DNA of 32,104 nucleotides from Turneriella parva (GTDB lineage: Bacteria; Spirochaetota; Leptospiria; Turneriellales; Turneriellaceae), in the NCBI GenBank assembly GCA_020719945.1, contig DYPL01000027.1:1-32104 (forward strand), read 5' to 3'. Position numbers and translations under genes: made by a program. Numbering within the stretch: the stretch's first letter is position 1; each line of letters starts with the position of its first letter. The notes beneath the pieces are model-generated. The model was not told where the DNA came from. It did no database searches and saw only the letters and a list, made by a program, of their open reading frames with translations. Of this stretch, positions 1 through 32,104 are shown one piece after another.

Positions 1-86
1 ACCAAATCTAAAGGTTTTTTATTGCCGTATAGCAGTCTGGGAGTTGAGTGGTCGTCGATAAATGCAACCATGTCTCCGGGTTGCAT
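1..86 (-). CDS. Partial hypothetical protein, N-terminus only
   Basis: Reading leftward from an ATG at 86-84, the frame stays open for 28 codons and runs off the window edge. The visible peptide begins MQPGDMVAFIDDHSTPRLLY, a mixed globular-looking composition. No family is recognised. No clear Shine-Dalgarno precedes the ATG at 86; a second in-frame ATG at 71-69 has GGAG only two bases upstream, which is too close. The gene would be divergent from the OmpL47-like gene. A stop-free run of this length is not rare by chance, so the call rests on position and composition only. Confidence 0.35.
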   Translation of the reverse strand, partial: MQPGDMVAFIDDHSTPRLLYGNKKPLDL

Positions 87-90
87 AGAA

Positions 91-99
91 TGGTATAAA
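91..99 (+). promoter_or_regulatory. Candidate extended -10 promoter element
   Basis: TGG-TATAAA matches an extended -10 (TGnTATAAT) with one mismatch in the hexamer. No good -35 hexamer is visible 16-18 bases upstream, as expected for extended -10 promoters. Transcription would begin near 106, giving a leader of about 60 bases to the ATG at 169. Inference from motif only. Confidence 0.35.
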
Positions 100-168
100 A
101 TAATTGGTTGACGGTATTGCGGGAAAATGAAAGCAAGAAACAGAAAAATATTGCTTTCGGAGAAAATA

Positions 169-1272
169 ATGAAAAAAATCGCAACAATTACTTTAATGTC
201 CACACTGACACTAGCTGGTGCTCTGTATGCCCAGGAAAAATATGTCATTCCTGCAGAAGCAGAGAAGGCGCAGGTAGCAGCCGAAGAGGGCCTGAGTGGC
301 GTAGAAGCCGCAGAAAAAGCGGTACGCTCTGCTTCCACTACTACAACCCGCTCTACAGAAACGACAACGAACACAGAAACCGTGACAACTAAAGAAGAAG
401 TCGCAGCTGCGGAGCAGACAACACAGGGAGAAGGCGTTATGTATAACGATGGCAAAATGAATTATGCCAATTCCTTCACCAAATTCAAATTAGATGCAGC
501 AGACTCTCTGTCTAACGTTGCCTATATTGAATACCGCATTGACAACTCTCCTTTTCAGACATACCAGGAACCTTTCAATATTGCCGCCGAAGGTCTCCAC
601 AATATCGTCTACCGCTCTGTTGACCATGCTGGTAACTATGAGGCAGAAAATGTATTCCCCGTCATTATCGACAATACAGCTCCCGTAGTCAGCATGGTAA
701 CCAACGAGAAGACAGTGGTTCGCGATGGCGTCAGCCTTGTTCCCGTACAGAGCGAAGTGCGCATTCAGGCCATTGATCGTCTCAGCGGTGTTAAAAAAAT
801 TGAATACTCCCTGAATGGTGCCGGATACGAAGACTATACGGGCGAAGCCATTGCCGTATCTGCCGAAGAACAGTATGTTCTCAAGTACAAGGCTATGGAT
901 AATCTTGGCAACCAGACAGAAGAGCGCACGCTCGTGGTAGAAGCAGATGGTACAGCTCCTGCTGTTTTTATTCGTCCTTCCCAGAAAACAGTGAACGTTA
1001 ATGGCAAAGAATATGCTCGTCGCGACACAGTGTTTGTGGTAGAAGCTGCCGACAAAAAATCTAGCGTGAAGAACATTTTTGTGAAAATTGACGGAGAAGA
1101 AAACTTCAGCGTATATTCATCACCCATCAATTTCAGCGAAGAAGGCGAACACACGATTGAATCCAAAGCCGTGGATACCGTAGGAAACGAATCAGAAACT
1201 GTAAAAGTTACTTTCGTGACAGACGACAATCCTCCCAAGTCTGTTATTCAGGCTATTACAAACGAAAAGTAA
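169..1272 (+). CDS. Exported OmpL47-repeat protein
   Basis: Predicted secreted or surface protein of 367 residues. The ATG at 169 is chosen because GGAG lies six bases upstream and the protein then opens with a clean signal peptide (MKKIATITLMSTLTLAGALYA, cleavage before QEK); the frame is open to an ATG at 127 but that would bury the signal. After a Glu/Ala- and Thr-rich linker (about residues 24-95) come three Ig-like units of the OmpL47 type. Each has an F-x-L/V-x-A-x-D core, a V-x-x-I-x-Y-x-I/L-x-x-x-x-F/Y strand, and ends with A-x-D-x-x-G-N-x-x-E. This repeat is common in leptospiral surface proteins; despite the family name it need not form a barrel. Ligand unknown. Monocistronic by appearance, with a hairpin terminator 18 bases after the stop. 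Confidence 0.8.
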   Translation: MKKIATITLMSTLTLAGALYAQEKYVIPAEAEKAQVAAEEGLSGVEAAEKAVRSASTTTTRSTETTTNTETVTTKEEVAAAEQTTQGEGVMYNDGKMNYANSFTKFKLDAADSLSNVAYIEYRIDNSPFQTYQEPFNIAAEGLHNIVYRSVDHAGNYEAENVFPVIIDNTAPVVSMVTNEKTVVRDGVSLVPVQSEVRIQAIDRLSGVKKIEYSLNGAGYEDYTGEAIAVSAEEQYVLKYKAMDNLGNQTEERTLVVEADGTAPAVFIRPSQKTVNVNGKEYARRDTVFVVEAADKKSSVKNIFVKIDGEENFSVYSSPINFSEEGEHTIESKAVDTVGNESETVKVTFVTDDNPPKSVIQAITNEK

Positions 1273-1289
1273 AACTTTAAGTAATTCTG

Positions 1290-1313
1290 AAAAAGTCCCT
1301 CCGTGGACTTTTT
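1290..1313 (+). terminator. Intrinsic terminator after the OmpL47-like gene
   Basis: AAAAAGTCC, six-base loop CTCCGT, GGACTTTTT: a perfect 9-bp stem whose 3' arm ends in five Ts. It lies 18 bases after the stop at 1272. The A-rich 5' arm means it could also stop leftward transcription. Confidence 0.75.
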
Positions 1314-1364
1314 GCCTGCGGCTTGATACGCATTTACCCTACGGGCACAGGCAGACCGCAAAAC

Positions 1365-1406
1365 ACTGCGTGTCGACAAGCAACTGCGTCTACTGCGTAT
1401 CGACAC
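1365..1406. repeat. ACTGCGT triplet and nested inverted repeat
   Basis: ACTGCGT occurs at 1365-1371, 1383-1389 and 1392-1398. CTGCGT(G/A)TCGACA is repeated 12/13 at 1366-1378 and 1393-1405, and GTGTCGA (1370-1376) is the exact inverse of TCGACAC (1400-1406). The structure may be a folded RNA end or a protein-binding site; function unknown. Confidence 0.5.
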
Positions 1407-1440
1407 AGGCTATTTTCTCTGCAGAATGCCGGTGAATTTA

Positions 1441-1459
1441 CCCCGAGCTTGTCGAGGGG
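1441..1459. repeat. 19-base intergenic near-palindrome
   Basis: CCCCGAGCTTGTCGAGGGG: outer CCCC/GGGG arms with a semi-symmetric centre. It resembles the dispersed CCCTGAGCTTGTCGAAGGG-type element seen between genes in many genomes (general knowledge, not searched). A diverged relative is at 16462-16480 in this window. Confidence 0.5.
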
Positions 1460-1484
1460 TCCATGTACCGGAAGTAAGGTCTGA

Positions 1485-1512
1485 ACGCGAAGCGGTGGAG
1501 CGACGCGAAGCG
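1485..1512. repeat. ACGCGAAGCG direct repeat
   Basis: Two exact copies of ACGCGAAGCG at 1485-1494 and 1503-1512, starts 18 bases apart, in non-coding DNA. Confidence 0.5.
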
Positions 1513-1599
1513 ATCCGAAGGCTAACTTTTTCAGAGCTTACTTAAGTCCGTGTTTGGCTTTGCGCCAGCACTGTTCTTCAAGAAAAGAATTCTTTTTGA

Positions 1600-1623
1600 G
1601 AAAACCCCGGTTTCGTTTTTTTT
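1600..1623 (+). terminator. Weak rightward terminator-like hairpin
   Basis: GAAAACCCCGGTTTC can fold into a short stem (one bulge), followed by G and eight Ts (1616-1623). It overlaps the stop codon of the leftward TPR gene. There is no rightward gene to stop other than read-through from the OmpL47-like gene, so this may be a back-up terminator or end an unannotated RNA. Confidence 0.35.
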
Positions 1624-2842
1624 ACGGATGGGTGTGCAGCTCCACCTCTTTCCACTTTGCGCCAATTTCGCTAAGGGATCGTTTCTCGAAGAGTACGGCC
1701 TCGTTATATTTAGTTGCCGCATGGTCGGGAAACAGATTGCGAGCACGGGAAAAAATGTCTTCGGCTTCTTCGAACCGTTCCAGTTTCCAAGCATAAATTC
1801 CGGCTTCGTTGAGAACGGCAGCGTTGTCAGGAAAGTCGGCGAGAAGCTCGTTTATTCTATGCCAGGCCTTTAGGATGTCGCCCGTTTCAAAGGTTGCCCG
1901 TGCACAATAAAACCGAATATGAAATTTTTTGCGCAACGTTTTGAGTTCCTCTGCAAGGAGTAGCAGCTGTTGCCAGTTACCGAGGGCAGCGTGGGCGTAA
2001 AAGGAAACTTCCTTCCAGAGCAGCGATTCAGGGTTCCATTGTTCAAAACCTGCTATGGGTTGGATTAGTGTTCTGCCGTTTAGAAATTCTGCAGCAAGCG
2101 ACAAAGCGGTTTCTTTTTCCCGGCTGAGCCTTGTGCTGCTGCGAACGGAATCCAGAAACTCTACGGCGTTTTTGCTTTCTCTGATAGCGGATATTTTGTG
2201 AATTCTGCCGGCATCGATGTGAATTCTTTCCTGCTCTGATTGGGAAAGCGAACCAAATTTTTTTCGGGCTGCTAAGCTTCCTTTTTCAGCAATCAATGGG
2301 TGGAAGAATGCAATGAGTTCTTCTTTTTCCTGCGTGGCTTGCCGAATTTTTTCCCGGGTGAGAATGGGGTGATTGTGCAGCGCCATGGACAGCCGGATAT
2401 GCTGGATTTCTACCGGGTTTTGATCTGCCAGGCTGCCTTCCCCATGGAACAAAAAAAGCAGTAATCGTTTTGTCCCTGCGGGAATTTTTTTCCAGGCAAG
2501 AATTTCGTGAAGGCGACGATTTTTTTCTGGCAGATCCCTTGCATAAAAATAAAATACGAGGGGCAGAACAATCGTTTCAGACCGGAATCCTTCGTTCCAG
2601 AGTCTGAGTGCTTTGTTCAGATTTGCGTTGGGAGAAGTATCCGAGAAATGCAGTGAGATATTTCCAGAATGCCAAAGAAACCACGGAGCATATATTTCTG
2701 AGAGCCGACTGTACGCATTAGCGTTTCTCGCGATGTTATTTGCTATGTCAGGATACAGGGCGGAGAGTCTGGAAAGATGCACCGGCGAACTTTCCATTTT
2801 CCAGGGTTCCTGTTCCATTTCCTTTAACTCTGTTTCCTGCAT
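1622..2842 (-). CDS. TPR-repeat protein of unknown function
   Basis: A 406-residue soluble protein without signal peptide or membrane segments. The C-terminal third holds tetratricopeptide-like helical pairs, clearest in AAVLNEAGIYAWKLERFEEA followed by a second helix ending LFPDH (roughly residues 335-385). The N-terminal two thirds are helical and charged with no family I recognise. The ATG at 2842 has no good Shine-Dalgarno; internal ATGs at codons 9 and 16 are possible starts. It is divergent from tatA across about 107 bases, but nothing ties it functionally to Tat. TPR proteins act as interaction scaffolds; the partner is unknown. Confidence 0.7.
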   Translation of the reverse strand: MQETELKEMEQEPWKMESSPVHLSRLSALYPDIANNIARNANAYSRLSEIYAPWFLWHSGNISLHFSDTSPNANLNKALRLWNEGFRSETIVLPLVFYFYARDLPEKNRRLHEILAWKKIPAGTKRLLLFLFHGEGSLADQNPVEIQHIRLSMALHNHPILTREKIRQATQEKEELIAFFHPLIAEKGSLAARKKFGSLSQSEQERIHIDAGRIHKISAIRESKNAVEFLDSVRSSTRLSREKETALSLAAEFLNGRTLIQPIAGFEQWNPESLLWKEVSFYAHAALGNWQQLLLLAEELKTLRKKFHIRFYCARATFETGDILKAWHRINELLADFPDNAAVLNEAGIYAWKLERFEEAEDIFSRARNLFPDHAATKYNEAVLFEKRSLSEIGAKWKEVELHTHP

Positions 2843-2949
2843 GACAGTCGATTATCGGCAGGGCTGGAGAGTCGGCAAAGTTTTATTTTTGTAACAAAAC
2901 GTGTGCTGTTAAATACTTTACACCGGAACAGTCAGGGCAAAGCTGACGT

Positions 2950-3165
2950 ATGTTTGGCATGGGAATTCAGGAACTGGTCGTCCTTTTTTTAATACTGCTT
3001 CTTGTGTTTGGTGGGAAAAAACTTCCCCAGCTCGCCCGTGGCATTGGCCAGGGAATCAATGAATTCCGCAAGGGAATTTCCGGGGCCCCGCCAGAAGAAG
3101 AGCAACACCAGCAGATGAGCGAGCCCCAGGAACCCGTTAAAAAAAGCCGCAGCAAAAAAACCTAA
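2950..3165 (+). CDS. tatA: Twin-arginine translocase subunit TatA
   Basis: A 71-residue TatA/E-type protein that oligomerises to form the pore for folded twin-arginine substrates in the inner membrane. Visible: a short N-terminal membrane helix (residues about 5-21, IQELVVLFLILLLVFG), the hallmark hinge FGGKKLPQLARGIGQ and an amphipathic helix to about residue 43 (INEFRKGIS), then a charged tail ending KKSRSKKT. Length is typical. The stop is one base from the tatC ATG, so the two are co-translated. No tatB-like gene is present; many non-proteobacterial systems use one bifunctional TatA with TatC. Confidence 0.92.
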   Translation: MFGMGIQELVVLFLILLLVFGGKKLPQLARGIGQGINEFRKGISGAPPEEEQHQQMSEPQEPVKKSRSKKT

Positions 3166-3166
3166 C

Positions 3167-4033
3167 ATGGCGCATGCTCCCCAAAAAAGTCTGCCCGAAG
3201 AATCTACTCCGGATGATTATATACGCCAGTTGAGACAAAAACAGGGGTATATGCCGGTCACGGATCATCTGGAAGAGCTCCGCTTTGTTATTCTGCGCGG
3301 TATTCTGTATGTCCTCCTCCTTTCTGTTTTTGCCTGGTTTGCCTATGAGCAGGTATACAACTTTGTCATGGGACCTCTTTTGCCTCTGATTGCCAAATCG
3401 AGGGAAGCAGGCAATATTGACATTCGGATTGTTACCAACCAGCTCGGTGATTATTTTCTTATTAAAATGAATCTTGTCATGGTTGCCGCGCTCGTGGTAT
3501 CTGTGCCCATTCTCATGTTTGAACTCTGGCGTTTTATTATGCCGGCCATCGATAAAAAATTCAGGAATTCCGGACCTCTGCTTATTGCTGCTACTGCAGC
3601 TCTTTTTTGGACGGGAGTCTATGTGAGTCGCGCGTTTATCTGGCCTACCATCGTGTATTTTCTCGTTTTCCAGTGGGTGCCGCCTTCGCTGTCTGTGCCA
3701 GGGTCGGATATTGCCCTTCGCCCGGAGTTATACCTTTCCGTTGGGGATTATTTGTCTTTTTTCTTTTTGTTCCATGCTATATTTGGTCTTTCGTTTGAAA
3801 TGCCGATCGTTGCTTTTATTCTTGCAGCAGCCGGGCTCATCAACAGACAAAATTATTTCGCACACTGGCGCATGATAGTTGCAGGCCTTTCGATTGCTTC
3901 TGCCGCGTTAACTCCGGCAGATGTATTTTCTATGCTTGCCGTCCTTGTTCCTCTTGTCATTTTGTACTTTTTATCAGGACTGATCGTAATTCTGGTCGAT
4001 AAAAAGAAAGGTACAACGGCAGATGAAAACTGA
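3167..4033 (+). CDS. tatC: Twin-arginine translocase subunit TatC
   Basis: A 288-residue six-helix membrane protein, the receptor for twin-arginine signal peptides. Family hallmarks: HLEELR (residues 34-39) before TM1, FELWRFIMPAI (about 118-128) at the TM2/periplasmic junction, the W-x-G-x-Y segment of TM3 (about 149-156), and FGLSFEMPIV before TM5. The N-terminal cytoplasmic extension (about 33 residues) is slightly long. The 3' end overlaps the next gene by 11 bases, implying a three-gene tat operon. Confidence 0.93.
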   Translation: MAHAPQKSLPEESTPDDYIRQLRQKQGYMPVTDHLEELRFVILRGILYVLLLSVFAWFAYEQVYNFVMGPLLPLIAKSREAGNIDIRIVTNQLGDYFLIKMNLVMVAALVVSVPILMFELWRFIMPAIDKKFRNSGPLLIAATAALFWTGVYVSRAFIWPTIVYFLVFQWVPPSLSVPGSDIALRPELYLSVGDYLSFFFLFHAIFGLSFEMPIVAFILAAAGLINRQNYFAHWRMIVAGLSIASAALTPADVFSMLAVLVPLVILYFLSGLIVILVDKKKGTTADEN

Positions 4034-5381
4034 AACAAGATCCGCTCTCGCACTTCCGGCTGCTCTGCTTGCGCTGGTGCCTTCTCTGCTCATTGCAGCC
4101 TGGTCGCATATGGCTTTGCTCAGGGACAGCCATAGAGAAACGGCAGCACTGTCGGCCACTTTGTTGAAAACATTTGCGCGAGGCTTTGCGCATTCTGCTG
4201 GCACCCCTGCAGAATTCAGAGCCATTTTAACGGAAGGATCTCTGTTTTTGTTTTGGGATTCTAAGGGCAATATTTTATCGCACAGTGACGCCAAAATTGA
4301 AGCAGAAATAAACAAAAGAAGGGCAGAAAAGGATTATAACGATGCAGTTCTTAAATTTATAGAAGACGAAATCGGGAGCATTAAAGCCAATAAAAAACTG
4401 CTTCGAAAGGGAGCTTTTTTGGATGTCGATAAAGAGGGGCATCGGTATTATATGTATTTGTCTTATGGTAAACCGCAGGGCAAACTCATTAAACGAATCA
4501 TCAGCCTCTATGTTATTGCTGCAATCTTTTCTCTTATTGTGTATATAATTGTATGGTTTGTAGCGGGTCGCGTGACGCGACAAATTGGTGAACTCACGTA
4601 CGACATTCAAACCGGGGATATTCGAAGCAGTGAGCGCTTTGCAGAGCTAAACCTGCTGGCCAGTCGCCTTTTCGAAAAACTTAGGGGAAACGAGGAAACA
4701 AGAACTTCTGAAAAACTGCCGGGTATAGAGACATTGTATCGCCGTCCTGTGCAGCGCATTCGAACCTTTGACATCTCGTTTTATCCTTCGCGTCCTAAAG
4801 GAAAAAAACACGACTGCTTGGCCGCCAGTGAAACCGACGCTTCTCTCGATGCATTTTTTCTCCGCTTTGGCATGCGCGTACCCGAGGATATACTTCTGGA
4901 GAACCGATACCAGGAACGTTTTTTTTCTTTTTCAGAGGCAAGACAAAAACCAGCGATGATAGCGCATTCTTTTACAGAAGATTTGCTGCAGTATCCGGGA
5001 AAGGAACCATCGCTTTTGTACTTTCGCTGGGACTCTGAGGATTCCACTCTAAAGCTTTTGCGTTCTGGAGGATATCTTATCCATAAGATCCATTCGTCGG
5101 GAGTAGAGGAAATTGAATCTGGTTCTCTCGTGTTTTCTTCGAATGCTGAAGCAGAGACAGTACCTCTTTCATTGCAGGATTATGTTGTTGTTACATCCAC
5201 GGATTTGCCTGAGTCCATTGGTCTTTCGCTCGATGAGTATAGAAAAATAATTTCTCACATACCCGCAGAAAACCGTGCATCTAACACTCTGCGCTCCTTG
5301 TTGAGAGCTCTGTACGATGCAGCACCAACAAAAGAGGCTTATCCCTCTGGTGCTTTGTTTATTGCGGGAACCAAGAGCTGA
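4023..5381 (+). CDS. Two-TM sensor-like protein with degenerate PPM/SpoIIE-type phosphatase domain
   Basis: A 452-residue membrane protein. Layout: TM1 (residues 9-30), an extracytoplasmic domain (about 31-158, containing FLFWDSKGNILSHS like a small Cache/PAS sensor), TM2 (159-182), a HAMP-like linker (about 183-225), then a C-terminal domain (about 245-449). The C-terminal domain follows the order of SpoIIE/PP2C phosphatases: FDISFYPSRP, then LLYFRWDSEDSTLKLLRSGG, then LQDYVVVTSTDLPES, then a terminal GALFIAGT strand. The metal-binding acids appear lost: the usual GGDYYD is replaced by KKHDCL and the TDG of the late motif is TDL. I infer a pseudophosphatase or scaffold. The ATG lies inside tatC (11-base overlap), so it is co-expressed with Tat. 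The 3' end overlaps convergent ribF by 23 bases. Confidence 0.65.
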   Translation: MKTETRSALALPAALLALVPSLLIAAWSHMALLRDSHRETAALSATLLKTFARGFAHSAGTPAEFRAILTEGSLFLFWDSKGNILSHSDAKIEAEINKRRAEKDYNDAVLKFIEDEIGSIKANKKLLRKGAFLDVDKEGHRYYMYLSYGKPQGKLIKRIISLYVIAAIFSLIVYIIVWFVAGRVTRQIGELTYDIQTGDIRSSERFAELNLLASRLFEKLRGNEETRTSEKLPGIETLYRRPVQRIRTFDISFYPSRPKGKKHDCLAASETDASLDAFFLRFGMRVPEDILLENRYQERFFSFSEARQKPAMIAHSFTEDLLQYPGKEPSLLYFRWDSEDSTLKLLRSGGYLIHKIHSSGVEEIESGSLVFSSNAEAETVPLSLQDYVVVTSTDLPESIGLSLDEYRKIISHIPAENRASNTLRSLLRALYDAAPTKEAYPSGALFIAGTKS

Positions 5382-6297
5382 AAAGCTCGCGGGCATTTCG
5401 CACATCTTCCGTAATTCTCGCTTTCAGTGCATCTACGTTTTCAAACTTTTGTTCGTCGCGAAGTCGCCATAACAGTTCAACGCGCAGTGGCTCACCGTAC
5501 AAGTTTTCTGATATATCGAGAATGTGGGCTTCTAAAGATAAATCTATATTGTTAAATGTAGGATTAAAACCAATATTGAAAACCGCTTTTTCACGCCGTT
5601 TTCCTATAAAAGCATGACCGGCATAAACACCTTCGCGGGGAAGTATTTTATCGGGATTGATATGGAGATTGGCCGTGGGCGTACCGAGCAGACGGCCTCG
5701 CTGGTTTCCATGAATGACCGTACCGCTGACAAAAAAAGGCCGCCCGAGCATGGCATTAGCTTTTTCAATTTCTCCGGCTTTGAGAGACAGGCGGATCGCA
5801 GAAGAAGAGATTGCTTCTCCGTTGTGGAGAACGCGCGGAAGTTCTTCCGTCGTAAAATGGTATTTTGTCGCAGCGTTTTGAAGATACCTGAAATTTCCGC
5901 GTCGATTTTTTCCAAAGTGGTGATCGTATCCCAGAATAATATGGCGCGCCTGTAGTTTTTTCAGTAGAATTTCTTGTAGAAATGTTTTGGCACTCACATT
6001 GAGCAGCCGCTCTTCGAAGGGAATAAAGACGACAGCATCAAGATTATATTCCTGGAGAAGAAAAATCTTTTCGCTTTTTGTATAGATTTGTTCATCAAAG
6101 CGGCGTTTGCCAAGAAGCATTTTGGGAGATGGGTGGTAAGTGACGAGCAGAGAGGCAGAATCCATTTCCCGTGCCCGCCGGATGGAATGTTCCAGGAGCG
6201 AACGATGGCCGAGATGAAATCCGTCAAAGTCACCCAGCGTAATGACGCCGGGTTTTCCTTTCCATTCCAGATTTTCGATGTCTGAAATGATGATCAT
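5359..6297 (-). CDS. ribF: Bifunctional riboflavin kinase / FAD synthetase RibF
   Basis: A 312-residue cytoplasmic enzyme that phosphorylates riboflavin to FMN and adenylates FMN to FAD. The N-terminal adenylyltransferase has GDFDGFHLGH (residues 22-31, the H-x-G-H nucleotide motif), ILGYDHHFGKNRRGN and the ISSSAIR turn. The C-terminal kinase domain shows RGRLLGTPTANL, EGVYAG, FNIGFNPTF and LEAHILD with the family's catalytic Glu. Length matches the usual 300-315. Its ATG overlaps the stop of the upstream permease by four bases (ATGA), so the two are translationally coupled, though permease and RibF have no obvious joint role. Confidence 0.93.
   Translation of the reverse strand: MIIISDIENLEWKGKPGVITLGDFDGFHLGHRSLLEHSIRRAREMDSASLLVTYHPSPKMLLGKRRFDEQIYTKSEKIFLLQEYNLDAVVFIPFEERLLNVSAKTFLQEILLKKLQARHIILGYDHHFGKNRRGNFRYLQNAATKYHFTTEELPRVLHNGEAISSSAIRLSLKAGEIEKANAMLGRPFFVSGTVIHGNQRGRLLGTPTANLHINPDKILPREGVYAGHAFIGKRREKAVFNIGFNPTFNNIDLSLEAHILDISENLYGEPLRVELLWRLRDEQKFENVDALKARITEDVRNARELFSSWFPQ
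5375..5388. terminator. Small hairpin at a convergent gene junction
   Basis: GAGCT-GAAA-AGCTC, a perfect 5-bp stem with a GNRA tetraloop, spans the stop of the rightward gene and lies inside ribF's last codons. No T-run follows on either strand, so any termination would be weak. Confidence 0.25.
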
Positions 6298-7901
6298 TTC
6301 TCTGCTTCTGTGCGGCTGAACGCTGCCATTACCAGAATGGCGGCAGCCGACAGTAAATAGGCTGCAGAAAAGTGATACGGGATATTGCTGCCGACGGGCA
6401 AACTCCAGGGCAGATAAATTTCTCCCGTAGAAGTCGCAGAATGAATGACTCCAAAAAACGCGAAAATGCCTCCCGTGGCAAGAGCGACTACGGCATGTCT
6501 GGCTTTTCCATCGGCAAGATACGCTGCTGTTGCTCCCCAGATCATGGCTGTGAGAATATAGCCCTGTCCCATTGCTTCCAGTATTTTGTACTGTCCGTGA
6601 AAAAAAGGAGGAATAACGGCAGAAAGCTCGGTCTGTAAAGACGAATATTTTTGTCCCAGAGACTGAATTGCTCCCATAACTGGTTCGTACAGTCCTTTTA
6701 CCTGTATATAGCCATAATTGAGTATCGCAGGGATAATAGAAAATGTGACGGCCATGGAATGTTTTTCGCCAGACGCAGAGTAGGCAAGAGAAGCAATCTC
6801 AAACCCAATAAAAATGAGAATAGGGGCAACCGCAACTTCCGGGATTAAATGGACGAGAAATTCAATGATGCCCAGGTAAGCACCCAGGCCGATCAGGATA
6901 CCGGTGAGAAGAGTGTATCCCGCTCTTGCTCCCATTTTTTTATACGCGGAATGGCCAATGTACGCAGTCGATTGGGCGACGCCGCCAAAGAGACCACCGA
7001 TTAGAGTGGCCAGGGAATCTGTGAGAAGTATAGTGCGCGTATTGTAGTCATCCCCCACGATGCGGGCACCCTGTGTTACATTGATGCCCCCGATTATGGT
7101 GAGCAAACCAAACGGAATCGCTATGGGCAGGTAGCGAAGTGCATCTCCCATAAAAACCGAAAAAACACCGAGAGGCAGAGAAGGGAGGGATGGCGTGGCA
7201 GATAGATGGATGGGTTGACTCACGATGCCTGGAATTCCCAGCAGCATGCCGGCATAGTACACGATTGCGCCCAGTAGAACGGCTGCCGCAGCTCCCGGAA
7301 ATTTTGCGGGCAGGCGATACGGTGACATGAGAGTGAGCAGAACGACAGAAAGGGAAATGAGACCCACGCTTGGATTTCCCATCAGGCGGAAAAACTGATA
7401 CGCGGCCAGCCAGACAACTCCGACTCCGGCCAGGGAACCAATCAGTGCAGCCGTTGGGACAATTCTTTGAATGGCATTTCCAAAGAAAGATGAAATAAAT
7501 TTAACGAGAGCCATCCAGAGTACAACGGATACACCAATATACCACGCCATGATGGCTCCCTGTTCTGCGCCGAGATTCGCTTTGTAATGCAGAAAGGCGG
7601 GGCCAATAACAGCAAAGGCAATGCCGATGGTAGAGGGAGTATCGAGTCCGAGTGGAATAGCTGTGATAGTGTCTTTTCCCGTTCTTTTGGCCAGACGAAA
7701 TGCGAGCCAGGTAAAAAGGAGGTCTCCCACCATGACGCCAAGCGCAGTGCCTGGAATCATTTTTTGGGTAATGATATGGCCGGGAAACCCAAAAACCATA
7801 GTGAGAATTCCGTAGAAAGTGACGAGATTTACCAGATTGTCAAGAAAAAGGGCAAAAAAACCATTAGCGTCTCCGGAAGAGAACAGAGAATAGCGTCGCA
7901 T
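6294..7901 (-). CDS. NCS2/AzgA-like nucleobase permease
   Basis: A 535-residue inner-membrane transporter with 12-14 hydrophobic segments, resembling nucleobase:cation symporters (xanthine/uracil or AzgA hypoxanthine-guanine types). Visible signatures: an early VNLVTFYGILTMVFGFP helix, DTITAIPLGLDTPS (substrate half-helix region), IGGINVTQGARIVGDDYNTR and the conserved LFGGVAQSTAYIGHSAYKKMGAR loop, then FIGFEIAS. Substrate cannot be assigned. It is longer than typical NCS2 proteins (430-480), partly from a hydrophobic C-terminal extension. First gene of a two-gene leftward unit with ribF. Confidence 0.72.
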   Translation of the reverse strand: MRRYSLFSSGDANGFFALFLDNLVNLVTFYGILTMVFGFPGHIITQKMIPGTALGVMVGDLLFTWLAFRLAKRTGKDTITAIPLGLDTPSTIGIAFAVIGPAFLHYKANLGAEQGAIMAWYIGVSVVLWMALVKFISSFFGNAIQRIVPTAALIGSLAGVGVVWLAAYQFFRLMGNPSVGLISLSVVLLTLMSPYRLPAKFPGAAAAVLLGAIVYYAGMLLGIPGIVSQPIHLSATPSLPSLPLGVFSVFMGDALRYLPIAIPFGLLTIIGGINVTQGARIVGDDYNTRTILLTDSLATLIGGLFGGVAQSTAYIGHSAYKKMGARAGYTLLTGILIGLGAYLGIIEFLVHLIPEVAVAPILIFIGFEIASLAYSASGEKHSMAVTFSIIPAILNYGYIQVKGLYEPVMGAIQSLGQKYSSLQTELSAVIPPFFHGQYKILEAMGQGYILTAMIWGATAAYLADGKARHAVVALATGGIFAFFGVIHSATSTGEIYLPWSLPVGSNIPYHFSAAYLLSAAAILVMAAFSRTEAEK

Positions 7902-7965
7902 AAAGCCGGTTTTTAGAATTAAGGTTTACAGTCCATCCTTAAAAAAAATGCTGGCCGGAATGCTG

Positions 7966-7984
7966 CCATGTCAACCATGGTCAA
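7966..7984. repeat. Tandem CCATG(G)TCAA just upstream of a ribosome-binding site
   Basis: CCATGTCAA (7966-7974) is followed directly by CCATGGTCAA (7975-7984) in the spacer between divergent genes. Its complement reads TTGACA at 7974-7969, a consensus -35 for the leftward permease, though the matching -10 is poor. It may be an operator. Confidence 0.3.
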
Positions 7985-7993
7985 GGAGATGCA

Positions 7994-8083
7994 ATGCCGA
8001 GTGTAAAGAAGAAAAAGCGTAGAAAAATCGCCAATCACAAGCGCAAAAAGAAGCGCCGGGCAAACCGCCATAAGAAAAAATAA
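7994..8083 (+). CDS. 29-residue AURKAIP1/COX24 (mS38)-like basic protein
   Basis: A tiny, extremely basic protein opening MPSVKKKKRRKIANHKRKKK and ending in RHKKK. This matches the bacterial AURKAIP1/COX24-domain pattern (K-K-R-R-x-K-M/I-x-x-H-K-x-x-K/R...R-H), related to mitochondrial ribosomal protein mS38 and actinobacterial bS22, so a small-subunit ribosomal or rRNA-binding role is likely by family. AAGGAG (7983-7988) sits five bases before the ATG, one of the best ribosome-binding sites in the window, which supports real translation. The stop is three bases from moxR, making it the first gene of a long rightward run. Confidence 0.8.
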   Translation: MPSVKKKKRRKIANHKRKKKRRANRHKKK

Positions 8084-8086
8084 TCC

Positions 8087-9067
8087 ATGTCCCCGTCAGT
8101 GAAAAAAATTACGGAAGAAGCTCTTCGATTTCGCCAGCAAACGTTATCGGGAGCTTCCCGCATAATCATCGGGTACGGGGATATTCTCGATCTCATTCTT
8201 GTGTCTGCCATTTCGGGCGGACATATTTTGCTCACAGGTCTTCCGGGCCTCGGCAAGACTCTCCTCGTAAAAACTTTATCCCGACTCTGGGACCTTTCGT
8301 TTCGCCGCATCCAGTTTACTCCCGATCTCATGCCGGCGGATATTTCCGGTACCGAAATCCTGCAGGAAAAAACAACTACGCGGGGGTCGTCGCGTTTTCT
8401 CGAATTTGTTCCCGGTCCCGTATTTGCCAATCTTGTTCTGGCAGATGAAATTAATCGAACGCCACCGCGAACCCAGAGTGCATTGTTGCAGGCAATGGAA
8501 GAAAGACAGGTGAGCGTAGCAAACCACACGCACACTCTTCCGCAACCTTTTCTTGTGATGGCAACCCAGAACCCTCTGGATCTGGAGGGGACGTATCCTC
8601 TTCCTGAAGCCCAGCTCGACCGTTTTCTCTTGTCTCTGGAATTATCGTATCCATCGCGCGAAGCAGAAATCCAGATTGCCAAAATGAGCATGGGTGGGCA
8701 TGATCTGCTTGAATCGCTGCAACCCATAGCCCATGCCGACACTATTCTTCAGTTACAGAAATCGGCAGACAAAGTTGCCATGCCGGACTCTCTTTTGTCT
8801 GCGATTGTAGACGCAGTGCGCTCAACCAGACCGGGCAGTGCAGGAGCAGACATGGTGCTCTATGGTGCCGGACCGCGTTCCGTTCAGTTTCTTGTGCGTG
8901 CGGCGAGGGCAAGGGCATTGCTTACCGGCAGGCCAGGCGTCTCCGAAGAAGAAATTGCATTTGTGTTTCCGTATATTTTAAGACATAGAATTCAATTGAA
9001 ATACGAAGCCGAAGCAGAAGGAATTTCGGTCGACGACATGCTGCACCGCATCAATCCGTTCGCGTGA
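8087..9067 (+). CDS. MoxR-family AAA+ ATPase
   Basis: A 326-residue AAA+ ATPase of the MoxR group, chaperone-like enzymes that act with VWA/DUF58 partners in metal insertion or complex maturation. Walker A is GLPGLGKT (residues 51-58), Walker B LVLADEINR (116-124), sensor 1 MATQNP (158-163), then EGTYPLPEAQLDRF, the MoxR lid signature. No membrane segment. The ATG is three bases after the tiny basic gene; the stop overlaps the DUF58 start by four bases, the classic moxR-DUF58 pairing. Physiological client unknown. Confidence 0.9.
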   Translation: MSPSVKKITEEALRFRQQTLSGASRIIIGYGDILDLILVSAISGGHILLTGLPGLGKTLLVKTLSRLWDLSFRRIQFTPDLMPADISGTEILQEKTTTRGSSRFLEFVPGPVFANLVLADEINRTPPRTQSALLQAMEERQVSVANHTHTLPQPFLVMATQNPLDLEGTYPLPEAQLDRFLLSLELSYPSREAEIQIAKMSMGGHDLLESLQPIAHADTILQLQKSADKVAMPDSLLSAIVDAVRSTRPGSAGADMVLYGAGPRSVQFLVRAARARALLTGRPGVSEEEIAFVFPYILRHRIQLKYEAEAEGISVDDMLHRINPFA

Positions 9068-9804
9068 ATCCTCCCTCTCGACTCATTCCATTTTTATCGG
9101 GAAGACGCATTTATTTTCAGCATCCCGGAGAGAAAACCATGGGAGAGCATGTCAGCCTTCGCCCCGGTCAAACGGGAGAAAAATGGGATGCAAGGCCGTA
9201 CTCTCCAGGTGATGATCTTCGTTACGTAAACTGGAAGCTATCGGCCCGCAGGCAGAAGCTCTGGCTGTATGCCAACCGGGAAAATCCATCGCATTTTATT
9301 TACGCCGGGTTTGATGGTAGTGCTTCGCTCCGTTCGGTAGAAGGTAAAGAACAAGCCGGCAAAACCATTCATGCTTCGCTCGTTTATCTTTTCAAAAACC
9401 AGAGGGACAAAGTGGAAGACAGGGAAAGTGGAGATTTTTTGCCATTTGCTTTGTCGCTGAAGCCTGGCCGCAGATTTCGCCATGCCTTTTGGACAGGAGA
9501 TTTATACATTGAAAAGGAAGCGTTTCGCTCTGCCTGTAAAAGCCTGGCACAAAAAAAAATCATCCTCCATTTCATTCACATAGAAAAAAAATCGGAGCAT
9601 AAGCTTCCCGCCACGAATACGTGGCGCGACTCCGAGACAGGCCTTTTGTTGCGAAGGATGAACGTTTCGGGAGAAGAAATTTATGAAAAAGGGATTCGCG
9701 AGCGAAGAGCAATTCTGGCCAGTTATGGCCACCAGTATCTGCCCGTCGATGCAGATAACCCGGTGGAAGTATTTCTGTATCGTATTACAGGAGTCTCCCG
9801 TTGA
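9064..9804 (+). CDS. DUF58-domain protein (VWA-like MoxR partner)
   Basis: A 246-residue soluble protein starting at GTG that overlaps moxR's stop (GTGA); with no Shine-Dalgarno visible, translation is probably coupled. The DUF58 signature RPYSPGDDLRYVNWKLSAR is at residues 44-62. The following strand carries an intact VWA metal-site triad D84-x-S86-x-S88 (FDGSAS). It lacks the N-terminal membrane helices of longer DUF58 proteins. The family typically works with MoxR ATPases and Bat-type VWA proteins, as here. Confidence 0.85.
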   Translation: MNPPSRLIPFLSGRRIYFQHPGEKTMGEHVSLRPGQTGEKWDARPYSPGDDLRYVNWKLSARRQKLWLYANRENPSHFIYAGFDGSASLRSVEGKEQAGKTIHASLVYLFKNQRDKVEDRESGDFLPFALSLKPGRRFRHAFWTGDLYIEKEAFRSACKSLAQKKIILHFIHIEKKSEHKLPATNTWRDSETGLLLRRMNVSGEEIYEKGIRERRAILASYGHQYLPVDADNPVEVFLYRITGVSR

Positions 9805-11180
9805 ATTTTCTGTTTCCGTGGTATCTGCTTTCTGCCGTGGCCATTGCCATTCCGTTGTTGCTCTATTTTTTTTACCGAAAGCAGGGGAGGCAGGGACAAA
9901 TTCCTTCTTCAATTTTTTTGCGCGAATACGGTAAGAACTTTCAAATATTTCAGTCTTCTCTTTGGCTCCTACTTCTGGAAATTCTGTTCATTTTATTTTT
10001 AGCAATAGCCATTGGCGTTCCGGGAGCTCAAAGCAATAACTCTTTGTGCATTATCGACGACAATCCCTATACGGATGGGATTCGTCAGCGAAAGGATTTC
10101 CAGGAAGCCGTAAAGCAGTGTCGCAGAAAACCAGTGCGACTCAGCTATCTCGCTGCCGGCATCTGGGAAAGTTCTCCCGATCTGCCAGCCCTTGCGCACA
10201 ATCGCTCAACCCACGATATTCTATCATCCTCCCTGCGGGGAGTTACTTCCTCCAAGCTGTTTTTGACGGTGCCAGGCGGCATTCCTCGGGAGTGGCAGCG
10301 GGGAATGCCCCCGGGATTCAGGGCCATTGCCATAGAAGGAAGCGAACCCGTGTTAATTCGACGTGCGGCCCTTGTGCCAAATCCACTCGATAGAAATGTT
10401 TTTTTTCTGGAGTATTCTCTGAGTCAACCCCATGCAGCTACGCTGCTTCGCCGGGAAGGTGAAACGGTATTGCCGCGCGGGATCACAGTTAGTATTCCTT
10501 TTTCCGTTTCTGGAATCGAGCCGGTGGTTTTCCGTGCGGGAACGGATTCTGTGCATTTTAAGGTTGTGCCCGGTCAAAAACGCCTCGTGCGCCTTCTGAC
10601 AAATGCTCCTCGATCTGTTGCGAGTCTTCTCGCAGCTGCCGGAGTGGATTCGCGGATTGGCGTTGCTGAGGTTGGCATTCCTGTTGGCTATGGCCCATGC
10701 TCTGGCAGAATAGGCTTTCTGCGCGGCACAGAGCCAGAGGTTCTGCAAATGGGAGAGAAGAATATTGCAATTCCCGTGAAGGCGGCGTTTTGTGACGGAA
10801 AACCTTTGTTTCATTTTCGCAGTGGGAATCCCGCCGTAACGTGGCACGAGAACCTTCCCTGTTTCTGTTTTGATCCGGATTCCGCGCCGGAATACTATCG
10901 ACTGCATCCGGTGTTTGCCCTGTGGATGTATGGAATGCTTTCTGCAGGAGCAGCGCCCGAACCGCACAAACAGTTGCATGGCCCTCCGGGTTTTTATTTG
11001 TCGGGTTCCCGCTCCGTGCAAATGCCTTCAGGAAATGATTTCGAGGTACTTAATTATGGGGAAGCCCAGAGAAATCCAGCCGGTCTTTTGCGTTCGCAGG
11101 AAAACTCTCTGGCTTCTTCTTTTCCCTGGCTGGCTGTATTTCTTTTGGGGGCAGCCCTCATGTTTGCCCTGCGCAGGTGA
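9801..11180 (+). CDS. BatA-like membrane protein with degenerate VWA metal site
   Basis: A 459-residue protein starting at TTG, which overlaps the DUF58 stop (TTGA); AGGAG at 9789-9793 gives a normal spacing of seven, so TTG is credible. The N-terminus (FLFPWYLLSAVAIAIPLLLYF) matches the aerotolerance-regulator/BatA N-terminal domain, with a second TM at about 52-72. The next strand reads SLCIIDDNPYTD where VWA proteins have D-x-S-x-S; here D86-D-N88-P-Y90, so metal binding is probably lost. A long extracytoplasmic beta-rich middle follows, and a C-terminal TM (about 441-457). Role in the MoxR module inferred from position. Confidence 0.7.
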   Translation: MNFLFPWYLLSAVAIAIPLLLYFFYRKQGRQGQIPSSIFLREYGKNFQIFQSSLWLLLLEILFILFLAIAIGVPGAQSNNSLCIIDDNPYTDGIRQRKDFQEAVKQCRRKPVRLSYLAAGIWESSPDLPALAHNRSTHDILSSSLRGVTSSKLFLTVPGGIPREWQRGMPPGFRAIAIEGSEPVLIRRAALVPNPLDRNVFFLEYSLSQPHAATLLRREGETVLPRGITVSIPFSVSGIEPVVFRAGTDSVHFKVVPGQKRLVRLLTNAPRSVASLLAAAGVDSRIGVAEVGIPVGYGPCSGRIGFLRGTEPEVLQMGEKNIAIPVKAAFCDGKPLFHFRSGNPAVTWHENLPCFCFDPDSAPEYYRLHPVFALWMYGMLSAGAAPEPHKQLHGPPGFYLSGSRSVQMPSGNDFEVLNYGEAQRNPAGLLRSQENSLASSFPWLAVFLLGAALMFALRR

Positions 11181-11192
11181 CGAAAATAGAGC

Positions 11193-12431
11193 ATGCTTGC
11201 AGATCAGCTTGTACAGGAATTCCGACACGCAAGAGAAGAGACAAATCGTTATAGTGTATTGAATTTTATGTACTTTGTAAAAGCGAAGTACATTAGAATT
11301 AATTTGATTTATTCCGGATATGTTTACAAAAGCGTTGTAGAGCACGTGACAGACAGGGGACTGGAAATTGAAGTTTCTCAGTTTCGCGAAACAACAGACA
11401 GGCGCATTATCATTACGTTGGAAGCTCTCAATCGCTATTATATTTTTGAAACAGTTCTGCTGGCGTTTTCCGGTGACATTGTAACGGCGCGCATACCGGA
11501 AGCTTTGCGCTTCCAGGCGCGCCGCCGGCATGCGCGCATTCGTTTTGACGATATGTTTTTGCGGTTTATAATTCTCTACTCTTCTATTCTCGATACGCGT
11601 GAAGAAGAAAAAGCAATGGAGAACCGCCACCCGCATTTTTTGCAGGAAGTCTTAAAAGATTCTCCTTCCTTAAATATTGTCTACCAGATGTTCACACGTG
11701 AAATTCAAAACATTACGCGCGATTTTTCTCTGCATATGTTTGAAAAAATACCAGAATCGGAGCGAAGTCCCGCCGAAAAAATTCTGGCAGAGACGGGCAT
11801 GCCTGTGCTCATTCAAGATACTGCTTTATTGAAATCGTACATTGAACCGATTTCTTCCCGAAAGGTGACAAACCTCCATTCGTATTTCGAAACTCTCAAA
11901 AACGAGGATGGAACATACGAGGCCCTGCGAAAAATGGAAGAGATCAAAAAGTCAGATTCCCGCCTGTTTCTCGTATCGTATCTGATGCTGCCCATTTCTG
12001 CTTACGGTATTCCCATTGGATATATTCGCCTTGAGACCAACCAATTCGATAAATATTATCTCTCTCTCTCGGCAGCCGAAGAGCTTGTGGTTCCGGCCAG
12101 TCTTTTCTCGTATGCGATTACCAAAATTCGGATTCGCAATTCGCATTTTGATCCGGGTTCTGTACAAACCCGTATTGTGAATTTATCCTTAACCGGACTG
12201 TTGATGGAAATGACGGATGAAACTCTCTACCATTATCTCCAGACCCACAGGCGAATCAAAATGATCATTCCCGTAAAAGGGGAAGAGGTAGAAGTCTTTG
12301 GAGAGATCATTCGTTATTTTGAAGAGGGAACCTATTATTACCTTGGCGTTTCGTTTTTCTCCTTTCGGCCCGGCGATATGATTCTTCTTGAGAATTATAT
12401 TTATGAAAGTCTCCACTATCAATTTTTTTAA
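11193..12431 (+). CDS. DUF1577-like PilZ-domain protein
   Basis: A 412-residue cytoplasmic protein resembling leptospiral DUF1577/PilZ proteins. N-terminal beta domain (about 25-105, YcgR-N-like), then FQARRRHARIRF containing R111-x-x-x-R115, the c-di-GMP-contacting arginine pair. An insert of about 200 residues follows (helical, then a GAF-like segment around 195-315), and then a C-terminal PilZ-like barrel with NLSLTG (330-335, matching N-x-S-x-x-G). Both halves of the c-di-GMP motif are present but far apart in sequence. AGGTGA over the preceding gene's stop is a distant ribosome-binding candidate. It sits between the MoxR module and gspK, suggesting a regulator of one or both; c-di-GMP binding is inference. 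Confidence 0.65.
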   Translation: MLADQLVQEFRHAREETNRYSVLNFMYFVKAKYIRINLIYSGYVYKSVVEHVTDRGLEIEVSQFRETTDRRIIITLEALNRYYIFETVLLAFSGDIVTARIPEALRFQARRRHARIRFDDMFLRFIILYSSILDTREEEKAMENRHPHFLQEVLKDSPSLNIVYQMFTREIQNITRDFSLHMFEKIPESERSPAEKILAETGMPVLIQDTALLKSYIEPISSRKVTNLHSYFETLKNEDGTYEALRKMEEIKKSDSRLFLVSYLMLPISAYGIPIGYIRLETNQFDKYYLSLSAAEELVVPASLFSYAITKIRIRNSHFDPGSVQTRIVNLSLTGLLMEMTDETLYHYLQTHRRIKMIIPVKGEEVEVFGEIIRYFEEGTYYYLGVSFFSFRPGDMILLENYIYESLHYQFF

Positions 12432-12466
12432 TTGTCTATGAGTTTCCTCTTTTCATTATCGCAGAG

Positions 12467-13522
12467 ATGAAGTTGTGGAAGAAATCCTCAAAAAAACTTC
12501 CTCCCGGAATCGAAAAAAAGGGAAGCGTTATTCTGGTGCTAACGGCAACGGTGCTTACTCTCACCTTTTCTGCTGTCCTCGTTCTCGTAAATATGTCTTT
12601 TCGGGAGTATAAATCTGCCATTCTCGAATCCAGAAATCTCCAGGCCAGGCTTCTTGCCCGCAGCGGTATAGAGGCATCCATTGCACTGCTCCAAAGAGTT
12701 TCTCCAGAAATTTTGTATCAGTTCGGCGCATTTTCCATGCCGTTTCCTATTGTATTGGGAAAAGGCGAAGTTCTTCTGAGCCTCTCGGAGGAAAGCGGCA
12801 AGCTTAATGTGAACAGGCTCGTCCATTTTTTCGATGACGAAGAAGATCTTCTCGTTCGCGAATGGTTCGAGAATCTTTCTGTCACGCTGGGAATTGATGG
12901 AGCTATCTGGGATGAAGTTACCGATTATATTGACGAAAATTCTGTGGCCATGCCTTCGGGACGGGAATACGCAGAAGAGGGGATGGTTCCCGTCAAGAAT
13001 GGACGCCTGCACGATATTCGCGAGCTGCTCCATCTCCCCGCCTTTAGTGCACCTCTTTTATACTCTCCGCTGATCGAGACAGTGGACGAAAGTTTGGATT
13101 TTGCTACAGAAGAAGAAAAACTTGCGCGCCAGACAGAGAGCTCCGTGCTTTCCGAGTTGCTCACGGTGTATTTGCCCGACAATCCCGGAGGCGCGGATTC
13201 CCATAAAATCAATGTCAATTCGGCGGGGTATACAGTACTCAGGTCTATCCATCCCGAAATGACCGACGACATAGCCCGCAACATTATCATATCGCGCATT
13301 AAGGCCGGCGGGCGATTTGACTCTCTGGACGATTTATCCGCTGTTCCCGGAATTCTCATCAATTCGGGGGGATTGCCTCTTCTCGATAAACTGAGGAGCC
13401 GCCTGCGCACCGGTGATTTAATCTATAAGATTGTTGCCGAAGCGAGGATAGATTCGCAACATGCCCATGCCATGGCCGTATTCGATCGCGAGGCTAAAAA
13501 AGTAACCGGGTATCTGGATTAA
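12467..13522 (+). CDS. gspK: Type II secretion minor pseudopilin GspK
   Basis: A 351-residue minor pseudopilin thought to cap the type II pseudopilus. Short basic leader ending KKG (residue 19), then the hydrophobic SVILVLTATVLTLTF helix without a Glu at +5, as usual in GspK. LSEESGKLNVN (about 106-116) is the family's D/E-x-x-G-K-x-N-x-N motif, and INVNSAGYTVL with two helix-hairpin-helix-like segments occupies the C-terminal part. Length is typical. Two bases separate it from gspL. Processing by prepilin peptidase GspO, not in this window, is expected. Confidence 0.9.
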   Translation: MKLWKKSSKKLPPGIEKKGSVILVLTATVLTLTFSAVLVLVNMSFREYKSAILESRNLQARLLARSGIEASIALLQRVSPEILYQFGAFSMPFPIVLGKGEVLLSLSEESGKLNVNRLVHFFDDEEDLLVREWFENLSVTLGIDGAIWDEVTDYIDENSVAMPSGREYAEEGMVPVKNGRLHDIRELLHLPAFSAPLLYSPLIETVDESLDFATEEEKLARQTESSVLSELLTVYLPDNPGGADSHKINVNSAGYTVLRSIHPEMTDDIARNIIISRIKAGGRFDSLDDLSAVPGILINSGGLPLLDKLRSRLRTGDLIYKIVAEARIDSQHAHAMAVFDREAKKVTGYLD

Positions 13523-13524
13523 GT

Positions 13525-15075
13525 ATGTCAAAGTATTCTCTTATTCTGGAATTATCTGGAACCGTTGTGCAGGGTTTAGCTTTCAGGGCGGGTGCATCGG
13601 GCCGCGTTATTGAAAAAATCTCCAGAGAGTATATTCCTCTGACAAAGGAAAATGTATCTGCTTTTGTTAAGAACCAATTCCCGGAAACATCCACCGTATA
13701 TTTTAATCTTCCGTACCGAGGCAGCTTTTTGCGGGAGCTCGAATTTCCTTTTCTCGAAAAAAAGAAAGTGCAGGAAATTCTTCCTCTGGAACTGTCTTCT
13801 CTGGTTCCCTATGATCCCGAAGAAATAGTCTATGATAATCATGTGTATCCGGATTTAGAACATTCTGTATCGCATGTCATTGTCCATGGGGCACCATCCG
13901 AAGAAATTCTTCCCTGGCTTTCCCTGTTTTCGGAATTAGGCATTCAGGTAGGCGGAATTTATTCTCCACCTGACATTTTTGTCAACCTAATCCAGTATCT
14001 GCCCGGAGAAAAGGCTCTCTATTGTTTTTTGACGCGGGACCGTACTTTTCTGATTATTATGGATCACCATCGCTGGCAGTTTTCGCGCGTGGTACCACTG
14101 GGGTATTTTCGCCTTTTAGAAAAATTAAAAGATCTCTTTCGCGATAAAAATGTTTCCATTGAGCAGATTCTTCTATCACTGCCGCCTCTTGATGAAGAAG
14201 CCATGGCTGGCTGGTTAAAGAGAAACTACTCCATGAGTGACGCAAAAGTGAAGCAGTGGCGAAAAGAATTCCAGGAGTTTGCATTATCTCTGGAAAAAGA
14301 GATTTCTCTTTCTCTTAAAAATTCAGAGGAAGATCCAACCAGTCTGAAAATTTATGCAGCGACCGATCTTTTTTCGTTTGAACATTTGCGCACACTTTTC
14401 GCGGAAGGACTAAACGGAGTAGAGCATTTTCCCGTAGAGAAAACCCCTCTCGTAAAAAATGAACGTTCCGATTTTTTTCTTGCTTCGGCCATGACGCAGG
14501 TAACGAGCCGCAGAGCCATGCAGTTTCTCAAGGGAAAACTGCGCAAGCTCACGGTAAAAAAGAAAAGCAGTTTTCCGCTCTCTGTCATCATTCCGTCTGC
14601 TGCTGCCCTGCTTCTGTTTGTTTTTGCCTTTTTGCTCGATTTCACTGCTTCCGCGCGGGAGCGCAAAGCCAGAAAAAATGAAATTTCCCAAGTCTATAAA
14701 CAGTATTTTCCGGGAACGGGAGACGGTGGAAATGATCCCGTTGCAGCGGCTAAAAAACAGCTCTTACTCCAGCAAAAAAAGACAGAAATATATCGAAAGT
14801 TTTTTTCCTTGCCTCGCTTTTCTGAAACCCTGGTGGAACTTAACAGTAAATTATCATCCATTCCCGGTCTTGCCGTGGAATCCTTTGCGTATTCGGAAAA
14901 TAAATATTCTGTCAAAGTGATTGTCTCTAATTTTGAAGAAGTGAATTCTCTTAAATCTTCTCTCAAAGAATCCACCGCATTCAAAAAGGTAGAAACCAGC
15001 GGAGAGCGGACCATGCCCACCGATTTTGGTAAACGCGTTCGGTTTAATCTGGAACTCGTATTGGAGGATAAATGA
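13525..15075 (+). CDS. gspL: Type II secretion assembly protein GspL
   Basis: A 516-residue bitopic inner-membrane protein that recruits the GspE ATPase and binds GspM. The N-terminal cytoplasmic part has an actin-like fold signature (LILELSGTVVQGLAF; later VYFNLPYRGSFLRELEFPF). One TM lies at about residues 350-372 (VIIPSAAALLLFVFAFLL), followed by a periplasmic ferredoxin-like domain. It is longer than the enterobacterial protein (about 400), mainly in the cytoplasmic part. The stop overlaps gspM by four bases (ATGA at 15072-15075). Confidence 0.85.
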   Translation: MSKYSLILELSGTVVQGLAFRAGASGRVIEKISREYIPLTKENVSAFVKNQFPETSTVYFNLPYRGSFLRELEFPFLEKKKVQEILPLELSSLVPYDPEEIVYDNHVYPDLEHSVSHVIVHGAPSEEILPWLSLFSELGIQVGGIYSPPDIFVNLIQYLPGEKALYCFLTRDRTFLIIMDHHRWQFSRVVPLGYFRLLEKLKDLFRDKNVSIEQILLSLPPLDEEAMAGWLKRNYSMSDAKVKQWRKEFQEFALSLEKEISLSLKNSEEDPTSLKIYAATDLFSFEHLRTLFAEGLNGVEHFPVEKTPLVKNERSDFFLASAMTQVTSRRAMQFLKGKLRKLTVKKKSSFPLSVIIPSAAALLLFVFAFLLDFTASARERKARKNEISQVYKQYFPGTGDGGNDPVAAAKKQLLLQQKKTEIYRKFFSLPRFSETLVELNSKLSSIPGLAVESFAYSENKYSVKVIVSNFEEVNSLKSSLKESTAFKKVETSGERTMPTDFGKRVRFNLELVLEDK

Positions 15076-15578
15076 CTCTGACGCGCCGCGAAAAAATGCT
15101 GATTGCAGTGGCTGCTGTTTTTTTGCTTGCCGTTGGACTGTATTTTTTAAGTGGCAGCTTGGGCAACATGCTGCGCTCGGCAGAAGACAGAGAAAAGGAA
15201 TATGAAAAGCAGATAGCCGAACTCCAGAGGCTTGGCCAGGAATTCGCGTTTCTCACTTCTCTGCGAAGCAGCAGCACTGAGCAGAGTCTCGATGGAATGG
15301 TTCCCTTTGTGGAGGCAATGCTTTCGACACGGGGAATTCGCGAAATTGCAGAATTATCGAGCAATGATGCAACGGTAGAGAATCTATATTTGAGGCGCAC
15401 TGTAACGGTTTCGTTTCGAGAAGTGACTCCAGGATCCGTGCTTGAATTTATTGGAGATATTGAAGCATCCCCGGCTTTGTACCGGCTGGAAAGTTTTCGA
15501 TCCAATGAGATTCTCAAAAAACCAGGATTCTATAGAATTGCGCTGACTATTTCAGCCTATCAGAAAAAAGGAGAATAG
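15072..15578 (+). CDS. gspM: Type II secretion protein GspM
   Basis: A 168-residue bitopic protein: the short cytoplasmic start MTLTRREKM, one TM (about 9-30), a coiled-coil stretch (SAEDREKEYEKQIAELQRLG) and a periplasmic ferredoxin-like domain ending in ISAYQKKGE. TLTRREKMLI is the common GspM opening. It partners GspL in the inner-membrane platform. Sequence is weakly conserved in the family; position after gspL makes the call secure. The stop directly abuts the gspN ATG. Confidence 0.82.
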   Translation: MTLTRREKMLIAVAAVFLLAVGLYFLSGSLGNMLRSAEDREKEYEKQIAELQRLGQEFAFLTSLRSSSTEQSLDGMVPFVEAMLSTRGIREIAELSSNDATVENLYLRRTVTVSFREVTPGSVLEFIGDIEASPALYRLESFRSNEILKKPGFYRIALTISAYQKKGE

Positions 15579-16424
15579 ATGGAAATCCAGGAGACAACGA
15601 GCCAGCAACAGAAGCAGACAATTCTATATGCAGTTATTACTGGAGTTGTTTTTTTTATCTTGGGATTAATGGTCTTTTTTCCATCGGGCATGATTATAGA
15701 AAAGCTTCTTAAAACTCTCGAAAAAGAGGGTCATTTCATTGAGTTTAATGGGAGCGGTCTTTCGCCGCTGACCGGTTCTGTCACGCTCGAAAACGTGCGC
15801 TATTCCAGCGACCGCTTTCCCGTTACGGGTGTTTTTTCCCGCGTTAAGGCGTCTGTTTCTCTTTTGGCTTTGGCCGCGAGAGACAAACTGGATTCCAAAA
15901 TTGGGATTAAAAACCCGGTGATTGAAATAGCCGGAAAAACAGGTTTTGAAAAAATTCAGATTATGCGGGGCGAAATGGCAGCAAAAGCAGAGGCCACGCA
16001 GCTGTCTAAATTTCCTGCGGCATCGTCTGGCAGCTTTGATCTGCAATATTCTGGGGGAAAAATTCATATCACCGGGATTCCCATGTTGGGCTCGCTGACC
16101 GCTACCATCCATGCACTGACTGCGGAGGGTACTCTGGCTAAGGGTTTTATCCAGTTGACTTCTGGCAAAACAATTCTTCGCAGTAATCTGGCCCGCGTTA
16201 CAGCATCTGGGAGAATTCCTGTCCTTAAAAATGGTGCCTATGACGTGCGCATTCTCGTTCTGTTGCAGGAAGAATTTTTTACGGAAATGCAGGAAAGTGC
16301 GGGTGTAGATGCGCGCATGCTGCTGAACACCATGGGATATTTATCTCCAGCTGGAGAAATTACTCTGCACGTTACTGGATTGATCAATTCCCCTTCAGTT
16401 AAAATTCTAAAGCCGGGCCAGTGA
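15579..16424 (+). CDS. gspN: Type II secretion protein GspN
   Basis: A 281-residue protein with one N-terminal TM (about 16-40, ILYAVITGVVFFILGLMVFF) and a large periplasmic beta-rich domain (AsmA/GspN-like: GSGLSPLTGSVTLENVRY near 60). The order K-L-M-N matches other type II clusters where gspN follows gspM. Role accessory or unclear in the family. A stem-loop begins 14 bases after the stop, so this probably ends the transcript that begins near 7994. Confidence 0.75.
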   Translation: MEIQETTSQQQKQTILYAVITGVVFFILGLMVFFPSGMIIEKLLKTLEKEGHFIEFNGSGLSPLTGSVTLENVRYSSDRFPVTGVFSRVKASVSLLALAARDKLDSKIGIKNPVIEIAGKTGFEKIQIMRGEMAAKAEATQLSKFPAASSGSFDLQYSGGKIHITGIPMLGSLTATIHALTAEGTLAKGFIQLTSGKTILRSNLARVTASGRIPVLKNGAYDVRILVLLQEEFFTEMQESAGVDARMLLNTMGYLSPAGEITLHVTGLINSPSVKILKPGQ

Positions 16425-16437
16425 CCGAATTTTTCGA

Positions 16438-16455
16438 GCTGCCCTGAGTGGCAGC
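16438..16455 (+). terminator. Hairpin after gspN
   Basis: GCTGCC-CTGAGT-GGCAGC, a perfect 6-bp GC-rich stem starting 14 bases after the gspN stop. No T-run follows, so it may stabilise or only weakly terminate the transcript. Confidence 0.4.
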
Positions 16456-16461
16456 AGTTCA

Positions 16462-16480
16462 CCTTGAGTCTACCGAAGGG
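16462..16480. repeat. Diverged copy of the 19-base near-palindrome
   Basis: CCTTGAGTCTACCGAAGGG, the same 19-base frame as 1441-1459 (12/19 identical) and closer to the widespread CCCTGAGyyTrwCGAAGGG form. Other CCCTGAG half-sites lie nearby at 16442, 16596 and 16627. Confidence 0.4.
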
Positions 16481-16527
16481 CGGCAATAAAATATTTGTCT
16501 GTCGCATTCTTTCAGCTCCCATAAATT

Positions 16528-16543
16528 TGCATTATGTCTCATA
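16528..16543. repeat. TGCATTATGTCTCATA repeat, copy 1
   Basis: Identical over 16 bases to 32083-32098, and 13/14 identical to 16575-16588. All three copies are in non-coding DNA and in the same orientation. Function unknown. Confidence 0.65.
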
Positions 16544-16574
16544 TTTAAGGTTTTGTTATCTACCAAGCGTTGTC

Positions 16575-16588
16575 GTATTATGTCTCAT
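16575..16588. repeat. GTATTATGTCTCAT repeat, copy 2
   Basis: Second copy of the ATTATGTCTCAT core, starting 46 bases after copy 1 in the same orientation, with one difference (GT for GC at the 5' end). Confidence 0.6.
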
Positions 16589-16658
16589 CGCCTTACCCTG
16601 AGCCGGTTATCCCTGATCCTGGCCCGCCCTGAGTCCAAATGGCTGCTCTGGGCATAAG

Positions 16659-16681
16659 CCCCCCCCCGCTTCGGGAAGCGG
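16659..16681. other. Nine-C tract plus hairpin downstream of a leftward gene
   Basis: A run of nine Cs (16659-16667) leads into CCGCTT-CGGG-AAGCGG (16666-16681), a perfect 6-bp stem 13 bases past the stop of the leftward membrane gene. On the leftward strand the hairpin is followed by G-rich, not T-rich, sequence, so it is a poor intrinsic terminator. The C-run could vary in length. Confidence 0.35.
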
Positions 16682-16693
16682 CTGGCTCCGCGT

Positions 16694-17176
16694 TCAGAGG
16701 TTACTTAGAAAAGACTGGTTCACGGTGAGAACTGCTACAGTAAGTAAAAACAGAATGGCCAGCACAGAAACCGACAGGAGCAGGCGACCCGTTTTTTGAA
16801 CGAGGCCAGCAATCCAGACTTTTGCCGTTTTCCGGTTTTCGCGACCTTTAGCTGACCTTCGGTACAAAATGTATTCCCCTCCGAGGTATACGGCGAGTGA
16901 CAAAAAAATCAATGCACTGCTTCCGGGGAATGCAAACCAGGCTGGCTGAAATGTCGGCAGAAAAAGCAAAAGAATACTGACAATGATAATGCGATTTTTT
17001 TGAACGCGTGACAATAGAATGGCCAGCACAGCAGCGATGATCCCCAAGGGCCAGGAGGAAGCCGCCTGTGCGCGAATCAATGGAAGGAGCAGAAAGTCTC
17101 CAATGACTACCGACAGCAGCAGTAATACGGTTACCAGAATAAGCAGGGTGGCAGATTTGCGCAATGACTGGTTCAT
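16694..17176 (-). CDS. Polytopic membrane protein, unknown
   Basis: A 160-residue, strongly hydrophobic protein with about five membrane segments (near residues 9-34, 42-58, 63-80, 84-103, 130-153) and a basic loop RRSAKGRENRKTAK between the last two. No family is recognised. Its ATG overlaps the stop of the upstream gene (ATGA at 17173-17176), so the two proteins are made together in fixed order, suggesting a membrane complex. The stop is within a CTGAACGCG motif also seen at 1481-1489. Confidence 0.65.
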   Translation of the reverse strand: MNQSLRKSATLLILVTVLLLLSVVIGDFLLLPLIRAQAASSWPLGIIAAVLAILLSRVQKNRIIIVSILLLFLPTFQPAWFAFPGSSALIFLSLAVYLGGEYILYRRSAKGRENRKTAKVWIAGLVQKTGRLLLSVSVLAILFLLTVAVLTVNQSFLSNL

Positions 17177-18069
17177 AAAAAAATGGCAAGCATGAGAATC
17201 AACAGCAGCAGAATGCCGCCGGCAATATACACCATCTGGAGTGATTTTTTTTCCTCTTGATTTGCTTTAGCAATGGATGCATTTTTCATGCGAACGGAGG
17301 GCGGGATGTACATTTCCACGAGAACTTTTTCTGTCTCGAGAACTTTTCCGGAGAGTGTCTCTGCCAGTTTAACTGTCAGCTCAATACCTTCCGAACTTTT
17401 GAACACTGTCGTTACTTTAGCCGACATGGGCTTAATGCGTCCATTGTCAATCTGCAGTTTTTTGGAATCGATAAGACTTTTTCCGCGTGCGTTTGCGGCA
17501 TCGGGTTTCACCATAATGACATCGCCTTCCTGAATGCTGCCAATCTCTTTTCCGCCGATGGGGGCCAGAGATAGCGAAACAGGGATCCAGGATTCTTCTG
17601 GTTCAACAAAAGCAGAATCTGGAGCGGGAGCTTCCAAAATTGTCTGACTGGGAACGGGTTCAGCGTCTACGGAGACTTCCAGGTTGGGGTCGCGCAGAAC
17701 ACCGTCCAGAATTTTGAAAAAAATGGATTGCAGAGCCGATAGCGATTTTTTTTCCAGAGCACTGTAGATTTCCTGATAGAAAGAAATTTCGAGAGATTTT
17801 TCCTTAAAAAGGGCCTGTAACTGGGAGGTCAGAGAAGCGTTGGTTCTTTTTTCGTACCACGCCGATTGGATTGCCTTGTCGTATGCCATCCAGTTTGCGC
17901 TGAGTTTGGGGAGAGTCAATTTTTCCGGCATGCCTGCCACTACGGAAGCATTGTCTATATAGCCAGCTTCTGAATTGAGCATGATGAGGAACATACCATT
18001 ATATTTTTTATTGGGGGCCAAGAACTGACCTTTAATGGCGATAATGGGATCGCTGAACGGGAGTAGCAT
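17173..18069 (-). CDS. Unrecognised protein with C-terminal membrane anchor
   Basis: With the ATG at 18069 the protein is 298 residues; a TTG at 18102 would add 11, but neither start has a good Shine-Dalgarno. There is no N-terminal signal. The opening FSDPIIAIKGQFL is beta-like, followed by a helical segment. A Pro/Glu-rich linker (around EAPAPDSAFVEPEE) leads to a beta domain (SWIPVSLSLAPIGGKEIGSI on), and then a single C-terminal TM (QMVYIAGGILLLLILMLAIF) with almost no residues after it, a tail-anchor layout placing the bulk in the cytoplasm. No family recognised. Coupled to the membrane gene downstream and divergent from rlmN. Confidence 0.6.
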   Translation of the reverse strand: MLLPFSDPIIAIKGQFLAPNKKYNGMFLIMLNSEAGYIDNASVVAGMPEKLTLPKLSANWMAYDKAIQSAWYEKRTNASLTSQLQALFKEKSLEISFYQEIYSALEKKSLSALQSIFFKILDGVLRDPNLEVSVDAEPVPSQTILEAPAPDSAFVEPEESWIPVSLSLAPIGGKEIGSIQEGDVIMVKPDAANARGKSLIDSKKLQIDNGRIKPMSAKVTTVFKSSEGIELTVKLAETLSGKVLETEKVLVEMYIPPSVRMKNASIAKANQEEKKSLQMVYIAGGILLLLILMLAIFL

Positions 18070-18129
18070 AGGCTTTAGTTCCACGTGTTCTGAACCGGTC
18101 AATATTTTTTTGAATGAGTTAACGAACCA

Positions 18130-18160
18130 TAGACTACCCGTTTTAATCGCCGGTTACAAT
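18130..18160 (+). promoter_or_regulatory. Weak candidate promoter for rlmN
   Basis: TACAAT at 18155-18160 is a 5/6 match to a -10 box, 20 bases before the rlmN ATG. The best upstream partner, TAGACT (18130-18135), gives a long 19-base spacer. Transcription would start close to the ATG, leaving a very short leader. Confidence 0.3.
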
Positions 18161-18180
18161 GAAACGTTGTATTTTGTTCT

Positions 18181-19212
18181 ATGCACGCATATGGAGTTAG
18201 CCCGGAAGAATGGAAGGACTATATTTTTCAGAAGGGAGAAAACGCCTATCGTGCGGAACAGATATTTTCCTGGATTCATGGCAGGCAGGTTCTCTCAGCA
18301 GCGCAAATGCTGAATCTTCCCCAAAAAATGCGCGAATCTCTTGCAGTCGATTTTGAATGGCCGTCCGAGCAGCAAGCGCAGACCCTTCAAAGCCGACGCG
18401 ATGCAACGGCAAAAGTTCTCTTTGAATTTGACAGTCGCATTATAGAAACAGTCTGGCTGCCATACGAAAACCGCCAGTCTGTTTGTGTTTCTGTGCAGAG
18501 TGGTTGTTCCCTGAACTGCACATTCTGCGCTACCGGAAAAATGGAATTTAAGGGAAATTTGTCTGCGGGCGAAATCGTGGAACAGGTTTACAGCTCTCAG
18601 AATGCATTGGGTAAGAAAGTGACAAACGTTGTTTATATGGGGATGGGTGAGCCGTTTTACAATTATGATGCTGTTATTAAATCTGCCCATTTGCTGCACC
18701 ATTCCAAAGGGCTCAATATAGGGGTGCGCAAAATCACGATTAGTACATCTGGCGTATTGCCAGGCATTATCCGCTTTTTGGAAGAAGAGCAACCCTTCCA
18801 GTTGGCCATTTCTCTGCACTCGGCTTTTCCAGAAAAGCGCAGGGAGATAATGGACGTAGAGAAAAAATTCCCGATGCAGGAAATGCTGAAGGTATTGCGA
18901 GCCAACAGAAACAAGCTGCGCAATAACCAGCTTACATTTGAATATGTTCTCATCGATGGGTTTAACACGGGGAAAGAGGATATCCGGGAACTGGCCAAAA
19001 TTGCCAAAGATCTCGGTGCAAAGATAAACCTGATTCCTCTCAATACGGAATACAATGGGATGAGGCGTCCTGAGCAGAATACCATCCACCAATTCTGGGA
19101 ACAGCTCAACGCTCTCGGCGTGGTTGCCGTAAATCGCAAAAGTCCGGGAGAAGACATCGCCGGTGCCTGTGGACAATTGGCTGGAAAATGGGCGCAAAAA
19201 AGCCCGCTGTGA
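18181..19212 (+). CDS. rlmN: Dual-specificity 23S rRNA/tRNA adenine-C2 methyltransferase RlmN
   Basis: A 343-residue radical-SAM enzyme that methylates C2 of A2503 in 23S rRNA and of A37 in some tRNAs. The cluster motif C109-x3-C113-x2-C116 (GCSLNCTFCATG) is intact. C102 (SVCVS) and C330 (AGACGQLAG) correspond to the two mechanistic cysteines of the E. coli enzyme. VVYMGMGEPFYNYD, ITISTSGVLPGI and LAISLHS are standard RlmN segments. Length is typical. No Shine-Dalgarno is evident before the ATG. The last codons form one arm of a terminator for the opposite-strand gene. Confidence 0.95.
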   Translation: MHAYGVSPEEWKDYIFQKGENAYRAEQIFSWIHGRQVLSAAQMLNLPQKMRESLAVDFEWPSEQQAQTLQSRRDATAKVLFEFDSRIIETVWLPYENRQSVCVSVQSGCSLNCTFCATGKMEFKGNLSAGEIVEQVYSSQNALGKKVTNVVYMGMGEPFYNYDAVIKSAHLLHHSKGLNIGVRKITISTSGVLPGIIRFLEEEQPFQLAISLHSAFPEKRREIMDVEKKFPMQEMLKVLRANRNKLRNNQLTFEYVLIDGFNTGKEDIRELAKIAKDLGAKINLIPLNTEYNGMRRPEQNTIHQFWEQLNALGVVAVNRKSPGEDIAGACGQLAGKWAQKSPL

Positions 19213-19246
19213 GGCTTTCCGTTATCGGTTAGCCTTACAGCGGGCT
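19196..19246 (-). terminator. Leftward intrinsic terminator embedded in the rlmN 3' end
   Basis: AGCCCGCTGT-G-AGGCT (19201-19216) pairs with AGCCT-T-ACAGCGGGCT (19231-19246): a 16-bp stem with one G.U wobble and a 14-base loop. On the leftward strand it is followed by six Ts (A-run at 19196-19201). It therefore terminates the beta-barrel gene at 19267-19911, yet its distal arm encodes the last codons and stop of rlmN. On the rightward strand no T-run follows. Confidence 0.85.
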
Positions 19247-19266
19247 GTTGAAACTGTAGAAATAGA

Positions 19267-19911
19267 TTACAGCGTGTAGCTTACGCCAGCGCGGATAATC
19301 CAGGCATCAGATTTAATGTTCCCGGTATTTTCGTGGCTTTCAGGCTTACCGCCGCGATAACCGGCTTCCAAGACGAGGTCTACAGCAGATTGTGGTCCTA
19401 GGCCGCCAGATCCGAGGGCAAATTTGGAACCGATGAGAGCCTGGTATGCAAACCCGCTAAAGGCCTCTCTCGAAGTAACTTCAGCCGACGCGTCAGTTTT
19501 GGGAGTAGTTGCTTCGTAGAACATCCATGTCCAGCCGCCACCAATCGCGAGGTAGGGAGAAACTGGAGGTTTGCCGCCGAGTCCGCCTGTCATTCCGGCC
19601 ATGGGGAAAATCTTTGCCTGGATCATGAGCGGGAAAGTGTACCAGTCTTGTGCAATTTCCTTATCTACTGTTATTCCAGAGATTACTACGGACTCTCCAG
19701 TTTTTTCATCAAAAGAGACCCACTGGAATCCAAACTGAGGAGCAATCGAGAAAAAGGGGTCGAGCTCAAGATTGTAATCAATGGCTGCATCAAAACCAAA
19801 TTTGGTTTTATGTACGGTGGACGTACCGATTTTTCCATCAATGCTGTCTGCAAATACGGCACCAGTGCTGAGCATGGCTGCCAAAGCGATTGTCATTACG
19901 TTGCGTTTCAT
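19267..19911 (-). CDS. Outer-membrane beta-barrel protein, OMP_b-brl type
   Basis: A 214-residue predicted porin-like barrel. GGAG five bases upstream fixes the ATG. Signal peptide MKRNVMTIALAAMLSTGAVFA is cleaved before DSIDG. The mature part alternates amphipathic strands (KFGFDAAIDYNLEL, FSIAPQFGFQWVSF, VSPYLAIGGGWTWMFYE, DAWIIRAGVSYTL) separated by Gly/charged loops, and ends in an aromatic-x-Leu strand typical of outer-membrane assembly signals. About eight strands are expected. No specific function. Monocistronic, with a strong terminator 20 bases after the stop. Confidence 0.78.
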   Translation of the reverse strand: MKRNVMTIALAAMLSTGAVFADSIDGKIGTSTVHKTKFGFDAAIDYNLELDPFFSIAPQFGFQWVSFDEKTGESVVISGITVDKEIAQDWYTFPLMIQAKIFPMAGMTGGLGGKPPVSPYLAIGGGWTWMFYEATTPKTDASAEVTSREAFSGFAYQALIGSKFALGSGGLGPQSAVDLVLEAGYRGGKPESHENTGNIKSDAWIIRAGVSYTL

Positions 19912-20092
19912 AGTTTCTCCTGTTGTTATAGTATTTTACGAGTCTGCATTGCTGCTTTCTCTACCCAACACCATTAGGACGGTGTTCTTACGATATGGTT
20001 CGGATTTTTTTCCATGGGCGGCAAGCTTTTTTTGCCTGGCGGATTGTAAAAAAATACGTAGCGCCCCAAAAAGATTCACGCTAAACTTTCCG

Positions 20093-20121
20093 TTGACAGC
20101 AGGGCTTCTTTTTGCAATAGT
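20093..20121 (+). promoter_or_regulatory. Sigma-70-type promoter of the glycosyltransferase
   Basis: A perfect TTGACA (20093-20098), 17-base spacer, and AATAGT (20116-20121, 4/6 to TATAAT). The predicted start of transcription, near 20128, coincides with the GTG at 20129, implying a leaderless message. Confidence 0.6.
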
Positions 20122-20128
20122 TACAAAG

Positions 20129-21505
20129 GTGAAAAAAATACTTTTTATTCTTACGGAATTTCCTCCTTCTATAGGAGGTATGCAGACGCATGCCGCTAAA
20201 ATAAGCGAATCATTTTCCCGGAAAGGCTTTCAGGTGAAGGTGTATACGTACCGCTGTCTAAAAGCTTTGGAGCAATGCCGGATTGCAGACTCCTCGTTTT
20301 CATTTCCCGTAGAGAGAAAACTTTCACGCGTGTTTCATCATTATAACCTGCGATTGCTTTCGCGCGCCATTCGCAGGTTTGGGCCCGATCTCGTTTATGC
20401 GAGCACTATTTTTTATGGAGAGCTCAGCAAACTGGGAGTTCCCGTGGTTAGTCGTTCTGTAGGCAATGATATCATGCGCCCGTGGATTGTGTATCCCTTT
20501 AAAGCATTTTCTTCTTTGGGAAACATCCCCCTGGTGGAACAAATTCTCGTTCGCCTGTTTGAACAATTTTCGTCCCCGTCTTTTCTGGAAGCTTTATTAT
20601 TGCGCAGCCGCACCTGTGCAGCGAGGAGGGGTGCTGTTCTCTCTTCGCTTATAATTGCGAATTCCCACTACACTCGAGAAAAATTAATTCAATCAGGAGT
20701 ATCCGGCGGCGCTGTTCGAGTGTTGTCTGGCGGAGTAGATTTTCAAAATTTCTCCCATCCCGACTGGAAACAAAAGGCTAAAAATATTCGGCACACATTT
20801 GGTATTCCAGACAATGCGTTTGTATTGCTTACGGTCAGCCGCATGGTAGATAAAAAAGGAATCGACTTTCTCGTTCGCGTTTTTGAGACGCTGAAATCGA
20901 AAAGCAAATTTTCGGACAGAAAGCTTGTTCTGCTTGCCGTTGGAACAGGCAAAAGATTAAACCGTTTTAGAAGGCTTGCTGCTCAGTCTGCTTACAGCGA
21001 AGATATTCTGTTTCCCGGTCCCGTTCCAAACCATGAGATTGCTGCCGTCTATTCTGCTGGAGACATTTACATACAGCCTTCCTTTGAATATAAAAATCCG
21101 GCCAATGGACTAATCGATGCGGAAACCATGGGTCGATCTTTGTTGGAAGCCATGGCAGCCGGTCTTCCCGTTCTTGCAGCAAATACAGGAGGAATCCCCT
21201 CCATTGTGTTCGATGGCCACAATGGACTATTGTTTGAACCTTTAAACGAATCTTCTCTTCTCGATAAAGTGGAACAGATCGCGAATCCGCAGTTGCGTCA
21301 ATCCCTGCGTGCCAGGGGTTTAGAACTTGCTTCTACCATTTTCGACTGGAAGCAGCAGGTAAAGGTTCATCAGGATTTTTTTGCGGAGATTTTCCGAAAG
21401 GATCTCAAAAAGGTGAGCGTGCCGAAGGCGATAAAGAGCCACAGGGGAATGTTTCCGAGCAAGGCAAAAACTGTTTTTCCTCTGCCTGAAAGCGGGACTT
21501 CATAG
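20129..21505 (+). CDS. GT4-family glycosyltransferase
   Basis: A 458-residue GT-B retaining glycosyltransferase. The frame is open back to 19781, but homology begins at KKILFILTEFPPSIGGMQTH, so the GTG at 20129 is chosen; a TTGACA promoter ends just before it. N-terminal acceptor domain with the GG loop (residues 16-17); C-terminal donor domain with VLLTVSRMVDKKGIDFLV, GPVPNHEIAAVYSAGDIYIQPS and the E-x7-E pair E332/E340, then GLPVLAANTGGIPSIV. Likely builds lipopolysaccharide or another envelope glycan; donor and acceptor unknown. The last 45 residues overlap the lnt 3' end by 136 bases on the opposite strand, longer than usual and probably a recent extension. Confidence 0.85.
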   Translation: MKKILFILTEFPPSIGGMQTHAAKISESFSRKGFQVKVYTYRCLKALEQCRIADSSFSFPVERKLSRVFHHYNLRLLSRAIRRFGPDLVYASTIFYGELSKLGVPVVSRSVGNDIMRPWIVYPFKAFSSLGNIPLVEQILVRLFEQFSSPSFLEALLLRSRTCAARRGAVLSSLIIANSHYTREKLIQSGVSGGAVRVLSGGVDFQNFSHPDWKQKAKNIRHTFGIPDNAFVLLTVSRMVDKKGIDFLVRVFETLKSKSKFSDRKLVLLAVGTGKRLNRFRRLAAQSAYSEDILFPGPVPNHEIAAVYSAGDIYIQPSFEYKNPANGLIDAETMGRSLLEAMAAGLPVLAANTGGIPSIVFDGHNGLLFEPLNESSLLDKVEQIANPQLRQSLRARGLELASTIFDWKQQVKVHQDFFAEIFRKDLKKVSVPKAIKSHRGMFPSKAKTVFPLPESGTS

Positions 21506-22989
21506 AGTTTATTTTCTGCGGTAAAAAGTTCTGTCTTGCCGTGAATTCTTCCCGTTGAGTCTACCCATGCGGAAACCCCCGAGTTGACCGCACGCAAGAT
21601 GGGAAGGCGCAGTTCAATGGCACGCGCCGAGGCTAACTGCAAATGCTGGTAAGATTCCTGGGTGCGGCCAAACCAGGTATCGTTGGTAATATTTACGATG
21701 GCTTTTGCTCGCCCATTTGTTTTGTTATAAAAAGAGCGAATAAAATCAGGTTGAATGATTTCATAGCAAATGGCCGGCAACAGAGGGGCTTTTGCTGAGT
21801 TTAGCAGTTCAAATTTCTTGCCGGGCTTAAAATCAGAAATTTCCGGGACTATCTCTTTTACGGCAGGATAAAGGTCAGAAAGGGGTATATATTCTCCAAA
21901 GGGCAGAAGAAAAATCTTCTGGTAGTCGCTTACGGGAAACCCATTTTTGTTAAACAGCGATACACTGGAATAAGAATTTCCTGACCGCATGTCCGTATAG
22001 ATGTCGTTAAAGATCAGTTCCGTTTGTGTTTCTCTCTGGAACGATGCAATTTCTGCCTGTAGCTGCAGCGATGTCTGGTAGCGCAAAAAAGGCACGGCGC
22101 TTTCGGGCCAGATGATTACGTCCACTTTTTTTCCTTGTGACTGGGCTGTCTGTACGAGGAGTTTAGACATATATGCCATTTTGCTTACGATTCGGTTGAG
22201 TTCTTCGCGCACATTGCGATAACTTGCAAAGCTGAGAGGCGTGTTACCCTGCACGACACCTGCCGTTAAAAATTTGTCTGAGGGTCGCGAGTGTATCCAG
22301 TAGGTAGCAGCTCCGTACAGATGGAGGACCAGAAATAATGATGCCGCAATCGACGCGGATCGCGTTAGGTTTCTATTTGCCAGTTGGAAAAAACCGAGAG
22401 AGATAATAATCCAGAAGATGGACAGGCCACGCACTCCAACGAGATCCGCCGCCTGCATTATCAGCAGGTTTCCTGCAAATAGATTTCCGCCAAACCAGGG
22501 AAATAACTGGAATCCAGCAAATTCTGCAATCGCAAAGGAAAGAGGAAGGTAGAAATAGGGCGATGCAGAAAATCCTTTGAGATTTCCTTTGTCTGCGCTG
22601 CGTTTCCAGATGGAAGCAATCCAGAAGAAAAGGAAGAATCGAAGACCAAAGAAAAAAGAATAGAGCAGAAACAATAAAATAGAAACGGATAAAGGAATAT
22701 GCCCAAAAACCTTCATGGTATAAATGAGCCACTGGTAAGCCATAGAATTGAGAAACAGTGCGAGTACGCTTCCGCGCAGCAGAGAAATCCGCCAGCCGGC
22801 TGGTTTGCCAAGCAGTAAAGGAAATAGCGGGAAAAGAGACAAAAAGGAAAGTGGCCAAAAGTTAAAGGGAGCAAAAGAAAGAGTCATGAACAGGGCAGAA
22901 ACGAACAGCAATATTCCTTCCCGTAATAACCCTGGCCATGTATTGAATGTATCCTGGAATCTGTTGAATGCGGATTGTTTTTTTTTCAC
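21370..22989 (-). CDS. lnt: Apolipoprotein N-acyltransferase Lnt
   Basis: A 539-residue inner-membrane enzyme that adds the third acyl chain to the N-terminal Cys of lipoproteins. An N-terminal block of about six TMs (residues 24-225, including LSFAPFNFWPL), the periplasmic nitrilase-fold domain and a C-terminal TM (about 503-528) are all present. The catalytic triad is visible: E296 in WPESAVPF, K358 in YQKIFLLPFGEYIP, C408 in AICYEI. Length is close to the norm. The ATG overlaps the coaD stop by four bases. The 3' end overlaps the convergent glycosyltransferase. Confidence 0.93.
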   Translation of the reverse strand: MKKKQSAFNRFQDTFNTWPGLLREGILLFVSALFMTLSFAPFNFWPLSFLSLFPLFPLLLGKPAGWRISLLRGSVLALFLNSMAYQWLIYTMKVFGHIPLSVSILLFLLYSFFFGLRFFLFFWIASIWKRSADKGNLKGFSASPYFYLPLSFAIAEFAGFQLFPWFGGNLFAGNLLIMQAADLVGVRGLSIFWIIISLGFFQLANRNLTRSASIAASLFLVLHLYGAATYWIHSRPSDKFLTAGVVQGNTPLSFASYRNVREELNRIVSKMAYMSKLLVQTAQSQGKKVDVIIWPESAVPFLRYQTSLQLQAEIASFQRETQTELIFNDIYTDMRSGNSYSSVSLFNKNGFPVSDYQKIFLLPFGEYIPLSDLYPAVKEIVPEISDFKPGKKFELLNSAKAPLLPAICYEIIQPDFIRSFYNKTNGRAKAIVNITNDTWFGRTQESYQHLQLASARAIELRLPILRAVNSGVSAWVDSTGRIHGKTELFTAENKLYEVPLSGRGKTVFALLGNIPLWLFIAFGTLTFLRSFRKISAKKS

Positions 22990-23474
22990 GTAGTTTTTCC
23001 CTGGTACAATTTTTGAAGATAACGAAACACTTCTGGTGGAACTTGGTCTTCAATATTTCCACCGAGCGATGCCACTTCTTTTACAATGGACGATGATATA
23101 AAAGAATTTTCCGAGCTGCTCATAAGGAATACCGTATCGATTTGATTCCAGAGATGGTTGTTCATGAGGTAAATGGCATGCTCGTAATCGAAATCTGACA
23201 CGGCCCGCAGTCCTCTCACGATGGTGTAGATATTTTTATCCCGGCAAAAATCTGCGAGCAAGCCACCGAATGTTTCTACTTCTATTTGTGGATATGGTTT
23301 TACCACTTCGCGAATGAGTTCTGCCCGTTCATCTGGTGAGAGCAGGAATTGTTTTTTGGTATTTTTTAAAACAGCAATGGTAAGTTTATCGAACATTCTC
23401 AGGGACCGCAGCGCTATATCGAGATGTCCATTGGTAAACGGGTCAAAACTTCCCGGGTATATAGCTCTGCGCAT
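22986..23474 (-). CDS. coaD: Phosphopantetheine adenylyltransferase CoaD
   Basis: A 162-residue hexameric enzyme that converts 4'-phosphopantetheine and ATP to dephospho-CoA, the fourth step of CoA synthesis. YPGSFDPFTNGH (residues 6-17) carries the T/H-x-G-H nucleotidyl-transfer motif; IVRGLRAVSDFDYE and SSSENSFISSSIVKEVA are family signatures. Length exactly typical. It sits 80 bases after the fapA-like gene and overlaps lnt (ATGA), so the three probably form one leftward transcript. Confidence 0.95.
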   Translation of the reverse strand: MRRAIYPGSFDPFTNGHLDIALRSLRMFDKLTIAVLKNTKKQFLLSPDERAELIREVVKPYPQIEVETFGGLLADFCRDKNIYTIVRGLRAVSDFDYEHAIYLMNNHLWNQIDTVFLMSSSENSFISSSIVKEVASLGGNIEDQVPPEVFRYLQKLYQGKTT

Positions 23475-23554
23475 GCGGGAGTACTGCAGGCTTGTTGTGC
23501 AGCGTAAAGATTTTTCTTACGGCACTTCAGTACCAAACCGTCATGGCGAGATTG

Positions 23555-25198
23555 TTATACCGAAGTCTCGCGTCCACCAAAGGGAAACTCCACTTTTACA
23601 CCATCAAATTTCTTTTGTGAAATAGTGACTATCGGTGTAAAATCCATGTCCGGGCCCTTGCTCTCCAGCTTGTGAATTTTTTCTTCTAACTGCTGAATAT
23701 AGGTATCCAAACGGGTCAGCTCCTGGAGAACGCGCAAAGCCGTTTCCTTTTTACCGCCTTCCATTTTTTCCAGAAAAGCTTTGGGATTGCGCAAAAACAC
23801 AGGAGAAAAAGCCTGACTCACTTTTGCCGTGATTGTTCCCCTGCGAACGAGAAGATTTTCTTTTTCCTTGCGCAGAGTATTCAGCTTTTCCTCGTGGTGA
23901 ATATCTGTTCCCGCAGAAAGAATGGTAACGGCTCCATCCTGGTTTCCCGCTACTTTAACAGAGACGGAATGAAACCCACTGGCGCGGCCTCCCACGATAA
24001 TCCCTTTTTTTTCCTGAATGATAATGTTGCCGTTGGAAACAAGCTGGGAGTTAAAAGAAAAATCCTGTACAATAATGTCCCCATCCGCTTTTAGATAGGC
24101 ATTGCGGGCATAGAGAGTTGTAATAGAGGAGCGGGATTCAATGCGGCTGTTCTCCCGGCCAATTACGCCGTTCTTGAAAATGACTGGACCAGAAGCAAAA
24201 ATACTTGCTCCGTCTACAACGCCAGAAACTGTGACGGTTCCAAAGCTGGAAATAGAGAATCCCGGCTGCACGGTTCCCTTAATTTCAATATTTCCAAAGA
24301 AATCAATGTTGCCAATACTGTAATCTACATCCTGGTTGATAACGAGAGTTTCGATTACATTAATTTCTTTAGGTTTTTCAGAGAAGTAACCATTGACTTT
24401 ACTAATGACAACGGATGTGTCTTCTGGATTTCGCTCAAGGCTGGCTCCCATTTTTGGGCCGAGTACCTTAAATTCAGATGGAATTTCTCCGCCGTAAACA
24501 TCAAGCCCATCTACTTTGGTTTGTGCTTCTATGTACACGCCTATGCGTTCGCCTTTTTGTACTTCGCGGATTGCTTGGCGTTCCTTAAAATCGATTCGGC
24601 CATCTTCGAGAATTTTTCCCGCTTTCATTTCTGACTTGATATCTGATTTGACATAATCGGGCCAGCCATCGCGGGCAGAATGTCCGCGCGAAATCAGAAT
24701 GCGGTCTTTTTTACCCGCGCGAACGAGAGCAATCTGCTCTTCAATTTCGCTGGCGGGAATTACAGGAATTAAATGTTCTGCTTTAATCACATAAAAAACA
24801 TCTTCTGCAGAAGGAAGGCGCTCGGTGGGCACTTTGGATAGATACAGCCACGCCTGGGTTTTTTCGCGGTTAACAATTACGGGGGGAATAACGACGAGAC
24901 GATTCCGGTAGAATCCTGCAAAGCCAAATACTTTTGCCCTGAAATCTTTCGCATGAGATTTATGAAGTACGGAAGCTTCATCGTACTCTATGGCGGTTGA
25001 TGGTTTCGTCAACAGTGGAACGGGATAGTTTTCTCTTTCATATCCTGAATCGGGTATTGCTTCTATGGCCAGAAGGTCTCCCGGTTTGCGGGCATTATCC
25101 GGTTCTGGAATGAACACTTTTAGCCCGTCCTCTTCCCATGCAGTATGAAAAGGTTTCTGGTTGGACAAGCGGATATAGTACCAGTTTTCCGAGGGCAT
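23555..25198 (-). CDS. FapA/DUF342-family polymer-forming protein
   Basis: A 547-residue cytoplasmic protein of the FapA (DUF342) family. The N-terminal part is mixed; the middle (about residues 255-430) is a run of short beta-helix turns with repeated N-G/I-x-G patterns (IGNIDFFGNIEIKGTVQPG, FGTVTVSGVVDGASIFASG, LKADGDIIVQDF). A C-terminal coiled coil (about 435-520, EKLNTLRKEKENLLVRRG, LEEKIHKLESKG) follows. No enzyme motif. The family is found in many bacteria, often near motility or envelope genes; the role is unclear. First gene of the coaD-lnt run. Confidence 0.85.
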   Translation of the reverse strand: MPSENWYYIRLSNQKPFHTAWEEDGLKVFIPEPDNARKPGDLLAIEAIPDSGYERENYPVPLLTKPSTAIEYDEASVLHKSHAKDFRAKVFGFAGFYRNRLVVIPPVIVNREKTQAWLYLSKVPTERLPSAEDVFYVIKAEHLIPVIPASEIEEQIALVRAGKKDRILISRGHSARDGWPDYVKSDIKSEMKAGKILEDGRIDFKERQAIREVQKGERIGVYIEAQTKVDGLDVYGGEIPSEFKVLGPKMGASLERNPEDTSVVISKVNGYFSEKPKEINVIETLVINQDVDYSIGNIDFFGNIEIKGTVQPGFSISSFGTVTVSGVVDGASIFASGPVIFKNGVIGRENSRIESRSSITTLYARNAYLKADGDIIVQDFSFNSQLVSNGNIIIQEKKGIIVGGRASGFHSVSVKVAGNQDGAVTILSAGTDIHHEEKLNTLRKEKENLLVRRGTITAKVSQAFSPVFLRNPKAFLEKMEGGKKETALRVLQELTRLDTYIQQLEEKIHKLESKGPDMDFTPIVTISQKKFDGVKVEFPFGGRETSV

Positions 25199-25251
25199 TC
25201 TCTGCTATTATCGAACCGTTTCCTTAAAACTCAAGACGAAAATAAATAATA

Positions 25252-25392
25252 TCAAAAATACTCCAGTAGTATCCGGAGAATAGAATATCCGCCAAAAATA
25301 AGAAACAGAAACAGAATAAAAGCGAGAAGGAAGGGTTTCCAGCCGGTCTGTTTCATCTTTCTATAAGAACTCTCCATTCCCAGTGCAGACAT
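25252..25392 (-). CDS. Small single-TM protein
   Basis: The ATG at 25392 gives 46 residues; the frame is open to 25452 (66 residues), and ATGs at 25377 and 25356 would give 41 or 34. The C-terminal half is one clear membrane helix (WKPFLLAFILFLFLIFGGY) with a basic N-side, so N-in topology. No convincing Shine-Dalgarno marks any start. Lies leftward between fapA and the flagellar operon. Unrecognised; real coding is plausible mainly from the strong helix. Confidence 0.4.
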   Translation of the reverse strand: MSALGMESSYRKMKQTGWKPFLLAFILFLFLIFGGYSILRILLEYF

Positions 25393-25485
25393 GGTCCAGC
25401 GTTTTGCGCAGGAACTCTGCGTCAAGGGAAAGAGCCTTTGGCTGTTATGCAACCCGGAGCGCGCACGTTGCAGAGGCTATTTAGG

Positions 25486-25514
25486 TATAATCTTTTTTAG
25501 AAATCTGCCGATAG
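25486..25514 (+). promoter_or_regulatory. Candidate promoter region of the flagellar operon
   Basis: Two overlapping signals precede flgG. A perfect TATAAT (25486-25491) lacks a proper -35 partner. TAAT (25488-25491), 15 bases, then GCCGATAG (25507-25514) resembles the sigma-28 consensus TAAA-N15-GCCGATAA with two mismatches. If sigma-28 were used, transcription would start near the flgG ATG at 25522 with almost no leader. Confidence 0.4.
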
Positions 25515-25521
25515 ATGGTTT

Positions 25522-26319
25522 ATGGTACGTTCACTCTGGAGCGCCGCGACAGGAATGTCAGCGCAGCAATTTCATATCGATACAATTTCTAACAACCTTG
25601 CCAACGTGAACACGGTTGGCTTCAAAAAAAACCGAGTAGATTTTGAAGATCTCATTTACCAGCATCCAGTGTTAGCCGGCACCCCGGCAACTTCTGTATC
25701 AGAGATTCCAACCGGCGTAAGCGTTGGGCATGGTGTGCGCCCTGCAGCAACCCAGAAAATATTTCAGATGGGGAGCCTTCAGGCAACGGGCCATAAGTTA
25801 GACCTTGCTGTGACAAACGAAGTTGGTTTCTTTAAGATTCAGACGCCCGATGGAAATTTTGCCTACCAGAGAGACGGAGCCTTCAAAATAGATTCCAATA
25901 GACAGATTCTCACAGCCAATGGTTATCTGTTAGAGCCACAGATTATTCTTCCAGAAAACGCTATCCTCGAAACTCTTACCATTTCCGAACAGGGCGAGGT
26001 AACGGTAAATATAGCAGATGAAATGCGCCCAACTGTAATTGGACAAATTGAACTGTATCATTTTTCGAATCCTGCCGGATTAAAAGCGATCGGAAAAAAT
26101 CTTTTTCGCGAGACGCCTGCCTCCGGCCCTGAAATTCCTGGCACCCCCGGTTTAGGTGGATTTGGTTCTCTGCTGCAGGGATACATTGAAATGAGTAACG
26201 TAAATCTTGCGGAAGAAATGGTCAACATGATTGTTGCCCAGCGCGCCTATGAATCAAATTCGAAGGCCATTCAAACTTCTGATTCCATGCTGAGCACAGC
26301 AATTAACCTCAAACGATGA
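25522..26319 (+). CDS. flgG: Flagellar distal rod protein FlgG
   Basis: A 265-residue distal rod protein of the periplasmic flagellum. The N-terminal rod signature (MVRSLWSAATGM, then ISNNLANVNTVGFKKNR) and C-terminal coiled signature (EMSNVNLAEEMVNMIVAQRAYESNSKAIQ) are both intact, with the FlgG-specific core (KLDLAVTNEVGFFKIQ, GAFKIDSNRQILTANGYLLEP) between. Length typical (260-265). First gene of the operon; no flgF precedes it here. The stop overlaps the flgA-like start (ATGA at 26316). Confidence 0.96.
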   Translation: MVRSLWSAATGMSAQQFHIDTISNNLANVNTVGFKKNRVDFEDLIYQHPVLAGTPATSVSEIPTGVSVGHGVRPAATQKIFQMGSLQATGHKLDLAVTNEVGFFKIQTPDGNFAYQRDGAFKIDSNRQILTANGYLLEPQIILPENAILETLTISEQGEVTVNIADEMRPTVIGQIELYHFSNPAGLKAIGKNLFRETPASGPEIPGTPGLGGFGSLLQGYIEMSNVNLAEEMVNMIVAQRAYESNSKAIQTSDSMLSTAINLKR

Positions 26320-26840
26320 ACCGCATAACCGCAGCATTTTTCGCAGCCGCTCTGCTGATGGCAGCCTCCCCGTATGAGCTCAATCTCAGCGAGTCGGCTC
26401 CGTTGCGCGGGCGCGAAATTTGTCTGCGGGATTTAGGTAAACTGCAGGGAAGCATTCCCGAAAAAGCGAAAAGAGTCTGGGAACAAAAATGCGTTGTTTA
26501 TGAGGGAGATGATGCGACGTATCTATCCAGAACAAAGTTGGAAATTTTTTTGCTGCGGGAAAATATATGGCCCGAGAAAATTCATGGAAATGGAATTCAT
26601 TTAGAACAGTCTTCAGTGATGGCAGTACCCATGGAAGAAAAGCCCGGAACAGCTACACCGTGGAAAAAAGGTGAAGTGCGCTCCGTTCTGTTTTCCATGG
26701 GAGATATAGATATATTCATGGATGCAGCCTTTATTGGCCTGGCACCGGGAGGAAAAATCCGCGTGCGCCTGCTCCATACAGGTAAAGATGTTTTGGTGGC
26801 ACAGAATACCGAGGGGCTCTTCATAGCGGAGAATTTCTAA
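26316..26840 (+). CDS. flgA: Flagellar P-ring chaperone FlgA-like
   Basis: A 174-residue exported protein with signal peptide (cleavage near AAS-PYE). The C-terminal SAF/chaperone domain is recognisable (about 118-174: KKGEVRSVLFSMGDIDIFMDAAFIGLA; GGKIRVRLLHTGKDVLV), but the N-terminal part is short; E. coli FlgA is about 219. FlgA assists FlgI assembly into the P-ring, and flgH-flgI follow directly. One-base overlap with flgH (TAATG). Confidence 0.78.
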   Translation: MNRITAAFFAAALLMAASPYELNLSESAPLRGREICLRDLGKLQGSIPEKAKRVWEQKCVVYEGDDATYLSRTKLEIFLLRENIWPEKIHGNGIHLEQSSVMAVPMEEKPGTATPWKKGEVRSVLFSMGDIDIFMDAAFIGLAPGGKIRVRLLHTGKDVLVAQNTEGLFIAENF

Positions 26841-27478
26841 TGGGACGCGTTTCTATAAGCATAGTTCTTTTTTCTCTTGCGTTTGTTTTGTATGCTCAGA
26901 CGACGCTTTGGAAAGATACGAACCCGTATTCCCGCACGCATGCAGTTGGAGATATTCTTCGAGTAGATATTGACGAGCGTTTTACGATTAAGCTCGACAA
27001 TAAATGGGAAACAAAAACGGAATCAGAAGTTGAGCTGGTGCCCGACAGAACCTATCTCGATTTTTTGAAACCATCCGAGCAGAAGCGCACCTTTGAAAAG
27101 AACTCCAAAAATGAAACGAGATTACAGGACAGAATTACGTACAGTATAGCCGCCTCTGTGACAGAAGTCAATGGTTCTGTACTCACTCTTTCTGGTACGA
27201 GACGACTCGTTATTGATGGAAGAAATCTTCAGCTCAATTTTTCGGGACGCGTTTCGTCGTCCTCAATTCGCGCAGGAAGAGTGCCATCTGCTGAAGTGAG
27301 CGATCTCGTTCTCAATGTACAGGCAGAGCCAGAGTTTCCGCGCCAGGGGGGTGTGGCTCTTAAAACGAAGGAACAGGCCGATGCAGAATCTCCCCAGAAG
27401 GCTGTTCTGAGCGATGCAGAAAAACAGCAGATCCTATTGCAGTATCTCCAGCAGGTTCTCGGAGGGAATAACCCATGA
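26840..27478 (+). CDS. flgH: Flagellar L-ring-type protein FlgH, lacking a lipobox
   Basis: A 212-residue FlgH-family protein. The signal-like N-terminus (MGRVSISIVLFSLAFVLYA) is followed by QTTLWKD with no cysteine, so it is not a lipoprotein, unlike enterobacterial FlgH. Family segments are clear: LWKDTNPYSRTHAVGDILRV, VNGSVLTLSGTRRL, and the late SGRVSSSSIRAG...VSDLVLNVQAEPEF. A Gln/Asp-rich tail (about 175-212) is extra. The L-ring normally spans the outer membrane; spirochete flagella stay periplasmic, so its role here must differ. ATGA overlap with flgI. Confidence 0.88.
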   Translation: MGRVSISIVLFSLAFVLYAQTTLWKDTNPYSRTHAVGDILRVDIDERFTIKLDNKWETKTESEVELVPDRTYLDFLKPSEQKRTFEKNSKNETRLQDRITYSIAASVTEVNGSVLTLSGTRRLVIDGRNLQLNFSGRVSSSSIRAGRVPSAEVSDLVLNVQAEPEFPRQGGVALKTKEQADAESPQKAVLSDAEKQQILLQYLQQVLGGNNP

Positions 27479-28494
27479 TTTCCAGGTTATCTGCTGCATT
27501 TTCAATCTCTTTACTATTGTATTTGTTTACGACCTCTGTTTGTGCACTTTCCATGCCAATTTCTGGAATTACGCGCATTGCCACTTTGCGCGAAAACCAG
27601 CTCGTTGGATATGGAATTGTGGTTGGGCTGCCCGGAACAGGCGATACGCGATCTCCGCTTGCCGTAGAATCCATTCGCAAACTGTTAGAACACAGGGGGA
27701 TTGAACTTTCCGGTCTCGACTGGAAATCTAAAAACATGGCAGCCGTGATGGTTATGGGTTCAGTTTCCGCATTTGCGCGACCCGGGGACAAAATTGACAT
27801 ATGGGTTTCTTCCATAGGCGATGCGCGTTCCCTTCGGGGAGGCTTCTTACTGCAGACTCCCCTGTCAGATCCTTCGTCCAATGTTTTTGCTGTTGCCCAG
27901 GGTGCTCTTGCAGTGGCAGATACAGACAGAGTTGAGCGCAGCGTGAACACGGTAAGAATCCCGGGCGGTGCCATCATGGAGAAGGAGGTTCTGCAGCCTC
28001 TTTTCGTGGAAGATAACGGCAAGGTATATGCGCGCCTTAGACTCATTGACTTCAGCGTGACAATGGCTTCGCGCATCACAGAGGCAGTAAACAAAGAGTA
28101 CAAAGACAGAGCCATGCTCGATAAGGATGGTACGATTCGCGTAGAGCTTTCTGGAGACAGCAGGCCCCCTCTTACAATGCTGCGTGAAATGCTGGAGCTT
28201 TCGGTAGAGGTAGAAGCGGTGAATCGAGTCGTCGTGGATCCACGTTCGGGTTCTGTTGTCATGGGTGGAAATGTCGGAATTTCGCGCGTATCTGTAAGTC
28301 GCGGGAAAATGCAGGTGCGGATTGGATACCGTCGCAAGGCAGATCCGGTTTTGCAGATAGTAGAAGAAAGCACAACTGTTTCTTCTCTTGTCGATGCACT
28401 CAATAAACTTGGCGTAGAAGCGCCCGATATTTTAGAAATACTGAAAGCAATCCACGCCGCAGGTGCCATGCACGGTGAGCTGGTAATTTTGTGA
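27475..28494 (+). CDS. flgI: Flagellar P-ring protein FlgI
   Basis: A 339-residue periplasmic ring protein. Signal peptide ends near CALS, then the highly conserved opening RENQLVGYGIVVGLPGTGD. IDIWVSSIGDARSLRGGFLLQTPL, VERSVNTVRIPGGAIMEKEV and the C-terminal VSSLVDALNKLGVEAPDILE are family hallmarks. Length near the usual 345-370. Its start overlaps flgH by four bases. Confidence 0.95.
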   Translation: MISRLSAAFSISLLLYLFTTSVCALSMPISGITRIATLRENQLVGYGIVVGLPGTGDTRSPLAVESIRKLLEHRGIELSGLDWKSKNMAAVMVMGSVSAFARPGDKIDIWVSSIGDARSLRGGFLLQTPLSDPSSNVFAVAQGALAVADTDRVERSVNTVRIPGGAIMEKEVLQPLFVEDNGKVYARLRLIDFSVTMASRITEAVNKEYKDRAMLDKDGTIRVELSGDSRPPLTMLREMLELSVEVEAVNRVVVDPRSGSVVMGGNVGISRVSVSRGKMQVRIGYRRKADPVLQIVEESTTVSSLVDALNKLGVEAPDILEILKAIHAAGAMHGELVIL

Positions 28495-28500
28495 GGAAAT

Positions 28501-28950
28501 ATGATACAGGGAATTGATCCACTATTATACAGAAACCATGGCAGTGATATCCAGAAGAAAGTTCAGGCGGCACAAAGCGAAGCAACAGGATTGTCTTTTG
28601 AGGAGTATCTGAAAAGAGAAATGCCAGAAAACCTTCAAGGAACAGTGAGCAGCGATACGTTTTCTCCGGTGCCGGGAAAAAGGGAAGTGTTATTGCATAT
28701 AGGGGATAACCCCGGGCGCAGAAAACTTTACGAAGCTGCCGAGGAATTTGAAGGATACTTTCTGGAAAAAATGTTCCGAGAAATGAAAAAGAATATTCCG
28801 AAGGGTGGCCTTATAGACGGCGGATATGCCGAGGAAATATTTGATGAAATGCTGCTGACCGAACGCGTGGGCAAAATGGCCCACGAAATGGAGTTCGGCC
28901 TGGCAGAATCTATTTATTCCCAGATGCAGCGGTTCACCTCAGACCGTTGA
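28501..28950 (+). CDS. flgJ: Flagellar rod-binding protein FlgJ, N-terminal domain only
   Basis: A 149-residue protein with the rod-binding domain of FlgJ at about residues 80-145 (EAAEEFEGYFLEKMFREMKK, then GGYAEEIFDEMLLTERVGKM). The muramidase domain of enterobacterial FlgJ is absent, as in many non-proteobacteria, so another hydrolase must open the wall for the rod. AGGAA precedes the ATG. The 3' end overlaps the convergent MuiA-like gene by 17 bases. Confidence 0.9.
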   Translation: MIQGIDPLLYRNHGSDIQKKVQAAQSEATGLSFEEYLKREMPENLQGTVSSDTFSPVPGKREVLLHIGDNPGRRKLYEAAEEFEGYFLEKMFREMKKNIPKGGLIDGGYAEEIFDEMLLTERVGKMAHEMEFGLAESIYSQMQRFTSDR

Positions 28951-30706
28951 CCTGGCTATCTTTATCGAAAGAAATGATAATATCGTAATCGATATATTTC
29001 TTCTCTCCCGGGTTTAGCGAAACGGAATACTTTCGCAGACCCTGTTCGTATTCCGCCTCTGCAAGAGTTTTCTTGTCCGAGAGGGGTTCAGTTCCGAGAG
29101 GCTTAAACTCCACGCTGATCTTCTTATTGCGGCTTATGGGAATTCTGTCTTTGACGAGAAGAGTAATTTTTTCGCCGAGAAGATTTTTCACTTCGAGGCG
29201 ATAGCGGTATCGAATTCTTGTTTGATCCGCAAAAAGTCCTTTTTCGTCTTCAAACTTTTTGACGAGTTCCTTTTTACCCTGTATTTTTTCCTGAGCTGAT
29301 AATAAAATCGTTTGCTCTTCTCCCGGCTGAAGAGCCGACAGATTGCTTCGCGCTGTAAATTCTTCATCTACATAAAACTCAGCAGTTCCAGGAAGAAGGG
29401 GGATTTCTTTCTGGTTGGTAAACTTTACCTTCAGGTTTGCCGGCAATCCGCTCTGCGGTACAATTTCGTAAAAGAAATCTGTTCCGGGAAGCTCTATGGT
29501 TCGGATTAGATTTTTTTGTTCCTTGGGAGAGGAAGGCAGTGATAGACGGCCCTGCAGTTCAATCTCTACACTTTGTCCCACGCTTGTAATCTGGGGCTCC
29601 TCTCCCTCCTGCAACTGGTATTCTTCTACAGCTTCCGTTTGTAGGTTATCCTGGGCCGCAGCAGATTTGCTGTATCCAGCATTCTTGCTGCGAACCACGG
29701 AAGGCGTTGGCCGGTAAACGTCCAGATACCAGTAGGGCAAAGTGGGATCGTACAGGTGGGAAGCAGGGCGCGCGGTAGACAGTATAATGCGGGCATCGTT
29801 CCAGTCTTCTCCCGATTCTTGCTGTATGGAAGAATAGACGGTGAGCTCCAGTTTTTTCTTTTCCGTGTCTGCCCGCAGGTCGTAGCTCATACTCCAGTTG
29901 GTAGAGGGGACGAGATAACTGTAAACCAGAGTTGCCTTTCCGCTCAACGGCGCATAGATCCCAAGGACAAGATTTTTCTCTTCGTGAAAATCGCCTTCGC
30001 GAGAATCGAGGATTTCTCTCTTTTCTGAAAAATAAGAATACGAGGAGAGCTGTTCCTGAGCCACAAAATTCCTATTCGATTCATTGATTTTTTTTCGGAA
30101 ACTGGTATACTTGCTGTAGTATCGGTTTCCGCCAGCCTGCATGAGTTCGTGTTCTAACACCTGAATTTTTTCGTTGAGTTCTTTTCTCTGATTTTCCAGC
30201 TTTCTGCGTTCGTTCTGCAGGGCATCCTGTTGCTTTCTGTGGAAGGCAAGTGCCGCAGAGGCTGATTTTTCGGAGAAACTGCCGTAGCGTATATTTTCGC
30301 GTTCTGACTTGCTCGAGTCAGAGCCAATAGAACTGAGCAGGGCAAGCTCGTCGTGTACGGACTGAAGGGAATCGACCAGAATCTGATCGTCTGCGTAGAG
30401 GGAATCGAGACGCACCTCAAGATCGGCAATTCGTTTTCGTTTTTCTTCGAGAAGAGCCTTTAGCTCAATCGTGACCGATTGAATGCGTGGTGCGGTAGAT
30501 TTGTTTTTATCTTCCGTGGATACGCGAACGCTATCGTCAATCAATTGAGCAGGCAATCCAGGGATGACGATTTCCTGGGATCCTTTTTTGAGTTCTATAA
30601 CAGTCGTTTTTTCAACGCGGGCCTGTCCTGGAAACATGGTTACGCTTTCAAATCCAGAAGCGAACGATGAAGAGAGCAGGAGCGGAAGCAGCAGAATTTT
30701 TTTCAT
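28934..30706 (-). CDS. MuiA-family protein (DUF4140/DUF4139)
   Basis: The ATG at 30706 is preferred to the one at 30739 because AGGT lies six bases upstream and the protein then opens with a signal peptide (MKKILLLPLLLSSSFASG). It is 590 residues. N-terminal DUF4140-like domain (VTMFPGQARVEKTT, VIPGLPAQLIDDSVRV), a long coiled coil (about 75-200, EEKRKRIADLEVRLDSLYAD, NERRKLENQRKELNEKIQVL) and C-terminal DUF4139 (VPSTNWSMSYDLRAD, GEDWNDARIILSTARP, LLVKDRIPIS). The family is called mucoidy inhibitor A; the mechanism is unknown, probably periplasmic. Convergent with flgJ. Confidence 0.82.
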   Translation of the reverse strand: MKKILLLPLLLSSSFASGFESVTMFPGQARVEKTTVIELKKGSQEIVIPGLPAQLIDDSVRVSTEDKNKSTAPRIQSVTIELKALLEEKRKRIADLEVRLDSLYADDQILVDSLQSVHDELALLSSIGSDSSKSERENIRYGSFSEKSASAALAFHRKQQDALQNERRKLENQRKELNEKIQVLEHELMQAGGNRYYSKYTSFRKKINESNRNFVAQEQLSSYSYFSEKREILDSREGDFHEEKNLVLGIYAPLSGKATLVYSYLVPSTNWSMSYDLRADTEKKKLELTVYSSIQQESGEDWNDARIILSTARPASHLYDPTLPYWYLDVYRPTPSVVRSKNAGYSKSAAAQDNLQTEAVEEYQLQEGEEPQITSVGQSVEIELQGRLSLPSSPKEQKNLIRTIELPGTDFFYEIVPQSGLPANLKVKFTNQKEIPLLPGTAEFYVDEEFTARSNLSALQPGEEQTILLSAQEKIQGKKELVKKFEDEKGLFADQTRIRYRYRLEVKNLLGEKITLLVKDRIPISRNKKISVEFKPLGTEPLSDKKTLAEAEYEQGLRKYSVSLNPGEKKYIDYDIIISFDKDSQVNGLR

Positions 30707-30802
30707 GGTGTACCTTTTAAAATAGAGTAAGTTTTGCAAAGCAATTTAGCATCGCAGCTTATCAGGTTAGACGGCAACCGAAAGGTTTTGTTCATTTTTT
30801 TG

Positions 30803-30831
30803 TTGACCGCTTATATCGGCAAAACTCTATG
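30803..30831 (+). promoter_or_regulatory. Candidate promoter of the tRNA-Thr/tRNA-Tyr unit
   Basis: TTGACC (30803-30808, 5/6), 17-base spacer, TCTATG (30826-30831, weak -10). Transcription would begin a few bases before the tRNA at 30842. Confidence 0.4.
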
Positions 30832-30841
30832 GTTTCAAATC

Positions 30842-30914
30842 GCTGCCTTAGCTCATTCGGTAGAGCAGCTGCCTTGTAAGCAGCAGGTGACCAGTTCGAT
30901 TCTGGTAGGCAGCT
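30842..30914 (+). tRNA. tRNA-Thr (anticodon UGU)
   Basis: A 73-base cloverleaf: acceptor GCTGCCT/AGGCAGC, D arm GCTC/GAGC, anticodon stem GCTGC/GCAGC with loop CTTGTAA (anticodon TGT), T arm ACCAG-TTCGATT-CTGGT, discriminator T. CCA is not encoded. All stems pair perfectly. Separated by three bases from tRNA-Tyr, so one primary transcript. Confidence 0.97.
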
Positions 30915-30917
30915 AAC

Positions 30918-30999
30918 GGGTAGGTACTCAAGCGGTCAACGAGGGCAGACTGTAAATCTGCTGGCTATGCCTTCAGAGGTTCGATTCCTCTCCTGCCCA
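30918..30999 (+). tRNA. tRNA-Tyr (anticodon GUA)
   Basis: An 82-base class II cloverleaf: acceptor GGGTAGG/CCTGCCC (one G.U), anticodon stem GCAGA/TCTGC with loop CTGTAAA (anticodon GTA), a long variable arm, T arm AGAGG-TTCGATT-CCTCT, discriminator A. No encoded CCA. The next gene's ribosome-binding site begins immediately after the discriminator base. Confidence 0.97.
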
Positions 31000-31009
31000 A
31001 AGGAATTGC

Positions 31010-31975
31010 ATGGACAACCGGTTCGCAGAAATTGAGTCCAATATTCTTTCTGCAAATTTTTCGAGAGTCGTTCAATTGTCAGAAGAATGGCTCGCGTCAT
31101 TATCACCAGCAGACGTTCTAAAAAACGAAAGCCCGGCAACGGTCGCTTACCAAATAGGGCGTTTTTTTCTGCACCGGCACGACCGCATTGCTAAAACGTC
31201 GCCAGGTGCAGACCGTGCCCGCCTGTTCCAAGGTTTTTTAAGCGAACTTAACGAAAAACTCTACCTGTTTGACGACAAGCTTCCGTTTGGAGAATCGGTT
31301 TCGGCGTTTTGCCATGGCCAGATTGCGGAAGGTCTTGCAAGGGCTTTTGCGGGTCAAAAGTCTTATAATCTCAATCAAGAAGAAATCCGACAGCTTGCCA
31401 TATCTCTTTTAGAAATAGGAAACTACGGGGCGGCGCGCGAGACGACGGAATTTCTCCTCCAGATGAATCCCGGCAACGCAGCGAATAATTATCTGATGGC
31501 ATGCGTACTGTATCGTCTAAACCCCCAAAAAAATGACTACCGCGATTATCTTCGCAAGGCTCTGTTTGTTAGGCCGGAGCTGGCCTCCGAGATGAACCGC
31601 TATCTTCCCGATCCCCTTCGTACCTGGTACAACCAGTTGTCCCCAGAGCAGTTATCTGGCAAAGCCTTTGATCGCTACTTTGCCATGATTCTCGAAGTGA
31701 ACGGAATTTACGGAGCCTGGAAGGGAATCAGTTCAACAGAAGCGACGCGCTTAGAAAAAGAATTTCGCGATTTGCGCACAGAGTACGACAAAAAACCCGG
31801 GCGCGGCAGCGAACTGCTTCCCAGAATCATTCATTATTTAACCTGGCTTTTGCAGGAATACCAGCAGAGAAACGCCTACGACAAACTGGAAGAATTGCGC
31901 ACAGAAATGAGACAGTTAGATTCCGAGCTGTGGGAGTTGTTTCATAAGAATGTTCTTTCTAAAGAGAAAAAGTAG
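31010..31975 (+). CDS. TPR-like helical protein of unknown function
   Basis: A 321-residue soluble protein, helical throughout, without signal or membrane segments. A TPR-like pair is visible around residues 125-170 (QLAISLLEIGNYGAARETTE, then NPGNAANNYLMACVLYRL), and the C-terminus is coiled-coil (YDKLEELRTEMRQLDSELWE). AAAGGA (30999-31004) five bases before the ATG directly abuts the 3' end of tRNA-Tyr, so the message is very probably the tail of the tRNA transcript, released by tRNA 3' processing. No family recognised. Confidence 0.72.
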   Translation: MDNRFAEIESNILSANFSRVVQLSEEWLASLSPADVLKNESPATVAYQIGRFFLHRHDRIAKTSPGADRARLFQGFLSELNEKLYLFDDKLPFGESVSAFCHGQIAEGLARAFAGQKSYNLNQEEIRQLAISLLEIGNYGAARETTEFLLQMNPGNAANNYLMACVLYRLNPQKNDYRDYLRKALFVRPELASEMNRYLPDPLRTWYNQLSPEQLSGKAFDRYFAMILEVNGIYGAWKGISSTEATRLEKEFRDLRTEYDKKPGRGSELLPRIIHYLTWLLQEYQQRNAYDKLEELRTEMRQLDSELWELFHKNVLSKEKK

Positions 31976-31978
31976 GGG

Positions 31979-31999
31979 GCCCTACCCGGGCAGGGCTTT
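31979..31999 (+). terminator. Weak hairpin after the TPR-like gene
   Basis: GCCCT-ACCCGGGC-AGGGC followed by three Ts, starting three bases after the stop. The stem is short and the T-run weak; low-confidence terminator. Confidence 0.35.
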
Positions 32000-32082
32000 G
32001 CAGCCGACTTGCTAAGATGATTCTACTCTGGTAAAATCTAAATTCATTGAATAAATAAAAAAACAACCGCCAGAGCGGCCGC

Positions 32083-32098
32083 TGCATTATGTCTCATA
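32083..32098. repeat. TGCATTATGTCTCATA repeat, copy 3
   Basis: Sixteen bases identical to 16528-16543, in non-coding DNA at the window's right edge, preceded by the GC-rich GCGGCCGC. The rest of this spacer (32000-32082) is AT-rich with nothing recognised. Confidence 0.65.
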
Positions 32099-32104
32099 CT
32101 CACG

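Follow-up and report, generated by a model that had tools for sequence, protein, structure and literature searches.

A tatC-overlapping, RktP-related membrane protein of Turneriella with a probably inactive SpoIIE-type domain

Membrane sensors of the SiaA type have a sensor-HAMP-SpoIIE layout, in which the SpoIIE domain is an active output. The PPM fold of such domains is used for binding in TAB1 (2j4o, 2pop) and in the PP2C-like domain of RssB, both PPM-fold pseudophosphatases; both are cytosolic, and neither is known as a membrane sensor or a neighbour of tat genes. Closer to the locus studied here is RktP (NCBIfam TIGR04400), which likewise has a SpoIIE-like domain behind transmembrane (TM) segments, and whose gene overlaps or abuts tatC and is present in one copy per genome. 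For Leptospira this linkage to tat is already published; there, the neighbour of tatC is called a 'probable serine phosphatase', its role is left open (translocation, the regulation of translocation, or neither), and RK (Arg-Lys) Tat signals are already known for Leptospira (PMC4758666). The initial annotation of the Turneriella locus had held that a catalytically dead, sensor-like partner coupled to Tat would be unusual; the linkage of the genes has this precedent in Leptospira. Our literature search found nothing on the linkage in the order of Turneriella or on the loss of catalytic residues, and under the name RktP it returned only unrelated work. What we add is that the linkage reaches the order of Turneriella, in 9 genomes, and that the whole of this order has lost catalytic residues.

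The window, that is, the whole stretch of DNA analysed, comprises 32,104 nucleotides of Turneriella parva (contig DYPL01000027.1 of assembly GCA_020719945.1; the genome is G000 below). Its order is Turneriellales, and the related family referred to as f5 is probably Leptospiraceae. The features at issue are the following:

2950..3165, + strand: tatA (Pfam PF02416, E 2.1e-15)
3167..4033, + strand: tatC (Pfam PF00902, E 6.1e-43)
4023..4033, + strand: 11-bp overlap of the 3' end of tatC with the 5' end of the putative pseudophosphatase gene (ORF coordinates)
4023..5381, + strand: gene for a putative RktP-like membrane pseudophosphatase of 452 aa (the window protein), conserved in the order and in f5
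5359..6297, - strand: ribF (FAD synthetase/riboflavin kinase), convergent (Pfam; synteny)

The ORF coordinates agree with the initial description of a gene at 4023-5381 that overlaps tatC by 11 bases, and Pfam confirms both tatC and tatA. Quoted overlaps count the stop codon. The convergent ribF overlaps the end of the gene by 23 bp and, based on synteny, is retained next to it wherever the gene is tat-linked in the order. The gene occurs as a single copy in its genome, and a Pfam search with the window protein alone found no family at E<=1. We infer that the gene is co-transcribed with tatC, and it is probably translationally coupled to it as well.

The protein divides into a membrane-bound part and a C-terminal domain:

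4038..4121, + strand: TM1, residues about 6-33 (Kyte-Doolittle 19-residue windows >1.6; helix in the model)
4122..4481, + strand: predicted periplasmic sensor domain, residues about 34-153, with inferred topology (mixed helix/strand, modest pLDDT)
4482..4580, + strand: TM2, residues about 154-186 (hydropathy; helix in the model)
4581..4748, + strand: HAMP-like linker and low-confidence stretch, residues 187-242 (profile region common to HAMP proteins)
4749..5378, + strand: predicted SpoIIE/RsbU-type PPM-fold domain, residues 243-452 (AF2, Foldseek, VIA, hhalign)

The two TM segments, the predicted periplasmic domain and the HAMP-like linker support the earlier description of the protein as sensor-like. 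Pfam matches among 15 members were weak and confined to single members (HAMP in 1/15, E 0.038; sCache_3_2 in 1/15, E 0.039), with none in the window protein, and the N-terminal profile region matched HAMP-cyclases and one MCP. The layout is like that of SiaA-type sensors, from which the window protein differs in its degenerate output. Two copies in the order (G003, G013) and all copies in f5 are short, at 358-381 aa, and lack the periplasmic domain; thus, the degenerate domain was retained through changes on the input side.

Residues 243-452 are predicted to adopt a SpoIIE/RsbU-type PPM fold, in agreement with the order and strand pattern of SpoIIE/PP2C phosphatases that had been read from the sequence initially. 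AlphaFold2, run on the window protein with 10 sequences, gave a mean pLDDT of 74.7 and block means of 74-92 over residues 241-452, and a second model, of a homologue, had a pLDDT of 78.8. Structure prediction was the check proposed for the PPM fold at the outset, and both models matched it: Foldseek placed the RsbU domain of Rv1364c, RsbX, SpoIIE, RssB and SiaA among the best matches, with an E of 1.7e-8 for the RsbU domain of Rv1364c (3ke6_A). Alignment with VIA-align 2 gave Z 20.5 over 211 residues against 3ke6_A (rmsd 3.0), Z 18.2 over 201 residues against SpoIIE 5ucg_A (rmsd 3.1) and Z 18.2 over 215 residues against SiaA 6k4e_B (rmsd 3.9); structural matches to the pseudophosphatase-like TAB1 (2pop_A) and RssB (8t85) reached Z 13.1 and Z 12.6, respectively. 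In profile comparisons, the domain of the window protein is collinear over residues 243-432 with 17 SpoIIE paralogues from the same genome (hhalign, E 2e-4 in a single comparison), the family profile found SpoIIE among PDB sequences at 0.0043, and Pfam recognised SpoIIE in 2/15 members (best 0.0055), other matches being at chance level. PF07228 had no match in the window protein.

A search with the window protein in 100 genomes, its own included, gave matches at E<=0.01 in 17. One of these (G066, E 0.009) is an MCP-like protein by its translation and was dropped from all counts; the remaining 16 genomes belong to the window's genus, family and order. Among the 18 genomes of the order, 15 have full-length copies; G008 has a partial copy and G012 an N-terminal fragment, both cut off where the contig ends, and neither is included in the 23-sequence alignment used below. 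In 16/18 of these genomes there is a homologue that covers either most of the protein or its C-terminal domain, and the only one in which no homologue was found is G002, which is 54% complete. Searching the class with a 17-row alignment added f5 genomes, and a search of the 48 class genomes with one f5 protein found one copy in each of the 8/8 f5 genomes. Phylum-wide, the C-terminal domain alignment matched 82 of 392 genomes at E<=1e-4. Matches at E<=2.4e-54 were restricted to families f1-f5, and those from the next best (3.1e-14) onwards are taken as ordinary SpoIIE proteins. In family f6 (22 genomes) there were at most weak matches at the general SpoIIE level, and TatC is present in 21/22. 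Between the two closest genomes, G000 and G001, dN is 0.058 and dS 0.310 for the window-protein gene, against 0.032 and 0.234 for tatC; the gene is under purifying selection in this pair, the one tested. Together with the homologues across the order, these values indicate that the window protein is not a chance reading frame.

The metal-ligand positions were read from a joint sequence alignment in which the domains of 23 family members were combined with 17 active SpoIIE paralogues; the four positions are assigned to motifs 1, 2, 8 and 11 as in PP2C:

4812..4814, + strand: motif 1 ligand position, D264, kept (joint alignment)
4863..4865, + strand: ligand position of motif 2, R281 in place of Asp (joint alignment)
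5199..5201, + strand: ligand position of motif 8, T393 in place of Asp, followed by D394 (joint alignment)
5349..5351, + strand: ligand position of motif 11, G443 in place of Asp (joint alignment)

It had been proposed initially that the metal-binding acids are lost, with KKHDCL standing for GGDYYD and TDL for TDG. This stands for motifs 2, 8 and 11. It fails for motif 1, where the D of KKHDCL (D264) aligns under the D of GGD, so that this ligand is kept. The active paralogues have Asp at each of the four positions in 17/17 (68/68 cells). In the order (15 sequences) an acid is found at motif 1 in 10/15, at motif 2, whose register is the least certain of the four, in 0/15, at motif 8 in 1/15 and at motif 11 in 0/15, or 11/60 cells in all. 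The eight f5 sequences have one in 8/8, 0/8, 8/8 and 8/8, respectively (24/32). By these aligned counts the order looks degenerate and f5 intermediate. Compared with SpoIIE/RsbU-type PPM phosphatases (PF07228; 5ucg, 3ke6, SiaA 6k4e, RsbX 3w40), the window protein has the same predicted fold and collinear motifs and lacks three of the four metal ligands as well as a PF07228 match. The window protein very probably has no phosphatase activity, and the fold, the ligand positions and the conservation support the term pseudophosphatase-like, used at the outset, for it and its order. The 17 paralogues themselves (L064-L080, in a genome of 2.4 Mb) are SpoIIE proteins by PF07228 and have Asp at each of the four ligand positions; six of them (L075-L080) are without the usual YD after GGD and share a distinct form.

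The window protein is very probably a relative of RktP. TIGR04400 matches 9/23 C-terminal domains of the family (best 2.1e-47), and its curated cut-off of 200 bits is passed in the 48 class genomes only by G018 and G020, both f5 and both tat-linked; the window protein has no match to it at E<=0.1 and does not reach the cut-off. The order profile matches the f5 profile at E 1.9e-11 and the SpoIIE paralogues at 5.4e-5 (hhalign), and with hmmsearch it ranks 7/8 f5 proteins above all 17 paralogues, the protein of G019 falling below one. In the opposite direction, from the f5 profile to the order, the signal is weaker, with paralogues L065 and L066 outranking many members of the order; thus, orthology is not settled by sequence alone, and synteny does more. 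Based on the family profiles and the tatA-tatC synteny, the window protein is probably a divergent RktP orthologue. It differs from RktP in its extra periplasmic domain (452 aa against a model of 358 positions) and in the absence of the acids at motifs 8 and 11, which are retained in f5.

The gene was initially described as built into the tat operon, which is true here and in 11/23 genomes with a full-length copy (9 in the order, 2/8 in f5). The arrangement tatA-tatC-gene with convergent ribF is shared by nine genomes of the order (G000, G001, G003, G004, G006, G014-G017). In f5, the gene directly follows tatC in G020, where the two overlap by 4 bp, and in G018, where they overlap by 20 bp if the gene starts at a TTG and are 16 bp apart if it starts at the first ATG. 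The description does not extend to genus g5, where five full-length copies lie beside a PPDK-type gene, with a thioesterase gene on the other side where that flank is present and tatC elsewhere, nor to six f5 genomes in which the RktP-like gene stands behind a SAM methyltransferase gene (L139:5325-7201, L140, L141, L142, L143, L153), with overlaps of 4 bp in five and of 19 bp in G037 from the first start codon. The methyltransferase pair has no apparent Tat link. At the g5 locus L022:3005-7726 its two neighbours are a 905-aa PPDK-type gene and the thioesterase gene; tatC is on its own in this genus, with no tatA detected next to it. On a tree of the 23 copies, which has some long terminal branches and several unresolved forks, the neighbour changes at least two times by parsimony (22 copies labelled; the context of G013 could not be placed), which makes tat linkage the likely ancestral state. 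Co-occurrence with tatC, the other check named initially, is uninformative because TatC is found in 47/51 genomes searched.

Our reading of the locus as a whole, held tentatively and with slightly less than even confidence, is of an RktP-related two-TM sensor that has lost catalysis, is coupled to tatC and works by binding. The Turneriella branch keeps the protein and not the catalytic residues, which suggests that selection there is not for enzyme activity and directs attention to binding rather than to phosphatase activity. A non-catalytic, signal-responsive binding role is fairly probable; Tat as the target is possible, and a good deal more doubtful. The periplasmic domain would sense an envelope signal, which would shift the HAMP-like linker together with the helices at the start of the PPM domain, including the K-x-R-x-Q-E-x-F helix. 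This shift could alter how firmly the protein holds a partner in the cytoplasm or the membrane, the most plausible candidates being a component of Tat and something that has to be produced along with Tat. This helix (residues 293-300, read as E-x-R-x-Q-E-x-F in the window protein) follows the motif-2 loop, is among the best conserved C-terminal positions, and presumably lies near the site of SpoIIE's regulatory helices. A fuller scenario, which we consider unlikely, is that the tat operon gained a SpoIIE-type phosphatase in the common ancestor of the Leptospira and Turneriella lineages and that this protein, through stepwise loss of catalysis (three of the four acids remain on the RktP side, almost none in the order of Turneriella), became a transmembrane, non-enzymatic regulator linking an envelope signal to the Tat translocase. 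If this is true, the 'phosphatase' label of RktP needs revision and the protein would be an unusual dedicated Tat sensor. The RktP annotation may mislead.

The active site might instead be remodelled rather than dead, with displaced acids and the motif-1 acid binding a metal or ligand and perhaps supporting altered catalysis. Besides the motif-1 acid in two thirds of the order, an acid is found one residue after motif 8 in 13/15 members of the order (D394 in the window protein; 0/8 in f5) and two residues after motif 2 in 12/15 (5/8 in f5), and 0/17 active paralogues have acids at the two displaced positions; since most of the order has regained acids within 1-2 residues of these two motifs, a total loss of metal binding is not certain. 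The acids that f5 retains at motifs 1, 8 and 11 fit this idea as well. We nevertheless regard it as improbable, given that the motif 11 acid is absent throughout the order, the window protein has G at the displaced motif 2 position, and neither the TDG glycine nor the GH motif is retained.

Two further alternatives concern the connection to Tat. It could be that RktP-like proteins are required for the recognition of Arg-Lys Tat signals, as the NCBIfam name might suggest. Signals were read on one Tat-substrate protein, by one motif, in 45/48 class genomes (all but G013, G035 and G043). They are RK in 17/17 genomes read of the order and in 11/11 tat-linked genomes, and the seven f5 genomes read have 4 RK, 2 RR and 1 RS, the RR and RS signals all among the five with the gene off tat, much as such a requirement would have it. 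However, RK signals also occur in 14/21 f6 genomes read (with 6 RR and 1 RA), where the gene is absent, and in 6/6 g5 genomes, where it is unlinked, and RR signals coexist with the gene on other proteins in G005, G006 and G020. As RK signals exist in genomes without the gene, an RktP-like protein is not required for them; service to the RK signal was rejected on the f6 genomes, and we regard the requirement as very improbable. Less readily dismissed, and a real if minority possibility, is that the protein signals in a process with no connection to Tat, such as STAS/anti-sigma switching, in which it would be a non-catalytic partner, or another envelope response; its site behind tatC would then be historical and a matter of co-expression only. 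The gene is retained without tat linkage in g5 and in 6/8 f5 genomes, beside methyltransferase, PPDK and thioesterase genes that have no known Tat connection. Rate covariation in 21 genomes also shows no TatC-specific signal: the partial rank correlation of the gene with TatC given a control Tat substrate is 0.39, and with that substrate given TatC 0.52, computed on p-distances that are near saturation (Kimura-formula distances saturate). Against this, tat linkage is found on both sides of the deepest split in the tree, the genes overlapping or standing close together in either case, and there were no STAS/anti-sigma (partner-switching) genes among the neighbours scanned. For our reading of a tatC-coupled sensor that works by binding, the linked and unlinked genomes form a natural set for testing a role in Tat.

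Other features of this genome and window were noted. The RK-type Tat signal read in this genome is on an ActB-like oxidoreductase (L241; G000:C87:2500-3300), and its occurrence across the order extends the RK signal of Leptospira. Beside ribF, the window encodes a 535-aa membrane-like protein (6294-7901, - strand) with no Pfam match at E<=1, which is kept next to ribF in G001, G003, G015 and G017. Positions 8087-13522 contain genes of the MoxR-DUF58-BatA type and, after them, those for a DUF1577-PilZ protein and a T2SS K-like protein. A FapA protein is encoded at 23558-25198 (- strand), and in L139 the methyltransferase-RktP pair likewise has a FapA gene nearby (1126-2655).
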